Origin: Allobosea vaviloviae
GTDB lineage: Bacteria > Pseudomonadota > Alphaproteobacteria > Rhizobiales > Beijerinckiaceae
DNA: 64,000 nt
Reading direction: 5' to 3'
NCBI RefSeq assembly: GCF_001298265.1
Contig: NZ_LGSZ01000048.1
Location: 62,001-126,000, forward strand
How positions within the stretch are numbered: position 1 is the stretch's first letter; each line of letters opens with the position of its first letter. The translations under genes were made by a program, and so were the position numbers. The notes beneath the pieces were generated by a model. It ran no database searches and was not told the origin of the DNA. It saw only the letters and a list, made by a program, of their open reading frames with translations. Positions 1 through 64,000 of the stretch are shown one piece after another.

Positions 1-29
1 GACGTCGTGTCGAGGACTAAAGTGAAGCC

Positions 30-509
30 GTGGGAACCGCCTTGTCACAGTCGGTTGATTTCGCTCAGTTGGTGGCCCGCGCAGGCGACGGAATCGTCGT
101 GTCGGATGCGCAGGGGATCATCACCGTCTGGAACCAGGCGGCGCAGCGGATCTTCGGGTTCAGCGAGGCCGAGGCACTGGGCCAGTCGCTCGATCTGATC
201 ACGCCGGAGCGCCAGCGCGAGCGCCATTGGGCCGGCTACGAGAAGACGATGCGTACGGGGCAGACGCGCTACGGCGCCGATGTCTTGCGGGTGCCGGCCC
301 TGCACAAGGATGGCCGGCCGCTGTCGATCGCCTTCACCGTCGGGCTGATGGTCGACGCCGCCAACACCGTCACCGGCATCACCGCCGTCATTCGCGACGA
401 CACCCAGCGCTGGACGGAAGACCGCCAGATGCGCCGTCGCCTGGCAGAACTTGAAGCAGAGGCCGCCCAGGCCAAGCCAAAGGACCTGGGTGCTTCTGTC
501 CCAAGCTAG
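30..509 (+). CDS. Stand-alone PAS domain protein, possible haem-PAS sensor
   Basis: A 159-residue protein that is essentially one PAS fold (about residues 10-130) followed by a short charged helix (130-152) that could form a coiled coil. There is no kinase, cyclase or DNA-binding domain, so it must signal through a partner. The GTG start at 30 gives a natural PAS N-terminus; no better start lies in the window. The segment ERQRERHWAGY carries His66 where FixL has its haem-ligating histidine, and the distance from this His to the HKDG turn equals that in FixL as I remember it. The FixL arginine that contacts oxygen is not exactly conserved. PAS identity is clear; haem binding is inference. The gene lies 69 bp upstream of frc on the same strand and may be its sensor or a read-through neighbour. 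Confidence 0.8.
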   Translation: MGTALSQSVDFAQLVARAGDGIVVSDAQGIITVWNQAAQRIFGFSEAEALGQSLDLITPERQRERHWAGYEKTMRTGQTRYGADVLRVPALHKDGRPLSIAFTVGLMVDAANTVTGITAVIRDDTQRWTEDRQMRRRLAELEAEAAQAKPKDLGASVPS

Positions 510-578
510 GGAAGACCAACGTCAAACACCAAAATATTCAGTGATTTAACCTGAAGCAGTCCGGAGGAAAGAAACGCT

Positions 579-1829
579 ATGAGCCAGCCGCTCGAAGGTA
601 TCAAGATCATCGACTTCACGCACGTCCAGGCGGGTCCGGCCTGCACGCAGTTGCTGGCGTGGTTCGGCGCCGACGTCATCAAGGTCGAACGTCCGGGCGC
701 GGGTGACGTGACGCGGTCGCAGCTTCGCCATGTCGATGGCGCCGACGCGCTCTATTTCACCATGCTGAACAGCAACAAGCGCTCGCTGACGCTCGACACC
801 AAGACCGCGCAGGGCAAGGAAGTCCTGGAAAAGCTGATCAAGGAAAGCGACGTTCTGGTCGAGAATTTCGGCCCCGGCGCGCTCGACCGCATGGGCTTCT
901 CCTGGAAGCGGATCAACGAGCTCAACCCCGGCATGATCGTCGCCTCGGTCAAGGGGTTCAGCGACGGCCACCATTACGAAGACCTGAAGGTCTATGAGAA
1001 CGTCGCGCAATGCGCCGGTGGCGCCGCCTCGACCACCGGCTTCTGGGACGGCCCGCCGACGGTCAGCGCGGCCGCGCTCGGCGATTCCAACACCGGCATG
1101 CATCTGGCCATCGGCATCCTGACGGCGCTGCATCAGCGCAACAAGACCGGCAAGGGCCAGAAGGTCGCGGTCTCGATGCAGGACGCGGTTTTGAACCTCT
1201 GCCGCGTCAAGCTGCGCGACCAGCAGCGCCTCGATGCGCTGGGCTTCCTCGAAGAGTATCCGCAATATCCGCACGGCACGTTCACGGACGTCGTGCCGCG
1301 CGGCGGCAATGCCGGCGGCGGCGGTCAGCCGGGTTGGGTGCTGAAGTGCAAGGGCTGGGAGACCGATCCGAACGCCTATATCTACTTCACCATCCAGGGC
1401 CATGCCTGGGCGCCGATCTGCAAGGCCATCGGCAAGGAAGAGTGGATCGAGGATCCGGCCTACAACACGGCCCGGGCGCGCCAGGACAAGATCATGGACA
1501 TCTTCGGCACGATCGAGGCATGGCTCGCCGACAAGACCAAGTTCGAGGCCGTCGACATCCTCAGGAAGTTCGACATTCCGTGCTCGCCGGTGCTCTCCAT
1601 GAAGGAAATCTCCGTCGATCCGTCGCTGCGCGCCAGCGGCACGGTCGTCGAGGTGCAGCACCCGCAGCTCGGCAGCTATCTCACCGTCGGCAGCCCGATC
1701 AAGTTCTCGGACATGAACGTGGACATCAAGGCGTCCCCGCTGCTGGGCGAGCACACCGACGAGGTGCTCCAGGACCTCGGCTACACCGCGCAGCAGATCG
1801 AGGAGCTGCATCAGGCCCGCGCCGTCTGA
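579..1829 (+). CDS. frc: Formyl-CoA:oxalate CoA-transferase (class III)
   Basis: A 416-residue class III CoA-transferase that moves CoA from formyl-CoA to oxalate, the activation step of oxalate catabolism in the cytoplasm. The length equals that of the characterised enzymes (about 428). Asp169, in the segment LGDSNTGMH, sits at the number of the catalytic aspartate in Oxalobacter FRC, and a glycine-rich loop GGNAGGGGQ (residues 242-250) matches the loop that closes over the active site. The N-terminal [13 protein letters not shown] and the [11 protein letters not shown] segment are typical of the CaiB/BaiF superfamily. A strong Shine-Dalgarno GGAGGAAA (563-570) fixes the ATG at 579. The usual partner, oxalyl-CoA decarboxylase (oxc), is not downstream; it could lie upstream of the window. 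A strong terminator ends the unit. Confidence 0.92.
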
Positions 1830-1856
1830 GGCGCAAGGCCCTGATCTGACACCAGG

Positions 1857-1884
1857 AACGGCGCGCCGAGAGGCGCGCCGTTTC
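1857..1884 (+). terminator. Rho-independent terminator of frc
   Basis: A perfect 11-bp inverted repeat, AACGGCGCGCC and its complement, encloses a GAGA tetraloop (1868-1871) and is followed by a short TTTC run. It begins 28 bases after the frc stop and isolates frc from the downstream hydrolase. Confidence 0.85.
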
Positions 1885-1983
1885 TCCACGACCGGATTGT
1901 CAATTCCCGCTGCCCCGCGCGGTGGATGGCCGCCGGCGATTCAGGCGGCATGGACGTCCCTGCCCGAGGCGAGAGGCGGCGGC

Positions 1984-2679
1984 ATGACCCTCCCCGATCT
2001 CATGAGCCACCCGCATCTGATGGGGCGGCTCGATTTCGTCCACAGGCTGCCGGACAAGGTGCCGCTGCCGGCCGGCCTGAACGCGCTTCGCCTGTTCGAA
2101 TCCCGCAATCCGGCGCTCTACGTGCCTCCTGGCATCGATCCGCGCAGCCCCACCGCGCTGGTCGTGCTGTTCCATGGCGGGGGCGGCAGCGCGGCGAAGA
2201 TCCTGCCGATGCTGCAGCAGCATGCGCAGGCGCGCGGCTTTCTGCTGCTCGTGCCGCAGTCGGTTTTCCCGACCTGGGACATCGTCATCGGCGGCAACGG
2301 GCCCGACCGCGAGCGGCTCGATGCCGCGCTCGCCGAGGTCGCCTCGCGCTTCCGGCTGGACCCCGCCCGACTCGTCTTCGCCGGCCATTCCGACGGCGGC
2401 AGCTATGCGCTGTCGCTGGGCCTCACCAACGGGCAGTTCGTGACCCATGTGGTGGCCTCGTCGGCCGGCTTCATGTCGGTGCATCTGCAAAGCGGCGCGC
2501 CGCGCGTTTTCATCTCCCACGGAACCCGGGATGAGCAGATCCCCATCGACCGCAGCGGCCGCTTCCATTCCGCCAAGCTCAAGGCGGCGGGCTACGACGT
2601 GACCTATATCGAATATGACGGGCCACACGCGCATCAGCCGGCCGTGGTGGCGCAGGCCGTCGACTTCTTCCTCGCCTGA
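1984..2679 (+). CDS. Alpha/beta hydrolase, phospholipase/carboxylesterase type
   Basis: A 231-residue serine hydrolase of the phospholipase/carboxylesterase or PHB-depolymerase-like type. Visible features are the oxyanion strand VVLFHGGGGSA, the nucleophile elbow GHSDGGS, the acid region ISHGTRDEQIP and the late His in PHAHQP, so the Ser-Asp-His triad is complete. No signal peptide is seen, so it is probably cytoplasmic. I chose the ATG at 1984, preceded by GAGAGGCGG. The frame stays open to a TTG at 1897, but the extra 29 residues look non-coding and begin just after the frc terminator. Substrate unknown. It is co-oriented with the two oxidoreductase genes that follow, with a 131-bp gap to the first. 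Confidence 0.75.
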   Translation: MTLPDLMSHPHLMGRLDFVHRLPDKVPLPAGLNALRLFESRNPALYVPPGIDPRSPTALVVLFHGGGGSAAKILPMLQQHAQARGFLLLVPQSVFPTWDIVIGGNGPDRERLDAALAEVASRFRLDPARLVFAGHSDGGSYALSLGLTNGQFVTHVVASSAGFMSVHLQSGAPRVFISHGTRDEQIPIDRSGRFHSAKLKAAGYDVTYIEYDGPHAHQPAVVAQAVDFFLA

Positions 2680-2810
2680 GGATCGGCCGCCGGTCCCGTC
2701 TGGCCGGTGCGCAGCACCGTCACGCGCAGGCCCCATGCCGATTCCGGTGCTTGCAACAGCGGAGGCGGAGTGCATGACTTCGCGGCCCCATCAGCCCTGG
2801 AGAAGGCCTC

Positions 2811-3635
2811 TTGCCCGCGACACCTCGCTATGATCGCATCCTGCTCACCGGCGCGGCCGGGCGGCTCGGCTCCCGGTTGCGGCAGGGCCTCGCCCCGCTC
2901 GCCCGGACGATCCGCCTGGCGGATCGCGAGCCGCTGGGCGATCTCGCTGCCAACGAGGAAGCGGCGATCTTCGACCTCGCCGACATGGATGCGACGATCG
3001 CGGCCACGAAGGGCTGCGATGCGATCGTGCATTTCGGCGGTGCGGCGATGGAGACCGGCTGGCAAACCATCCTCGATTCCAGCATCCGCGGCTCCTACCA
3101 TGTCTATGAGGGCGCGCGGAAACATGGCGTGCGCCGCGTGGTCTACGCCTCGTCGGTCCATGCGATCGGTTTTCACGCGCTCGAGGCGCATATCGGCGTC
3201 GATGCGCCGGTCAGGCCGGACGGGCTTTATGGCGTCTCGAAGACTTTCGTCGAGAGCCTGAGCCGGCTCTACTGGGACAAGTTCGGCATCGAGACCGCCT
3301 GTCTGCGCATCTTCTCGTCCTTTCCGGAGCCGGCGGACCGGCGCATGCTCTGGTCCTATCTCTCCTTCGACGATTGCGTCCGCCTGGTCACGGCAGCGCT
3401 GACGGCGCCGCGCGTCGGGCACAGCATCGCGTTCGGGATGTCGGACAACCCCGTCAAGCCGGTCGACACCAGCGGCGCCGGCCATCTCGGCTTCGTCCCA
3501 CAGGACAGCACCGAGCCGTTCCGCGCGGGAATCGAAGCGCGCACGCCGGTTCCCGACCCCAAGGCGCCGGCGGTCAGATATCTCGGCGGCTGGTTCTGCG
3601 AACTCGGCCATCCCGACGACGAGCCGACCCGGTAG
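2811..3635 (+). CDS. NAD-dependent epimerase/dehydratase, uronate-dehydrogenase-like
   Basis: A 274-residue extended SDR. The nucleotide-binding motif TGAAGRLG spans residues 13-20; Ser114/115 and the pair Tyr140/Lys144 (YGVSK) form the catalytic set. Length and the late RMLWSYLSFDDCVRL segment resemble bacterial uronate dehydrogenases (about 265 residues), which oxidise galacturonate or glucuronate to aldarolactones with NAD. The start is TTG at 2811: a good Shine-Dalgarno GGAGAAGG lies 5 bases before it, and no in-frame ATG fits. The neighbours (an esterase and an SDR) would suit a small sugar-acid or lactone pathway, but no aldarate gene is present, so the exact substrate is open. Confidence 0.75.
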   Translation: MPATPRYDRILLTGAAGRLGSRLRQGLAPLARTIRLADREPLGDLAANEEAAIFDLADMDATIAATKGCDAIVHFGGAAMETGWQTILDSSIRGSYHVYEGARKHGVRRVVYASSVHAIGFHALEAHIGVDAPVRPDGLYGVSKTFVESLSRLYWDKFGIETACLRIFSSFPEPADRRMLWSYLSFDDCVRLVTAALTAPRVGHSIAFGMSDNPVKPVDTSGAGHLGFVPQDSTEPFRAGIEARTPVPDPKAPAVRYLGGWFCELGHPDDEPTR

Positions 3636-3711
3636 GGCCGTGGCGCCGGTTCCGCTTCGCTCCGCGAGGTTCTAGAACGGTTGCGAATCCAGCGATCCGA
3701 GGAAACACGAC

Positions 3712-4413
3712 ATGACCAAGAAAGTGGCGATCGTCACGGCGGGCGGCAGCGGCATGGGCGCGGCGACGGCGCGGCGCCTGGCGAAGGACGGCTACGAGGT
3801 CGCGATCCTGTCCTCGTCGGGCAAGGGCGAGGCGCTGGCCAAGGAACTCGGCGGGCTCGGCGTCACCGGCTCGAATTTGTCGCAGGACGACGTCAAGCGC
3901 CTGGTCGACCTGACGGTCGAACGCTGGGGTCGCGTCGATGCGCTGGTCAACAGCGCCGGGCACGGCCCGCGGGCGCCCATCCTCGAGATTCCCGACGAGG
4001 ACTGGCATCGCGGCCTGGAGGTCTATTTCCTGAGCGCGGTCCGGGCGATCCGGCTGGTGACGCCGATCATGCAGGCGCAGAAATCCGGCGCCATCGTCAA
4101 CATCTCGACGGCCTGGGCCTTCGAGCCCGATGCGATGTTTCCGACCTCGGCGATGGCGCGGGCGGGGCTGGCGGCCTTCACCAAGATCTTCGTCGACAAA
4201 TACGCGCCCGACAACATCCGGATGAACAATGTCCAGCCCGGCTGGATCGACAGCCTGCCCGCCACCGACGAGCGACGCCAGCGCGTGCCGATGCAGCGTT
4301 ACGGCACCAGCGACGAGATCGCCGGCACGATCGCCTTCCTGCTTTCGGCCGACGCCGGCTACATCACCGGCCAGAACATCCGCGTCGATGGCGGCGTCAC
4401 CAAATCGATCTGA
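3712..4413 (+). CDS. SDR-family protein lacking the catalytic Tyr-Lys pair
   Basis: A 233-residue classical-length SDR. The cofactor loop TAGGSGMG (9-16) and the NSAG motif (80-83) are intact and Ser132 is present (VNIST). Where YxxxK should stand the sequence reads TSAMARAGL, so Tyr is replaced by Ser146 and Lys by Arg150; the usual Asn of helix 4 also appears lost. The protein ends with the normal GQNIRVDGG segment, so it is full-length rather than decayed. It may bind NAD(P) but is unlikely to use standard SDR chemistry. A GAGGAA site precedes the ATG. It is the last gene of a co-directional group and converges with the methyltransferase gene. Confidence 0.8.
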   Translation: MTKKVAIVTAGGSGMGAATARRLAKDGYEVAILSSSGKGEALAKELGGLGVTGSNLSQDDVKRLVDLTVERWGRVDALVNSAGHGPRAPILEIPDEDWHRGLEVYFLSAVRAIRLVTPIMQAQKSGAIVNISTAWAFEPDAMFPTSAMARAGLAAFTKIFVDKYAPDNIRMNNVQPGWIDSLPATDERRQRVPMQRYGTSDEIAGTIAFLLSADAGYITGQNIRVDGGVTKSI

Positions 4414-4415
4414 GC

Positions 4416-4431
4416 GGCAGGGGCGCCTGCC
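4416..4431. terminator. Small hairpin between convergent genes
   Basis: GGCAGG-GGCG-CCTGCC forms a 6-bp stem with a 4-base loop just after the SDR stop and 4 bases from the end of the opposing methyltransferase gene. There is no T-run on either side, so termination is only plausible; position in a 21-bp convergent gap is the main argument. Confidence 0.35.
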
Positions 4432-4434
4432 AGG

Positions 4435-5223
4435 TCATCCGGGCTTGCGGGCCGAGACCATGAAGCGGTCCTGGCTCGCCCGCTCGAGCCGCTGATAGAG
4501 CGGCATGAAGCGGCCTTGCGCGCGGTGAATGGCGCCAAGGTCCCGATCGATCGCGACATCGACGAAGCCTGCCTCGGCGAGCAGCCGGGCGATTTCCTCC
4601 GGCCGGCAGCCTTGCGAGAAATAGACGCGGGAGACGATCTCCTCATGCGTCGCGGCATGGGCGGCCGGAGGCTTCGGCGTCGAGAGGCGCCTGGCAAGCT
4701 TCGCCAGGACGCGCAGCGCCCGGCCATTGCCCGGACGCGGATTGGTCATGTCGGCATCGACGATGCCGACGCGACCGCCGGGCTTCAGCACCCGGAACCA
4801 TTCCCGGAACGCGGCCGGCGGATCGGGCAGCGTCCAGACGAGATGGCGCGTCGCCACGACGTCGTAGCTGTCGGCCGCCTCGAGCGTGTCCTCGGCATCG
4901 CCGGCATAGAGCTTGATCGGCTTGCCCGCCGTCTTGGCGCGGGCGCGCGCCAGCATTGCCTCCGACAGGTCGAGGCCGGTGACGCCATAGCCGAGTTCGG
5001 CCAACAGCAACGAGATCACGCCGGTTCCGCTGGCGAGATCGAGCGCCCTGCCTCCCCCGGCCGAGGCAGGCCCGAGATGGCGCGAGAACAGCGACAGCCA
5101 GGCCTGCCGCTCTTCGCCCGAGAAAATCTCATGGCCGGGCTGGCTGTCGAACGTCTCCGACCGCATCGACCAGTAGTCGCGGATTTCGTCCTTGAGGCTG
5201 AGGTTGTGATGCAGTGTGGTCAT
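4435..5223 (-). CDS. Class I SAM-dependent methyltransferase
   Basis: A 262-residue methyltransferase of the UbiE/Methyltransf_11 type. Motif I reads ALDLASGTGVISL, followed by the acidic LDLSEAML loop, the LYAGDAED segment and a post-II strand WFRVLKPGGRVGIVD. The start chosen is the ATG at 5223, giving MTTLHHNLSLKDEIRDYW; the frame stays open upstream to 5406, but that part crosses the AT-rich divergent promoter region and looks non-coding. The gene is divergent from the iron/cobalamin-type ABC importer, and such methyltransferases often travel with siderophore or corrinoid transport genes; a role in modifying the ligand is inference. Substrate unknown. Confidence 0.8.
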   Translation of the reverse strand: MTTLHHNLSLKDEIRDYWSMRSETFDSQPGHEIFSGEERQAWLSLFSRHLGPASAGGGRALDLASGTGVISLLLAELGYGVTGLDLSEAMLARARAKTAGKPIKLYAGDAEDTLEAADSYDVVATRHLVWTLPDPPAAFREWFRVLKPGGRVGIVDADMTNPRPGNGRALRVLAKLARRLSTPKPPAAHAATHEEIVSRVYFSQGCRPEEIARLLAEAGFVDVAIDRDLGAIHRAQGRFMPLYQRLERASQDRFMVSARKPG

Positions 5224-5367
5224 GGCCCGGCGGCCCTTCGGTTTATGCGGCGCGGTATCGAGAACCATGAAGCCGCATCGAAGGCAAGACACAGATCTGA
5301 TCACCGTCGAGTATCCGTGCCCGATACGACGACAATATTTCTCAAGATGATGATTTCGCTGTTTCTG

Positions 5368-5384
5368 TTTATAATAATTCCAGA
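5368..5384. promoter_or_regulatory. Irr/ICE-like imperfect palindrome upstream of the ABC importer
   Basis: The 17-mer TTTATAATAATTCCAGA matches the rhizobial iron control element TTTAGAA-N3-TTCTAAA at 11 of 14 defined positions. It lies in the only AT-rich stretch between the divergent methyltransferase and substrate-binding-protein genes, 66 bp before the latter. The match is by eye against a consensus recalled from memory; iron regulation is inference. Confidence 0.4.
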
Positions 5385-5449
5385 AGATAAATCTTGACCC
5401 CCTCAAGGCGCGGACCTACGAGCCAGCGACTTCGTCTGGAGGTCTTCTC

Positions 5450-6589
5450 ATGCTGTTCCTGCGCGCTCTTCTCGGCTCGGCCATGCTTGCGGCTTCACTC
5501 GTCGCCGCCGCGCCCCCCGCTCTCGCCGACAAGGTCTCCGTCATCGACGTGCTCGGCCGCAAGGTCGAGGTCGAGGCCCCGGTCCAGCGCGTGATCCTCG
5601 GTGAGGGGCGGCAGATGTATTTCGTCGCCGCGCTCGACAAGGACGATCCGTTCAAGCGCGTCGTCGGCTGGCGCGACGACCTCTCCAAGGCTGACCCCGA
5701 CAGCTACAAGCAGTATCTGGCGCGCTACCCGCAGATCGCCAAGCTGCCGAGCTTCGGCGGGGCCAAGGAAGGCGCCTTCGACATCGAGCAGGCGATCGCG
5801 CTGAAGCCCGACGTGCTCTTCCTCAACGTCGAGGCGAAGGTCGCCAGCGACGAGGCGAGCCTGGTCGACAAGCTCGCGGCGGTCGGCATCCCCGTCGTCT
5901 ATGTCGATTTCCGCGAGAAGCCCTTCCAGAACACCGAGCCCTCGATGCGGGTGATCGGCAAGCTCTTCGGCCAGGAGACGCTCGCCGAGGATTTCATCGC
6001 CTTCCGCGCCGCCGAGATCGCCCGCGTCACCGACCGACTCGCCAAGGTCGCGAACCTGAAGCGCCCCCTCGTCATGATGGAGCGCGCCGGCGGCTATTCC
6101 GATGATTGCTGCATGTCCTTCGGATCCGAGAATTTCGGCAAGATGGTCGAGATCGCCGGCGGCAAGAACTTCGCCTCGGACCTGATCCCCGGCACCTTCG
6201 GAACGGTCAATCCGGAAGCGGTCGTCGCCGCCAACCCGGATGTCGTGATCATCACCGGCGGCAACTGGGGCGCCTATGTGCCCGGCGGCGCCTGGGTCGG
6301 GCTCGGGCCCGGCACCGACATGGTCGAGGCACGCCGCAAGCTCGCTGGCCTCGCCAAGCGCCCGGCCTACAGCCAGACCAAGGCCGTCAAGGATGGGCGC
6401 GTCCACGCGATCTGGCACCAGTTCTACAACAGCCCCTATCAGTTCGTGGCGATCCAGGAGATCGCGAAGTGGCTGCACCCGGAGCTGTTCAAGGATCTCG
6501 ATGCCGACGCCACGCTGAAGACGCTGCATGAGCGCTTCCTGCCCCTGCCCTACGAGCCCGGCTACTGGGTGAGCCTCGAGCGCAAGTGA
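5450..6589 (+). CDS. ABC importer periplasmic binding protein, FecB/BtuF family
   Basis: A 379-residue cluster A substrate-binding protein for a metal chelate. A signal peptide (MLFLRALLGSAMLAASLVAA, cleaved near residue 26 after ALA) precedes the typical first strand KVSVIDVLGRKVEVEAPVQRV. The phrases EQAIALKPDVLFLN and NPDVVIITGG are the two lobe strands that frame the helix backbone of this family. It is longer than most FecB/BtuF proteins (about 300-350). It heads a three-gene importer operon, with 25 bp to the permease. Likely ligands are an Fe(III)-siderophore, haem or a corrinoid; the upstream ICE-like site favours iron. No TonB-dependent receptor is present here, so the outer-membrane step must be encoded elsewhere. 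Confidence 0.88.
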   Translation: MLFLRALLGSAMLAASLVAAAPPALADKVSVIDVLGRKVEVEAPVQRVILGEGRQMYFVAALDKDDPFKRVVGWRDDLSKADPDSYKQYLARYPQIAKLPSFGGAKEGAFDIEQAIALKPDVLFLNVEAKVASDEASLVDKLAAVGIPVVYVDFREKPFQNTEPSMRVIGKLFGQETLAEDFIAFRAAEIARVTDRLAKVANLKRPLVMMERAGGYSDDCCMSFGSENFGKMVEIAGGKNFASDLIPGTFGTVNPEAVVAANPDVVIITGGNWGAYVPGGAWVGLGPGTDMVEARRKLAGLAKRPAYSQTKAVKDGRVHAIWHQFYNSPYQFVAIQEIAKWLHPELFKDLDADATLKTLHERFLPLPYEPGYWVSLERK

Positions 6590-6614
6590 ACCCGCCAGCA
6601 GAAGCGAGCCAGCG

Positions 6615-7697
6615 ATGAGTGCTGCCGTCACCCGCGATACCTCGCAGGGCCGCGATGTCCCGCAAGGTCGCTTGACCTATCGCGCGCTGACGCTCCGGCG
6701 GCGGCTGATCCTGCTCGGGATGTTCGGCCTGCTGCTGACGAGCCTCGTCGTCGATCTGATGCTGGGGCCGGCGCGCTACGATGCAGGCCAGGTGCTGACG
6801 ACGCTGCTGAACCCGTCGGAGGCGCCGGCTGCGCTGCGCGTCGTGATCTGGGACATCCGCCTGCCCGTCGCATTGATGGCGGTCGTCACGGGGGCCTCGC
6901 TGGCGATCGCCGGCGCGCAGATGCAAACGATCCTGAACAACCCGCTCGCCAGCCCGTTCACGCTCGGCATTTCGGCGGCGGCGAGCTTCGGGGCGGCTCT
7001 CGCGCTGGTGTTCGGCGTTGGGCTGCTGCCGGTCGCGGCCGACTATATCGTCCCGATCAATGCCTTCGTCATGGCGATGGGTGCTGCCTTACTGATCCAT
7101 GTGCTCAGCCAGTCGCGCGGCGTCACCACCGAAACGGTGATCCTGCTCGGGATCGCGCTGGTCTTCACCTTCAACGCGCTGCTGGCGCTGCTGCAGTTCT
7201 TCGCCTCGGAACAGGCGCTGGGGGCGGTCGTGTTCTGGACGATGGGCTCGCTCACCAAGGCGAGTTGGCAGAAGCTCGCGATCACCACCGCCGTGCTGGT
7301 GTTCACCCTGCCCTTCTTCCTGCGCCGGGCCTGGGCCCTGACGACGCTGCGGCTCGGCGACGACAAGGCGGCGAGCTTCGGCATCAATGTCCGCCGCCTG
7401 CGGCTCGAGATCATGCTGCTGGTCAGCCTGCTCGCGGCCGTGCCGGTCTCCTTCGTCGGCACGATCGGCTTCATCGGGCTCGTCGGTCCCCATATCGCGC
7501 GCATGGTCATCGGCGAGGACCAGCGCTTCTTCGTGCCGGCCTCCGCGCTGGCGGGCGCTGCGATCCTCTCGGCCTCCTCGGTCGTCTCGAAATCGCTGAT
7601 CCCCGGCCTGATCTTCCCGATCAGCATCGTCACGGCGCTGATCGGCGTGCCGTTCTTCTTCAGCCTGATCATGGCCAGCCGGAAACGCGCATGGTGA
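6615..7697 (+). CDS. ABC importer permease, FecCD family
   Basis: A 360-residue integral membrane protein of the FecCD/BtuC family, which normally has about 10 helices and 320-350 residues. Diagnostic segments are RLPVALMAVVTGASLAIAGA near residue 75, the glycine-rich NPLASPFTLGISAAASFG, and, near the C-terminus, the ATPase-coupling loop SFVGTIGFIGLVGPHIAR. It works as a homodimer that takes substrate from the binding protein encoded upstream. The first 30 residues are polar and slightly longer than usual. The ATPase gene starts inside its last codons (7-bp overlap), so translation is coupled. Confidence 0.92.
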   Translation: MSAAVTRDTSQGRDVPQGRLTYRALTLRRRLILLGMFGLLLTSLVVDLMLGPARYDAGQVLTTLLNPSEAPAALRVVIWDIRLPVALMAVVTGASLAIAGAQMQTILNNPLASPFTLGISAAASFGAALALVFGVGLLPVAADYIVPINAFVMAMGAALLIHVLSQSRGVTTETVILLGIALVFTFNALLALLQFFASEQALGAVVFWTMGSLTKASWQKLAITTAVLVFTLPFFLRRAWALTTLRLGDDKAASFGINVRRLRLEIMLLVSLLAAVPVSFVGTIGFIGLVGPHIARMVIGEDQRFFVPASALAGAAILSASSVVSKSLIPGLIFPISIVTALIGVPFFFSLIMASRKRAW

Positions 7698-8467
7698 GCC
7701 TCGCGCTGAGCGGTGTCGGCGTGTCCTATGGCAAGCGCCGGGTGCTGAGCGACGTCGATGCGGAAGATCTGCGCGGCGGCGAGGTCGTGGCCGTCATCGG
7801 CGCGAACGCGGCGGGCAAATCGAGCCTGTTTCGCCGCATTGCCGGTCTCGCCGGCGGCGAAGGCGCGGTGACCGTCTCCGGTCAGAGCCGCATTGCCGGC
7901 CGTGGCGTGCCCACCACCTGCTACCTGCCGCAGGACACCGCCGTGAACGCCGTGCTCACCGTCTATGAATCGATCCTGCTGGCGCTCAAGCAGGGCGGCT
8001 CCTGGTCGGTCAGCGACGGTGAACTCCAGCGTATCGACCGTGTCCTGCACGAGCTCGAGATCAGCGATCTGGCCTTCCGCGGACTCGGCGAGCTCTCGGG
8101 TGGACAGCGCCAGCTCGTCTCGATCGCCCAGACGCTGGCGCGCGAGCCCGACATCCTGCTGCTCGACGAGCCGACGAGCGCGCTCGACCTGCACCGCCAG
8201 TTCGAGGTGCTCTCACTCGTCCGCCGCCTGGCGCATGAGCGCGGCATGCTGATCCTGGTCTCGATCCACGACCTCAACCAGGCGCTGCGTTTCGCCGACC
8301 GGGTGATGGTGCTGGCCCATGCGCGCCTGGTGGCGCTGGGCGATCCGCGCATCATCGTGACGCCCGCCCTGCTCGACGAGGTCTATGGCGTCCATGCCCG
8401 CGTCGAGATGCTCGCGGGCGGAGAACCTTACGTCCTCGTCGAAGGGTCGAGCCGGCAGGTCGCCTGA
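7691..8467 (+). CDS. ABC importer ATPase, FecE/BtuD family
   Basis: A 258-residue ATP-binding subunit. Walker A reads GANAAGKSS, the signature LSGGQRQ, Walker B ILLLDEPTSALD and the H-loop SIHDLNQAL, so all catalytic elements are present. The ATG at 7691 overlaps the permease stop by 7 bp, which fits the family start just before the first strand (VSLALSGVGVSYG). It powers import through the FecCD dimer on the cytoplasmic face. It is the last gene of the operon; no clear terminator follows. Confidence 0.92.
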   Translation: MVSLALSGVGVSYGKRRVLSDVDAEDLRGGEVVAVIGANAAGKSSLFRRIAGLAGGEGAVTVSGQSRIAGRGVPTTCYLPQDTAVNAVLTVYESILLALKQGGSWSVSDGELQRIDRVLHELEISDLAFRGLGELSGGQRQLVSIAQTLAREPDILLLDEPTSALDLHRQFEVLSLVRRLAHERGMLILVSIHDLNQALRFADRVMVLAHARLVALGDPRIIVTPALLDEVYGVHARVEMLAGGEPYVLVEGSSRQVA

Positions 8468-8697
8468 GCCTGGCACCCCCGGGCGTCCTGGACCACCGTC
8501 CCATGGCCGATCGCGCCATGCCTGCCCAGCCTCCAGGCAGAATCGCGGCCGATCGCCCAATGCGGCAGCGTCGGCGGGATTGACTGTCGAAGATCGGCTG
8601 CGCAGGCTCGACGGCGTCGGCGCAACGCGCCGAGCTTGGCGGGGATTGTCGACATGCAGGTCGCAGACGAGTTGATGACGGATTTGCGCACCGGGAC

Positions 8698-10827
8698 ATG
8701 AGCGGATCGCCAGCCTTGCCTCTCGCCGCGCCTGGGACCGGCGCCCTTCGCCTCGGCGTCGATATCGGCGGCACCTTCACGGATTTCGCCCTGGTCGATG
8801 GCGCCGGCCGCCGTGTCGGCGTCCACAAGCAGCTCACCACGCCCAACGACCCCTCCTTTGCCGTGCTGGAGGGCACGCGGCGCATCCTGACTGAGACCGG
8901 CATCGCGCTCGCGGAGCTGAGCGAGATCGTGCATGGCACGACGCTGGTGACGAACGCGCTGATCGAGCGGCGCGGGGCGCGCACCGGCATGCTGGTCACG
9001 GAGGGGTTCCGAGACCTCTTCGATATCGGCAAGGAGCGGCGCTACGACCTGTTCGACATGCGGCTGCTCTTCGCCGAGCCGCTGGTCGAGCGGGCGCATC
9101 GCGCCGAGGTGCCCGAGCGTCTGCGCCATGACGGCGTGGTGCTGACGCCGCTCGACGAGGACGCCGTGCGCGCAGCCGTGACGCGGCTGGTCGAGCAGGA
9201 GGGCATCGAGGCGCTGGCGATCTGCTATCTGCACGCCTATGCCAGCGACGCCCATGAGGTGCGCAGCCGCGAGATCGCGCAGGCGCTCTATCCGCAGCTT
9301 CCCATCTCGCATTCGGCCGATGTCTTTCCCTACCGCCGCGAGTTCGAGCGCTGGACCACGACTTGCGCCAACGCCCATGCGCAACCGCTGGTGGACAGCT
9401 ATCTGTCGCGACTCGAAGACGGGCTTGGCGCGATGGGCTTTGCCGGGCGCCTCTGGGTCATCGGCTCCAGCGGCGGGCTGATGACGCCGCAGACGGCGCG
9501 GCGCTACCCGGTTCGCCTGCTCGAATCCGGGCCTGCCGCCGGTGTGCTGATGTCGGCGCGGTTCGGCGTCGAGGGCGGCCGCGACAGCATCCTGTCCTTC
9601 GATCTCGGCGGCACCACCGCCAAGGGCGCGCTGGTGCGGCAGGGCAAGCCCTTGCGGAGCTACACCTTCGAAGCAGCGCATGCCTATGACTATCGCAGCG
9701 GCAGCGGGCTTTTGCTGCAGATCCCGGTGATCGACATGACCGAGATCGGGGCGGGCGGCGGCAGCATCGTCTCGCTCGATGCCCTCGGTCGCATGCGTGT
9801 CGGCCCGCGCAGCGCCGGGGCCGATCCGGGACCGGCCTGCTACGGCCGGGGTGGGACCCAGCCGACGCTAACCGACGCCAATCTCGTGCTCGGCTATCTC
9901 GACGGCGGCTCCTTCCTCGGCGGGCGGATGGCGCTCGACGTCGGGGCCGCGAAGCAGGCGATCGAAGACGGGGTCGGAGCGACGCTCGGGCTGTCGCTGG
10001 AGCGCGCCGCCTGGGGCATCCACGACATTGCCAATGAGGACATCGCGCGGGCCTTCCGGATGCATGCGACCGAGCGCGGCTTCGACTACCGCAATTGCAG
10101 CATGGTCGCCTTCGGCGGCGGCGGGCCGATCCATGCCGCGCGCATCGCCCGCAAGCTCAGAGTACCCCGCGTGATCTTCCCGGCCGGCGCGGGCGTGATG
10201 TCGGCCTTCGGCATGCTCTCGGGCGCGCCCTCCTTCGAGACGATGCGGGCCTTCCCGCGCCGGCTCGACGATCTGGCCGAGGACGAGATCGCGACCGTTC
10301 TGGGCGAGCTCGAAGCCGAGGCCGCGGCGCCGCTGCTGGTCTGCGGCGTGCTGCCATCGCAGATCATCCGGGAGCGGCGCGTCGACATGCGCTATCTCGG
10401 CCAGGGCCATGATATCGAGGTGCCGCTTCCAGCCGATGCCTCAGCCTCGGAGCTGCTGCGCCTGCTGCCGGACCTTTTCGCCGCGCGCTATCGCGAAATC
10501 TTCCATGCCAACCTGCCCGGCCTGGTCGAGATCGTCGGCTGGAAGGTCGAGGCGAGCGGCCCCGCACCCGAGCGGTTCATGACCTCGCCGGACACAGCCG
10601 GTTCACGCGGGACATCGCTCAAGGGCGAACGGGCGGCCTGGTTCCCGAGCCTTGGCGGCTATGTCACCTGCCCCGTGCATGAGCGCCTGAACCTCGCGCC
10701 GGGCATGACCATTACCGGGCCGGCATTGATCGAGGAGCCGGAATCGACCTGCCTGCTCGACGCCGGCGACGTCGCGGTGGTGGACGAACGCCATAACCTC
10801 GTCGCCGAAATCGGAGCCGCATCATGA
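8698..10827 (+). CDS. Hydantoinase/oxoprolinase family protein, subunit A (HyuA-like)
   Basis: A 709-residue HyuA-type subunit with the N-terminal actin-like ATPase fold: RLGVDIGGTFTDFALV near the start, HGTTLVTNALIERRGA, and the second phosphate loop SFDLGGTTAKGAL near residue 300. The C-terminal third carries VAFGGGGPIHAARIA and the AGAGVMSAFGM loop of the family. Members are ATP-dependent N-methylhydantoinases, 5-oxoprolinases or acetone/acetophenone carboxylases; the two-gene A plus B arrangement fits N-methylhydantoinase or a related cyclic amidase. The ATG overlaps nothing upstream and has only a weak Shine-Dalgarno. Its stop overlaps the hyuB start by 4 bp (ATGA). Confidence 0.87.
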   Translation: MSGSPALPLAAPGTGALRLGVDIGGTFTDFALVDGAGRRVGVHKQLTTPNDPSFAVLEGTRRILTETGIALAELSEIVHGTTLVTNALIERRGARTGMLVTEGFRDLFDIGKERRYDLFDMRLLFAEPLVERAHRAEVPERLRHDGVVLTPLDEDAVRAAVTRLVEQEGIEALAICYLHAYASDAHEVRSREIAQALYPQLPISHSADVFPYRREFERWTTTCANAHAQPLVDSYLSRLEDGLGAMGFAGRLWVIGSSGGLMTPQTARRYPVRLLESGPAAGVLMSARFGVEGGRDSILSFDLGGTTAKGALVRQGKPLRSYTFEAAHAYDYRSGSGLLLQIPVIDMTEIGAGGGSIVSLDALGRMRVGPRSAGADPGPACYGRGGTQPTLTDANLVLGYLDGGSFLGGRMALDVGAAKQAIEDGVGATLGLSLERAAWGIHDIANEDIARAFRMHATERGFDYRNCSMVAFGGGGPIHAARIARKLRVPRVIFPAGAGVMSAFGMLSGAPSFETMRAFPRRLDDLAEDEIATVLGELEAEAAAPLLVCGVLPSQIIRERRVDMRYLGQGHDIEVPLPADASASELLRLLPDLFAARYREIFHANLPGLVEIVGWKVEASGPAPERFMTSPDTAGSRGTSLKGERAAWFPSLGGYVTCPVHERLNLAPGMTITGPALIEEPESTCLLDAGDVAVVDERHNLVAEIGAAS

Positions 10828-12482
10828 CTCGCGCGCTCGATCCGGTCGATATCGCGATCGGCTGGGACCGGCTGATCTCGATCGTCGACGAGGGCGCCGC
10901 CGCGCTGATCCGCACCTCGTTCTCGACGCTCGTGCGCGAGGGGCTCGACCTCTCCGTGATGCTGTTCGATGCGCAGGGTCGGATGATCGCGCAGAGCACG
11001 AAATGCATCCCTGTCTTCATCGGCACCGCGCCGGTGACCATGGCGGCGATGCTGGCAAAGCACCCGCCACAGACGCTGCGGCCCGGCGACGTCGTCGTCT
11101 CGAACGATCCCGTCATCGGCACCGGGCATATGTTCGACATCGCGGTGATGCGGCCGATCTTCCGGGGCGATGCAATCGTCGCCTATGCGATGAGCATCAC
11201 CCATCTGCCGGATATCGGCGGCATGGGCTTTTCGGCGGCGGCGACGGAAATCTACCATGAGGGCTTGCGGCTGCCGATCTGGAAGCTGTTCGACGCCGGC
11301 CGGCGCGACGAGAACCTGATCGACCTGATCGCGCTGAATGTGCGCGTGCCCGACCAGGTGCTGGGCGACATCATGGCCAATGTCAGCTGCATCGAGATCG
11401 TCGGCCGCCAGCTCATCGATTTCATGGACGAGGCCGGCCTCGACAGCCTGGGGCCGATCGCCGACGCGATCCTCTCCCAGACGGAAGCGGCCGTGCGCGC
11501 CGCGCTGACAGCGATCCCGGACGGGATCTACGAGAATAGCCTGGACGTCGAGGCGCTGGACGAGGTGCGCCGGCTCTGCTGCCGCATCGAGAAGCGCGGC
11601 GACGCAGTTTCGATCGATTTCGCGGAGACGGGGCCTTGCGTGCGGGCCGGCATCAACGTGCCGTTCTCCTATACGAAGTCGATGGCGCTCTACACGCTGA
11701 AATGCGTCGCGACGCCGAAGCTGCCCAATAATGACGGCGCGACCGCACCCATCACGGTTTGCGCGCCCATCGATTGCATCCTGAACGCCGTGCCGCCCGC
11801 CCCATCGGCCGGACGGCACACAATCGGCCATTTCATTATGCCGCTGCTGTTCGGCGCGCTGGCCGAGATCGTGCCCGAGCGCGTCACGGCCGGCAGCGGG
11901 TTGATCAACATGATGACGTTTCAGGGCCGGCTCCCCGACGGCACTGCGGCGACGACCGGCTATTTCGCGGCCGGCGGCTTCGGCGCCATGAGCGGGCTCG
12001 ACGGCCGGCCGACCACTCCGGGCTCGTCCAACATGGGCAGCACGCCGACCGAGATCTTCGAGCCGTTGAGCGGATTGCTGGTGGAGCGCAAGGCGCTGCG
12101 GCCCGATTCCGGCGGCGCCGGGCAGTTCCGCGGCGGGCCGGGGCAGGACGTCGTGATGCGCAACGACAGCGGCCATCCCATGACGCTGTTCTCGATGGCG
12201 AACCGGACGCAGTTTCCGGCGCTCGGCATCGCCGGCGGGCTGCCGGGCGCGCGGCGCGAACATCTGGTCAATGGGCAGGCGATCGCGGCGCAAGGGCGCC
12301 ACGAACTGGCTCCCGGCGACCGGCTCACGCTGCAGGAGGCCGGAGGAGCAGGTTTCGGGCCGCCAGCGGCCCGGCGGCGCGAGCAGATCGAGGACGACAT
12401 CCGGAGGGGTTTCGTCACCCGTGACGGCGTGGCACGCGACTATGGCGCTGCAGAGTTTGGCATGGACACGGACGAGACATAG
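10824..12482 (+). CDS. Hydantoinase B/oxoprolinase family protein (HyuB-like)
   Basis: A 552-residue HyuB-type subunit, near the usual 550-600 length. Family hallmarks are the early SFSTLVREGLDLSVMLFD, the SNDPVIGTGHMFDIAVMRP metal-site region near residue 95, and the late GLLVERKALRPDSGGAGQFR segment. It pairs with the upstream A subunit, with ATGA coupling, to form an ATP-dependent ring-opening or carboxylating enzyme. No amidohydrolase for the opened product follows; instead a MocR regulator lies 56 bp downstream, so the substrate cannot be read from context. Confidence 0.87.
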   Translation: MTRALDPVDIAIGWDRLISIVDEGAAALIRTSFSTLVREGLDLSVMLFDAQGRMIAQSTKCIPVFIGTAPVTMAAMLAKHPPQTLRPGDVVVSNDPVIGTGHMFDIAVMRPIFRGDAIVAYAMSITHLPDIGGMGFSAAATEIYHEGLRLPIWKLFDAGRRDENLIDLIALNVRVPDQVLGDIMANVSCIEIVGRQLIDFMDEAGLDSLGPIADAILSQTEAAVRAALTAIPDGIYENSLDVEALDEVRRLCCRIEKRGDAVSIDFAETGPCVRAGINVPFSYTKSMALYTLKCVATPKLPNNDGATAPITVCAPIDCILNAVPPAPSAGRHTIGHFIMPLLFGALAEIVPERVTAGSGLINMMTFQGRLPDGTAATTGYFAAGGFGAMSGLDGRPTTPGSSNMGSTPTEIFEPLSGLLVERKALRPDSGGAGQFRGGPGQDVVMRNDSGHPMTLFSMANRTQFPALGIAGGLPGARREHLVNGQAIAAQGRHELAPGDRLTLQEAGGAGFGPPAARRREQIEDDIRRGFVTRDGVARDYGAAEFGMDTDET

Positions 12483-12538
12483 CATCCGTCGGTCACGAGC
12501 TTGCCCGCTTGCACGATCCGGACAATATAGCGGTGCGT

Positions 12539-13942
12539 ATGGATGTGCCGGGGTTCCGTGGAATGGCGCAAGACGACAGCATCGCATGGATCGGCCGGCT
12601 CGATCCGGCGGGGGGGCCGCGCTATCTCCAGATCGCCGACCGGATCACGCAGGCCGTCGCCGTCGGCACGCTGCGGCCGGGAGACCGGCTGCCGCCGCAG
12701 CGCCGGCTCGCAGACCTGCTCGATATCGACCTGACGACCGTGACCCGCGCCTATGCCGAGGCGCGCCAGCGCAACCTGCTCGACGCCGTGACCGGGCGCG
12801 GCTCCTTCATCGCGGCACAGCCGGACGCCTCCGGGCCTCCGGTCGATCTCAGCATGAACATCCCGCCCGCGCCCAAGGGCGTGCGGCTGGCCGAACTGAT
12901 GCAGCGCGGTATCGCCGAGGTCCTGGCACGCGCCAGCGCCGACCGGCTGATGACTTATCATGTCGGCCCCGGCTCGCTGTCCGACCGGGCGGCCGGCTGC
13001 GCCTGGCTCGAACCCGTGCTGGGACGCATCGAGCCGCAGCGTCTGATCGTGGCGCCAGGCGCGCAGCCGGCGCTGGTCGCGCTGCTGAACGTGTTGGCGC
13101 GGCCGGGCGAGGCCGTGCTGTGTGAACCGTTGACCTATCCTGGGCTGCTCGCCGCCGCCCGGCAGCGAGGTCTGCGGCCGGTCCCGGTCGTGGGCGACGA
13201 CGAGGGCTTGCGCCCCGACGCGCTCGAAGCCGCCATTCGCGAGCACGTCGCGCGGCTGCTCTGCCTGACCCCGACGATCCAGAACCCGACCACCATCACT
13301 ATGCCGTTGGAGCGCCGCCGGCAGATCGTCGCGGTCGCGCGGGCGCATGGATTGAGCATCGTCGAAGACGACCCCTACAGCCTGCTCGCCACGGATGCGC
13401 CGCCGGCCATCGCCGCGCTGGCGCCGGAACTGACGCATCATGTCGCGACGCTGTCGAAGACGCTGACGCCCGGCCTGCGCACAGCCTTCATCGTCATGCC
13501 CAAGGGCACGAGTCCCGACGCGCTGGTCCAGGCGCTGCGCGCGATCACGCTGATGCCGGCGCCGCTGATGACGGCGTTGGCGACGCACTGGATCAGGGTC
13601 GGCGCGGCCGGCGACCTGCTCGACGGCGTGCGCCGCGAGGCGGCGGCGCGGCAGGCTCTGGCGCGTGCGATCCTGCCATCTTCGGGCCGCAGCCATCCCA
13701 ATGGCCTGCATATCTGGCAGCCATTGCCGGCGCATTGGGACCGTCACCGCCTGATCGAGGCCGCGCGCCGCGCGGGGCTCGGCGTCACGCCGTCGGATGC
13801 GTTCAGCGTCGAGGGCCGGGCGCCGGACGCGGTGCGGATTTCGCTGGGGGGCGTGCCCGACCGGGCGCGGCTTGGCGAGGCCTTGACGACGCTCGCCGCC
13901 ATCATCGGCGATGAGCGCGTGGCTGACCACGCCGTCGTTTGA
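12539..13942 (+). CDS. MocR-type transcriptional regulator (GntR HTH fused to aminotransferase fold)
   Basis: About 467 residues. The N-terminal winged helix-turn-helix (about residues 20-90) shows the GntR pattern GTLRPGDRLPPQRRLADLL then DLTTVTRAY. The rest is a fold-type I aminotransferase domain with the pyridoxal-phosphate Lys307 in LSKTLTPG and the cofactor Asp/Tyr in VEDDPY. Such proteins sense a PLP adduct and usually activate neighbouring amino-acid or vitamin genes. I placed the start at the ATG at 12539; a TTG at 12509 and an ATG at 12563 are alternatives because no Shine-Dalgarno is convincing. It follows hyuAB co-directionally and is its likely regulator. Confidence 0.85.
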   Translation: MDVPGFRGMAQDDSIAWIGRLDPAGGPRYLQIADRITQAVAVGTLRPGDRLPPQRRLADLLDIDLTTVTRAYAEARQRNLLDAVTGRGSFIAAQPDASGPPVDLSMNIPPAPKGVRLAELMQRGIAEVLARASADRLMTYHVGPGSLSDRAAGCAWLEPVLGRIEPQRLIVAPGAQPALVALLNVLARPGEAVLCEPLTYPGLLAAARQRGLRPVPVVGDDEGLRPDALEAAIREHVARLLCLTPTIQNPTTITMPLERRRQIVAVARAHGLSIVEDDPYSLLATDAPPAIAALAPELTHHVATLSKTLTPGLRTAFIVMPKGTSPDALVQALRAITLMPAPLMTALATHWIRVGAAGDLLDGVRREAAARQALARAILPSSGRSHPNGLHIWQPLPAHWDRHRLIEAARRAGLGVTPSDAFSVEGRAPDAVRISLGGVPDRARLGEALTTLAAIIGDERVADHAVV

Positions 13943-13950
13943 GTGTCCGA

Positions 13951-14352
13951 TCAGCCTTCCGGCTCGTCACGCTCCTTCGGCCGGGCGAGACGCCCCTCCT
14001 CGGCCTTGTGGAAGAACTGCGCCGCGACGAGCCAGCCCTTGAGCGGCTGCAAGGGCGGAATGCAGGTCAGCAGGATCAGCGGCAGCGTCGTGACGAGATG
14101 GACCCAGGTCGGCGGATTATAGGTCAGCTCGAGCCAGAGCGGGAACGCGGCCGCCGGCACGCAGACGAACATCATCACGAAGAAGGCCGGACCATCGGCG
14201 GGATCGGCGAAGGAATAGTCGAGGCCGCAGACCTCGCAGGACGGGCGCAGTTTCAGGAAGCTCTGGAACAGATGCCCCTTGCCGCAGCGCGGGCAGCGTC
14301 CGCGCAGCCCGGTCTGCAGCGGTGAGAGTGGCGGCCATTGCTCGCCGGACAT
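13951..14352 (-). CDS. DUF983 family zinc-ribbon membrane protein
   Basis: A 133-residue DUF983 protein. Two CxxC knuckles (Cys20/Cys23 and Cys39/Cys42) form a likely zinc ribbon, followed by FADPADGPAFFVMM, the family signature, and two membrane segments (about 55-78 and 84-104). Function is unknown; alphaproteobacterial homologues are often near cytochrome oxidase genes, but not here. It converges with the MocR gene only 8 bp away and has its own upstream region with a 20-bp AT-rich palindrome. Confidence 0.85.
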   Translation of the reverse strand: MSGEQWPPLSPLQTGLRGRCPRCGKGHLFQSFLKLRPSCEVCGLDYSFADPADGPAFFVMMFVCVPAAAFPLWLELTYNPPTWVHLVTTLPLILLTCIPPLQPLKGWLVAAQFFHKAEEGRLARPKERDEPEG

Positions 14353-14410
14353 GACGGTCTCCCGAAAGCGCGCCGCATGGCCGGCGCCGCCTTCACATGG
14401 GAGCGGATGA

Positions 14411-14430
14411 ATACAATGTCAATATTGTAT
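14411..14430. promoter_or_regulatory. AT-rich inverted repeat upstream of the DUF983 gene
   Basis: ATACAAT-GTCAAT-ATTGTAT has perfect 7-bp arms in an otherwise GC-rich region, 59 bp before the DUF983 start. On the minus strand a TTGACA hexamer lies inside it, so a bound repressor would cover the -35 box. It resembles GntR-type operators; the cognate protein is unknown. Confidence 0.4.
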
Positions 14431-14461
14431 GCATCACTGCGGACGGCCTGCGGCAATCCGC

Positions 14462-15859
14462 TCAGATATGAATGGCGTGGCCGAGCGCCTTGAGGGCTGC
14501 CTCCTGGAAGCCTTCGCCCAACGTCGGATGGGCGTGGATCGTGCCCGCGACGTCTTCCAGCGTCGCGCCCATCTCGATGGCGAGGCCAAACGCGGTCGAA
14601 AGCTCGGAAACACCGGAGCCAACTGCCTGGATGCCCAGCACGAGCTGCGTTTCGGAATGGGCGACGATGCGGACGAAGCCCTGCTCGCCGTCGCGGGTCA
14701 TCGCCCGGCCATTGGCGGCGAAGGGGAACTGGCCGATCTTGACGTCGAGCCCGGCGCGCTTGGCGTCTTCGGGGGATAGTCCCGCCGAGACGATTTCGGG
14801 ATGGGTGAAGCAGATCGCCGGGATGCAACGCTTGTCCCAGGCGCGGGGCAGCCCGGCTGCGATCTCCGCGACCATCTCGCCCTGGGCCATGGCGCGGTGG
14901 GCCAGCATCGGCTCGCCGGTGACGTCGCCGATGGCATGGATGCCGCGCATCGTGGTTTCGCAGCGTTCATTGATGCGGATGAAGCGGCCATCCATGTCGA
15001 GCACCAGCTCCTCCAGGCCGAGGCCAGCCGTGGCGGGCGCCCTTCCGACCGTGACGAGGATTTTGTCGGCGGCGATGCGGCGCTCCTGGCCGTCCGCCGT
15101 CTCGACCAGCAGGGCGTCGCCCTTGGGCGTGGCGCCGCGCGCCTTGGCGCCGAGCAGGACCTCGACGCCGAGCGCGGTGAGCTGCTTTGCAACCGGCGCG
15201 GTCAGTTCGGCGTCGTAGAGCGGCAGGATGCGCCCTTGCGCCTCCACGACCGTGACCTGGCTGCCGAGCCTGGCGAAGGCGATGCCGAGTTCCAGCCCGA
15301 TATAGCCGCCGCCGACGACGGCGAGGCGCCTCGGCACCTCCGAAAGAGACAACGCTTCCGTCGAGGAGATGACCGCGCCGCCGAAGGGCAGGAACGGCAA
15401 TTCGACCGGGACCGAGCCGGTCGCGATGACGATCCGCTCAGTGCGGATCACCTTGGGGCCTGTCTCGGTCTCGACCACGACGGTCTTGCCGTCGCGGAAG
15501 CGGGCGCGGCCATGGACGATCTTGACCTTGGCCTTGCGAAGCAGGCCGGCGACGCCGTTGTTGAGGCGCGCGACGATGCCGTCCTTCCAGGCGACAGCCT
15601 TGCCGAAATCGAGGGCGGGCGCGCCGGCCGTCAGGCCGAAGGGCGTCTTGCCGGCTGCGGCGTGGACCGCCTTCTCGAATTCCTCGGCGACATGGATCAT
15701 CGCCTTGGAGGGGATGCAGCCGACATTCAGGCAGGTGCCGCCGAGCTTGCCGCTTTCGACGATGACGGTGTCGATGCCGAGCTGCCCGGCGCGGATGGCG
15801 CAGACATAACCGCCAGGGCCGGCGCCGATGACGAGCAGCTTGCAGATGATCTCGGTCAT
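14462..15859 (-). CDS. lpd: Dihydrolipoyl dehydrogenase (E3) of the branched-chain complex
   Basis: A 465-residue flavoprotein disulfide reductase. The FAD loop GAGPGG (12-17), the redox pair Cys43/Cys48 in [13 protein letters not shown], the NAD loop [12 protein letters not shown] and the C-terminal active-site HAHPTLGE are all present. It reoxidises dihydrolipoamide of the E2 subunit with NAD. The start at 15859 is fixed by GGTGGAG seven bases upstream; the frame remains open to 15904, but that lies in the repeat-containing gap. It is the last gene of the bkd operon, separated from bkdB by 173 bp that hold a large palindromic repeat. Confidence 0.93.
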
Positions 15860-15907
15860 GACTGAACTCCACCCGGAACCGGGAAGGCTTTCCATTGGAA
15901 ACACGCG

Positions 15908-16000
15908 GTCGTCCCGGGCGACCGAAGGGAGATCCGGGACCCATTCCGGAACGGTTCAGGCATGGATCCCGGATCTCCGCTTCGCTGCGTCCGGGATGAC
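15908..16000. repeat. Palindromic intergenic repeat, family A, copy 1 (inside bkd operon)
   Basis: About 93 bp with long imperfect arms that read GTCGTCCCGG...GATCCGGGACCCAT and its counterpart ATGGATCCCGGATCTCC...CCGGGATGAC. It shares arm sequence with the element at 20433-20528. It lies between bkdB and lpd on the transcribed strand, so the mRNA would carry a large hairpin there. Confidence 0.8.
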
Positions 16001-16032
16001 CCCGTGAATTTCATCGGACAATCGCCAAGGCA

Positions 16033-17358
16033 TCAAAGGTCCACAAACAGCAGAGCCGGGTTTTCCAGCAGTTCCTTGAGGCGCTGCACGAAGACCGCAG
16101 CATCCCAGCCATCGACGACGCGGTGGTCGAAGCTCGACGACAGGTTCATCATCTTGCGCGGGACGAAGGTCGTGCCGTCCCAGACTGGCCGGACCATCAT
16201 CTTGTTGACGCCGACAATGGCGACCTCGGGGTGATTGATTACGGGCGTCGTCGCGATGCCGCCCATGGCGCCCAGCGAGGTGATGGTGATCGTCGAGCCG
16301 GTGAGCTCGTCGCGGGTCGCGGTGCCGTCGCGGGCGCGCTCGGCGATGCGGTTCAGTTCGAGCGCGCAGCCGAAGATGTCGCGGGCCTCGGCATGCTTCA
16401 CGACCGGGACCATCAGCCCGCCCGGCGTCTGCGTGGCGATGCCGAGATGGATGCTGGCATGCTGGTGAACGATGCCGGCCTCATCGTCGAAGAGCGCGTT
16501 CAGATTGGGCTGCTCGGCCAGCGCCTTGACCATAGCGCGCATCAGGAAGGGCAGCAGCGTCAGCTTGGGCCGTTCCGGCGTCGGCTTCTTGTTGAGCGTC
16601 GCGCGCAGATCCTCCAGCGGGGAGACGTTGACCTCCTCGACGATGGTAATGTGCGGGATGCGCGATTTCGACAGCGCCATCTTTTCGGCGATGCGCCGGC
16701 GCAGGCCGACGATCTTGACGTCGGTGACGCCTGATTTCTCGGACAGGCCGGGCTTGCGCTCGGCCTCGGGGCCGCGCAGCAGGAAGGCGTCGATATCCTC
16801 GTGCAGGATGCGGCCGGCGGGTCCTGTGCCGGCGATCTGCCGCAGGTCGATGCCGGCCTCGCGCGCCTTCAGGCGCACGGCGGGCGAGGCAACCGGCTTT
16901 TCGCCGGCTGCGCGCCTCGGCGCGGCGACAGCGGCAGCCTGCGGCGGAGCGGTTCGCTTGGGCACCGATGTCGGCATCGCCACGGGCGCGGCAGGCTCGG
17001 GTGCCTTCGGCTTCGCAGGAGCAGATTGCGGTGCCGGCGTCTCCGGGGCGGGCTCGGATGCGATGGAAACCTCGGGTTCCGGTTCCGCGGCCGGCTCCGG
17101 TGCGGTGCGCGCGTCGCCCGCGATCTTCAGGCGCACGATGGCGGAGCCGATCGCGACCGTGTCGCCGATCTCGGCGCCGATCCAGAGCACCTCGCCGTCG
17201 GTGGGTGCGGGAATCTCGACGGTGGCCTTGTCGGTCATCACGGCGGCGAGGAGGTCGTCCTCACGGACGATGTCGCCGACCTTGACGTGCCACTCGACCA
17301 GTTCGGCCTCGGCGATGCCTTCGCCGACATCGGGCAGCTTGATGATGCGCTCAGCCAT
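16033..17358 (-). CDS. bkdB: Branched-chain 2-oxoacid dehydrogenase E2 (lipoamide acyltransferase)
   Basis: A 441-residue E2. One lipoyl domain (residues 3-78) has Lys44 in [10 protein letters not shown]; a proline/alanine linker follows; the peripheral-subunit-binding domain reads [20 protein letters not shown]; and the catalytic domain ends with [10 protein letters not shown], where His412 and Asp416 act in acyl transfer. It forms the complex core and passes isobutyryl-, isovaleryl- or 2-methylbutyryl groups to CoA. The start codon ATG shares its A with the stop of bkdA2 (TGATG), giving coupled translation; the longer open frame upstream is a bkdA2 shadow. A single lipoyl domain is typical of Bkd rather than of many pyruvate complexes. 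Confidence 0.92.
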
Positions 17359-18374
17359 CAGCGACTCTCCATCAGCTCGGTGAGCGCCCGGCCGACACGG
17401 TCGGGGCCGGGGAAATAGGCCCATTCCTGCGCATGCGGGTAGGGCGTGTCCCAGCCGGCGACGCGGGCGACGGGCGCCTCCAGATGGTAGAAGCAATGCT
17501 CCTGCACCAGGGCTGCGAGCTCGGCGCCGAAGCCGGAGGTCAGCGTCGCCTCGTGCAGCACCATGCAGCGCCCGGTCTTGGATACCGAGGCGACGATGCT
17601 CTCCAGGTCGAGCGGCACCAAGGTCCTGAGATCGATGACCTCGACGTCGATGCCGGTCTCCTGCGCCACCGCCTGCGCGACATGGACCATGGTGCCATAA
17701 GTGACGATCGTGCAGGCGGAACCCTCGCGGCGGATCGCGGCCTTGCCGAGCGGCAGCGCGTAATGCGCCTCGGGGACCTCGCCGAGCTCATGCTTCGACC
17801 AGGGCGTGACCGGGCGGTCGTGATGGCCGTCGAAGGGGCCGTTATAGAGCCGCTTGGGCTCGAGGAAGATGACCGGGTCGGGATCCTCGATCGCCGCGAT
17901 CAGCAGCCCCTTGGCGTCATAGGGGTTCGACGGCACCACCGTCTTCAAGCCCGAGACATGGGTGAACAGGGCTTCCGGGCTCTGGCTGTGGGTCTGGCCA
18001 CCGAAGATGCCGCCGCCGGTCGGCATGCGGATCACGATCGGGCAGGTGAAATCGCCGTTCGAGCGGTAGCGCAGCCGGGCCGCTTCCGAGACGATCTGGT
18101 CGTAGGCCGGATACATGTAATCGGCGAACTGGATCTCGATGCAGGGGCGCAGACCATAGGCCGCCATGCCGACCGCCGTGCCGACGATGCCGAGCTCGCT
18201 GATCGGCGCATCGAAGCAGCGGTTGACGCCGTATTTCTGCTGCAGGCCATGGGTGCAGCGGAACACGCCGCCGAAGAAGCCGACATCCTCGCCATAGACC
18301 ACGACATTGTCGTCGCGGCCCATCGACACGTCCATGGCGGAGCGGATCGCCTCGATCATCGTCATGCGGGCCAT
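17358..18374 (-). CDS. bkdA2: 2-oxoisovalerate dehydrogenase E1 beta subunit
   Basis: A 338-residue transketolase-like E1 beta chain. Recognisable parts are [14 protein letters not shown] at the N-terminus, [20 protein letters not shown] with the TPP-contacting Glu, and the C-terminal [20 protein letters not shown] typical of branched-chain enzymes. It pairs with the alpha chain to decarboxylate 2-oxoisovalerate and relatives. Only 4 bases separate it from bkdA1, and its stop overlaps the bkdB start by one base. Confidence 0.93.
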
Positions 18375-18378
18375 CGCG

Positions 18379-19869
<1,491 letters not shown>

Positions 19870-19888
19870 TTATGCAGGATGATTTCCC

Positions 19889-20389
19889 GTGATACCGCGC
19901 AACAAGCGACAGGACGAGCCCGACCAGACCGATCTGCGGATTCTCTCCGCCTTGCAGGAGGATGGCCGGCTGACCACGAACGCGCTGGCGGAGAAGGTGG
20001 GCCTGTCGCCCTCGCCATGCTGGACGCGGGTGAAGCGGCTGGAGGAGAATGGGACGATCGAGAAATACGTCGCCGTGCTCGACCAGAAGGTGCTCGGCTT
20101 CACCAATGTCGTCTTCGTCGAGATCACGCTCGACAAGCATGACGACAAGATCCTCGACCATTTCGGCGAGGCACTGACCCGGATTCCAGAGGTGGTCGAG
20201 GCCTATCTGGTCACCGGCGAATACGACTATTTCGTCAAGGTCGTGGTCAGCGGAACCGACCATTACGAGCGCTTCCTGCGCGAGACGCTCTATCGCATCC
20301 CCGGCATCCGCCAGACCCGCACGACCTTCGGGCTTCGGACGCTGAAACGGGCGATCTCGATCGATCCGCTGAAGATGCCGAAGCCGTGA
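19889..20389 (+). CDS. bkdR: Lrp/AsnC-family regulator of the bkd operon
   Basis: A 166-residue Lrp/AsnC protein. The N-terminal helix-turn-helix spans residues 12-60 (LRILSALQEDGRLTTNALAE then GLSPSPCWTRVKRLEENG), followed by the AsnC ligand-binding domain (EAYLVTGEYDYFVKVVV). In Pseudomonas putida the homologous BkdR activates bkd in response to branched-chain amino acids. GTG start at 19889, with AGGA nine bases upstream. The divergent arrangement with bkdA1 and the Lrp-like palindrome support the same role here. Confidence 0.88.
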   Translation: MIPRNKRQDEPDQTDLRILSALQEDGRLTTNALAEKVGLSPSPCWTRVKRLEENGTIEKYVAVLDQKVLGFTNVVFVEITLDKHDDKILDHFGEALTRIPEVVEAYLVTGEYDYFVKVVVSGTDHYERFLRETLYRIPGIRQTRTTFGLRTLKRAISIDPLKMPKP

Positions 20390-20432
20390 GGCTTCTGCAT
20401 TCCAGTCTGGTCATTGCCCCTCGAAGCGCATC

Positions 20433-20528
20433 GTCATTCCGGACGTAGCGAAGCGGAGATCCGGAATCCATGCCTGAACCTCCATCGGAAGCGCTCTGAC
20501 ATGGATCCCGGGTCATGCCCGGGATGAC
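20433..20528. repeat. Palindromic intergenic repeat, family A, copy 2
   Basis: About 96 bp: left arm GTCATTCCGGACG...GGAGATCCGGAATCCATG, right arm CATGGATCCCGGG...CCCGGGATGAC. The left arm matches the complement of the right arm of the 15908 copy. It lies between the converging bkdR and phnN-phosphorylase genes and could serve both as a terminator. Confidence 0.8.
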
Positions 20529-20551
20529 AGTGGTGGCTCCGAGGAAACGTG

Positions 20552-22609
20552 TCAGCCGGCCAGCACGAAACCGTCATCCTGCGCCGCCATCGCGACGGCC
20601 GCCTCCAGATCCGGTCCGGCCGAGGCGTGGATGGTGAAAAGGCCCTCGCCAACCGCGACATCGTCGCCGACCCGGCGCAGCAGATCGATGCCGGCGCTCT
20701 TGTCGAAGGGCGCGCCGGCGCGGCGTGCAATGCCGGACATGCACCAGCCATCGATCTCACCGATCCGGCCCGCTCGTGCCGCCCGCACCGTGTGGGTCAG
20801 CGCGGCCGGCCTCGGCACGACATCGCGCCGTCCCTGCGCCGCGACGATCGCGTCGAGAGCCTGGCGAGCCGCCCCCGATGCGAGCAGCTCGGTCGCCCGC
20901 GCGCGGCCATGTTCCAGCGTCGCGATCGCCGGGTCCCAGGACAGGATGCGCCCGGCGAAGGCGAGCGCCTTGTCGCGCAGGTCGGTGGGAGCCTCGGTAT
21001 GGCCCTCCAGCACCCAGAGCACGTCGCGAACCTCCAGCGCCGGGCCGATGCCGCGCCCGATCGGGCCAGCGCCACAGGTCGGGATGGCCTCGACATGCAA
21101 GCCGACGGCACGGCCGACCGTCTCGAACAGCGCCCCGAGTTCCACGGCTTCCGCCTGGTCGCGTAGCTTCGCCCGCCGCCCATAGGGCAGGTCGACGACG
21201 ACATGGGTCGAGCCGGCCGTCAGCTTCTTGGAGATGATCGAGGCAACGGACCAGCGATTGGAATCGATCCCGAGCGGGCGCGTGATCGCGTTCATCACGT
21301 CGTCGACGGCGGAATGGTTGAGGCGGCCGTTCCAGGCGATGCAGGCGCGGGCCTGCGCCACGGTGCGGCGAACCTCGTCTTGGGTGAGATCGACCTTGGC
21401 CAGCACCTCCATCGCATCGGCCGTTCCGGCCGCCGAGGTGATCGCCCGCGACGAGGTTTTGGGCATCGCCAGCCCATGGGCTGCGACGATCGGCGCCACG
21501 ATCAGCGTGATGCGGCTGCCGGGTATGCCGCCCATCGAATGCTTGTCGACGACGATCGGCTCGTCCCAGCGCATCGGCGTGGAGAAGCCGGCGCGGACAA
21601 GGCTGAGCGCGCCGACCTCGGCATCGCTGAGCGAGCGCGTCGCGGCGACGAGGAAGGCCGAGATCTCACCTTCGGGATAGCGCCCCTCGACGATGTCGCG
21701 CAGCAACATCGCGTATTGCGCGGCATCGAGTTCGGCACCCTGGATCTTGGCGCGCAGCGCGTCGCGGCTGTGCTGTGGCGGGGTGCGGGTCAGCGTGATT
21801 TCGCTGCCCGCGGGCAGCGCCAGCTGGGCGAAGGCCTCGCGCGACAGGCCGATCTCGTCGGGTTCGAGCAGCCAGCCGGGCTCGACAACGTTGATGCGGG
21901 CGCGGATGCTGCGGCGATTTCCCTGCGCATCGGGCTGGCCGGCGACATCGACCCGGCCCGGCCCGTCGAAATCCTCGACGCCGAGCAGGCTGTCGCGGGG
22001 CAGATAGGCGATGGTGTCGCGCCAGGCGTCGATCGGGATCGGCTTCAGCACGAGGCGGCGGGTCGCGGCATCGATCGCGGCCAGGACATGCTCGACGCCC
22101 TCCTCGACGGTGCCGTCGTTCGAGACGGTGATGGTCTCGATGCCTTCAGGCCATTGCGGCGCGGCGCGGGCGAGACGTGCCGCGATGTCGGCGGCGGTCT
22201 CGCGCCCACGGGCGGCGAGCCGGCGGGCGAGCGTCTCGGGCGAGGCAGTGATGTTGATGATGATCAGGCGCGTCACCGCGGCAGCCAATACCTCCAGCAC
22301 GCCGCGCGAGCCATTGGCGATGACGTGCCTGCCCTGCGTGAGGTCGTCGCGCAGGGACGCGCGCAGGCCGTAATGCAGGCCATGGGCATTCCATGAGACC
22401 AGAAGCCCGCCGGCGGCGGACAGCGCGGCGAAGCCCGCCTCGTCGATCGCCTCGTGATCCTCGCCGCCGGCATCGGCCGGGCGGGTGATCAGGCGCCGGG
22501 CGAAGCCGAAACGGCCGCTGTCGGACAACGCCGCCCTGGCGCCGTCCATGAGCGTGTCCTTGCCAGCGCCACTGGGGCCGACGACGACGAAGAGGATGCC
22601 TGGCCGCAT
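20552..22609 (-). CDS. Fusion: ribose 1,5-bisphosphokinase (PhnN) + AMP/thymidine-phosphorylase-family enzyme
   Basis: One uninterrupted 685-residue frame joins two full-length enzymes. Residues 1-182 are PhnN: P-loop GPSGAGKDT (11-19), RRLITRPADAGGEDH and the lid RGRETAADIAARL; PhnN phosphorylates ribose 1,5-bisphosphate to PRPP. Residues about 187-685 are a type III nucleoside (monophosphate) phosphorylase: the N-terminal barrel-like domain, then VDKHSMGGIPG (354-364), PKTSSRAITSAAGTADAME (383-401) and SKKLTAGSTHVV. Archaeal relatives cleave AMP with phosphate to ribose 1,5-bisphosphate, which is the PhnN substrate. The ATG at 22609 lies 16 bases after the nadC stop; open frame further upstream overlaps nadC and is rejected. 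No phn C-P lyase genes are nearby. Domain identities are secure; NMP specificity and channelling are inference. Confidence 0.88.
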   Translation of the reverse strand: MRPGILFVVVGPSGAGKDTLMDGARAALSDSGRFGFARRLITRPADAGGEDHEAIDEAGFAALSAAGGLLVSWNAHGLHYGLRASLRDDLTQGRHVIANGSRGVLEVLAAAVTRLIIINITASPETLARRLAARGRETAADIAARLARAAPQWPEGIETITVSNDGTVEEGVEHVLAAIDAATRRLVLKPIPIDAWRDTIAYLPRDSLLGVEDFDGPGRVDVAGQPDAQGNRRSIRARINVVEPGWLLEPDEIGLSREAFAQLALPAGSEITLTRTPPQHSRDALRAKIQGAELDAAQYAMLLRDIVEGRYPEGEISAFLVAATRSLSDAEVGALSLVRAGFSTPMRWDEPIVVDKHSMGGIPGSRITLIVAPIVAAHGLAMPKTSSRAITSAAGTADAMEVLAKVDLTQDEVRRTVAQARACIAWNGRLNHSAVDDVMNAITRPLGIDSNRWSVASIISKKLTAGSTHVVVDLPYGRRAKLRDQAEAVELGALFETVGRAVGLHVEAIPTCGAGPIGRGIGPALEVRDVLWVLEGHTEAPTDLRDKALAFAGRILSWDPAIATLEHGRARATELLASGAARQALDAIVAAQGRRDVVPRPAALTHTVRAARAGRIGEIDGWCMSGIARRAGAPFDKSAGIDLLRRVGDDVAVGEGLFTIHASAGPDLEAAVAMAAQDDGFVLAG

Positions 22610-22625
22610 GATCCCGGTATCGCCT

Positions 22626-23459
22626 TCAGGCCTCGTCGAGTCCGATATCGACCGCGGGGGCCGACTGGGTGATCTTGCTGGTCGAGATGTAGTCGACGCC
22701 GGTCTCGGCAATGGCGCGAATCGTCTCGTAGCGGATGCCGCCCGAGGCCTCGATCTTGGCGCGGCCTGCGACATAGGCCACCGCTTCCTTCATCTCCGGA
22801 ATCGGCATGTTGTCGAGCATGATGACGTCGGCGCCGGCCGCGACCGCGTCGCGGACCTGATCCATCCGGTCGCATTCGACCTCGATCTTGGTCAGCACCG
22901 GCAGCCTCTTGCGGGCCCGCTCGACCGCCTGGGCGATGCCGCCGCAGACCGCGATGTGGTTGTCCTTGATCATCACGCCGTTGTCGAGCCCGAGGCGATG
23001 GTTCAGCCCGCCGCCGCAGGCGACGGCGTGCTTCTCCAGCATGCGCAGGCCGGGCGTCGTCTTGCGGGTGTCGATCAGGCGGGCCGAGGTGCCCTTGATG
23101 ATCTCGACATAGCGCGCCGTCTCGGTGGCGATGCCAGACAGGCGCTGGACGATGTTGAGCGCGGTGCGCTCGGCGGTGAGGATGCCCTGGGCCGGGCCCT
23201 CGACCAGGATCAGCGTCGCTCCGGCCTCGACGCGGTCGCCATCCGCGACCTCGACCTTGAGCGACAGCCTGGGCTCATAACGCTGGAAGATGGCGGCAGC
23301 GACCTCCATGCCGGCCAGCGTCATCGGCTCGCGGGCGTTCATACGGAAGGCGCCGGTCTCACCGGGCTCGATCATGAGCTGCACGGTCAGGTCGCAGGAG
23401 CCGATGTCCTCCTGCAGCCAGAGGTCGATCAACCGCTGCGTCTGGAAACGGTCATACAT
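22626..23459 (-). CDS. nadC: Nicotinate-nucleotide pyrophosphorylase (quinolinate phosphoribosyltransferase)
   Basis: A 277-residue type II phosphoribosyltransferase, usual length about 280. Key segments: AERTALNIVQRLSGIAT, the PRPP/quinolinate-binding DTRKTTPGLR, CGGGLNHRLGLDNGVMIKDNH, EVECDRMDQV and ASGGIRYETI. It converts quinolinate and PRPP into nicotinate mononucleotide with loss of CO2. nadA and nadB are absent from the flanks; instead the next gene makes PRPP, so the operon may pair PRPP supply with its use. A ModD-type relative is an alternative, but no molybdenum genes are near. It is the first gene of the pair and follows a 509-bp regulatory gap. Confidence 0.87.
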   Translation of the reverse strand: MYDRFQTQRLIDLWLQEDIGSCDLTVQLMIEPGETGAFRMNAREPMTLAGMEVAAAIFQRYEPRLSLKVEVADGDRVEAGATLILVEGPAQGILTAERTALNIVQRLSGIATETARYVEIIKGTSARLIDTRKTTPGLRMLEKHAVACGGGLNHRLGLDNGVMIKDNHIAVCGGIAQAVERARKRLPVLTKIEVECDRMDQVRDAVAAGADVIMLDNMPIPEMKEAVAYVAGRAKIEASGGIRYETIRAIAETGVDYISTSKITQSAPAVDIGLDEA

Positions 23460-23549
23460 GCGCTGCAGCCCCTGACACGCGCTCCCGCAACCTTGGCGCG
23501 GGCCTCGCCATGGGGAGCAAATAGCATGGATGGCCCGATATCATGACCG

Positions 23550-23561
23550 TTTGTGTACCAA
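23550..23561. promoter_or_regulatory. Candidate operator, copy 1
   Basis: TTTGTGTACCAA matches the palindrome TTGGTATACCAA at 10 of 12 positions and resembles FadR/GntR-type operators. It lies 91 bp upstream of nadC. A second copy at 23740 shares TGTRTACCAA. Confidence 0.3.
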
Positions 23562-23739
23562 CGATGCTGAGCGGATCCCGGGCTGTCAAGCAAGGAATGG
23601 AGCGCGATGCTCGGGATGACCAGCTCTCGACGCCTCCACGCTTGAAATCGGGCCTGTATCGCCGTTGGCGCGCTAAATTCGCAAGCAATTGCTGCACCGC
23701 CCGCCGCCAGATTGGGCGAGAACCAGCATTGACAAGCCA

Positions 23740-23751
23740 TATGTATACCAA
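23740..23751. promoter_or_regulatory. Candidate operator, copy 2
   Basis: TATGTATACCAA matches TTGGTATACCAA at 10 of 12 positions. It follows a TTGACA box (23729-23734) by 5 bases, so a bound regulator would sit on a promoter reading toward the TRAP genes. No good -10 box was found. Confidence 0.3.
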
Positions 23752-23914
23752 CAAACTTCACCTCGTCCCGCGCAAGACTTCTATGCGGCGGGCAAGACAC
23801 AAACGCTACGAAGCGGCTTGAAGCCGCCGGGGATTGACAGCTACGGCAGATCATCGACGCACAGTCGCGGGCGATGAGCATTTGGTTTGTGGCCCGTCAG
23901 CCGGGCCACTCATG

Positions 23915-23936
23915 ATGCATGGGCCGCCCCATGCAT
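23915..23936 (+). other. Hairpin in the TAXI leader
   Basis: ATGCATGGG-CCGC-CCCATGCAT forms a perfect 9-bp stem with a 4-base loop, ending 20 bases before the GGGAGGGC ribosome site of the TAXI gene. It has no T-run. It may stabilise the leader or act as an operator. Confidence 0.4.
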
Positions 23937-23968
23937 GGACCGCACGATGCAGGCCTGGGAGGGCAATC

Positions 23969-24952
23969 ATGAAAAGACTCGCAATCGCAACCATCCTGGC
24001 GGCATCGCTGGGCCTTTGTGCCGGCCTGAGCCAGGCACAGACCGCCGCGACCAAGAAGATCACCCTGACCGGCGGCTCCGTCGGCGGCGCCTGGAGCGCC
24101 ATCGGCAATGCGATCGGCGAGACGATCCGGCGTGAATCGCCCGGCGCCTCCTTCGGCTACGAGCCCGGGCGCGAGGCCGCCAACATCCAGCTCGTCTCGA
24201 CCGGAAAGGTCGAGCTCGGCATCGCTCATGCGCAGCTCATCAAGCGGGCGCAGGCGGGCGAGGAGCCGTTCAAGGCGCCGATCACCAATCTGCGCGCGAT
24301 CGCGCTGATCGACCCGACGGCCGCGGTGCAAATTCTCGTGCGCGAAGATGCCGGGATCGAGAGCTTCGAGAGCATCCTGGCCGCCAAGAAGCCCGTACGG
24401 ATCGCGCTCAACCAGCGTGGCACGCTGATGGCCGTGACCGGCGAAGAGGTGTTCAAGGCCTACGGCATCACGGCCAAGGACATCGAGGGCTGGGGCGGCC
24501 GCATCCACCATGTCGACTACAATGCCGGCCTGGAGATGATGAAGAACGGACAGGTCGATGTCATCATCAACATGCTCGCGTTCCCGTCCGGCCAGATCAA
24601 CAGCGCCACGCGGGAGATGAAGGTCAAGATGCTCGGCATCTCGCCCGAGGCGACCGCCAAGCTGGGTGCCCTGCTCGGCACGGCGCCGATCACCGTACCG
24701 GCCGGGACCTATGCCTTCCAGCCGGCCGCGGTGCCGACCATCACCGGCAGCGTCGTGCTCTTCGCTTCGGCCGAGATGAAGAACGAGGATGCGGCCCTGA
24801 TCGTCGACGGCATGATCAAGCATTTCGACTATCTGCGGCAGGCCCATGCGATGATGGCCCGGCTGGAGCCGGTCAACCTGACGCAGACCGCGCCGCTGGC
24901 CCTCCACCCCGGCGCAGAGGCCGCCTATCGGAAAGCCGGCCTGCTGAAGTAA
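23969..24952 (+). CDS. TAXI-family TRAP transporter solute-binding protein
   Basis: A 327-residue periplasmic binding protein of the TAXI type. A signal peptide (about 1-24, ending SQAQ) is followed by the family opening ITLTGGSVGGAWSAIGNAIG. Central segments KVELGIAHAQLIKRAQAG and GQVDVIINMLAFPSGQI shape the ligand cleft. ATG at 23969 with GGGAGGGC just upstream; the frame upstream is open to 23834 but crosses the leader hairpin. Ligands of TAXI systems include glutamate and other carboxylates; this one is unassigned. The fused permease follows 46 bp downstream. Confidence 0.92.
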   Translation: MKRLAIATILAASLGLCAGLSQAQTAATKKITLTGGSVGGAWSAIGNAIGETIRRESPGASFGYEPGREAANIQLVSTGKVELGIAHAQLIKRAQAGEEPFKAPITNLRAIALIDPTAAVQILVREDAGIESFESILAAKKPVRIALNQRGTLMAVTGEEVFKAYGITAKDIEGWGGRIHHVDYNAGLEMMKNGQVDVIINMLAFPSGQINSATREMKVKMLGISPEATAKLGALLGTAPITVPAGTYAFQPAAVPTITGSVVLFASAEMKNEDAALIVDGMIKHFDYLRQAHAMMARLEPVNLTQTAPLALHPGAEAAYRKAGLLK

Positions 24953-24998
24953 GGCGCGGCTCCATCCCGTTCCGCCATCCAGAGGACGAGGTGTCGCG

Positions 24999-26915
24999 AT
25001 GCCGCCCTTGCTGAAGCTGCTGGCACCGGGACGACCCCGCCAGCTCGATGCACCCGAGCAATGGACGGTGCATATCGTCGGCGTCGCCACCGCGGTTCTG
25101 CTGCTGGCGATCTCGTTCGGCTGGTATGTCAACCGCGAGATCGCGCTGTTCCTGTTCCTCGGAGCCGTTCTGTCGCTCGCCTTCCTGACGACGACGGCCA
25201 ATCCATTGCGCCGGACCGGCCGCTCCTGGTGGGCCTGGGGCCTGGTCGGCCTGTCGGTTTCCTCATGCGGCTACTTCATCGCGATGCATCCCGTCCATGA
25301 GATGCGCCTGCCGATGATCGACGAACTGTCCAACCTCGATATCGCCGCCTCGATCGTGTTGATCGCGCTGGTGATGGAGGCGACGCGGCGCTGCATCGGC
25401 ATGATCCTCGTCGTGCTGGTGGCGACCTTCCTGGCCTATGCCATCTTCGGCAGCAAACTCTCGGGCGCCTTCGCGCATCGCGGCTTCAGCACGCAGGAGA
25501 TCGTCGACCATCTGGTCTTCTCGACCAACGGCCTGTTCGGGCCGGCGCTCGAGGTCGCCGCCTTTCTGGTCGTCGTCTTCGTGATCTTCGGCGCACTGCT
25601 CGACCGGATCGGCGGCGCGGACTTCTTCTACGACGTCGCCAACAGTCTCGTCGGCAAGCAGGTCGGCGGCGCCAGCAAGGTCGCGGTCGTCTCCTCTGGT
25701 CTCTATGGCTCGATCTCGGGTTCGCCGACGGCCGACGTCGTCACCACCGGCTCCTTCAGCATCCCGCTGATGATCCGCACCGGCGTGAGCCGCACCTATG
25801 CGGGCGCGATCGAATCGGCGGCCTCGACGGGCGGCGCGCTGCTGCCGCCGGTGATGGGCTCGGCGGCCTTCCTGATGACCGACTTCACCGGCATCCCCTA
25901 TGCGACGATCGCCCTGTCGGCGCTCGTTCCGGCCCTGCTCTATTATCAGTCGGTCTTCCTCGCGGCGCATTTCCGCGCGCATCGCGACGGGCTCGAGCCG
26001 ATGTCGCATGGCGAGGCTCCGTCGATCCTGACCGTGCTGCGGCGGGACTGGCTTTACCTCGTCCCGATCGGCCTCTTGGTCTGGGGCGTGCTCAACCTCA
26101 ACCGCCCGTCCTTCGCCGGCGCCATCGCCTGCGCCGCCCTGCTGCCGGTCGCGCTGCTGCGGCAGCGGAGTCCGGTTCAACTCGTCAAGACGCTTTTCTT
26201 CGGCCTCAGCGACGGCATGCGCGGCATGATCGGCGTCGGCGTCGCCTGTGCCATCGCCGGGCTCGTCGTGGGCACGCTCTCGATGACGGACCTCACCGGC
26301 AAGATCAGCTCCGGCCTGTTCCACATGGCCGGCGGCAGCCCGATCCTGACCATCATCGTCGCCGCCTTCGTCATCATCGTGCTTGGCATGGGCATGCCGA
26401 CGCCGGCCGTCTATGCGCTCTCGGCCGTGCTGGCCGCGCCGGCGCTCATCGCGCTCGGGATCGCGGTGCTGCCGGCGCATCTCTTCATCGTCTACATCGC
26501 CTCGATGTCGGCGATCACGCCGCCGGTCGCGGTCGCTGCCTTCGCTGCGGCCTCGATCGCCAAGGCCAATCCGGTGATGATCGCGCTCGTCGCCTGCCGG
26601 ATCGCGATGGTGGCCTTCATCCTGCCCTTCGTCTTCATGTACCAGCCGGCCCTGCTGCTGGTGGGATCGCTCTGGCAGATCGTTACAGCCGTGGGGGCGG
26701 TCGCGCTCGGCGTGCTCGCCCTCAATGCGGCGATCGAAGGCTATTACATCGTCATGCTCGACCTGACGAAGCGCGTCCTGCTGTTTGCGGCCGGCGTCGC
26801 GCTGTTCCTGCCGTTCCAGAGCCTGCAGATAACGGGCGCGCTGTTGCTGGCGGCCGTGACGGCCTGGCTATGGGCGGGCAAGCGGGCCACGCGAGCGACG
26901 CCGGGGATCGCATAG
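24999..26915 (+). CDS. TRAP transporter fused permease (4TM-12TM)
   Basis: A 638-residue membrane protein in which the small (DctQ-like) and large (DctM-like) TRAP subunits are fused, as is normal with TAXI binding proteins. The DctM core shows SSGLYGSISGSPTADVVTTG, ASTGGALLPPVMGSAAFLM and the late VLGMGMPTPAVYALSAVLAA with repeated SITPPVAVAAFAAA-like elements. It is a Na+- or H+-driven secondary transporter. Start MPPLLKLL at 24999. It ends 29 bp before a large palindromic repeat. Confidence 0.92.
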   Translation: MPPLLKLLAPGRPRQLDAPEQWTVHIVGVATAVLLLAISFGWYVNREIALFLFLGAVLSLAFLTTTANPLRRTGRSWWAWGLVGLSVSSCGYFIAMHPVHEMRLPMIDELSNLDIAASIVLIALVMEATRRCIGMILVVLVATFLAYAIFGSKLSGAFAHRGFSTQEIVDHLVFSTNGLFGPALEVAAFLVVVFVIFGALLDRIGGADFFYDVANSLVGKQVGGASKVAVVSSGLYGSISGSPTADVVTTGSFSIPLMIRTGVSRTYAGAIESAASTGGALLPPVMGSAAFLMTDFTGIPYATIALSALVPALLYYQSVFLAAHFRAHRDGLEPMSHGEAPSILTVLRRDWLYLVPIGLLVWGVLNLNRPSFAGAIACAALLPVALLRQRSPVQLVKTLFFGLSDGMRGMIGVGVACAIAGLVVGTLSMTDLTGKISSGLFHMAGGSPILTIIVAAFVIIVLGMGMPTPAVYALSAVLAAPALIALGIAVLPAHLFIVYIASMSAITPPVAVAAFAAASIAKANPVMIALVACRIAMVAFILPFVFMYQPALLLVGSLWQIVTAVGAVALGVLALNAAIEGYYIVMLDLTKRVLLFAAGVALFLPFQSLQITGALLLAAVTAWLWAGKRATRATPGIA

Positions 26916-26944
26916 CGCTTGCTGTCCGGGCTCGGAGCCACGCC

Positions 26945-27087
26945 GTCATTCCGGGGCTTCGCGGAGCGAAGAGCCCGGAACCCATATCCGCTGCTTCGTC
27001 AGGATGACGTGACCGCGCGCCGCGCCCCCTTCTGAACCGACCGCGGCTATGGGTTCCGGGCTCGCCCTACGGGCGCCCCGGAATGAC
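26945..27087. repeat. Palindromic intergenic repeat, family A variant, copy 3
   Basis: About 143 bp. Left arm GTCATTCCGGGGC...GAGCCCGGAACCCATA pairs with right arm TATGGGTTCCGGGCTC...GCCCCGGAATGAC; each arm also folds on itself. It lies between the converging TRAP permease and SUMF1-like genes. Confidence 0.8.
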
Positions 27088-27110
27088 GGCAAGGGCCGTT
27101 CGCGCGCCGC

Positions 27111-28301
27111 TCAGTTCCCGAGATCGCGGGCGACGCGGAAGCCCGCCACCTGATCGCGGATGCCGGGTTCGCTGACGATGCGGGAATCCAGGGTGCGCGC
27201 GGCCGGCGGATCGGCCCATGAGCCGCCCCTGAGGATGCGACCCTCCTCCTCGCGGCAGATCGGCGGCGGAAAGGGCTGGCCGGGCACTGACGGGTCGGGC
27301 GGGCAGGTATCGACCCATTCCCACAGGTTTCCGCTGAGATCCGACAGGCCCCAGGCGGTCGCGGCGAAGCTGCCGACCGGGGCGGTGTTGCGATGACCAT
27401 CGCGGCAGGGCGCAGCGGCCCAGGACGGATTGGCTTCCTTCGCGGTCTGGTCGGCGCCGTTGCCGATGGCGCAGAGCCTTGCCGGATCGGCCATGTCCTT
27501 GGCCGAGCTCGCCGCGAGATGATGCCATTCCGGGTCGGTCAGCAGGCGGTAGCGCTGGCCGCTGCGCTTCGAGAGCCAGGCGACATAGGCCTTGGCATCG
27601 CCATGGCTGACGCAGGCGACCGGGTCGTTCTCCGTCTGCGGATAGCCCGGATCCTGCCAGGACAAGGTCGGCGCGAGCTTCCAGACCGGCGCGCGGACAT
27701 GGCAGCCGAGCTCGACGACATGGCCGGACTGCGCGACGAAGGCGCGGTACTGCGCGCGCGTCACCTCGAAGCGGCCGACCGCGAAGGGCTGCGGCAGGCT
27801 GACCTCGACGATGCGCGGCGTCGCCCCGGTCGAGAGCTGCATGCGGACATCGCCGTCAGGGACCAGCACCAATTCCGGGCAATCGGCGCAATCGCGGAAG
27901 CCCTCGCCCGAGCCCGGCTTGATCCAGAGCCGGGTGCCGGCGGCGGCGAGATCGACATAGCCGAGCGCGGCCAGCCGCGACGTGATCCGGTTCTTGTCGA
28001 CGCCGGCCGCCAGCAGTTCGAGCAGTGCCGCGCGGTCCGTGGTGGCGGCGATGCGCTGCGCCATCTCGACGGCGGGGTCCTTGGGCGGCGCGACCGGCAG
28101 GAGCTTCAGCGTGGGGGTGGCGCTGGCCGCGCCTTGCTGCGGCGGCCTGGTCTGGGCCGTTGCGGCGGCCGCCGTCATGAGCAGGCCAATGCCGGCGGCG
28201 ATGATCGGGAGGGCGATGCTGGCGCCGGGCGATGTCGGCGCAGGCTTTGCGCCGGGCAGGCAGCGCTGCTGCAGGCCCGGCGCGTCGCGGGAGGGGATCA
28301 T
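27111..28301 (-). CDS. SUMF1/formylglycine-generating-enzyme-like protein without the catalytic cysteines
   Basis: A 396-residue exported protein: an N-terminal hydrophobic segment (about 29-48), a linker region and a C-terminal SUMF1 fold (about 140-395) with FEVTRAQYRAFVAQSG, YRLLTDPEWHHLA, WGLSDLSGNLWEWV and RILRGGSWADPP, ending GFRVARDL. True formylglycine enzymes carry a Cys pair after RGGS; here that stretch has none, so sulfatase maturation is unlikely. No sulfatase is nearby. The start overlaps the OmpA-like stop by 4 bp. It is last in a five-gene operon with an adenylate cyclase; SUMF1-like domains in signalling operons are often binding modules. Function unknown. Confidence 0.85.
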   Translation of the reverse strand: MIPSRDAPGLQQRCLPGAKPAPTSPGASIALPIIAAGIGLLMTAAAATAQTRPPQQGAASATPTLKLLPVAPPKDPAVEMAQRIAATTDRAALLELLAAGVDKNRITSRLAALGYVDLAAAGTRLWIKPGSGEGFRDCADCPELVLVPDGDVRMQLSTGATPRIVEVSLPQPFAVGRFEVTRAQYRAFVAQSGHVVELGCHVRAPVWKLAPTLSWQDPGYPQTENDPVACVSHGDAKAYVAWLSKRSGQRYRLLTDPEWHHLAASSAKDMADPARLCAIGNGADQTAKEANPSWAAAPCRDGHRNTAPVGSFAATAWGLSDLSGNLWEWVDTCPPDPSVPGQPFPPPICREEEGRILRGGSWADPPAARTLDSRIVSEPGIRDQVAGFRVARDLGN

Positions 28302-29572
28302 GCGCAGGGCGCGGTCTTGAATTCGACGCGGCGGTCGACGGCCGTGCTGGCGTCGTCGCGCGGCAGGCCGACGAGCGCCTCGCGATAGCCGACGCCCGAG
28401 GGGCGCAGGCGTTGCGAGATGCCGGGCGCCTGGCCGGCCATCAGCGAGGCGATGCGCTCGGCGCGGTCGCGCGAGAGCCGGTCGTTCAGGCCTTCCGGAC
28501 CCGTGCGGCTGGCATGGCCGACAACCTCGAGGCAGACGCCGGCCTTGGTCGCGCTGGCGGCAATCTCGCGCAGCCAGGCGGGGTAGCTCGCGGAGAGCTT
28601 GCGGTCGGCGTTGAAGGCGGTCGAGTTCGGCTCGAACAGGAACTTCACGCCGAGCTGGCCCAGCGAGAAGCCGCGCTCGACCATCTGGCCGAAGGTTGAG
28701 TCGGCCTGGCTGGTCTCGCCCAGTGCCGCATAGGAGAGGTAGAGCCCGTTCAGCACGCGAAGCTGGTCGCCGCCCGGCTGTTCCTTGGCCTCGCGGTAGA
28801 GGTCGCGCGCCTTGGCGTGATCGCCGGCCTCGTAGGCGGCGGTTGCCTCCCGGATGCGGGCAGCGGCTCCGAGCTGGTCGATATAGGCCGCCGAGACGGG
28901 CGTGCCCGGCTGGCCCTTCTGGCAGGCCTCGATATAGGCGCGGGTGGCGGCATCCATGCCCCAGACCGGGCTGTCGGAGTAGGACGCGGCGGGGGCGATA
29001 TCGACATTGTTGACGACGGAGCGCGAGACGCTGCGGGCATAGACGGTCTTGGCCTCGCGCTCGACCAGGGCAAAGCAGATCCAGAAGGCATCGCGCTCGC
29101 CGCCGGGCTGGCCGGCATTGTTGATCGTGTTGAAGGTGCCGATGAAGACGAACTTCGCCTTGGCGACGTTCTCCGGCGTGAAGGCCAGAACCTTCACATG
29201 CGGATAGCGCTGCGCGACGAGCTCGGCGATGCGCTTGTCGAAGCCGCGGGTCGCGGCCGACTGGATGCCGGTGACTCCGTCGATCAGCGGATCGATCACG
29301 ATCGTCGTCTCGCCGGCGCTGGCGGGCAGCTTGGCGAACAACTCGGTCGCAGCCTTCATGAAGGCCTGCTCCAGCGGCACGAGCGCCGGGGCCTTGGTCG
29401 CGGCGACCGGCTGGGCGATCGCGGACGGTGCACTGCCGACAGCCGCAAGGGCCAGGAACACGGCAGCGCTGAGCGAACGGAGGGTCACGGCGCGTTTCCG
29501 GCAGAGGTCCAGCTTTGCGACCGGATGCCCACGACCGAGGACTGGGCGGACGAGGATTGAAGGCTGAACCAT
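28298..29572 (-). CDS. Exported OmpA-family C-terminal domain protein
   Basis: A 424-residue protein with a long signal region (hydrophobic part about 36-52, ending IAQP), an N-terminal alpha/beta region resembling TolB-like curli/FlgO assembly domains (ELFAKLPASAGETTIVIDPL and YPHVKVLAF), a tetratricopeptide-like stretch near 235-290 (AYEAGDHAKARDLYREA) and an OmpA peptidoglycan-binding domain (about 310-420) with LEVVGHASRTG and LSRDRAERIASLM. The start is supported by GGGAG eight bases upstream. It probably sits in the periplasm bound to peptidoglycan. It is coupled by ATGA to the SUMF1-like gene and follows the cyclase gene by 111 bp. Confidence 0.85.
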   Translation of the reverse strand: MVQPSILVRPVLGRGHPVAKLDLCRKRAVTLRSLSAAVFLALAAVGSAPSAIAQPVAATKAPALVPLEQAFMKAATELFAKLPASAGETTIVIDPLIDGVTGIQSAATRGFDKRIAELVAQRYPHVKVLAFTPENVAKAKFVFIGTFNTINNAGQPGGERDAFWICFALVEREAKTVYARSVSRSVVNNVDIAPAASYSDSPVWGMDAATRAYIEACQKGQPGTPVSAAYIDQLGAAARIREATAAYEAGDHAKARDLYREAKEQPGGDQLRVLNGLYLSYAALGETSQADSTFGQMVERGFSLGQLGVKFLFEPNSTAFNADRKLSASYPAWLREIAASATKAGVCLEVVGHASRTGPEGLNDRLSRDRAERIASLMAGQAPGISQRLRPSGVGYREALVGLPRDDASTAVDRRVEFKTAPCA

Positions 29573-29661
29573 AACGTCATCTCCCTATTTGAACCATCCG
29601 TGCGCCGGGCCAGGCCGGAGCAGCGCGTGCCATGACAATGCGCGAAGCCGATACGCTTGCC

Positions 29662-29677
29662 TGTTCCGCAGGGAACA
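29662..29677 (-). other. Hairpin between cyclase and OmpA-like genes
   Basis: TGTTCC-GCAG-GGAACA gives a 6-bp stem starting 7 bases after the cyclase stop. There is no T-run, so it may only attenuate transcription or protect the 3' end of the upstream message. Confidence 0.35.
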
Positions 29678-29683
29678 AGCCCA

Positions 29684-31618
29684 TCACGCAGCCTCCAGCG
29701 GCGCGAAGACCGAAACGCGGCCGATCCCGCGCAGCTCGACCTCGGCGAGCGGGCGCACCAGAGCCGACCCGCAGATCCGCGCTGCCTCCGGGCCGATACA
29801 GATCGACGATCCTAGCTCCTTGTTGAGGGCCTCGAGCCTCGCCGCCATGTTCACGGCATCGCCATGGGCGGTGTAGTCGAGCTTGGCGCCGACGCCGACA
29901 TCGCCGACGATGGCGACGCCGGTCTCGATTCCCTGCCGGGTGCGGCCGAGCCGGATCGCCGCGGCGAGACCCTGCGCGCGATACCCTTCCGTCCAGGCCA
30001 GGATCGCGACCGCGCAGGCGAGCGCCCGCCGGGGATGGTCGGCGAGATCGAGCGGAGCGTTGAAGAAGGCGTGGACGGCGTCTCCGACGAGCTTGTCGAC
30101 CATGCCGCCATGCTCGCCCACGATCCGCGTCACGCCCTCGAAATAGCCGTCGAGCACGCTGACGAGCTGTTCCGGGCCGATATCGCGCGTGGTCTGGGTG
30201 AAGCCCTCTATGTCGGTGAACAGAGCGGTGATCTCGCGCCGCTCGCCCGAGAGCTTGAGGCTCGTCGGGTTGGCGACGATGCGCTCGACGACGCCCGGCG
30301 CCAGATGCTGCTCGAACCGCCGGCGCAGGCGAGCCTCGCGACGACGGGTTTCGGAGAAACCAGCCAGCGAGGTCGCGAGGAAGGCTGCCACGCCCGACAC
30401 GGCCGACGGCAACGGATCGAGCAGAAGGTCGGCGGCGGCGAGTCCTGCCGCACCCGACACCACGGCAGCCAGCAGAAGCGCAACCGCCGGCAAGGCCAGG
30501 GCCGGCCGCAAGCTGCGCCCCAGACCGATCGCCGCCATGACGACGATGAGCGCAGCGGCGAACTCCCAGGCATAGGCCCCTGCCGGTCGCTGCGGAACCA
30601 CGCCGGCCGAGATCTGGCGGACGGCATCGGCCTGGAGAAGCGAGGACGGCGTCAGCGGGTCGCGCGCGCTGGCGCGCAGCGCACCGAGTTCGGATGCCGA
30701 GCCGCCGATGAACACGATCGCGCCGGCGAGTGGCGCGAGATCGGCGGCGCCACGCAGAACATCGGAGGCCCGCAAGCTCGCCCCTGCTCCCATGCCGGGC
30801 ACCAGCCGCAGCATGCCGTCCGGGGGCAGCGGGCGCGTCATCGCGCCGATGCCGAGCCGAGCCGGATCGCCCGAGAGCAGATAGCCCGACGCGCCGGAGG
30901 CGAGACGCAAGGCCTCGAGGGCAAGGCCGGGGCGGATCTCGTCCCCGACCGCGACGAAGAGAGGTACGCGCCGGACCATGCCGTCCTCGTCGCCCGGCAG
31001 GGAGAGCGTGCCGGCGCCCGCGGCCACCGAGGCCAGGGCCGGCGGCGGCCCCGATGCGCCGTTCTCGCGCCAGAGCGGGCCGAGCGCGGCGGTATCGCGG
31101 GTGAGGATCGGGACCTCCGCCACCTCGTCGCGTCCGCGTGGATCGAGGACCCAGCCGAGCGCGACCGGCCCGGCACCGAGTGCCTCCGCCAGCGCCTTGT
31201 CGCCATCGACCAGTGTCCGGGCCAGTTCGCCGACATCGACGCGTCCGGTCTCCGCCGCAAGCTGTCGCGCGAGCGCGGCGGGCGAGCGCATATCCTCGCC
31301 GGCCAGCAGGATATCGACGGCGATGGCTGCCGGCCTGGCGTTGGTGACGGCGGCGATCAGGCGCGCCACCGTCTCGCGCTGCCACGGCCAGGGGCCGATC
31401 GCCTCGAGACTGGCGGTATCGATGTCGACGATCGCGAGCTTCGTCGCGGACGTATCGACGCGCCAGCCGGAGACGCTACGCAGCATCGCGTCGAAGACGC
31501 GCTCGCGCAGCGTCTCGCGCCAGACGAAGGGCGCACAGAGCAACAGCAGCAGCACAGCGAGGCCGGCGAAGAGCCCGGCCAGAACGGTCGGCGAGAGCCG
31601 CAGCCGCCGCTCAGCCAT
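29684..31618 (-). CDS. CHASE2-domain adenylate cyclase (class III)
   Basis: A 644-residue membrane sensor. TM1 (about 10-32) precedes a periplasmic CHASE2 domain (about 35-340: KLAIVDIDTASLEAIGPWPW and IVFIGGSASELG), then three membrane helices (about 350-425) and a class III cyclase domain (about 455-644). Metal ligands Asp469 (FTDIEGF) and Asp513 (KLVGDAVHAFF), base-recognition Lys509 and Asp581, and transition-state Asn590/Arg594 (GDAVNMAARLE) are all present, which fits ATP as substrate. The start at 31618 overlaps the crp-like stop by 8 bp; the long upstream frame is a shadow. The cyclase product is likely sensed by the Crp-like protein encoded just upstream. CHASE2 ligands are unknown. 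Confidence 0.93.
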   Translation of the reverse strand: MAERRLRLSPTVLAGLFAGLAVLLLLLCAPFVWRETLRERVFDAMLRSVSGWRVDTSATKLAIVDIDTASLEAIGPWPWQRETVARLIAAVTNARPAAIAVDILLAGEDMRSPAALARQLAAETGRVDVGELARTLVDGDKALAEALGAGPVALGWVLDPRGRDEVAEVPILTRDTAALGPLWRENGASGPPPALASVAAGAGTLSLPGDEDGMVRRVPLFVAVGDEIRPGLALEALRLASGASGYLLSGDPARLGIGAMTRPLPPDGMLRLVPGMGAGASLRASDVLRGAADLAPLAGAIVFIGGSASELGALRASARDPLTPSSLLQADAVRQISAGVVPQRPAGAYAWEFAAALIVVMAAIGLGRSLRPALALPAVALLLAAVVSGAAGLAAADLLLDPLPSAVSGVAAFLATSLAGFSETRRREARLRRRFEQHLAPGVVERIVANPTSLKLSGERREITALFTDIEGFTQTTRDIGPEQLVSVLDGYFEGVTRIVGEHGGMVDKLVGDAVHAFFNAPLDLADHPRRALACAVAILAWTEGYRAQGLAAAIRLGRTRQGIETGVAIVGDVGVGAKLDYTAHGDAVNMAARLEALNKELGSSICIGPEAARICGSALVRPLAEVELRGIGRVSVFAPLEAA

Positions 31619-32309
31619 CGCTGATCCCGGCACATTTCGCCAGCGCGTCGGGATCGCAGAAGATGCGGTCGGCGGTGCGGCGGATGGCGCCGGCCTGCTC
31701 AAGCGAGCCGAGCGCGGCATTGACCTTGGGCCGGCTCGCCCCGAGCAGCTGCGCCAGTTCGCCCTGCGAGAAGGCCATGTCGAGCGGCACGCGCTTGCCC
31801 GGTGCAGCGCGGCGGCCGCCGAGCCCGACCAGCAGGAAGCGCGCCAGCCTGACCTCGATCGAATAGAGCGCGATGCCTTCGAGCTGGTCCGTGGTCTGCC
31901 GCAGGCGCCGGCACAGAAAGGCGATGATCCCGGCCGACAGCTCGGGATAGCGGGCAACGAGCTGCTCGAAGGGCGTCCGCCTCAGGCCATAGGCGACGAC
32001 GGCCGTCAGCGCGACCGCGTCGGCGCTGCGCTCGCCGCCATCGAGCACGGCGATCTCGCCGAGAAGCTCGCCGCGCGCGGCATGGCGCACACTCAGCTCG
32101 CGGCCGTCCTCGGTCGTGACCGCAAGCCGGACGCGACCCTCGCCCACCAGAATGAGCTGATCGCCGGTGTCGCCGCGCGAGAACAGCATCTGGCCCTGCT
32201 CGAAGCGCTGCTCCCGGAATTCACCCGCGCAGGCCAGCAGCGCCTCTGGCGACAGCCGCGCGAACAAAGCGGCCTCGCCCAGCATCGCGGCAACGGCGGC
32301 GTGGTCCAT
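31611..32309 (-). CDS. Crp/Fnr-family cyclic-nucleotide-binding regulator
   Basis: A 232-residue Crp-type protein. The cyclic-nucleotide-binding domain (about 10-120) has the phosphate-binding cassette GEIAVLDGGERSADAVA with Glu85 and Arg94-Ser95-Ala96, which favours cAMP. The winged helix region (about 175-215) reads FSQGELAQLLGASRPKVNAAL. No Fnr-type cysteine cluster is seen. It is encoded between the FecR-like gene (3-bp gap) and the cyclase gene (8-bp overlap), so it is the obvious receptor for the local cAMP signal. Targets unknown. Confidence 0.9.
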   Translation of the reverse strand: MDHAAVAAMLGEAALFARLSPEALLACAGEFREQRFEQGQMLFSRGDTGDQLILVGEGRVRLAVTTEDGRELSVRHAARGELLGEIAVLDGGERSADAVALTAVVAYGLRRTPFEQLVARYPELSAGIIAFLCRRLRQTTDQLEGIALYSIEVRLARFLLVGLGGRRAAPGKRVPLDMAFSQGELAQLLGASRPKVNAALGSLEQAGAIRRTADRIFCDPDALAKCAGISDG

Positions 32310-32312
32310 CCC

Positions 32313-32942
32313 TCACGAAACCTGTGCCATGGCAGCGCGGATGCGCGCATCGCCCCAGCCTCGTGCCGGCGTCGGCGCTGCGCCCGGCGACGCGATGTCG
32401 GTCCCCTCGCCCGCGGCGAGCGAGACCTCCTGGCCAGCAGCGAGCACGGAGACTTCGCCGCGCAGCACGAAGACGCCGAAGACGCCGTTGCTCGGCCCGG
32501 CGAAGAAACGCGTGCCCCGCACCGCGATCAGACCATAGGAGGAACGGACGCGGATCCGGCCTGCCTCGCTGCCCGGCGCCTTGTCGACGAGCAGCGCGCC
32601 GTCGCCCAGCGTGATGGTGCCGCCGGCATCGACGATGAAGCGATCGATGGTGATGCGCGCCTTCTCGCCGAGTCGAAGCTCGGTGGCGCGGCCAAGCCTG
32701 AAGCCCGCCCGGGCGCCATCGCCTGTCGCGACGCGATCGCCCACGAAGACCGGCCCGTCCGCGGAGAGCGTGCGCCGCGCGTCCCTGAGCTCGGCGACGG
32801 CGTCACCGCTGACATCCGTCACCATGCCCGCCGCCGCCACGGCCTGAGCGAAAGCCGCATCCGGCGAACCCGCCACGCCCAGCAGCGACGCCGCTCCGAG
32901 CAGGCGGCGCCGATCGATGGCAAAGCCGTCATCGCAACTCAT
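32313..32942 (-). CDS. Exported FecR-domain protein
   Basis: A 209-residue protein with a twin-arginine-like leader (IDRRRLLGAASLLGVAG, cleavage near AFA) and a FecR domain: VTDVSGDAVAEL, VFVGDRVATGDGARAGFRL, RFIVDAGGTITLGDGALLVD and IRVRSSYGLIAVRGTRFFAG. Such exported FecR proteins without a sigma-factor partner often accompany CHASE2 proteins. GGAGG lies 7 bases before the ATG at 32942, which decides the start against the long upstream frame. It is the first gene of the five-gene operon and divergent from the alpha/beta hydrolase gene (273-bp gap). Confidence 0.88.
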   Translation of the reverse strand: MSCDDGFAIDRRRLLGAASLLGVAGSPDAAFAQAVAAAGMVTDVSGDAVAELRDARRTLSADGPVFVGDRVATGDGARAGFRLGRATELRLGEKARITIDRFIVDAGGTITLGDGALLVDKAPGSEAGRIRVRSSYGLIAVRGTRFFAGPSNGVFGVFVLRGEVSVLAAGQEVSLAAGEGTDIASPGAAPTPARGWGDARIRAAMAQVS

Positions 32943-33215
32943 TCCAGCCTCCGCTTCCACGCCGTTCCGGCACCCGCCATCCGCCATGAATGGTGCCGCA
33001 AGGTCAAGAAAACTCGCATGCACGGACAGCGCGATCTGTAACCGGGGAAACAGCTTCGAGGCGCGCCGTCGTCCTGCGCCGATTGCGTCACGCCCCCGCC
33101 ATTGCGGCCATGGCGGCAGCGGCTTGCCTGCGCCATCCTCCGCCCTTGGCGGCAGCTGCATCGCGTCCGGTATTGGACGAGGGGCGCAGCGCGCGCCGGA
33201 CAAGGAGCGTTGCCG

Positions 33216-34046
33216 ATGATCCAGAACGAGAGCGACCTCAGCGGTCCCTGCACATTCGCAGTGGCGACAGCCGACGGCGCCACCCTGCACGCCTTTGCGC
33301 AGGGTCGTGGCCAGCCGCTTCTGCTCGTCAGCGGCCTCGGCGGCTCAGGCGTCTTCTGGCAGAACATCGCGGCGACGCTGGAGCGCTCCTTCCGCGTCGT
33401 CAGCTTCGACCAGCGCGGCATCGGCGCCAGCACGCGCGGCAGCGCCGACTGCAGCATCGACGAACTGGCACGGGACTGCGTCGCCGTTCTCGACGCGGCC
33501 GGCATCGAGCGCGCGGTGGTGCTGGGCCATTCGACCGGGGGCTGTATCGCCCAATCGCTGGCGCGGCAGGCGCCGCAGCGTATCGACGGGCTGATCCTGA
33601 GCGGCGGCTGGCTCAAGCCGAGTCGCTACATGGCGGGCTATTTCGGGGCACGCCGCGCGATCCTTGCGACGAATCCGGAGGCCTATGCCGCAAGCTCCGT
33701 GCTCTGCGCCTATCCGCCGGCCTGGATCGAGGCGAACTGGCCTGTCTTCGAGGCGGCGCTGGCGGCGGCCCCGGCCACGGCGCAGGCGCAAGCCGTCATG
33801 CGCGAGCGCATCGACGCGCTGCTGTCCTTCGACGGCTCGGCCGAGGCCGCGGCCCTGGCCATGCCGATCCTGGTGCTGGGCGCGCGCGACGACATGGTCG
33901 TACCGGCCTTCCTGCAGGAGGAGCTCGCAGCGGCCCTGCCGGGCTGCGCCAAGACCATGCTCGACAGCGGCGGCCATCTCTTCCCGGTCTCGCGGCCGGA
34001 CGCCTTCACCGCCACGGTCGCCGACTGGATCAGCCGGCTCGGCTGA
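33216..34046 (+). CDS. Alpha/beta hydrolase (RutD/3-oxoadipate enol-lactonase-like)
   Basis: A 276-residue alpha/beta hydrolase. The HG-equivalent LLLVSGLGGSGVFW, the strand VVSFDQRGIGAST, the nucleophile GHSTGGC, the acid ARDDMVVP and the late SGGHLFPV His complete the fold and triad. The pattern resembles RutD and 3-oxoadipate enol-lactonases, but no partner genes from either pathway are present. A strong AAGGAG (33202-33207) fixes the ATG at 33216. A CCGCCAT/ATGGCGG hairpin (33096-33116) lies in the upstream region. No signal peptide. Confidence 0.8.
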   Translation: MIQNESDLSGPCTFAVATADGATLHAFAQGRGQPLLLVSGLGGSGVFWQNIAATLERSFRVVSFDQRGIGASTRGSADCSIDELARDCVAVLDAAGIERAVVLGHSTGGCIAQSLARQAPQRIDGLILSGGWLKPSRYMAGYFGARRAILATNPEAYAASSVLCAYPPAWIEANWPVFEAALAAAPATAQAQAVMRERIDALLSFDGSAEAAALAMPILVLGARDDMVVPAFLQEELAAALPGCAKTMLDSGGHLFPVSRPDAFTATVADWISRLG

Positions 34047-34168
34047 TCGCGAGCCCGGTCGCGGCGCGCCCGCGTCGAATTGGCTCATGGGCTCCGCACG
34101 AGGTTGCATTATTCCAGTTGGACACTGGATGCCGGCGCCGGCTCCAGGTCGCAGCCAGGAGTTTCACC

Positions 34169-34567
34169 ATGCACGCCCTCGCCCGCCTCGCGCTCCTGAG
34201 CGCCCTGATCTCCCCCGCATTGGCCGTCTTGCCCGCCTCGGCGCAGGATATCGCCGCAGGCGAACGCTCCTGGAACAAGTGCCGCGCCTGCCACCAGATC
34301 GGCGAAGGCGCCAAGAACCTCGTCGGCCCGCAGTTGAACGGGCTGATCGGGCGTCACTCCGGATCGGTCGAGGGCTACAGCTATTCGGCCGCCAACAAGA
34401 GCTCGGGCATCACCTGGGACGAGGCGGTGTTCGCCGAGTACATCAAGGACCCGAAGGCAAAAATCCCGGGCACCAAGATGATCTTCCCGGGCATCAAGAA
34501 CGACAAGGAAATCCTGGATCTGACCGCGTTCCTCAAGCAGTACGACAAGGACGGCAAGAAGCTGTAA
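34169..34567 (+). CDS. Class I c-type cytochrome (periplasmic)
   Basis: A 132-residue cytochrome with a Sec signal peptide (about 1-26, ending ASAQ), one haem site CRACH (Cys38, Cys41, His42) and distal Met104 in GTKMIFPG. It is close to the cytochrome c2/c550 group of alphaproteobacteria (106-130 residues mature) and would carry electrons in the periplasm. CAGGAG precedes the ATG; the long open frame upstream belongs to another reading of the hydrolase region. It stands alone between a hydrolase and a transporter operon. Confidence 0.92.
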   Translation: MHALARLALLSALISPALAVLPASAQDIAAGERSWNKCRACHQIGEGAKNLVGPQLNGLIGRHSGSVEGYSYSAANKSSGITWDEAVFAEYIKDPKAKIPGTKMIFPGIKNDKEILDLTAFLKQYDKDGKKL

Positions 34568-34763
34568 GCGCGCGCCCTCGCCGACCGGACAGCCGGCACG
34601 GCGGGCAGCGCGATGGCCCGAAACTTGCCGGGGACAACGGCAGACCTCACGTCCGCGGCATTGGCCTGTGCGCCGGCATCGGGCTGTGATCTATTCTGCT
34701 CGGCAGGCGCCTGAGGGGGCGCCGCCGAGCATGCCAGTGTTTCAGGTTAACGGGAGAACGACG

Positions 34764-36356
34764 ATGACTTCAGCGATCCGCCGACGCCTTGCCGTCAAGG
34801 CGACCTTGGCCCTGACGACAGCGCTGGCTGCTCTCAGCCTGACGCCGCTGGCCGCCCAGGCCCAGACGCCGAAGGCGGGCGGCACGGTCCATGTCGTCGT
34901 CCAGCCCGAGCCGCCGATGCTGATGCAGGGCCTCAACCAGAACGGCCCGACCAACATGGTCGCCGGCAACATCTACGAGTCGCTGCTGCGCTATGACGAG
35001 AAGCTGCAACCGCAGCCCTCGCTCGCCAAGAGCTGGGAGATCTCTGCGGATTCCAAGGTCTACACGTTCAAGCTCCAGGAAGGCGTGAAGTGGCATGACG
35101 GCAAGCCGTTCAGCGCCGACGACGTCGTCTTCTCGCTCGACAAGTTCCTGCGCGAGGTGCATCCGCGCTGGCGCCCGATCGCCAACGGCCAGGTCGACAA
35201 GATCGAGAAGGTCGATGACCTCACCGTCAGGATCACGCTCAAGCAGCCCTTCGGCCCGCTGATCCTGTCGCAGGAGGCCGCCGGCGCGCCGATGATCCCC
35301 AAGCACATCTATGAGGGCACCGACTACCGCGCCAATCCGGCCAACAACACGCCGATCGGCACCGGCCCCTTCAAGCTCAAGGAGTGGAAGAAGGGCTCCT
35401 ACATCCACCTCGTCAAGAACGAGGACTACTGGCAGAAAGGCAAGCCCAACCTCGCCGAGATCTACTGGCAGATCATCCCCGACGCGGCTGCGCGGGCCGT
35501 CGCCTACGAGACCGGCAAGGTCGATGTTCTCACGGGCGGTTCGGTCGATGTCTACGACGTGGCGCGGCTCTCCAAGCTGCCCAACACCTGCGTCACCACC
35601 AAGGGCTGGGAGATGTTCGCCCCCCATGCCTGGGTGACCCCCAACACCGCCAAGGGCGGGCCGCTCGCCAACAAGCAGTTCCGCCAGGGCATGATGTTCG
35701 CGATCGACCGCGAATTCGGCAAGGACGTGGTCTGGGGCGGGCTGGGCAAGCTGCCGACCGGGCCGATCTCGTCCAAGACCAAGTTCTATTCGGCCGACGT
35801 GCCCAAATACACCTACGACGTCGCCAAGGCGAAGGAGCTGATCAAGGCTTCCGGCTACAAGGGCGAGCCGCTCAAGATCCTGGCCCTGCCCTATGGCGAG
35901 GTCTGGAGCCGCTGGGCGGAATCCATCAAGCAGAACCTCACCGATGCCGGCGTCAACGTCTCGATCGAGACCACCGACGTGCCGGGCTGGACGCAGAAGG
36001 CCAGCAACGGCGATTTCGACCTGACCTTCAACTATCTCTATCAGCTCGGCGACCCGGCGACGGGCGTGGCGCGCAACTACATCTCGACCAACATCGTCAA
36101 GGGCAACCCCTTCGGCAACCAGGGCGCCTATGTGAACCCGGAGGTCGACAAGCTCTTCGCCGACGCCGCGGTCGCGCCGACCGATGCCGCGCGGCAGGAG
36201 CTGTACACCAAGGTCCAGAAGCTGCTCGCCGACGAGGTGCCGGTGCTGTGGCAGCTCGAGATGGACTTCCCGACGATCTATCGCTGCAACGTCAAGAACC
36301 TGGTCACGACCGCGATCGGCGTGAATGACGGCTTCAAGGATGCGTGGAAGGAGTGA
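34764..36356 (+). CDS. ABC importer binding protein, family 5 (peptide/nickel type)
   Basis: A 530-residue extracytoplasmic binding protein of the DppA/OppA family. The signal peptide covers about residues 1-34 (ending LAAQAQ). Family segments: TFKLQEGVKWHDGKPFSADD, NNTPIGTGPFKLKEWKKGSY and a run typical of the second lobe, FRQGMMFAIDREFGK. Start at the ATG 34764 behind GGGAGAA. It heads the operon SBP-permease-permease-fused ATPase. A 91-bp palindromic repeat separates it from the first permease gene and may set the usual excess of binding protein over membrane parts. Substrate likely a di/oligopeptide or peptide-like compound. Confidence 0.9.
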   Translation: MTSAIRRRLAVKATLALTTALAALSLTPLAAQAQTPKAGGTVHVVVQPEPPMLMQGLNQNGPTNMVAGNIYESLLRYDEKLQPQPSLAKSWEISADSKVYTFKLQEGVKWHDGKPFSADDVVFSLDKFLREVHPRWRPIANGQVDKIEKVDDLTVRITLKQPFGPLILSQEAAGAPMIPKHIYEGTDYRANPANNTPIGTGPFKLKEWKKGSYIHLVKNEDYWQKGKPNLAEIYWQIIPDAAARAVAYETGKVDVLTGGSVDVYDVARLSKLPNTCVTTKGWEMFAPHAWVTPNTAKGGPLANKQFRQGMMFAIDREFGKDVVWGGLGKLPTGPISSKTKFYSADVPKYTYDVAKAKELIKASGYKGEPLKILALPYGEVWSRWAESIKQNLTDAGVNVSIETTDVPGWTQKASNGDFDLTFNYLYQLGDPATGVARNYISTNIVKGNPFGNQGAYVNPEVDKLFADAAVAPTDAARQELYTKVQKLLADEVPVLWQLEMDFPTIYRCNVKNLVTTAIGVNDGFKDAWKE

Positions 36357-36393
36357 TGCGGGTTGCCCCTGCCGGGGGGACCACGCGCATGTC

Positions 36394-36484
36394 GTCATGG
36401 TCGGGCTTGTCCCGACCATCCACGTCTTCGTCGACCCAGGACTGTGTTCAAGACGTGGATGCTCGCCCCAAGGGCGAGCATGAC
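36394..36484. repeat. Palindromic intergenic repeat, family B (inside ABC operon)
   Basis: About 91 bp. Outer arms GTCATGGTCGGG...ATCCACGTCTT and AAGACGTGGATGCTC...GAGCATGAC pair, and each arm folds alone (GGTCGGG-CTTGT-CCCGACC; GCTCGCCC-CAA-GGGCGAGC), giving a cloverleaf-like RNA between the binding-protein and permease genes. Confidence 0.8.
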
Positions 36485-36516
36485 GGCGAGAGCCCATCTG
36501 TCCGGACCATGACTGA

Positions 36517-37494
36517 ATGAACCTGCTGCAATTCCTCTCCGGCCGCCTGGCCAAGGGCATTCTCGTGCTCTTCGCCATCGCCGTGCTGAACTTCTTCCTG
36601 ATCCGCGCCGCGCCGGGTGACCCTGCGCAGGTTCTGGCCGGCGAGGCGGGCGCGGCCGACGCGCAGCTGCTCGAGCAATTGCGCGAGCGCTTCGGCCTGA
36701 ACGAGCCGATCACCACCCAGCTCTGGATCTACATCAAGGGCTACATGACCTTCGATCTCGGCTTCAGCTACCGGCAGCAGCAGCCGGTGCTGACGCTGGT
36801 GCTCGACCGGCTGCCGGCGACGCTGCTGCTGACGGGCGCCGCCTTCGTGATCTCGCTGGCGCTCGGCGTGATAATGGGGGCCCTGGCCGCGCGGCGCGCC
36901 GGGCGCTGGTCGGACAGCCTGATCACGACGCTCTCGCTCGTCTTCTACGCGACGCCGCTATTCTGGATCGCGCTGATGAGCCAGATCGTCTTCGCGCTGA
37001 AGCTCGGGCTCGTGCCCAATGTCGGCTACGAGACGATCGGCGCGAACTACACCGGGCTGGCGCGGGCGCTCGACATCGGCCACCACCTCATCCTGCCGGC
37101 GACGACGCTCGGGCTGTTCTTCACGGCGCTCTATGCCCGGATGATGCGCGCCTCGATGCTCGAGATCGCCGGCGCCGACTTCGTCAAGACCGCCCGCGCC
37201 AAGGGCGTCTCGCAAGCCCGCGTCTGGCGCCGGCATGTCGCGCGCAACGCGATCCTGCCGGTGGTGACGCTGGCGGGCCTGCAGGCCGGGCAGCTCGTCG
37301 GCGGCGCGGTCCTGACCGAGACGGTCTTCGCCTGGCCCGGCATCGGGCGGCTGATGTTCGATGCGCTGGTGCAGCGCGACTATTCCGTGCTGCTCGGCGT
37401 GTTCTTCATGTCGTCGGCGATGGTGGTCGGCTTCAACATCATCACGGATCTGGTCTACCGGATCGCCGATCCGCGCATCGAGGCGACATCGTGA
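36517..37494 (+). CDS. ABC importer permease, DppB family
   Basis: A 325-residue permease with about six helices. The N-terminus (RLAKGILVLFAIAVLNFFLI) and the early APGDPAQVLAG loop are DppB signatures, and the coupling EAA loop reads ARAKGVSQARVWRRHVARNA. It forms a heterodimer with the next gene product. Its stop overlaps the GTG start of that gene (GTGA), so the two are translated together. Confidence 0.92.
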   Translation: MNLLQFLSGRLAKGILVLFAIAVLNFFLIRAAPGDPAQVLAGEAGAADAQLLEQLRERFGLNEPITTQLWIYIKGYMTFDLGFSYRQQQPVLTLVLDRLPATLLLTGAAFVISLALGVIMGALAARRAGRWSDSLITTLSLVFYATPLFWIALMSQIVFALKLGLVPNVGYETIGANYTGLARALDIGHHLILPATTLGLFFTALYARMMRASMLEIAGADFVKTARAKGVSQARVWRRHVARNAILPVVTLAGLQAGQLVGGAVLTETVFAWPGIGRLMFDALVQRDYSVLLGVFFMSSAMVVGFNIITDLVYRIADPRIEATS

Positions 37495-38323
37495 GTTTTC
37501 TCAAACGCTTCTGCCGCAATCGCGGCGCCGTCCTCGGGCTGGTCATCCTGCTCGCCGTCATCGCCTTCGCTTTGCTGGCCCCGACGCTCTATCCGCAATC
37601 GCCCTGGCGGCCGGTCGGGCGGCCGTTCCTGGCGCCGTTCACGATGGAGCGCTTCCCGCTCGGCACGGATACGCTGGGCCGCAACCTCGCCTCCGGCCTC
37701 GTCCATGGCGCGCGCGTCTCGCTGATGATCGGCGTGGTGTCGACGCTGGTCGCGCTGCTGATCGGCGTGCCGCTGGGCGCCGCGGCCGGCTATGCGGGCG
37801 GGTTCGTCGACGATGCGCTGATGCGCTTCACTGAGTTTTTCCAGACGATCCCTTCGTTTGCTCTGGCGATCGTGCTGGTCGCGATCCTGCAGCCGCAGCT
37901 CGGCTCGATCGTGCTCGCCATCGGGGTCGTGTCCTGGCCGCCAGTGGCGCGGCTGGTGCGCGGCGAGGTGCTGTCGCTGAAATCGCGCGAATATGTCCAG
38001 GCTGCCGTCACCATCGGCCAGTCGACGCCGCGCATCATCTTCAGCCAGGTCCTGCCCAACACCATCGCGCCGATCATCGTGATGGGCTCGCTGATGATCG
38101 GCTCGGCGATCCTGCTGGAATCGGCGCTCTCCTTCCTCGGGCTCGGCGACCCCAACCTGATGAGCTGGGGCTATATGGTCGGGGCCGGGCGCACGCGCCT
38201 GCTCGATGCCTGGTGGATCTCGTTCTTCCCGGGCTTCGCGATCTTCCTGACCGTGCTGGCGCTCAACCTCGCCGGTGAGGGCCTGAACGACGCGCTGAAC
38301 CCGCGCCTGGCGAGGGGGCGGGA

Positions 38324-38327
<4 letters not shown>
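37491..38327 (+). CDS. ABC importer permease, DppC family
   Basis: A 278-residue permease. Family marks are FPLGTDTLGRNLASGLVHGA after the first helix, the EAA loop region EYVQAAVTIGQSTPRIIFSQ and the end GEGLNDALNPRL. GTG start overlapping the DppB-like stop by 4 bp; stop overlaps the ATPase start by 4 bp (ATGA). It completes the membrane channel of the peptide-type importer. Confidence 0.92.
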
Positions 38328-39964
<1,637 letters not shown>

Positions 39965-39998
39965 GCGCGTTCGTCACCGCCCCGCCGTCGGCAAGACG

Positions 39999-40286
39999 TC
40001 AGGCCAGTTCAAGCCTGATGCTGCGCCCGACTGCCTTCGCAGCGCGCTGCAGCGTATCGAGGGTGACATTCCCATCGTCGGGATTTAGCACGCGACTCAG
40101 CTGGCGGCGGCTGGTCTCCATCTTGGCCGCCATGTCGGTCTTGCTGATATTCCGATCGCGCATGGCTTGCTGCAGCTGCCAAGCGATCACGCGCTTGACA
40201 GCCGCCGATGTCACCTGATCGTTGATCCCCTCCTCGTTCAGGAAGTCGTCAAGCGTCGGCCCTCTGTGAGGGTTGTTCGTCTTCAT
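39999..40286 (-). CDS. higA: HigA-type antitoxin (XRE helix-turn-helix)
   Basis: A 95-residue XRE-family protein. The helix-turn-helix covers about residues 45-80 (ISKTDMAAKMETSRRQLSRV then DGNVTLDTLQRAAKAVGR). It follows the toxin gene by 13 bp on the same strand, the reversed toxin-first order typical of higBA. It should neutralise the toxin and repress the shared promoter. The pair is less GC-rich than its neighbours, suggesting acquisition. Confidence 0.85.
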   Translation of the reverse strand: MKTNNPHRGPTLDDFLNEEGINDQVTSAAVKRVIAWQLQQAMRDRNISKTDMAAKMETSRRQLSRVLNPDDGNVTLDTLQRAAKAVGRSIRLELA

Positions 40287-40299
40287 GAATCTCTCTCGG

Positions 40300-40644
40300 T
40301 TACGTTTTTTTCGCTGCGAGGTATGCGGCTTTCCTCTTGTTCGCGAGGGCTATCGTACCTGCCGGCGTTGTCCTTGTTTTCTTGATGAACCCCTCGACAA
40401 CGACCAAATCGGTTTCGTCCTGGAAGAAAATCAAACGGGCCTCGGTTTTGCTCGGCAGGCTGCTACGGACCTCGAAAAGACCTTTACCGAGCGGACGGCA
40501 AAGGGGCATCCCCAATGGGAAGCCGTACTGAACGACGCGCAGGTCTTCACCGATAACGGCTCTTTCTTCCCTGCTTAAATCTCTAAGCCATTCTAAAACT
40601 GGCGAATTGTCGCTTGTTGTCTTAAAAAATACGACGGTAAACAT
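40300..40644 (-). CDS. higB: HigB/RelE-type toxin (phage Gp49-like family)
   Basis: A 114-residue RelE-superfamily toxin of the Gp49-like/HigB branch. Diagnostic parts: SPVLEWLRDLSREERAVIGE, the PLGKGLFEVRSSL strand and ARLIFFQDETDLVVVEGFIK followed by a Lys-rich C-terminus. Family members cut mRNA on the ribosome. It is the first gene of the pair, with a palindrome-containing promoter 70-90 bp upstream. The module is inserted, inverted, between the ABC operon and the M20 peptidase gene. Confidence 0.85.
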   Translation of the reverse strand: MFTVVFFKTTSDNSPVLEWLRDLSREERAVIGEDLRVVQYGFPLGMPLCRPLGKGLFEVRSSLPSKTEARLIFFQDETDLVVVEGFIKKTRTTPAGTIALANKRKAAYLAAKKT

Positions 40645-40708
40645 TGACCTGAAAATCCTTAGTCTGATTCAATCGCTCTCTCCAATGTCCGAGTTCGTTA
40701 CAGTAGAA

Positions 40709-40737
40709 TATGTGCCATATATGGCCCATTTTGTCAA
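40709..40737 (-). promoter_or_regulatory. higBA promoter with overlapping operator
   Basis: On the minus strand TTGACA (40737-40732) is followed by the perfect 12-bp palindrome GCCATATATGGC (40714-40725) in the spacer and an AT-rich -10 region beyond it (CATATT, 19-base spacing). A dimeric antitoxin bound here would block RNA polymerase, as expected for autoregulation. The -10 assignment is uncertain. Confidence 0.5.
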
Positions 40738-40783
40738 GCATAGTCCTGCCGAAACGTCGTTGTCCTTGACGGAGCCCAATCCC

Positions 40784-42073
40784 ATGCCGCTCGACCCCGC
40801 CCTCCGCGACAAGATCCTGGCTTCCGTCGAGGCCGGCTTTGCCGAGCAGATCGCCTTCACGCAGGAGCTGATCCGCTTTCCCTCGCTGCGCGGCGAGGAG
40901 CATGCCTGCCAGGACTTCGTCTTCCGGGCGCTAAGGGATCGCGGCTTCACCATGGACCGCTTCCACATGGACCGCGACCTGATCGCGGCCCATCCGGGCG
41001 GGGCGCCGTTCTCGGACAGCCATTCCGAGGCGCCGATCGTCGTCGGCATCCATCACCCCCGCAACGAGACCGGCCGGTCGCTGATCCTGCAGGCGCATGT
41101 CGACGTGGTGCCGACCGGGCCCGCCGACCAGTGGACCCATGCACCTTTCGACCCCGTGATCGAGGGCGACTGGCTCTATGGCCGCGGCGGTGCCGACATG
41201 AAGGCCGGGCATGGCGCCAATTTCGCCTGCCTGGACGCGCTCCGGCGCATCGGCCTGCAGCCGGCGGCGACGCTCTATCTGGAGTCGGTCGTCGAGGAGG
41301 AGTCCACCGGCAACGGCGCGCTGATGACGCACTTACGCGGCTATCGGGCCGAGGCCGCGCTCATCCCCGAGCCGGAATACGAGATGCTGTGCCGCGCCAA
41401 TGCCGGGGTGCTCTGGTTCCAGTTCGAGGTGCGCGGCGTGCCGGTGCATGTGCGCGAGATGGGTGCGGGCGCCAATGCGATCGATGCCGCCTATCGCGTG
41501 ATCGCGGCGTTGCGGACGCTGGAGGAGCAGTTCAACGCCGAGAAGGTCGGCCGGGAGCATTTCGAGAACGAAGCCCATCCGATCAACCTCAATATCGGTA
41601 AGATCGAGGGCGGCGACTGGGCGTCCTCGGTGCCGTGCTGGTGCAAGGTCGACTGCCGTGTCGGGCTGTATCCCGGCGTCAGTGCGCAGGAGACCGCCAA
41701 CCGGATCGAAGACTGCATCCGCACCGCCTCGCGCGGCGATGCCTTCCTCGCCAACAACCCGCCCAAGGTGACCTTCAACGGGTTCTGGGCCGAGGGCTAT
41801 GTGCTGGAGCCCGGCAGTGAAGCGGAAGCCGTGCTCGGCCGCGCCCATCAGGCCGCCATGGGCAAGCCGCTCGAGGCGTTCATGACGCCGGCCTATCTCG
41901 ATGCCCGCGTGCATGCGCTCTACGACAGGATTCCGGCGCTCTGCTACGGCCCCATGGGCGAGAACATCCATGCTTACGACGAGCGCGTCAGCCTCGCGTC
42001 ACTGAAGCGGATCACCGGGACGATGGCGCTGTTCGTGGCCGAATGGTGCGGCGTGGAAAGCCTCTCCGGCTAG
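40784..42073 (+). CDS. M20-family peptidase/deacylase (ArgE/DapE-like)
   Basis: A 429-residue M20 metallopeptidase. Zinc ligands and catalytic residues are visible: His105 and Asp107 in QAHVDVVPTG, Asp138 in GRGGADMKAG, Glu171/Glu172 in EEESTGNG. A lid domain follows and a late His occurs in YGPMGENIHAYDERV. It would cleave N-acyl amino acids or dipeptides in the cytoplasm, a natural partner for the peptide-type ABC importer upstream, from which it is separated by higBA. ATG at 40784 behind GGAG; open frame upstream of it overlaps the higBA promoter and is rejected. Confidence 0.88.
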   Translation: MPLDPALRDKILASVEAGFAEQIAFTQELIRFPSLRGEEHACQDFVFRALRDRGFTMDRFHMDRDLIAAHPGGAPFSDSHSEAPIVVGIHHPRNETGRSLILQAHVDVVPTGPADQWTHAPFDPVIEGDWLYGRGGADMKAGHGANFACLDALRRIGLQPAATLYLESVVEEESTGNGALMTHLRGYRAEAALIPEPEYEMLCRANAGVLWFQFEVRGVPVHVREMGAGANAIDAAYRVIAALRTLEEQFNAEKVGREHFENEAHPINLNIGKIEGGDWASSVPCWCKVDCRVGLYPGVSAQETANRIEDCIRTASRGDAFLANNPPKVTFNGFWAEGYVLEPGSEAEAVLGRAHQAAMGKPLEAFMTPAYLDARVHALYDRIPALCYGPMGENIHAYDERVSLASLKRITGTMALFVAEWCGVESLSG

Positions 42074-42248
42074 GAGGCCGGCACGAGTTAGTGCGCTCGC
42101 GATTTCGTCAACGTCGATCCTCAATTGCGACACGTTATTATGTGGAATGCTCTTTCCATATCACTGCATCGGCGCAATATTTGAATCGCTGATCGGCCGT
42201 GCGAATCGGCTGCGGCGGAGACGCTGGAGGCAAGGGCATCACCAGGCG

Positions 42249-42692
42249 ATGAAGAAGATAAAGCGCGCCCCCGGCGAAATCCGAGCGCAGATCGCAGCCA
42301 TGCCGATCCGGCGCCTGGCGGACGGCTCGATGGAGATCCTGCTCGTGACCTCGCGCACGACGCATCGCTGGATCGTCCCCAAGGGCTGGCCGATCAAGGG
42401 GCTGACGGCTCCCGAAGCGGCTGCGCGCGAAGCCTTCGAGGAGGCCGGCGTCGTTGGCCGCATCGTGCCGGAGCCAGCCGGCAGTTACATCTACTGGAAG
42501 CGGATGTCGGACCATTTCGCCCTGTGCGAGGTCACCCTCTATCTGCTGGAGGTCGAACGCCAGCTCCCAAGCTGGGCGGAGCAGGGCCAGCGTCAGGTGC
42601 AATGGTTCCAGCCCGACGACGCGGCCGATCTCGTCGACGAGCCCGAACTTGCGACGGCCATACGCAATCTGACGGGCGTGCTCGTCAGCTGA
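42249..42692 (+). CDS. Nudix hydrolase
   Basis: A 147-residue Nudix protein. The core of the Nudix helix, REAFEEAG (60-67), follows PKGWPIKGLTAPEAA; the leading Glu of the textbook signature is not at its usual place, as in diphosphoinositol-polyphosphate/diadenosine-polyphosphate hydrolase-like bacterial members. The preceding RWIVPKGW matches that group. I start at the ATG 42249 (MKKIKRAPGE); an ATG at 42147 would add 34 basic, unconserved residues. Substrate unknown. It converges with the Na/Pi cotransporter gene. Confidence 0.85.
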   Translation: MKKIKRAPGEIRAQIAAMPIRRLADGSMEILLVTSRTTHRWIVPKGWPIKGLTAPEAAAREAFEEAGVVGRIVPEPAGSYIYWKRMSDHFALCEVTLYLLEVERQLPSWAEQGQRQVQWFQPDDAADLVDEPELATAIRNLTGVLVS

Positions 42693-42729
42693 GATTCGCC
42701 CGGCCAGGTCCGGGCGACCCGCTTTCCGC

Positions 42730-44451
42730 TCAGTGGCCGGTCTGCGGTGATGGCACGAGCAGGTCTCGCTCCTGGCGCCGCGCTTCCTTGGTCTCCATGA
42801 GCCGGCTTTCGCGCAGCGCATTGGCGCTTTCCAGGATCGGATAGCCGATCGAGGCGATATGGCCGTGGATTCGCTTGAGATCGCGGATGATGTCGAGATG
42901 GATCGCGCTGGTCTCGATCGATTCCGGCCGGCCGCTGCGCAGCCTCTGGAAGTGGCTTTCGGTGGCGCGCCGCTCAGCGTCGCGCATCGTCGCCTTCTCG
43001 GCGAAGAGCTGGCGCGCCAAGGCAAGGTCTCGTGTCGCGAAGACGTTGAGCGCGAGCACCAGCCCCGACGAAACGCGCTGGTGGAACTCGCGGATCTCGA
43101 CCAGCCCCTCCGGCGAGAAGGCATAGCGCTTGCGGATCTTCTTCTCGGCCAGCTCGCGCAGGTTCTTGTCGATGATGTCGCCGATATGCTCGAGATTGGT
43201 GATCAGCGTGATGATCTCGAGCAGGCGGCGGCCTTCCTCGTCAGTGAGTTCGTTGCGCGACACACGGACGAGATAAAGCTTGATCGCCTCGTGGATCGAA
43301 TCGACGCCGTCATCCGCCTGCGCGATGGCGCGTGACAGCTTCAACTCATCCTTTTCCAGCAGCGTCATCGTGTCCCGCAGCATGAGCTCGACGCGATCGC
43401 CCAGATGCAGCGCCTCACGCATGGCGCAGGCGAGTGCCTCCGTGGGCGAGTCGAGCACATTGGGATCGAGATAACGCGGCGTCACGGTCGCCTCCGCCGT
43501 CTCCTTGGCGGGCATGAAGCGATCGACCAGCGCAGCGATCGGCGTGACGAAGGGCAGGAAGAGCAGCGCGCCGACCAGGTTCAGGGCGACATGGAACTCG
43601 ATGGCGAGGCGGCTGTCGGGCGATGGCAAGGCCATCAGCCAGCCCGAGAGCGGCCCGACGAAGGGCAGCACGATCAGAGCCAGGGCGAGGCGCGTCAGCA
43701 GATTGCCGACGGCGGCGCGGCGCTGGGCCACCGGCGCGCCGAGTTGGTCGAGCACCGGGATCAGGGCATTGCCGAGATTGGCGCCGATCACCAGAGTCAG
43801 TGCGGTCGCTGGCGGGAACAGGCCAGAGGCGGCGAAGGTTGCGATGAGCAGGATGACCGCGATGCTGGAATGGGTCAGCCAGGTCGCGGCGACGGCGACG
43901 AGCGCGGCGAGCAGCGGCTCGTTGCCGAGCGCGCCGAGCAGGGTCCGGAAGGTCGGTGACTGGGCGAGCGGCGCCGCTGCCGTGTTGAGTTCGATCAGCG
44001 AGAGCAGGATCAGGCCGATGCCGACCAGCACACGGCCGATATTGCGGGCGCGGTCCATCGCCTCGTGGCCGAGATAGAGCGCGACGCCGAGCGCCAGCAG
44101 CAGCCCCCAGAGCCAGCCTAGATCCATCGAGATGACGAAGGCGGCCAGCGAGGTGCCGAGATTGGCGCCGAGCAGGACAGCGAGCGCCATGGCCGGCGCG
44201 ATCAGCTTGCGTCCTGCGAAGGACGAGACCAGCAGCGTCGTCGCCGTCGAGCTTTGCAGCACGATCGTGACGGCGGCGCCGCTGCCAAAGGAGGCGAGGC
44301 GGTTCTTGGTGAAGGTCTGGAGCGCCTGGCGCAGCGACGAGCCGAAGGCGCGCATCGCGCCCGTGCGCACCAGCCTGACAGACCAGATCAGCAGCGCGAC
44401 ACCGCCGGCGAGGTGGATCAGAATCGTGGTCGCGCTGTCGCTCGTCGTCAT
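42730..44451 (-). CDS. Na/Pi cotransporter family protein with PhoU-like C-terminus
   Basis: A 573-residue NptA/YjbB-type protein. The membrane half (about 1-310) holds two inverted Na/Pi repeats with SAVTIVLQSS-like elements: GAAVTIVLQSSTATTLLVSS and THSSIAVILLIATFAASG, plus GANLGTSLAAF and GANLGNALIPVL. The cytoplasmic half (about 340-560) is helical and PhoU-like. Bacterial members move phosphate, often outward. It stands alone between a Nudix gene and the AfuABC-like operon; the latter may also supply phosphate esters, so a link to phosphate balance is possible. Confidence 0.9.
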   Translation of the reverse strand: MTTSDSATTILIHLAGGVALLIWSVRLVRTGAMRAFGSSLRQALQTFTKNRLASFGSGAAVTIVLQSSTATTLLVSSFAGRKLIAPAMALAVLLGANLGTSLAAFVISMDLGWLWGLLLALGVALYLGHEAMDRARNIGRVLVGIGLILLSLIELNTAAAPLAQSPTFRTLLGALGNEPLLAALVAVAATWLTHSSIAVILLIATFAASGLFPPATALTLVIGANLGNALIPVLDQLGAPVAQRRAAVGNLLTRLALALIVLPFVGPLSGWLMALPSPDSRLAIEFHVALNLVGALLFLPFVTPIAALVDRFMPAKETAEATVTPRYLDPNVLDSPTEALACAMREALHLGDRVELMLRDTMTLLEKDELKLSRAIAQADDGVDSIHEAIKLYLVRVSRNELTDEEGRRLLEIITLITNLEHIGDIIDKNLRELAEKKIRKRYAFSPEGLVEIREFHQRVSSGLVLALNVFATRDLALARQLFAEKATMRDAERRATESHFQRLRSGRPESIETSAIHLDIIRDLKRIHGHIASIGYPILESANALRESRLMETKEARRQERDLLVPSPQTGH

Positions 44452-44601
44452 CGCCGCAGGGTCTTTCTCCGTGTCAGGGGTCGAGAGTACCTCTGAATCG
44501 CTACATTTTCATTAGCCAACTCATCGTTCATGCCAGCGAAACGTGCTGATTTTGCGGCAAAGCGGCCGGCATTTTTGCGCAGATGCGGTGTTTTTGCCGA
44601 T

Positions 44602-45669
44602 TCAAGCGGGCGGAATCAGCGTCACACCGGAGCCGGCGAAGGAAAGGCTGACCGGCGTCCCAGGCTCCAGCATCGCGTGATGGCCGTACTGGATGACGAA
44701 GAGCTCGCCGACCGGCGTCTCGACCATGATGTCGAGATGGTTGCCGAGATAGGCGCATTTGCTGATCGTGCCGGGCAATGAGGACTGCCCCACCTGCCCC
44801 GACAGCAACAGGCTTTCCGGCCGGATCGCCACCTTGGCCGGGCCTGGGCCGAGCCCGCGTGCCGGCAGGGACACGCTGGCTGGACCGATGGCGACGTCGG
44901 CGCGACCATCGACGACGGCCGTGACAGTGACGTCGATCAGGTTGGCGTCGCCGATGAAGTCGGCGACGAAGGCGTTGGCCGGCTCCTCGTAGAGCGCGCG
45001 CGGCGCGCCCTGTTGGGCGATCTTCGCGTTCGACATCACGATGATCTTGTCGGAGACGGCCAGCGCCTCCTCCTGATCATGCGTGACATAGGCGACGGTC
45101 AGGTTGAGGTCCTGCTGCAGCTCGCGAATCTCCTCGCGGACACGGCGGCGCAGCTTGGCATCGAGGTTGGAGAGCGGCTCGTCGAAGAGCAGGACCTGCG
45201 GCTCCAGAACCAGCGCGCGCGCCACGGCGACACGCTGCTGCTGGCCGCCGGACAATTCGGACGGGTAGCGGTTCTCGAAGCCCTTCAGGCCGACCAGCGC
45301 GAGCTTGTCCAGCGCCATCTCGCGGGACTTCTCCTTGCCGAGCCCCTTCACGGTCGGGCCGTATGCCGCGTTCTCCAGCACGCTCATATGCGGAAACAGC
45401 GCATAGGACTGGAAGACCATGCTGACGTCGCGGTCGGCGGCCGAGAGCCTGGTCACGTCCTGCCCGCCGATCAGTATCTGGCCATCGCTGGCGATCTCCA
45501 GGCCTGCGATCATGCGCAGCGTCGTGGTCTTGCCGCAGCCGGACGGGCCGAGCAGCGTCACCAGCTTGCCGGCCTCGACGGTGAAGCTGACATTGTCGAC
45601 CGCCGTCACGCTGCCATAGCGCATCGAGACATTGCGGAATTCGACGGATGCGGGGCCGGCCTTGGTCAA
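44602..45669 (-). CDS. ABC importer ATPase, FbpC/AfuC type
   Basis: A 355-residue ATPase with Walker A GPSGCGKTT, signature LSGGQQQR, Walker B VLLFDEPLSNLD and a C-terminal TOBE region (about 280-350). The start is TTG at 45669: GGGAG lies seven bases upstream and the TTG overlaps the permease stop as TTGA, the usual 4-bp coupling in a rare form. Frame continuing upstream to 47946 is only a shadow of the permease gene. It completes the three-part importer and is the last gene of its operon. Confidence 0.92.
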   Translation of the reverse strand: MTKAGPASVEFRNVSMRYGSVTAVDNVSFTVEAGKLVTLLGPSGCGKTTTLRMIAGLEIASDGQILIGGQDVTRLSAADRDVSMVFQSYALFPHMSVLENAAYGPTVKGLGKEKSREMALDKLALVGLKGFENRYPSELSGGQQQRVAVARALVLEPQVLLFDEPLSNLDAKLRRRVREEIRELQQDLNLTVAYVTHDQEEALAVSDKIIVMSNAKIAQQGAPRALYEEPANAFVADFIGDANLIDVTVTAVVDGRADVAIGPASVSLPARGLGPGPAKVAIRPESLLLSGQVGQSSLPGTISKCAYLGNHLDIMVETPVGELFVIQYGHHAMLEPGTPVSLSFAGSGVTLIPPA

Positions 45670-47882
45670 CTTGCTGCTCCCTGCGTGATGGGGTCGGACA
45701 CCGAGCTGTTGAGCGCGGCGACCTTGCGACGGCCGAGCTTGCGCTCGCCGACGCCGAGCTGGATCAATCCGATGCCGAAGGCCATGAAGACGATCAGAAC
45801 GGAGGAATAGGCGATGGCCAGGCCGAACTCGCCGGCCTCGACGCGCCCGACGATATAGGCCGTGGCGAGGTTGTACTCGGCCGAGACCAGGAAGATCACG
45901 GCGCTGACCGCCGTCATCGAGCGCACGAAGGAATAGACCAGCGCCGAGACCAGCGCCGGCCGCAGCAGCGGCAGCACGACCCGCCAGAGCGTGGTGAAGC
46001 TGCGGGCGCGCAGCGTCGTCGAGGCCTCGTCGAGGCTCTTGTCGATCTGCGAGAGGCCGGCGATGCCGGAGCGCACGCCGACGGGCATGTTGCGGAAGAC
46101 GAAGGCGATGATCAGGATCAGGCCGGTGCCGGTGATCTCGATCGGCGGGACGTTGAAGGCCAGGATATAGGCGACGCCGAGCACGGTTCCGGGAATGGCG
46201 AAGGACAGCATCGTCGCGAATTCGAGCATTCCGCGCCCTCCGAATTTCTGGCGCGTCAGCAGATAGGCCGTGAGCAGGCCGATCACCGCCGTCAGCGGCG
46301 CCGAGATCGCTGCGACCTTGATCGTCGTGAAGAAGGAGTTCCAGGCCGAGCCCTGGAAATAGATGCCGTTGCTGAAGTCGATGGCGAATCCGGTGGCGTA
46401 GTGCTCCAGCGTCGGGGTGTGGTTGCGTCCCATCGACTTCACGAAGCCGCCGACGAGGATGACGAGGTAGATCACGAAGGTCAGCGCGACCCAGGGCACG
46501 ATCGCGGTCGTGGCGAGCCAGGTGATGCGACGCGGCAGCGGGGTCGGCAGGCCGGAATCGCCCTTGCCGGTGACGGTCGTGTAGGATTTCCCGCCGAGCC
46601 AGCGCTGCTGCACCCAGAAGGCGCCGAGCGTGAAGGCAAGCAGGATGATGGCGAGCACCGCCGCCTGGCCCTGGTTGTAGGCAGCGCCGACCACGGCGAA
46701 GAAGATCTTGGTCGAGAGCACCTCGAAATTGCCGCCGAGCACCAGCGGATTGCCGAAATCGGCCATGCTTTCGACGAAGCCGAGCAGGAAGGCGTTGGCG
46801 ATGCCGGGCTTGAGCAGCGGCCAGGTCACGGTGCGGAAGGTCTGCCAGCGCTTGGCGCCGAGCGTCTGCGAAGCCTCCTCCAGGCTGGGCGAAATGCCCT
46901 GGACGACGCCGATCAGGACGAGGAAGGCGATCGGCGCGAAGGCCAGCACCTGCGCCAGCAAGACGCCCGGCAAACCGTAGAGCCAGCGCGAGCGGGCTAT
47001 GCCGAACCATTCGTACAGAAAGGTCGAGATCACGCCGGCCCGGCCGAAAAGCAGGATCAGCGCCAGGCCGATGACGAAGGGCGGGGTGATGATCGGCAGC
47101 ACCGTCAGCGCCCGCATCACGCGCTTTCCGGGCATGCCGGTGCGCAGGATCAAGAGCGCGCAGGCGAGGCCGAGCAGGGTCGTGATCACGCCGCAGAGCA
47201 CGGCCAGCACCAGCGTGTTCCAGGCCACGCCGCAATTGACGTTGGCGCTGAGGCAGCCGAGCCCCCAGATCGAGGAATCGAAGAAGCGCGCGAAGAAGGC
47301 CGACGGCGCGAAGGCGCCGCTCTGGTCGACCAGCGCACTGCGCAGGATGGTCGAGACCGGAAAGAAGATGAACAGCCCGATCAGCAGGATGACGATGCCG
47401 ATCGAGCAGGTCGTGAACAGGTCGCCCCGGCAGATGCCGCGATAGGCCAAGCCATGGCAGAGCAGCAGCAGCAGCGCGACGACCGTGACGAAGGCGCCGC
47501 CGCCCATGCCGCGCTGCGTCGCGCCCGTGCTGCCGAGCAGGGCGGCGAGCCAGGGAATGCCCTGGTTTTCGAGCGCGATCGCAAAGCCTTGCGCGAAAAG
47601 CAGCGCCAGGCCGAGCGCGCCGGCCCAGATCAGGACCGTCGCGGTGCGGGCCGCGTCGCGGCTGGCGACGAAGGCGGTGATGGCCGCGAGCGCGGCGCCG
47701 ATGGGCAGGAGCCACGGCGCCTGCCCGGAGAGGCCGAGCGCAAGCGCGCTGCCGGCCTTGCCGAGCGGATAGCCGGCGGCCCAGTCCAGGCGCGTCAGGC
47801 TCATGCCCTCGACGAAGTACCAGGGCAGCACGGCATAGCCGAGCCAGCCGAGCAGCAGCGCAAGCTTCGTAGCGGAACGCAT
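45666..47882 (-). CDS. ABC importer fused permease, FbpB/AfuB type
   Basis: A 738-residue double permease. An N-terminal group of about four extra helices precedes two six-helix units, each with an EAA coupling loop (EEASQTLGAKRWQTFRTV and DEASTTLRARSFTTLWRV). This layout is that of ferric-iron/hexose-phosphate type permeases, with the N-terminal extension as in AfuB. The binding-protein gene lies 30 bp upstream and the ATPase start overlaps its stop. Confidence 0.92.
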   Translation of the reverse strand: MRSATKLALLLGWLGYAVLPWYFVEGMSLTRLDWAAGYPLGKAGSALALGLSGQAPWLLPIGAALAAITAFVASRDAARTATVLIWAGALGLALLFAQGFAIALENQGIPWLAALLGSTGATQRGMGGGAFVTVVALLLLLCHGLAYRGICRGDLFTTCSIGIVILLIGLFIFFPVSTILRSALVDQSGAFAPSAFFARFFDSSIWGLGCLSANVNCGVAWNTLVLAVLCGVITTLLGLACALLILRTGMPGKRVMRALTVLPIITPPFVIGLALILLFGRAGVISTFLYEWFGIARSRWLYGLPGVLLAQVLAFAPIAFLVLIGVVQGISPSLEEASQTLGAKRWQTFRTVTWPLLKPGIANAFLLGFVESMADFGNPLVLGGNFEVLSTKIFFAVVGAAYNQGQAAVLAIILLAFTLGAFWVQQRWLGGKSYTTVTGKGDSGLPTPLPRRITWLATTAIVPWVALTFVIYLVILVGGFVKSMGRNHTPTLEHYATGFAIDFSNGIYFQGSAWNSFFTTIKVAAISAPLTAVIGLLTAYLLTRQKFGGRGMLEFATMLSFAIPGTVLGVAYILAFNVPPIEITGTGLILIIAFVFRNMPVGVRSGIAGLSQIDKSLDEASTTLRARSFTTLWRVVLPLLRPALVSALVYSFVRSMTAVSAVIFLVSAEYNLATAYIVGRVEAGEFGLAIAYSSVLIVFMAFGIGLIQLGVGERKLGRRKVAALNSSVSDPITQGAAS

Positions 47883-47912
47883 CGATGCGGCTCCCAGCCG
47901 TCCGGGACGGAT

Positions 47913-48956
47913 TTACTTCGGCAGCGCCTTCACGTCCTTGTCCCATTTGGCGAGCAGGCGGGTGCGCTCGGCCGAGGAGCCGTATTTCACGAAGTCGTAG
48001 TCGATCAGCTTCATCTGATCCATTTTCGGCGACTGCGCCGGAACCGGCGAGGCCTTGTTCGACGGCAGCTGATAGGACTTGGCCGGGCCGGCGAGGGCCT
48101 GGGCGACCGGGGTCAGCGCCCAGTCGTAGAACTTCTTGGCGTTGTCGAGATTGCGCGCGCCCTTGACGATCGACATCGAGCCGATCTCGTAGCCCGTGCC
48201 CTCGCAGGGCGCGACCGGCTTGATCGGGTCGCCCTGCACCGCGAAGACGACCGCGTCATGGATGAAGACGATGCCGACGGCCGTCTCGCCGAGGCTCGCA
48301 GCCTTGGCAGGAGCCGCGCCCGACTTGGTGTACTGGCTGACATTCTTGTGCAGGGCCTTGAGGTATTCGAAGCCCTTGTCCTCGCCCATCAGCTGCACGA
48401 CGGTGGCGAGCAGGTTGTAGGCGGTGCCCGAGGAGTTGGGGTCGGCGACCTGGACGTCGTCCTTGAGCTTGGCGTTGAGCAGGTCGGCCCAGCATTTCGG
48501 CTCGGGGATGCCCTTCGACTTGATCTGCTCGGTGTTGAAGCCGAAGCCGAGAGCGCCGGCATAAATGCCGATCGAACGCTGCTTGGCGGCCTTCCACTGG
48601 TTCAGCGACCAGTCATGCAGGTCCTTGTTTAGGGGAGAGGTGTATTCCTGGGTCAGCCCTTCCTCGGCTGCCTGGAGATGGGGATCACCCGTACCGCCCC
48701 ACCAGACGTCGCCGCGCGGGTTGGAGGATTCCGCCTTGAGCTGGGCATAGATCTCACCCGCCGATTTGCGGGTCATCGCGACCTTGATGCCGGTGTCCTT
48801 TTCGAAGGCGTTGGACATGGCGCGGCACCACTCCTCCTGGACGCCGCAATACATCACCAGCGACCCCTGTGCGCTGGCGGGAGCGGCGGAGAAAGCGGTG
48901 GCAGCGACGGCTGCAAGCGCAAAGAGGCTCGCCTTGAGCCCGGACCTGGTGTGCAT
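47913..48956 (-). CDS. ABC importer binding protein, AfuA-like (sugar-phosphate rather than iron?)
   Basis: A 347-residue periplasmic binding protein of the Fe3+/AfuA family. Signal peptide about 1-30 (ending ASAQ). The opening LVMYCGVQEEWCRAMSNAFE and the KSAGEIYAQLKAE segment match AfuA-like proteins. No tyrosine pair typical of ferric-binding FbpA is evident; instead His233-Asp234 (FIHDA) and Glu257 (GTGYE) have the same spacing as the His/Asp/Glu that contact the sugar in Actinobacillus AfuA, as I recall that structure. AfuA binds hexose phosphates. GGGAGG fixes the ATG at 48956. The genes before it encode an inositol-phosphatase-like enzyme and IolG, so an inositol- or sugar-phosphate ligand is inferred. 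Confidence 0.85.
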   Translation of the reverse strand: MHTRSGLKASLFALAAVAATAFSAAPASAQGSLVMYCGVQEEWCRAMSNAFEKDTGIKVAMTRKSAGEIYAQLKAESSNPRGDVWWGGTGDPHLQAAEEGLTQEYTSPLNKDLHDWSLNQWKAAKQRSIGIYAGALGFGFNTEQIKSKGIPEPKCWADLLNAKLKDDVQVADPNSSGTAYNLLATVVQLMGEDKGFEYLKALHKNVSQYTKSGAAPAKAASLGETAVGIVFIHDAVVFAVQGDPIKPVAPCEGTGYEIGSMSIVKGARNLDNAKKFYDWALTPVAQALAGPAKSYQLPSNKASPVPAQSPKMDQMKLIDYDFVKYGSSAERTRLLAKWDKDVKALPK

Positions 48957-49046
48957 CGAAACCTCCCTGATGAGAACCTGCGTTCTTCTGTGGTTGCAGT
49001 GAAACTGAGACGAGTTTTCCCGAAAGATCAACGCATATCGTGCTGG

Positions 49047-49844
49047 CTAACGAATTCCGGTGATCGCCTCCAGCTCGGCCTTCAGCGCGGGCGTGCAGCA
49101 CAGCACCGGATTGCCCTTTGAGACGCCTTCGCCGGCAAAGAAGTCATTCACCGCCGCGCCCGCCTCGCTGGCGATGACGAGGCCGGCGGCGACGTCCCAG
49201 GCGTTGATGTGCAGCTCGGCATAGGCCTCGCTGCGGCCGATCGCGACATGGCAGATGCCGAGCGCGCCGGAGCCCGAGCGCTTCATCGAGGCGCCCGCCT
49301 TGTAGCCGCGCTCGATCACCGCGAGATAGTTTTCGGCCGGCACGCGCGTCGACCAGCCCAGTTCGACATAGGCGCGGGTGATATCGGTGGCTCCCGACAC
49401 CTTGATCGGCTGGCCGTTCATGGTGGCGCCCTGCCCGCGCCGGGCGCAGTAGACCTCCTGCATCGCCGGGGCGGCGATAATGCCGATCTCGGGCACGCCG
49501 TTCAAAAGGAAGCCGATCGAGATGCACCAGTTGCGGTCGCCGCGGGCGAAGTTCGAGGTGCCGTCGATCGGATCGATGATCCAGACCGCGTCGGAGGCCA
49601 TGCCGCCGCCCTCCTCGCCGATGATCGCGTCCGTCGGGAACAGGACGGCAAGGCGCTGGCGCAGGAAATCCTCAACCTTGCCGTCGGCGACGGTCAACCA
49701 GTCCTGCGCGCCCTTCATGGTGATGCCGAGGCTGTCGCTCCTGTTGAAATAGTCGAGCGCCATGCGGCTGGCTTCGCTGACGAGGCCGAGGACGGCATAG
49801 TAGCGCAGTTCCAGTTCTGCAGAACTCATTGTGGCCTGGCTCAT
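49047..49844 (-). CDS. Inositol monophosphatase family protein
   Basis: A 265-residue IMPase-fold phosphatase. Metal-binding motifs are intact: IIGEEGGG (Glu77/Glu78), DPIDGTSNFARG (Asp91, Asp94) and INAWDVAAG (near 219). The family removes phosphate from myo-inositol-1-phosphate, fructose-1,6-bisphosphate, histidinol phosphate or PAP; the second motif is closest to the SuhB/HisN group. It starts 2 bases after the iolG-like stop, and the AfuA-like binding protein gene follows 90 bp downstream, so the three are probably one transcript. Dephosphorylation of an imported phosphate ester is the simplest role. Confidence 0.88.
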   Translation of the reverse strand: MSQATMSSAELELRYYAVLGLVSEASRMALDYFNRSDSLGITMKGAQDWLTVADGKVEDFLRQRLAVLFPTDAIIGEEGGGMASDAVWIIDPIDGTSNFARGDRNWCISIGFLLNGVPEIGIIAAPAMQEVYCARRGQGATMNGQPIKVSGATDITRAYVELGWSTRVPAENYLAVIERGYKAGASMKRSGSGALGICHVAIGRSEAYAELHINAWDVAAGLVIASEAGAAVNDFFAGEGVSKGNPVLCCTPALKAELEAITGIR

Positions 49845-49846
49845 GC

Positions 49847-50845
49847 TCAGGCTTCCGTCAGCGAAACAGTGACCGGCTTGCCGGTCTTCGACGATTCCGT
49901 CGCGGCGTCTGCCAGGATCTGCGCCTTGAGCCCGTCGAGACCAGACGGCGTCGGTGCCTTGCCGCCCTTGCAGGCGGTGAAGAAGGCGTCGAGCTCGGCG
50001 CGGTAGGCGGCGGCGTAGCGCTCCAGGAAGAAGTTCTGGACGGGATCGGCCCGGAAGCCCTGCCCCGTCGCGCTTTCAACCGTCGTCTCATGGATGTTGC
50101 CGGCGCGCAGCATGCCCTTGGAGCCGTGGACCTCGATGCGCTGGTCATAGCCATAGGTCGCGCGGCGGGAGTTCGAGATCTGCGCGATCCTGCCCGAGGC
50201 CGTCTTCATCAGCACGGCGGCGGTGTCGACATCGCCGGCCTGCCCGATGGCGGGATCGACCAAAGCCGAACCCAGCGCGAAGACCTCGACCGGCTCCTCG
50301 GCCAGCAGGAAGCGGGCCATGTCGAAATCATGGATCATCATGTCGCGGAAGAGCCCGCCGGAGCGCTTCACATACTCGACCGGCGGCGGCGAGGGATCGC
50401 GCGAGATCACGCTGACGATCTCGATCGCGCCCGCCTCGCCTGCTCTCAGCCGGCTTTCGAGCGCGGCGAAATTCGGATCGAAGCGGCGGTTGAAGCCGAT
50501 CATCAGCGGCTTGCCGGTTTTTTCCACCGTGACGAGGCAGCGGCGGATGCGGGCCGAATCGAGATCGACCGGCTTCTCGCAGAACACCGCCTTGCCAGCC
50601 GAGACCGCGGCCTCGATCAGGTCGGCATGGGTGTCCGTGGGAGTGCAGATCAGCACCGCGTCGATGCTGCCATCCGACAGGATCGCATCCGCGCTCACGG
50701 CCTTCGCGCCGGTTGCCGCAGCGAGTGAGGCGGCAGCGTCCGGCATGGCATCGGCGACCGCGACCAGATGCGCATCGGGCCGCGCCACGACGTTCAGTCC
50801 ATGGATGCGCCCGATCCGCCCCGCGCCCAGCAATCCAACCTTCAT
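49847..50845 (-). CDS. iolG: Inositol 2-dehydrogenase-like Gfo/Idh/MocA oxidoreductase
   Basis: A 332-residue Gfo/Idh/MocA enzyme. The NAD loop GLLGAGRIGRIHG (4-16), the EKP motif (Glu90-Lys91-Pro92) and the catalytic GGLFRDMMIHDFDMARF with Asp167 and His171 are typical of IolG, which oxidises myo-inositol to 2-keto-myo-inositol (scyllo-inosose). The start at 50845 places the NAD loop at the N-terminus as in the family. No iolBCDE genes are nearby. Other sugar or inositol isomers are possible substrates. It leads the minus-strand unit iolG-phosphatase-importer. Confidence 0.82.
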   Translation of the reverse strand: MKVGLLGAGRIGRIHGLNVVARPDAHLVAVADAMPDAAASLAAATGAKAVSADAILSDGSIDAVLICTPTDTHADLIEAAVSAGKAVFCEKPVDLDSARIRRCLVTVEKTGKPLMIGFNRRFDPNFAALESRLRAGEAGAIEIVSVISRDPSPPPVEYVKRSGGLFRDMMIHDFDMARFLLAEEPVEVFALGSALVDPAIGQAGDVDTAAVLMKTASGRIAQISNSRRATYGYDQRIEVHGSKGMLRAGNIHETTVESATGQGFRADPVQNFFLERYAAAYRAELDAFFTACKGGKAPTPSGLDGLKAQILADAATESSKTGKPVTVSLTEA

Positions 50846-50882
50846 GTTTAAAATCCTGTCTTCATGGTCATTTCCGCCTTCC

Positions 50883-50968
50883 GTCATTGCGAGGAGCGAA
50901 GCGACGAAGCAATCCAGGAGCCGCAGAGTTCTACGCCCTCTGGATTGCTTCGCTTCGCTCGCAATGAC
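50883..50968. repeat. Palindromic intergenic repeat, family C
   Basis: About 86 bp. GTCATTGCGAGGAGCGAAGC...GCAATCCAG pairs with CTGGATTGCTTCGCTTCGC...GCAATGAC. It lies between the SDR and iolG genes, both on the minus strand, and would be transcribed as a long hairpin. Elements with this arm are, to my knowledge, common in other proteobacterial genomes. Confidence 0.82.
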
Positions 50969-50974
50969 GACATC

Positions 50975-51775
50975 CTAGTCATGCGCGCCCAGAATCGTCT
51001 GGTCGAAATCGATGTTGGAGCCCGTCAACAGCCCGGATTCGTCCGACGCCAGATAGGCCACCGCGCGGGCGACCTCGCGGGGATCGACCAGGCGCCCGAA
51101 GGGCTGGCCGGCGGCGGCCTCGTCGAGCCAGCCATCCTGCGCGCCATGGCGGCGGCGCATGATCGCATCCTCGCCCGGCGTCGCCATCCAACCGATATTG
51201 AGGCCGTTGACGCGGATCCTGTGGGCCAGCAGGCCGTAGGCTGCATTCTTCGTCAGCGTCGCCAGCGCGCCCTTGGAGACGCTGTAAGCGGAGAGGAAGG
51301 GCTGGCCGCCATGGGCCGACATCGACTGGATGTTGACGATGGCCCCGGTGACGGCCTTCCGGCGCATCAGTTCCGCGGCGTCCTGGATCAGGAAGAAGGG
51401 CGCGCGCAGATTGACCGCCATGATGCGCTCGTAGAGCTCGGGCGTGGTGTCGAAAACCGTGCCGCGATCGGTGTCGCCAGCCGCGTTGACGAGGATGTCG
51501 AGCCGCCCGAAGGCCTGTTCGGCAGCGGGAACGATTGTCCTGACGGCAGCGAGATCGGACAGGTCGACGGCGTGGAAACGCGCGTCGCAGCCCTTAGCCC
51601 GGAGGCTCGCCGCGACGGCCTCGCCGCGCTCGCGGCTGCGGCCGGTCAGCAGCAGGCCGGATGCACCGCGCGCCGCGAGTTCGCGTGCCACGGCTTCGCC
51701 CAGCCCCTGGCTCGCGCCGGTGACGATGGCAAACCGACCGGCGAGAGCCCGGCTGTGCGACGGCAGTTCAGGCAC
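50975..51775 (-). CDS. Classical SDR oxidoreductase
   Basis: A 266-residue SDR with the full set: TGASQGLG (19-26), NAAG (97-100), catalytic Ser151/153 region, Tyr164 and Lys168 (YSVSK), and the closing GLLTGSNIDFDQT. Unlike the SDR at 3712-4413 it should be catalytic. It is co-oriented with iolG, phosphatase and importer genes, with a family C repeat between it and iolG, so it may act on a sugar or polyol in the same pathway. Upstream lies an 18-bp palindrome over a likely promoter. Confidence 0.88.
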   Translation of the reverse strand: MPELPSHSRALAGRFAIVTGASQGLGEAVARELAARGASGLLLTGRSRERGEAVAASLRAKGCDARFHAVDLSDLAAVRTIVPAAEQAFGRLDILVNAAGDTDRGTVFDTTPELYERIMAVNLRAPFFLIQDAAELMRRKAVTGAIVNIQSMSAHGGQPFLSAYSVSKGALATLTKNAAYGLLAHRIRVNGLNIGWMATPGEDAIMRRRHGAQDGWLDEAAAGQPFGRLVDPREVARAVAYLASDESGLLTGSNIDFDQTILGAHD

Positions 51776-51826
51776 TGATGCGCTTCTCCCAGCGTAAACG
51801 GCACAGTTCGTTGATTTGTGCTTCTT

Positions 51827-51864
51827 ATGGAATAATCATTCCATTTTTCGATGCAGCAAGTCAA
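51827..51864 (-). promoter_or_regulatory. Promoter with IclR-like palindrome upstream of the SDR operon
   Basis: ATGGAAT-AATC-ATTCCAT (51827-51844) is a perfect inverted repeat like IclR-family operators. On the minus strand TTGACT (51864-51859) and AATGAT (51840-51835, 18-base spacing) could be the -35 and -10 boxes, with the palindrome covering the -10. No IclR gene is in the window. Confidence 0.4.
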
Positions 51865-51897
51865 GGCCGGCTGGATCCTGCAATCGTCCGGCGAGTC

Positions 51898-52908
51898 TCA
51901 GCGCAGGGCCTTGCCTGCCAACGGCTCGCGCTCGGCGCGCGGCGGGTGCCCGAAGCGCCGACGATAACCCCGCGAGAAATGGCTGGCGCTGACGAAGCCG
52001 CAGGCGAGCGCGATCTCCAGCACGGAGAGCGAGGTCTGGCGCAGCAGGTCGCGGGCGCGGTCGAGGCGCAAGCCGAGATAATGCTCGCCGAGCGAGCGGC
52101 CGAGATGATGGCGGAACAGGCGCTCCAGCTGGCGCAGCGAGACATTGGCGGTGCGCGCCAGTTCCTCGCGCGAGAGCGGGTTCTCGAGGCTCTGCTCCAT
52201 GCAGCCGACGACGCGCAGCAGCGGCGCATGGCTGATGCCGAGGCGTTCGCGCAGCGGCATGCGCTGCGGCCCTGCGCCCTCGCGGACATGGGTCTGCAGG
52301 AACCATTCGCTGACGGCGAGCGCGAGTTCGCTGCCATGCTCGCGGGCGATGACGGCGTGCATCATGTCGAGCGGGGCGGTGCCGCCGCTCGATGTCAGGC
52401 GGTCGCGGTCGATCTCGTAGAGCGAGCGGCGCAGGTCGAGCTCCGGATAATCTTCCAGGAAGGCCGGCGCGTGCTCCCAGTGGATGGTGAAGCGGTAGCC
52501 GTCGAGGACATTGGCCCGGGCCAGGACATAAGGCCCGCCCGAGACACCGCCGAGCCTGACCCGGTGGCGGGCCAGGTTCCGCAGCCAGGCGAAGGTCGGG
52601 GCATGGTGGAAGACCGCCGGATTGCCGCCGGCGCAGACGATGACATAGTCGAAGCGCATCTGCGCGCCGACCGCGTGGTCCGCGCGGATGCTGACCCCGT
52701 TCGAGGCGGTGGCCGGCTCGCCGTCGATCGAGACATGGCTCCAGCGGTAGAGGTCGCGGCCCGAGAGGCGATTGGCCGCCCGCAGCGGCTCGACCGCCGA
52801 GGCATAGGCCAGCAAGGCGAAGTCCGGAATCAGCAGGAAGCCGACATGAGCGGGCTTGCGCTCGTTTCGACTGTCGCCTGCGGATAAGTTCGTGTCGTCC
52901 GTGGTCAT
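51898..52908 (-). CDS. GlxA-family AraC-type regulator, likely of sarcosine/betaine catabolism
   Basis: A 336-residue regulator: an N-terminal DJ-1/PfpI-like domain (about 20-190; HVGFLLIPDFALLAYASAVE) without the catalytic Cys elbow of proteases (GGVSGGPYVLA), and a C-terminal double AraC helix-turn-helix (about 235-330; NPLSREELARTANVSLRQLE and SVLEIALACGFVSASHFSRG). GbdR and SouR, which control glycine betaine and sarcosine genes in Pseudomonas, have this architecture. It is divergent from the sox operon with only 75 bp between starts, so regulation of sox is a strong inference. Upstream frame to 53349 is a soxB shadow. Confidence 0.87.
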   Translation of the reverse strand: MTTDDTNLSAGDSRNERKPAHVGFLLIPDFALLAYASAVEPLRAANRLSGRDLYRWSHVSIDGEPATASNGVSIRADHAVGAQMRFDYVIVCAGGNPAVFHHAPTFAWLRNLARHRVRLGGVSGGPYVLARANVLDGYRFTIHWEHAPAFLEDYPELDLRRSLYEIDRDRLTSSGGTAPLDMMHAVIAREHGSELALAVSEWFLQTHVREGAGPQRMPLRERLGISHAPLLRVVGCMEQSLENPLSREELARTANVSLRQLERLFRHHLGRSLGEHYLGLRLDRARDLLRQTSLSVLEIALACGFVSASHFSRGYRRRFGHPPRAEREPLAGKALR

Positions 52909-52983
52909 GTCCGGAAGCCTATGTCCGCCAATCTCCGGCTGACAAGGCCGTTGACGCTTTCTCTGACCCTGACCGGACCGCCG

Positions 52984-54234
52984 ATGCGCTATTCCGTCTT
53001 CTCCCTGCTCGCCCAGACGCTCAAGGGCCACAAGGGCTGGCAGCCGACCTGGCGCGATGCCGTGCCCAAGCCCGAATACGACGTGCTGGTGATCGGCGGC
53101 GGCGGGCACGGGCTGGCCACCGCCTATTATCTCGCGAGCCGGCACGGCATCCGCAACGTCGCGGTGATCGAGAAGGGCTTTATCGGCTCCGGCAATGTCG
53201 GGCGGAACACCACGATCATCCGCTCCAACTACCTGCTGCCGGGCAATACGCCGTTCTACGAGCTGTCGATGAAGCTGTGGGAAGGGCTGGAGCAGGACCT
53301 CAACTACAATGCGATGGTGAGCCAGCGCGGCGTTTTGAACCTCTACCATTCCGACGCCCAGCGCGACGCTTATGCCCGGCGCGGCAATGCGATGCGGCTA
53401 GCCGGCGTCGATGCCGAGCTGCTCGACCGCGAGCAGGTCCGCGCGATGGTGCCCTTCCTCGACTATGAGAACGGCCGCTTCCCGATCCAGGGCGGCCTCC
53501 TGCAGAAGCGCGGCGGCAGCGCCCGGCATGATGCCGTCGCCTGGGGCTATGCCCATGCGGGCGACCGCAACGGCGTCGACATCGTCCAGAACTGCGAGGT
53601 CACGGCGATATCGATGGAGAACGGACGGGCCGTCGGCGTCGAGACCACGCGCGGGCCGATCCGGGCGAAGAAGGTGGCGCTCGCCGTCGCCGGCAACTCG
53701 TCGCGGGTCGCGGCCATGGCGGGCCTGAGGCTGCCGATCGAGAGCCATGTGCTGCAGGCCTTCGTCTCGGAAGGCGTCAAGCCGCTGATCGACACGGTCG
53801 TGACCTATGGCGCCGGCCATTTCTACGTCAGCCAGTCCGACAAGGGCGGGCTCGTCTTCGGCGGCGACATCGACGGCTACAATTCCTACGCGCAGCGCGG
53901 CAACCTGCCTGTCATCGAGGACGTGATGGAATCGGCGATGGCGCTGTGGCCGGGCGTCGGCCGCATCCGCATGCTCAGGCACTGGGGCGGCATCATGGAC
54001 ATGTCGATGGACGGCTCGCCGATCATCGACCACACGCCGGTCGCGGGCCTCTATCTCAATGCCGGCTGGTGCTATGGCGGCTTCAAGGCGACGCCGGCCT
54101 CGGGCTTCTGCTTCGCCCATCTGATCGCCCGGGACGAACCGCATCCGGTCGCCGCCGCCTATCGGCTCGACCGCTTCGCGACCGGCCGCGTCATCGACGA
54201 AAAGGGCGTCGGCGCCCAGCCGAACCTGCATTGA
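52984..54234 (+). CDS. soxB: Sarcosine oxidase beta subunit
   Basis: A 416-residue FAD/FMN-binding subunit of heterotetrameric sarcosine oxidase. The start MRYSVFSLLAQTLKGHKGWQ is the standard N-terminus of the family, which picks the ATG at 52984 over an upstream frame from 52921. The FAD loop GGGGHG (38-43), NVGRNTTIIRSNYL and the late WCYGGFKATPASG are characteristic. The beta chain holds non-covalent FAD, shares the covalent FMN and oxidises sarcosine to glycine and a methylene unit. It is the first gene of soxBDAG-purU. Confidence 0.93.
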   Translation: MRYSVFSLLAQTLKGHKGWQPTWRDAVPKPEYDVLVIGGGGHGLATAYYLASRHGIRNVAVIEKGFIGSGNVGRNTTIIRSNYLLPGNTPFYELSMKLWEGLEQDLNYNAMVSQRGVLNLYHSDAQRDAYARRGNAMRLAGVDAELLDREQVRAMVPFLDYENGRFPIQGGLLQKRGGSARHDAVAWGYAHAGDRNGVDIVQNCEVTAISMENGRAVGVETTRGPIRAKKVALAVAGNSSRVAAMAGLRLPIESHVLQAFVSEGVKPLIDTVVTYGAGHFYVSQSDKGGLVFGGDIDGYNSYAQRGNLPVIEDVMESAMALWPGVGRIRMLRHWGGIMDMSMDGSPIIDHTPVAGLYLNAGWCYGGFKATPASGFCFAHLIARDEPHPVAAAYRLDRFATGRVIDEKGVGAQPNLH

Positions 54235-54280
54235 GGCCGGTGATGAACGGTCTTGCTTTCATGAAGTGCGACCCCGCTGT

Positions 54281-54446
54281 CTCCCCTCCCCCTTGTGGGG
54301 AGGGGTTGGGGGTGGGGGGCGGAAAGCCAGCGCGACGGTTTATCCGTTCTCGCACAATCGCCATTGCCAGCCATCCAACTGAGACCGCACTCACCCGGTC
54401 GCTCGCCCCCCATCCCCATCCCTTCCCCACCAGGGGGAAGGGAGGA
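54281..54446. repeat. Palindromic repeat with purine/pyrimidine-rich arms (inside sox operon)
   Basis: Arms CTCCCCTCCCCCTTGTGGGG...GGGGGGC (54281-54320) and GCCCCCCATCCCC...GGGAGGAG (54405-54446) are complementary over about 40 bp and enclose about 84 bp. It separates soxB from soxD, genes that are normally almost adjacent, so it looks inserted. Confidence 0.8.
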
Positions 54447-54481
54447 GCCCTGCCTGCCCGCGTCGAGGTTGAGAGCTGATC

Positions 54482-54757
54482 ATGCGCATCACCTGCCCCT
54501 ATTGCGGCGCCCGCGACGCCCAGGAATTCGGCTATCTCGGCGATGCCAATCCGCAGCGCCCGGACGGCATGGATGCGACGGAAGCCGCCATGCACGACTA
54601 TGTCCACCTGCGCGACAACCCTGCCGGGCGGCATCGCGAACTCTGGTATCACGGCGCCGGCTGCCATGCCTGGCTGGTGGTGACGCGCGACACGCGGACC
54701 CACGCGATTGAGGCCGTCGAGGTCGCCAGGAAGACCAAGGCGGGAGCAGCCGCATGA
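54482..54757 (+). CDS. soxD: Sarcosine oxidase delta subunit
   Basis: A 91-residue zinc-binding subunit of the normal length (about 90-100). Ligands Cys5, Cys8, His57 and Cys61 (CPYC and HGAGC) match the known site. It stabilises the alpha-beta-gamma assembly. Its stop overlaps the soxA start by 4 bp (ATGA). The repeat upstream separates it from soxB. Confidence 0.93.
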   Translation: MRITCPYCGARDAQEFGYLGDANPQRPDGMDATEAAMHDYVHLRDNPAGRHRELWYHGAGCHAWLVVTRDTRTHAIEAVEVARKTKAGAAA

Positions 54758-57750
54758 GCACGCAAGCATCCAACAAGCAGCCTTGCCGCCTCGGCTCCGG
54801 CGGCGTGATCGACCGGACGCAGACGCGGTCCTTCCGCTTCGACGGCAAGCGCTATGAGGGCTATGCCGGCGACACGCTGGCCTCGGCGCTGCTGGCCAAT
54901 GGCATCAGGCTGGTTGGGCGCTCGTTCAAATATCACCGCCCGCGCGGCATTCTCTCGGCTGGACCGGAGGAGCCGAACGCGCTGGTCGAACTGCGCGCCG
55001 GCGCCAGGCGCGAGCCCAACACCCGCGCGACCGTTGCCGAACTCTATCACGGGCTCGAAGCGCGCAGCCAGAACCGCTGGCCCTCGCTCGCCTTCGACCT
55101 GCTTTCGGTCAACGGGCTGGTCTCGCCGGCGCTGGTGGCGGGTTTCTACTACAAGACCTTCATGTGGCCGGCCTCCTTCTGGGAAAAGCTCTACGAGCCG
55201 CTGATCCGCCGGGCGGCAGGCCTGGGCCGTGCGGCCGGTCATGAAGACCCCGACCATTACGAGAAGGCCTTCGCCTTCTGCGACCTGCTGGTGATCGGCG
55301 GTGGGCCGGCCGGCCTGTCGGCGGCGCTGGCGGCCGGACGCTCGGGCGCCCGCGTCATCCTCTGCGACGAGGATTTCCGGCTCGGCGGGCGGTTGCTGAC
55401 CGAGAAGCGCGAGATCGACGCGCGTGCCGGCAGCGAATGGATCGCCGATGCGCTCGCCGAGCTTGCGAGCATGCCCGACGTCACGATCATGCCGCGCAGC
55501 ACGGTCTATGGCGTCTACGACCATGGCATCTATGGCGTGGTCGAGCGCGTCTCCGACCATCTGCCGGTGCCATCCGCGCATCAGCCGCGCCAGCGCGCCT
55601 GGCGGATCAACGCCAGGCGCGCGATCCTGGCGGCGGGTGCGATCGAACGGCCGATTGTCTTTGCCGGCAACGATACGCCCGGCGTGATGCTGGCGGGCGC
55701 GGTCCGGGCCTATCTCAACCGCTACGGCGTGCTGCCGGGTCGCCAGGCGGTCGTGTTCACGACGGGCGATGACGGCTGGGCGACGGCGCGCGATCTCGCC
55801 GCGGCCGGCGCGAGCGTCTCGGCGATCGTCGATCCGCGCAGGGAGATCGACAGTGCGCTGACCCTGCTCGCGGGCAAGATCGGCGCGCGGGTCATCACCG
55901 GGGTCGTCGCCAGCGCCTCGGGCGGGCGGGCATTGCGCTCCATCACGGTGCGCGAGGCATCGGGCCGCGAGCATTCCATCCCCTGCGACCTGCTTGCCGT
56001 CTCCAATGGCTGGAACCCGACGCTGCACCTGACCTCGCATCAGAACACGCGGCCGGTCTGGGATGAGAGCATCCATGCATTCGTGCCGGATGCCTTGCCG
56101 GCAGGGCTTGCCGTCGCCGGGAGCGCGGCCGGGCGGCTCTCGCTCGCGCAGGCGCTGGAGGATGGCGCGCGGCTCGGAGCGGAAGCGGCGAGCGCTTGCG
56201 GCTTCACGCCCAGGGCCGAGATGCAGCCGCCCAAGACCGATCCCGAAAGCCTTGGTTTGTCGCCGGTCTGGCGGGTGAAGGGCGGGAAAGGCAAGGCCTT
56301 CGTCGATTTCCAGAACGACGTCACCGACGGAGATATCGAGCTGGCGGCGCGCGAAGGCTTCAAGCCGGTCGAGCATCTCAAGCGCTACACCACGCTGGGC
56401 ATGGCGACCGACCAGGGCAAGACCTCCAACATCGCCGGCCTGGCCATCATGGCCGAGCAGACGGCTAAGACGATTCCGCAGACCGGCACGACGATCTTCC
56501 GGCCGCCCTATACGCCGGTCGCGATCGGCGCGCTGGCCGGCCACCACCGTGCCAGGGATTTTCGCCCGACGCGGCTTTCGCCCACGCATGACTGGTCGCG
56601 GGAACAGGGTGCCGTCTTCGTCGAGGCCGGCCCATGGCTGCGGGCGCAGTATTATCCCAGGCCCGGCGAGAGCGACTGGCTGACCACCGTCAACCGCGAG
56701 GTCAGGGCGGTGCGCAGCACTGTGGGCATCTGCGACGTCTCGACCCTCGGCAAGATCGACATCCAGGGCGCGGATGCCGCCGAATTCCTCGAGCGCGTCT
56801 ACATCAACGGCTGGAAGGCGCTGCCGGTCGGCAAGGCGCGCTACGGGCTGATGCTGCGCGAGGACGGTTTCGTCATGGATGACGGCACGACCTCGCGGCT
56901 CTCCGAGACGCATTTCCTGATGACCACCACCACGGCCAATGCCGGCAAGGTGATGCAGCATCTCGAATTCTGCCATCAGGTGCTCTGGCCCGATCTCGAC
57001 GTGGCGATGGTCTCGGTCTCCGAGCAATGGGCACAAGCCTCGATCGCCGGCCCGAAGGCGCGCGCCGTCTTGCAGGGCGTCGTCGATCCGCAGCACGACC
57101 TCTCCAACGAGGCCTTCCCCTATCTCGCGGCGCGAGCCGTGACCGTCGGCGGCGGGCTGCCGGCACGTCTGTTCCGAATCTCGTTTTCAGGCGAGCTGGC
57201 CTACGAGCTCGCCGTCCCGGCCGAGCAGGGCGAGGCGATGATGCGGGCCTTGATGGCCGCCGGCGCCGAGCACGGCATCACACCGTACGGCACCGAGGCG
57301 CTCGGCGTGATGCGGATCGAGAAGGGGCATGTCGCCGGCAACGAGCTCAGCGGCCAGACCACGGCGCGCGATCTGGGCCTCGGCAAGATGATGTCGTCCA
57401 AGAAGGATTATGTCGGCCGGCTGATGGCGAAGCGCGCCGCGCTGGTCGAGGCTGACAGGCCGATCTTCGTGGGGTTTCGCCCGGTGAACCGCAGCGAGCG
57501 GCTGCGGGCCGGCGCCCATTTCATCGGCATCGGCAAGGCGGCGACGATGGAGAACGACGAGGGCTACATGACCTCGGTCGCCTATTCTCCCCATCTCGGG
57601 CACTGGATGGGCCTCGGCCTGCTCAGGAACGGGCAGGCCCGCATCGGCGAGCGGGTCCGGGCCTTCGATCCCGTCCGCAACGGCGATATCGAGGTCGAGA
57701 TCTGCAACCCCGTCTTCCTCGACCCGGAAGGAGCGCGCCTCCATGGCTGA
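54754..57750 (+). CDS. soxA: Sarcosine oxidase alpha subunit
   Basis: A 998-residue subunit. Order of parts: an N-terminal ferredoxin-like segment (SFRFDGKRYEGYAGDTLASA), a pyridine-nucleotide/FAD domain with VIGGGPAGLSAALAAGRSG near residue 185, and a C-terminal GcvT-like folate-binding domain (about 610-998; SWSREQGAVF-type start, VRAVRSTVGICDVSTLGKID). It binds NAD and tetrahydrofolate, and moves the sarcosine methyl carbon to 5,10-methylene-THF. Coupled by ATGA to soxD and by 8 bp to soxG. Confidence 0.95.
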   Translation: MSTQASNKQPCRLGSGGVIDRTQTRSFRFDGKRYEGYAGDTLASALLANGIRLVGRSFKYHRPRGILSAGPEEPNALVELRAGARREPNTRATVAELYHGLEARSQNRWPSLAFDLLSVNGLVSPALVAGFYYKTFMWPASFWEKLYEPLIRRAAGLGRAAGHEDPDHYEKAFAFCDLLVIGGGPAGLSAALAAGRSGARVILCDEDFRLGGRLLTEKREIDARAGSEWIADALAELASMPDVTIMPRSTVYGVYDHGIYGVVERVSDHLPVPSAHQPRQRAWRINARRAILAAGAIERPIVFAGNDTPGVMLAGAVRAYLNRYGVLPGRQAVVFTTGDDGWATARDLAAAGASVSAIVDPRREIDSALTLLAGKIGARVITGVVASASGGRALRSITVREASGREHSIPCDLLAVSNGWNPTLHLTSHQNTRPVWDESIHAFVPDALPAGLAVAGSAAGRLSLAQALEDGARLGAEAASACGFTPRAEMQPPKTDPESLGLSPVWRVKGGKGKAFVDFQNDVTDGDIELAAREGFKPVEHLKRYTTLGMATDQGKTSNIAGLAIMAEQTAKTIPQTGTTIFRPPYTPVAIGALAGHHRARDFRPTRLSPTHDWSREQGAVFVEAGPWLRAQYYPRPGESDWLTTVNREVRAVRSTVGICDVSTLGKIDIQGADAAEFLERVYINGWKALPVGKARYGLMLREDGFVMDDGTTSRLSETHFLMTTTTANAGKVMQHLEFCHQVLWPDLDVAMVSVSEQWAQASIAGPKARAVLQGVVDPQHDLSNEAFPYLAARAVTVGGGLPARLFRISFSGELAYELAVPAEQGEAMMRALMAAGAEHGITPYGTEALGVMRIEKGHVAGNELSGQTTARDLGLGKMMSSKKDYVGRLMAKRAALVEADRPIFVGFRPVNRSERLRAGAHFIGIGKAATMENDEGYMTSVAYSPHLGHWMGLGLLRNGQARIGERVRAFDPVRNGDIEVEICNPVFLDPEGARLHG

Positions 57751-58381
57751 CGCTACGACAGCGATCTGGGCGCCTCGCAGCGCCTGGGCCGGCATCCTTC
57801 ACGAGGGCCATATCGGTCTTGCCGGTTCGACCAGCATCACCATCGCGGCCCGCGACGGGCTCGGCATCGCCAGCCTGATCGCTCCGGCCGCCGGCGAGGC
57901 GGCGCTAGCCGAGGCTGTGAAAGCCGCATTCGGGCTCGACCTGCCGGCGACACCCGCCATCGCCCGAGCCGGACATCATGCGGCGGTCTGGGCCGGGCCG
58001 GGCCAATGGCTGCTTCTGGCCGAGACCCGCAGCGGCTTCAGCGACGCGCTGCAAGCGCTGTCGGGCGTCGCAGCCGTTGCCGAGCAGAGTTCCGGGCGCG
58101 CTGCGCTGCGCCTGTCCGGGCCTCGCATCCGCGACGCCCTGGCCAAGGGCTGCATGCTCGATCTGCACCCTGTTGCCTTTCCTGTCGGCATGGCCGCCTT
58201 GACAAGCATCGCCCATATCGGCGTGCATCTCTGGCGGGCGCAGGACTGCCCGGAGGGAGCGGTCTTCGAGATCATGGTGGCACGCAGCTTCGCCGGCAGC
58301 TTCTGGTCCTGGCTTTCTGCCTCGGTGGCGGAGTTTGGTTGCGACATCGTCGCCAGTGGAGCGTCGATCGGGCGAGGTTGA
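57743..58381 (+). CDS. soxG: Sarcosine oxidase gamma subunit
   Basis: A 212-residue gamma chain with a GcvT-like fold. Segments such as QWLLLAETRSGFSDALQAL and AAVAEQSSGRAALRLSGPRI match the family (about 180-210 residues). Its start lies inside the last codons of soxA. It completes the heterotetramer and directly precedes purU. Confidence 0.9.
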   Translation: MADATTAIWAPRSAWAGILHEGHIGLAGSTSITIAARDGLGIASLIAPAAGEAALAEAVKAAFGLDLPATPAIARAGHHAAVWAGPGQWLLLAETRSGFSDALQALSGVAAVAEQSSGRAALRLSGPRIRDALAKGCMLDLHPVAFPVGMAALTSIAHIGVHLWRAQDCPEGAVFEIMVARSFAGSFWSWLSASVAEFGCDIVASGASIGRG

Positions 58382-58468
58382 GTGCAGCGTGTCGCGCGCC
58401 AGCCTCTCTATCGTTTCCGTCCCGTCTTCCGCTCCAGCGAAGGGCCGCCCCATCCGGCGGCGTCAGCC

Positions 58469-59332
58469 ATGTCCGACCGCACCGCCATCCTCACCCTGTC
58501 CTGCCCCGACCGGCCGGGCATCGTCGCCGCCGTGTCGACGCTGCTGTTCGAGGCCGGCTGCAACATCCTCGACGCGCAGCAGTTCGACGATATCGAGACC
58601 GGGCGCTTCTTCATGCGCGTCGTCTTCGACCGGCTCGACGAGAGCCGCTCGCATGAGGCCATCGCGGCCTCCGTCGGCGATCTGGCACAGCGCTTCGGCA
58701 TGGATGTCAGCCTGCGCGAACGTGCGGCGAAAAAGCGCGTCATGCTGCTGGTCTCGAAGTTCGACCACTGCCTGACCGACCTCATCTATCGCTGGCGTAT
58801 CGGCGAATTGCCGATGGAGATTTCGGGAATCGTCTCCAACCATGGCCGCGAGCACCTGTCCTCGACCGATCTCGGCGATATACCCTTCCACCACATGCCG
58901 GTGACGCGGCAGACCAAGATGGAGCAGGAGGCAGAGATCTGGCGGCTGGTGCAGGAAACGAAGACCGATCTCGTCGTGCTGGCGCGCTACATGCAGATCC
59001 TGTCGGACGGTTTCTCAGCCAAACTGCTCGGGCGCTGCATCAATATTCATCACTCGTTCCTGCCCGGCTTCAAGGGCGCCAAGCCGTATCACCAGGCGCA
59101 TGAGCGCGGCGTGAAGCTGATCGGGGCGACCGCGCATTACGTCACGCCCGATCTCGACGAAGGCCCGATCATCGAGCAGGACGTGGAGCGCATCTCGCAT
59201 CGCGACATGCCCGAGGATCTCGTGCGCAAGGGCCGCGACATCGAGCGCAGGGTGCTGGCACGTGCTGTGCTGCACCATCTCGAAGATCGGGTTATCCTCA
59301 ACGGAAAGAAAACCGTCGTTTTTCCGGATTGA
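58469..59332 (+). CDS. purU: Formyltetrahydrofolate deformylase
   Basis: A 287-residue PurU: an N-terminal ACT domain (1-85; [20 protein letters not shown]) and a formyltransferase-fold catalytic domain with Asn192, His194 ([13 protein letters not shown]) and Asp230 (DLDEGP), the His-to-Asp spacing matching GAR transformylase. It hydrolyses 10-formyl-THF to formate and THF, which would recycle folate loaded by sarcosine oxidase. I start at the ATG 58469; a GTG at 58382 adds 29 residues without family similarity. folD is not in the window. Last gene of the sox operon. Confidence 0.93.
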
Positions 59333-59364
59333 GACGCATAAAATTGCGACTCATCGGCCGGCTA

Positions 59365-59382
59365 AGACGTAAACGTTCGTCT
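59365..59382. promoter_or_regulatory. Inverted repeat upstream of the second peptide ABC operon
   Basis: AGACG-TAAACGTT-CGTCT has 5-bp arms around a core holding AACGTT. It lies 163 bp before the binding-protein start in a gap of 212 bp. It is a weak operator candidate without a known regulator. Confidence 0.25.
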
Positions 59383-59544
59383 GTTTGAAGTCCCGGCCAG
59401 CCGCCCTGCGATGGGCGCACGTTTGCTCTGCGCTGCACAGTTGACGCTTTCGTTGGCACATGGCTTGCTGAGGGCGACCGAGAGGGAAAACGGCGCAGCA
59501 AGCGCCGGACAACCGGCATTGAGCTCATGAGTGGAGACAATCTT

Positions 59545-61332
59545 ATGAAAGACCAGGATCTGGGCAAGCTGATCGCCCGCGTGAAGGACGGTGCCCTGTC
59601 GCGGCGCTCCTTCATCAAGAAGGCGGCGGCCGTCGGACTGGCCGCCCCGTTCGCCAACCAGCTGCTGGCCTTCAACGGCGTCGCGATGGCGGACTCCACC
59701 CTGCCCTACAAGCCGACGAAGGCCGGCGGCGGCGGCCCGCTCAAGATGCTGCTCTGGCAGGCCCCGACGCTGCTGAATCCGCATTTCGCCTCGGGCACCA
59801 AGGACCAGATCGCCTCGCGCATCTTCTACGAGCCGCTCGCCGGCTGGGACAAGGAGGGCAATCTCTTCCCGCAGCTCGCGGCCGAAATCCCGAGCAAGGC
59901 CAATGGCGGCCTCTCGGCCGACGGCAAGGAAGTGATCTGGAAGATCAAGCCGGGCGTGAAATGGCATGACGGCAAGCCCCTCACCGCCGACGACGCCGTC
60001 TTCACCTGGGAATATGCCGCCGATCCGGCGACCGCCGCCTACACCACCGGCGCCTACAAGGACATCAAGGTCGAGAAGATCGACGACCTGACGATCAAGG
60101 TGATATTCAAGGCGCCGACGCCGTTCTGGGCCGACCCCTTCGTCGGCGTCGCCGGCATGATCATCCCCAAGCATCACTTCGGCGAGTACAAGGGCGCCAA
60201 GTCGCGTGAGGCTCCGGCCAACCTGAAGCCCGTCGGCACCGGCGCCTACAAGTTCGCCGAATTCAAGCCGGGCGACATCCTGACCGCCGAGCGCAACACC
60301 GAATACCACGTCAAGAACCAGCCGCATTTCGACAAGCTCGAGGTGAAGGGCGGCGGTGACGCGGTCTCGGCGGCGCGCGCCGTGCTGCAGACCGGCGAAT
60401 ACGACTATGCCTGGAACCTCCAGGTCGAGGACGAGGTCCTCAAGCGCATGGAGACCGGCGGGCGCGGCAAGATCAGCGCCGTGGCGTCGGGCGACATCGA
60501 GTTCATCATCCTCAACACCACCGATCCGTTGACCGAGGTCGATGGCGAGCGCTCCAGCATCAAGACCAAGCACCCGACCCTGTCGGATCCGAAGGTCCGC
60601 GAGGCGATCAACCTGCTGATCGACCGCGACTCGGTTCAGAAGTTCATCTATGGGCGCGGCGGCGTTGCCACGGCGAGCTTCGTGAACCAGCCGGCGCAGT
60701 TCAAGTCGAGCAAGCTGAAATACGAGTTCAACGTCGACAAGGCGAACAAGATCCTTGATGAGGCCGGCTACAAGAAGGGCTCCGACGGCATCCGCGAGAA
60801 GGACGGCAAGAAGCTCAAATACGTCTTCCAGACCTCGATCAACGCGCCGCGCCAGAAGACGCAGCAGATCATCAAGCAGGCCTGCCAGCGCGCCGGCATC
60901 GACCTCGAGCTGAAGTCGGTGACGGCGTCGGTGTTCTTCTCGTCGGACGTGGCAAACCCCGACACCTACACCAAGCTCTATGTCGACATGGAGATGTACA
61001 CGACCACGCAGCCCCAGCCCGACCCGGAGCGCTTCCTCAACCAGTTCGTCTCCTGGGAGGTCGCCACCAAGGAGAACAAATGGCTGGGCCGCAACGTCTC
61101 GCGCTACACCGACAAGGAAGCCGACGCGGCCTATCTGGCGGCCCAGAAGGAACTTGACCCCGCCAAGCGCGCCGCGCTGCTGATCAAGGTCAACGAGATC
61201 TTCTGCGAGGCCCATGTGGTTCTGCCGCTGCTGTCGCGCACGCGCGTCGCCGCTGCGCTGAACAACCTGTCGCATGATCACAGCGGCTGGGACGTCGATA
61301 CCTGGAACCTCGCAGCCTGGTATCGCAGCTAA
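59545..61332 (+). CDS. ABC importer binding protein, family 5, Tat-exported
   Basis: A 595-residue DppA/OppA-type binding protein with a twin-arginine leader: Arg20-Arg21 in LSRRSFIKKAAAVGLAA, cleaved near residue 49 (VAMA). Later, IKPGVKWHDGKPLTADDAVF and PVGTGAYKFAEFKPGD are family 5 hallmarks. I use the ATG at 59545, eight bases after GGAG; an ATG at 59527 adds six residues but has no ribosome site. The permease genes follow after a strong two-tier terminator, which probably limits read-through and keeps the binding protein in excess. Likely peptide or peptide-like ligand. Confidence 0.9.
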   Translation: MKDQDLGKLIARVKDGALSRRSFIKKAAAVGLAAPFANQLLAFNGVAMADSTLPYKPTKAGGGGPLKMLLWQAPTLLNPHFASGTKDQIASRIFYEPLAGWDKEGNLFPQLAAEIPSKANGGLSADGKEVIWKIKPGVKWHDGKPLTADDAVFTWEYAADPATAAYTTGAYKDIKVEKIDDLTIKVIFKAPTPFWADPFVGVAGMIIPKHHFGEYKGAKSREAPANLKPVGTGAYKFAEFKPGDILTAERNTEYHVKNQPHFDKLEVKGGGDAVSAARAVLQTGEYDYAWNLQVEDEVLKRMETGGRGKISAVASGDIEFIILNTTDPLTEVDGERSSIKTKHPTLSDPKVREAINLLIDRDSVQKFIYGRGGVATASFVNQPAQFKSSKLKYEFNVDKANKILDEAGYKKGSDGIREKDGKKLKYVFQTSINAPRQKTQQIIKQACQRAGIDLELKSVTASVFFSSDVANPDTYTKLYVDMEMYTTTQPQPDPERFLNQFVSWEVATKENKWLGRNVSRYTDKEADAAYLAAQKELDPAKRAALLIKVNEIFCEAHVVLPLLSRTRVAAALNNLSHDHSGWDVDTWNLAAWYRS

Positions 61333-61339
61333 GACCGAG

Positions 61340-61401
61340 GGGAGCGGGCAGCCCCGCGCGGCGCGCGCCGCGCGGGGAGGCGCCGCTCCCTCTTTATTTT
61401 T
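61340..61401 (+). terminator. Two-tier terminator/attenuator after the binding-protein gene
   Basis: An outer stem GGGAGCGG/CCGCTCCC (61340-61347 with 61383-61390) encloses a perfect 26-bp GC palindrome (61352-61377) and is followed by TCTTTATTTTT (61391-61401). It lies 8 bases after the stop, between the binding-protein and permease genes of one importer. Confidence 0.85.
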
Positions 61402-61489
61402 GACGAAGCGGAGACGCCCGGCATCCTGATGACCGGCGGTCCGCTGTTTGCGGTGTTGTGAAGACCGCGTTCGAAAAGAGTTCTGTTTG

Positions 61490-62449
61490 ATGGGCGCTTA
61501 CCTGCTGAGGCGAATGCTGATTGCTATTCCGAGCCTGCTCGGCATCAGCCTGATCCTGTTCACCGTGCTCGCCCTGGCGCCGGGCGATCCGTTTTCGGAG
61601 ATGGCGACCAATCCCAATGTTCCCCCTGAAGTGCGCGAGGCGCTGCGGGCCAGTTTCGGCCTCAACGACCCGATCATGGTGCGCTATCTGCGCTGGCTCT
61701 CGAACATGGTGCAGGGCGACTGGGGCTTCTCCTTCGCCAGCCGAATCGACGTCGACCAGTTGATCCTGCAGCGCGTTCCGACGACGCTGTTCGTCGTCGG
61801 CTCCTCGCAGATCCTGGCCTTGTGCATCGCGCTCCCGGTCGGCATCTATGCGGCGACGCGGCCCTATTCGGTGTTCGACCAGGTCGCCAACACGCTGGCC
61901 TTCGTCGGCTTCTCGCTGCCGACCTTCTTCACCGGCCTGCTGCTGATCCTGATCTTCTCGGTGACGCTCGACTGGTTCCCCTTCGTCTACCGCTCCGACC
62001 TCGCGGCGACCGGATGGCGCTGGTACTGGGAGATGTTCCGGCAGGCGATCATGCCGATCACCGTGCTCGGCCTGTTCCAGGCGGCCTCGTACACCCGCTA
62101 TGTCCGCTCCGCCGTTCTCGACGTGATCCGGCTGGACTACGTCACCACCGCCCGCGCCAAGGGCCTCGGCGAAAAGACCGTGACGCTGCGCCACATCACG
62201 CGCAACGCGCTCATCCCGGTCGTCACGCTCGTCGCGCTGCAGATGCCTGCCGTGTTCGGCGGCGCCATCGTCACCGAGCAGATCTTCCGGATTCCGGGGA
62301 TCGGCTCGCTCCTGATCGACGCGATCCTGGCCAACGACACTCCGGTCATCATGGCCGTGACCTTCGTCTTCGCCTGCCTCGTCGTCCTGTTCAATCTCAT
62401 TGCGGATCTGCTTTATGGCTGGCTCGACCCTCGCATCTCCTTCAGCTGA
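61490..62449 (+). CDS. ABC importer permease, DppB family (second system)
   Basis: A 319-residue permease. N-terminus AYLLRRMLIAIPSLLGISLI, early APGDPFSEMA loop and EAA segment ARAKGLGEKTVTLRHITRNA identify DppB. The ATG at 61490 follows AAAGAG by 9 bases; the short frame before it is not conserved. It pairs with the next gene product. Confidence 0.92.
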   Translation: MGAYLLRRMLIAIPSLLGISLILFTVLALAPGDPFSEMATNPNVPPEVREALRASFGLNDPIMVRYLRWLSNMVQGDWGFSFASRIDVDQLILQRVPTTLFVVGSSQILALCIALPVGIYAATRPYSVFDQVANTLAFVGFSLPTFFTGLLLILIFSVTLDWFPFVYRSDLAATGWRWYWEMFRQAIMPITVLGLFQAASYTRYVRSAVLDVIRLDYVTTARAKGLGEKTVTLRHITRNALIPVVTLVALQMPAVFGGAIVTEQIFRIPGIGSLLIDAILANDTPVIMAVTFVFACLVVLFNLIADLLYGWLDPRISFS

Positions 62450-62453
62450 GCCC

Positions 62454-63356
62454 ATGTCGGGCCCGGCTCAGACGAGCGCTGCCACCTCGCCAGGGCGCGA
62501 GACCTGGAAGCGTTTCCGTCGTCACAAGCTGGCGATGGCCAGCAGCTTCGTGCTCGCCACGCTGATCCTCGGCGTCGTGATCGGCCCCTGGCTGTGGCCG
62601 GTGGCGATCAACGACATCGATTTCTCGGCGCAGCTCCAGACCCCCTCCTGGGCGCACCCGTTCGGCACGGACGATCTCGGCCAGGACCTGCTGGCGCGGA
62701 TGATCTATGGCGGGCGGATCTCGCTCGCCGTCGGGCTGGCGGCGATGTTCGTCGCGACCTTCTTCGGCATCGTCATCGGCGCGGTCGCCGGCATGTCGCG
62801 CGGCTCTGTCGACAACTTCCTGATGTGGCTGACGGACCTGTTCCTATCGCTGCCGCAGCTGCCACTGCTGCTGCTGGTGATCTATTTCTTCCGCGAGCAG
62901 CTCAAGGCGGCCTTCGGCGTCGAAGGCGGCGTCTTCGTCCTGATCGTCGTGGTCATCGGCGGGTTGAAATGGATGCCCGTGGCACGGCTTGTGCGTGCCC
63001 AGTTCATGTCGCTGCGCGAAAAGGAGTTCGTCGAAGCCGCCAAGGCCCATGGCGCGACGAAATTCCGCCAGATGGTCCACCACATCCTGCCGAACGCGAT
63101 CGGCCCCGTGATTGTCGCGGCCACGATCGAGGTGTCCTCGGCCATCATCGCGGAATCGACGCTGTCCTTCCTCGGGTTGGGCTTCCCGCCGGATATCCCG
63201 ACCTGGGGGCGCCTGCTGTTCGATGCCAAGGACCATCTCGATTCCGCGCCGCACTGGGCGCTGTTTCCGGGCGCGGCGATCTTCCTGACCGTGCTCTCGA
63301 TCAACTTCATCGGCGACGGTCTGCGCGACGCGCTCGATCCGCGCCGAGTCATCTAA
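62454..63356 (+). CDS. ABC importer permease, DppC family (second system)
   Basis: A 300-residue permease with the DppC marks HPFGTDDLGQDLLARMIYGG, EAA region KEFVEAAKAHGATKFRQMV and STLSFLGLGFPPDIPTWG. Start is uncertain: ATG 62454, 4 bases after the previous stop, or ATG 62415 overlapping it by 35 bp; neither has a clear ribosome site, and the extra 13 residues are unstructured. It forms the channel with the DppB-like protein. Confidence 0.9.
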   Translation: MSGPAQTSAATSPGRETWKRFRRHKLAMASSFVLATLILGVVIGPWLWPVAINDIDFSAQLQTPSWAHPFGTDDLGQDLLARMIYGGRISLAVGLAAMFVATFFGIVIGAVAGMSRGSVDNFLMWLTDLFLSLPQLPLLLLVIYFFREQLKAAFGVEGGVFVLIVVVIGGLKWMPVARLVRAQFMSLREKEFVEAAKAHGATKFRQMVHHILPNAIGPVIVAATIEVSSAIIAESTLSFLGLGFPPDIPTWGRLLFDAKDHLDSAPHWALFPGAAIFLTVLSINFIGDGLRDALDPRRVI

Positions 63357-63398
63357 CGCAGCAAGGCATCTGACCTTGAACCTTCGGAAGGCATCCGC

Positions 63399-64000
<602 letters not shown>

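Follow-up and report, generated by a model that had tools for sequence, protein, structure and literature searches.

On the reverse strand of the window, i.e., the whole 64-kb stretch of DNA under analysis, a single open frame encodes a protein in which PhnN (ribose 1,5-bisphosphate kinase) is fused to an enzyme of the NMP/thymidine phosphorylase family (Table 1). The nadC gene, encoding quinolinate phosphoribosyltransferase, lies directly upstream, and TRAP transporter genes are encoded divergently from the nadC-fusion pair. The frame could be extended to a start codon at 22774, but this falls within nadC, which makes 22609 the sensible start of the fusion. The ORF of the TAXI gene is listed from 23834, but alignment indicates that the gene likely starts at 23969.

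Table 1. Features of the nadC-fusion locus (positions in the window).
Feature	Position	Strand	Remarks
PhnN-phosphorylase fusion (P0001)	20552..22609	-	single open frame, 685 aa
PhnN (ribose 1,5-bisphosphate kinase) domain	22070..22600	-	residues 4-180; TIGR02322
NMP/thymidine-phosphorylase-family domain	20564..22054	-	residues 186-682; PRK04350, Foldseek
KTSSRAIT segment	21437..21460	-	residues 384-391; common to archaeal AMP/NMP phosphorylase
Clade-specific segment, proposed base pocket	21281..21331	-	residues 427-443: N427, R429, H432, N440, T443
nadC, quinolinate phosphoribosyltransferase	22626..23459	-	TIGR00078; stop 16 bp upstream of fusion ATG
Palindromic operator-like site GTTTGTGTACCAAC, upstream of nadC	23549..23562	.	
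Weaker operator-like copy	23739..23752	.	2 mismatches; TRAP side of divergent region
TAXI-type TRAP solute-binding protein	23969..24952	+	TIGR02122, 146 bits (cut-off 84.35)
TRAP transporter permease (DctM)	24999..26915	+	PF06808, 1.1e-82

The fusion is genuine and occupies one reading frame. Both domains are complete, as the preliminary description had stated: residues 4-180 score 190.6 bits against TIGR02322 (PhnN; cut-off 156), residues 186-682 score 589.8 bits against PRK04350 (“thymidine phosphorylase”; cut-off 434), and TIGR02645 is matched with 450.6 bits (cut-off 434.6; all NCBIfam). The score against TIGR03327 (AMP_phos), 377 bits, lies below the curated NCBIfam equivalog cut-off of 535. 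In Foldseek, the modeled phosphorylase half has the AMP phosphorylase structures 4ga5/4ga4 as its top hits, with a fold that is also common to PyNP/TP. A frameshift at about 22060, named in the preliminary description as a possible refutation, is not indicated, because GC content at the third codon position is uniformly high (0.83-0.90 in all 11 intervals over residues 1-660, junction included). The same domain order recurs in other genomes: among 80 related loci, which are the best 80 of the contig-scan matches and therefore yield counts of close relatives, a regular expression found both motifs in a single frame in 73 (including L085, truncated by the contig end), and L102, on which the expression failed, is also fused, giving 74 of 80. 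Together with the codon-position GC, this rules out a frameshift or assembly artifact. The remaining six comprise four Pseudolabrys-type loci with PhnN and phosphorylase as separate ORFs (L103, L105, L106, L109), one locus without PhnN (L118), and one contig fragment (L119). In an evenly drawn sample of the phylum, the whole fusion was matched in one of 249 genomes, the window's own, and 29 others matched the phosphorylase part only (E <= 1e-60); a sample of the order contains the fusion in 10 of 297 genomes, the window's own included.

Residues G11, S13, G14, G16, K17, D18, R130, R134, G135, and E137 of the PhnN half are invariant in all 49 aligned fusions; we take G11-D18 to be the P-loop and R130, R134, G135, and E137 to be the lid. 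Equally invariant (49/49) is the KTSSRAITSAAGTAD segment of the phosphorylase half, K384-S392, which is also present in 4ga5. Eighteen positions separate the fusion clade from its stand-alone relatives, and seven of these fall within residues 427-443, which are proposed to form the base pocket. Positions 427, 429, 432, 440, and 443 read N, R/K, H, N, and T/N in 75 of 81 sequences (the window and the best 80 loci); among the other six, L085 is cut and five deviate at no more than two of these positions. The residues of the Thermococcus (TK) enzyme at the same places, G, A, L, I, and E, are absent from the fusion. The signature is the mark of one clade and thus lends no independent support to any particular substrate. 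A profile of the fusions aligns to TrpD (probability 98, E 2.2e-13), and in this alignment H432-S433 comes to lie close to the “HHPAMK” motif; the stand-alone phosphorylase profile aligns to TrpD as well (probability 96.5), ending short of the H432-S433 segment. On these sequence profiles, a TrpD-like base pocket may be regarded as a lead only.

The preliminary description of the fusion did not include its nadC partner. The window NadC scores 327 bits against TIGR00078 (cut-off 198.4), and R98, R132, K133, H154, R155, K165, E195, and D216, presumably the catalytic residues, are kept in all 77 fusion-linked NadC proteins examined. A nadC gene accompanies the fusion in 75 of the best 80 loci, compared to 0 of 11 control loci with a stand-alone phosphorylase (L045-L055; ten from elsewhere in the order and one from the window genome, with L048 and L053 short at 4.9 and 11.5 kb). 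Three of the five loci without nadC end at a contig edge (L089, L111, L119), and no more than 69 bp separate nadC from PhnN at 67 of 81 places. At L118, where PhnN was not found, the gene after nadC encodes a phosphorylase that belongs to the fusion clade, an arrangement that speaks for the quinolinate cycle proposed below. In a phylogenetic tree, a branch with support 100/99 splits the 77 fusion-linked NadC proteins from 18 others, the very divergent L164 standing apart. Two or more NadC proteins above the cut-off occur in 16 of 39 genomes, and all 10 betaproteobacterial genomes that were searched have a further nadC adjacent to nadA. The search for NadA (quinolinate synthase) found none in 19 of 40 fusion genomes, the window genome among them. 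However, six of 39 genomes as well as G126 have NadA with the fusion-linked NadC as the sole one above the cut-off, so that the fusion enzyme must coexist there with NAD synthesis; likewise, NadC was not found in six fusion-carrying genomes of one genus, and the Pseudomonas locus L122 has the fusion without nadC, NadC being encoded elsewhere in its genome.

Several neighbors point to nicotinate breakdown. Among the best 80 loci, 6-hydroxynicotinate reductase is encoded near the fusion in 18, enamidase (match to 2vun, 8e-106) in six, and either in 20, versus 0 of 11 controls. On the other hand, 60 of the 80 have neither within the flanks examined, and a search of 43 genomes found no reductase in 17, among them all five Pseudomonas and all nine Cupriavidus/Caballeronia-type genomes searched. 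The window genome contains genes for a Mo-hydroxylase, a 6-hydroxynicotinate reductase, and a UPF0280-like protein; a different contig carries a MarR gene, an enamidase gene, and two AA_synth genes, together with an operator-like place (<=1 mismatch). The operator-like site occurs at two places in the 64 kb, i.e., three strand matches where 0.04 are expected, and only two sites with <=1 mismatch exist in the 5.6-Mb genome: one before the nadC-fusion and one before a nicotinate-type hydroxylase gene. Sites with two mismatches, however, are at control level genome-wide. Five Bosea-type loci have the site at three places: at the reductase gene, ahead of nadC, and ahead of the MarR gene. The site is thus common to the nadC-fusion and to 6-hydroxynicotinate reductase/hydroxylase genes, and it looks as if both groups were under the same operator. 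From the position of the site beside its gene, the MarR protein is a putative binder. Relatives of a MarR protein with BpsR as its best solved match are encoded near 25 of the 80 fusions, and BpsR responds to 6-hydroxynicotinate; the MarR of the window genome, though, is closest to the uncharacterized 2nnn, with BpsR second. BpsR-type control in Cupriavidus was also considered and is unsupported: the MarR proteins near Cupriavidus fusions are not BpsR-like.

The transporters near the fusions are of varied types among the best 80 loci, and Bug-family proteins occur in 14 of them. According to a 2024 paper, Bug27 and Bug69 bind quinolinate with submicromolar affinity, and bug27 adjoins nadC and phnN in Variovorax and Jezberella (PMC11452294). 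Since the genomes link the fusion with NadC, with uptake of the quinolinate type, and with nicotinate catabolism, nicotinate mononucleotide (NaMN) is the likely nucleotide substrate, and PRPP is probably recycled. In the cycle proposed here, the divergently encoded TRAP transporter would import quinolinate, and NadC would convert it with PRPP into NaMN, CO2, and PPi. The phosphorylase half would then split NaMN with Pi into nicotinate and ribose 1,5-bisphosphate, which may pass to the PhnN half for ATP-dependent conversion to PRPP and ADP, PRPP returning to NadC. The net reaction would be quinolinate + ATP + Pi -> nicotinate + CO2 + ADP + PPi, and nicotinate would enter the 6-hydroxynicotinate pathway, encoded elsewhere in the window genome. 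Judging by sequence and gene context, the nadC-fusion operon probably turns imported quinolinate into nicotinate in this way. Rebuilt by the PhnN half, PRPP would be a recycled carrier; it is fairly probable that it is regenerated, at the cost of a single ATP per turn, in a catabolic cycle that rids quinolinate of a carboxyl group by assembling a nucleotide, releasing CO2, and dismantling the nucleotide again, and that the phosphorylase half is the first NaMN phosphorylase known to us. The earlier proposal of a route from NMP via ribose 1,5-bisphosphate to PRPP was therefore right in kind, its two-step chemistry fitting the families and the model, but substrate and purpose are probably more specific than in the free-standing salvage route that it envisaged.

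Alternatively, the fusion might feed PRPP into NAD salvage by phosphorolyzing AMP, CMP, and UMP, with NaMN proceeding to NAD instead of being degraded. AMP, CMP, and UMP are the substrates given for the characterized archaeal relative in the accessible part of the text on that enzyme, which does not mention NaMN; PMC11452294 proposes that PhnN, encoded beside nadC, supplies QaPRT with PRPP; and the 19 of 40 fusion genomes in which NadA was not found fit this reading as well. This explanation is nevertheless rather unlikely: it accounts neither for the nicotinate-breakdown neighbors, nor for the operator common to the 6-hydroxynicotinate reductase/hydroxylase genes, nor for the second, separate nadC of genomes with a nadA-nadC locus, and seven of the 18 clade-distinguishing positions fall in the proposed base pocket. 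A nucleoside (thymidine/uridine) phosphorylase joined to an unrelated kinase, as the NCBI subfamily name and the fold shared with PyNP/TP could suggest, is very improbable. Its product, (deoxy)ribose 1-phosphate, is not used by PhnN, and the conserved coupling to PhnN is sensible only with a 1,5-bisphosphate; moreover, KTSSRAITS reads as in NMP phosphorylase, 4ga5/4ga4 are nearest in sequence and fold, and the window genome has another match (C1:270223, 30% identity), which we take to be deoA-like.

A catch-all recycling of NMP (or ribose 1,5-bisphosphate) to PRPP that also serves C-P lyase, with the nadC link an incidental result of a shared need for PRPP, would agree with the presence of PhnJ in 40 of 43 genomes and with six genomes in which the fusion lies behind cytochrome bc1-like genes and NadC was not found. 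In the window genome, the fusion is the only PhnN above the cut-off, and phnN was not found in the phn-like cluster, so that a side role in phosphonate metabolism is possible there. Hence, the earlier placement of the fusion outside phosphonate metabolism is accurate insofar as it is not part of a phn operon in this genome, PhnJ and the phn-like cluster being on a different contig, but may be too strict given that PhnJ is present and might draw on this PhnN. As the main role, general recycling is quite improbable, since nadC at 75 of the best 80 loci is far above incidental and, in G126, PhnJ has a PhnN of its own at a distance of about 3 kb, separate from the fusion. A general role in “RNA scavenging,” suggested by the neighbors of stand-alone homologs, does not apply to the fusion, as none of the best 80 fusion loci contains a member of the MBL-fold or PRPP-synthetase-like neighbor clusters.

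If the quinolinate-to-nicotinate cycle holds true, it would explain how NadC may be put to use in bacteria that lack quinolinate synthase, and it would provide a gene-level entry from quinolinate to nicotinate breakdown, in which the phosphoribosyl group serves as a reusable handle. In the open-licence PMC literature, no description of the fusion, of NaMN phosphorolysis, or of a quinolinate-to-nicotinate conversion was found, PMC11452294 being the sole relevant paper. Two annotated plasmid records name the fusion just phnN; this name, corrected here, conceals the phosphorylase half and may have influenced the interpretation given in PMC11452294.

Among known systems, TK0352, the archaeal NMP (AMP) phosphorylase of the Thermococcus pentose bisphosphate pathway, shares the fold and the KTSSRAITSAAGTAD segment, and phosphorolysis of a 5'-mononucleotide to ribose 1,5-bisphosphate is predicted for the fusion as well. 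In contrast to TK0352, the fusion differs at positions 427, 429, 432, 440, 442, and 443, scores below the TIGR03327 cut-off, and is linked to nadC, and its ribose 1,5-bisphosphate is proposed to yield PRPP instead of RuBP. The PhnN half resembles Escherichia coli PhnN (ribose 1,5-bisphosphate phosphokinase) in exceeding the TIGR02322 cut-off and in its P-loop with GKD, but it is fused to a phosphorylase and encoded beside nadC instead of in a phn operon. The stand-alone bacterial PRK04350 proteins belong to the same family (39-46% identity), yet they have archaeal-type residues at 427-443, and none of their 11 loci has nadC; some records annotate an MBL-fold hydrolase or a ribose-phosphate diphosphokinase as neighbor. 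Locus L036 of G126 contains both a stand-alone copy of this kind and a fusion. The enamidase, reductase, Mo-hydroxylase, UPF0280-like, and AA_synth genes that are nearby or apparently co-regulated match nicotinate breakdown via 6-hydroxynicotinate reductase and enamidase, presumably the Eubacterium barkeri type; that pathway starts at nicotinate, whereas the route proposed here would begin further upstream, at quinolinate. Finally, the quinolinate salvage by Bug27/Bug69 in Bordetella and relatives likewise combines nadC with a quinolinate-binding protein (PMC11452294). That paper, the text of which contains no word starting with “phosphorylase,” takes PhnN as a supplier of PRPP for NAD synthesis, whereas the fused phosphorylase and the putative nicotinate regulon described here point to a cycle.

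The preliminary description had recognized a PhnN kinase and a phosphorylase within a single open frame, and this reading is borne out by a frame of 685 aa on the minus strand, whose ATG at 22609 follows the nadC stop codon after 16 bp. In profile searches, the PhnN half exceeds the curated cut-off and the phosphorylase half those of PRK04350 and TIGR02645, scoring below that of the AMP phosphorylase equivalog. The frameshift that had been considered at the junction is not apparent: codon-position GC is steady through it, and a one-frame fusion is present in 74 of the best 80 loci from a scan of genomes (73 by motif search, L102 added separately). An AlphaFold2 model of the fusion (49 aligned sequences) reached a mean pLDDT of 90.8 and a pTM of 0.73, and Foldseek ranked archaeal AMP phosphorylase first against it (4ga5, 4ga4), PyNP/TP next and TrpD third.

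Near-full-length matches occur in 10/297 genomes of the order, the window's genome counted, and in a phylum-wide sample in 1/249, which is the window's own. The best 80 loci, kept from a scan of named genomes, include Bosea, Rhodoplanes, Azorhizobium, Jiella, Roseovarius, Pseudomonas, Cupriavidus, Caballeronia, Variovorax and others. The distance from P-loop to KTSSRAIT is about 70–95 residues below that of the window protein in 18 of the 73 fusions among them (listed in the table); in L123, the phosphorylase N-terminal domain is absent and PhnN nearly adjoins the helical domain. Separate PhnN and phosphorylase ORFs are found in four of the 80 loci, one locus (L118) has nadC followed by a phosphorylase with PhnN absent from the locus, and one is a fragment. 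The Pseudolabrys trio of nadC, phnN and phosphorylase genes, the latter two overlapping by ATGA, is the unfused form of the set.

What the preliminary description missed in its reading of the fusion is the nadC partner, present in 75 of the best 80 loci vs. 0/11 stand-alone phosphorylase loci. Three of the five nadC-less loci (L089, L111, L119) lie at a contig edge, leaving L107 and L122 (Pseudomonas) as true exceptions; the genes before the L107 fusion we take to be cytochrome bc1. The nadC–PhnN gap is ≤69 bp in 67/81 measured places and about 1 kb in 8/81, mostly Cupriavidus, where the 81 places include the window, L036–L038 and L142–L144, and L037/L125 and L038/L098 look like duplicates. 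In six genomes of one genus (L039–L044), the fusion follows bc1-like genes, and NadC was not found in any of them. An FRG-domain gene, so named in L142, lies near nadC-fusion, as do its apparent relatives (cluster 14, 12 loci).

The window genome has a single NadC, the fusion-linked copy. NadA was not found in it, nor in 18 further genomes among the 40 fusion genomes (19/40). At least two NadC exceed the cut-off in 16/39 genomes, and in the betaproteobacterial genomes searched another nadC adjoins nadA in 10/10. In a tree of 96 NadC sequences, a branch with support 100/99 splits 18 other NadC from 77 fusion-linked ones, with one very divergent row (L164) apart; fusion-linked NadC of alpha-, beta- and gammaproteobacteria intermix. 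Putative catalytic residues, as we assume the checked positions to be, are retained in 77/77. Judged from sequence, the split, the second copies and the retained residues together mark the fusion-linked NadC as a working quinolinate phosphoribosyltransferase lineage, often beside a separate biosynthetic one. However, in 6/39 genomes and additionally in G126, NadA is present and no NadC apart from the fusion-linked one exceeds the cut-off, which counts against a purely catabolic role.

Genes of nicotinate breakdown recur in the flanks examined of the best 80 loci: 6-hydroxynicotinate reductase in 18, enamidase in 6, either in 20, either or a Mo-hydroxylase in 25 (matches that may take in enzymes with other substrates), and any of these or a BpsR-like MarR relative in 35, each vs. 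0/11 controls. A reductase gene is present in 26/43 genomes, the window's among them; searches of the Pseudomonas, Cupriavidus and Caballeronia-type members of the 43 found none. Names follow relatives' annotation, with the enamidase assigned via structure 2vun and MarR via BpsR (6pcp/6pco; PMC6837509).

A palindrome in the nadC/TRAP divergent region (see table) occurs at two places in the 64 kb, giving three strand matches vs. 0.04 expected. Sites recur in five Bosea-type loci (L070, L074, L076, L086, L108): at the 5′ end of the ORF for the reductase, whose real start probably lies further downstream; with one mismatch directly before nadC; and, with two mismatches but as a perfect palindrome, 24–63 bp before the MarR match. 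At two mismatches there is no match in L067, L069, L073, L077, L078 or L096, and a similar palindrome is visible by eye before nadC in L073 and L096. Within the window genome, only two places match at ≤1 mismatch, nadC and a site flanked by a MarR gene on one side and the gene for a Mo-hydroxylase FAD subunit on the other, beside an enamidase-like gene and two AA_synth genes; two-mismatch sites are at the level of a control pattern. The closest match of this MarR is 2nnn (no stated function), the second BpsR. Another contig ends in Mo-hydroxylase, 6-hydroxynicotinate reductase and UPF0280-like genes (presumably UPF0280; the profile library label is PRK04334 hypothetical protein), which probably continue the same operon, the join being inferred.

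Coordinates of the features discussed
Feature	Position	Setting
PhnN-phosphorylase fusion	20552-22609 (-)	window
Palindrome GTTTGTRTACMAAC	23549-23562	nadC/TRAP divergent region
Weaker palindrome copy	23739-23752	nadC/TRAP divergent region
Second palindrome place, window genome	G000:C27:1489	MarR/Mo-hydroxylase FAD subunit genes
nadC, phnN, phosphorylase trio	L103:9085-12039	Pseudolabrys
FRG-domain gene	L142:6484-7293	near nadC-fusion
Stand-alone phosphorylase (L002, L055)	G000:C34:17222-18559	window genome
phn-like cluster (L176)	G000:C47:78000-97000	window genome
Shorter fusions (18)	L120, L122, L123, L124, L126-L131, L133-L136, L138-L141	betaproteobacteria and one Pseudomonas (L122)

Clade-specific positions of the phosphorylase half (fusion letter ≥85% in fusions, ≤10% in others) number 18 between 49 fusions and 13 stand-alone enzymes, seven of them within 427–443. 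N, R/K, H, N and T/N at 427, 429, 432, 440 and 443 are found in 75/81 rows (the window plus the best 80 loci, so that the unfused L118 and Pseudolabrys proteins are counted); the exceptions are L085, cut off at 427–443, L111, L115 and L121 (N at 429), L090 (Y at 432) and L123 (H at 440, E at 443). Stand-alone proteins carry G-x-L-S/A-I/V-E in 17/17 distinct rows, Thermococcus counted, and in a further 11, and four of the six bc1-type fusion proteins have S or A at 427. R444, which together with S457 and K461–K462 we take to be a base-site residue of the family, is kept in 77/81 rows. The change at 427–443 marks one clade, and is therefore compatible with a new base while falling short of proof.

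NadC would convert quinolinate and PRPP to NaMN, CO2 and PPi, chemistry that is established for the family. The phosphorylase half is predicted to split NaMN with Pi into nicotinate and ribose 1,5-bisphosphate, which the PhnN half would turn with ATP into PRPP and ADP, a step established for its family (PMC9700705), so that PRPP could be recycled between the PhnN half and NadC. A phosphorylase beside NadC would be needless if NaMN served only for NAD. The closest competing reading makes the fusion a PRPP feeder that consumes ordinary NMPs. The chemistry allows this, and it matches how nadC-phnN adjacency has been interpreted in print, but the nicotinate regulon then has no explanation. Of the best 80 loci, 61 have a transporter of one or more of four types nearby (TAXI-TRAP 23, SsuA-like ABC 20, Bug-family 14, MFS 5). 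Submicromolar quinolinate affinity of Bug27 and Bug69, and a Variovorax bug27 adjoining nadC and phnN, are described in one study (PMC11452294); the Bug-family proteins of the fusion loci are relatives of these binders, with putative quinolinate binding.

Besides the fusion, the window genome encodes another phosphorylase of this family, which stands alone; its neighbors are presumably an MBL-fold hydrolase, PRPP synthetase, phosphoketolase and P-type ATPase. An MBL-fold-like cluster is common to 11 stand-alone loci and a PRPP-synthetase-like one to nine, a pattern suggestive of RNA or NMP scavenging. No phnN was seen in the phn-like cluster of the window genome, where a gene we take to be DUF1045-like comes after a phnM-like gene. 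No description of the fusion, its tie to NadC or the proposed cycle was found in the open-licence literature; every part of the set is of a known family, and the nadC-phnN-bug27 adjacency is already published (PMC11452294).
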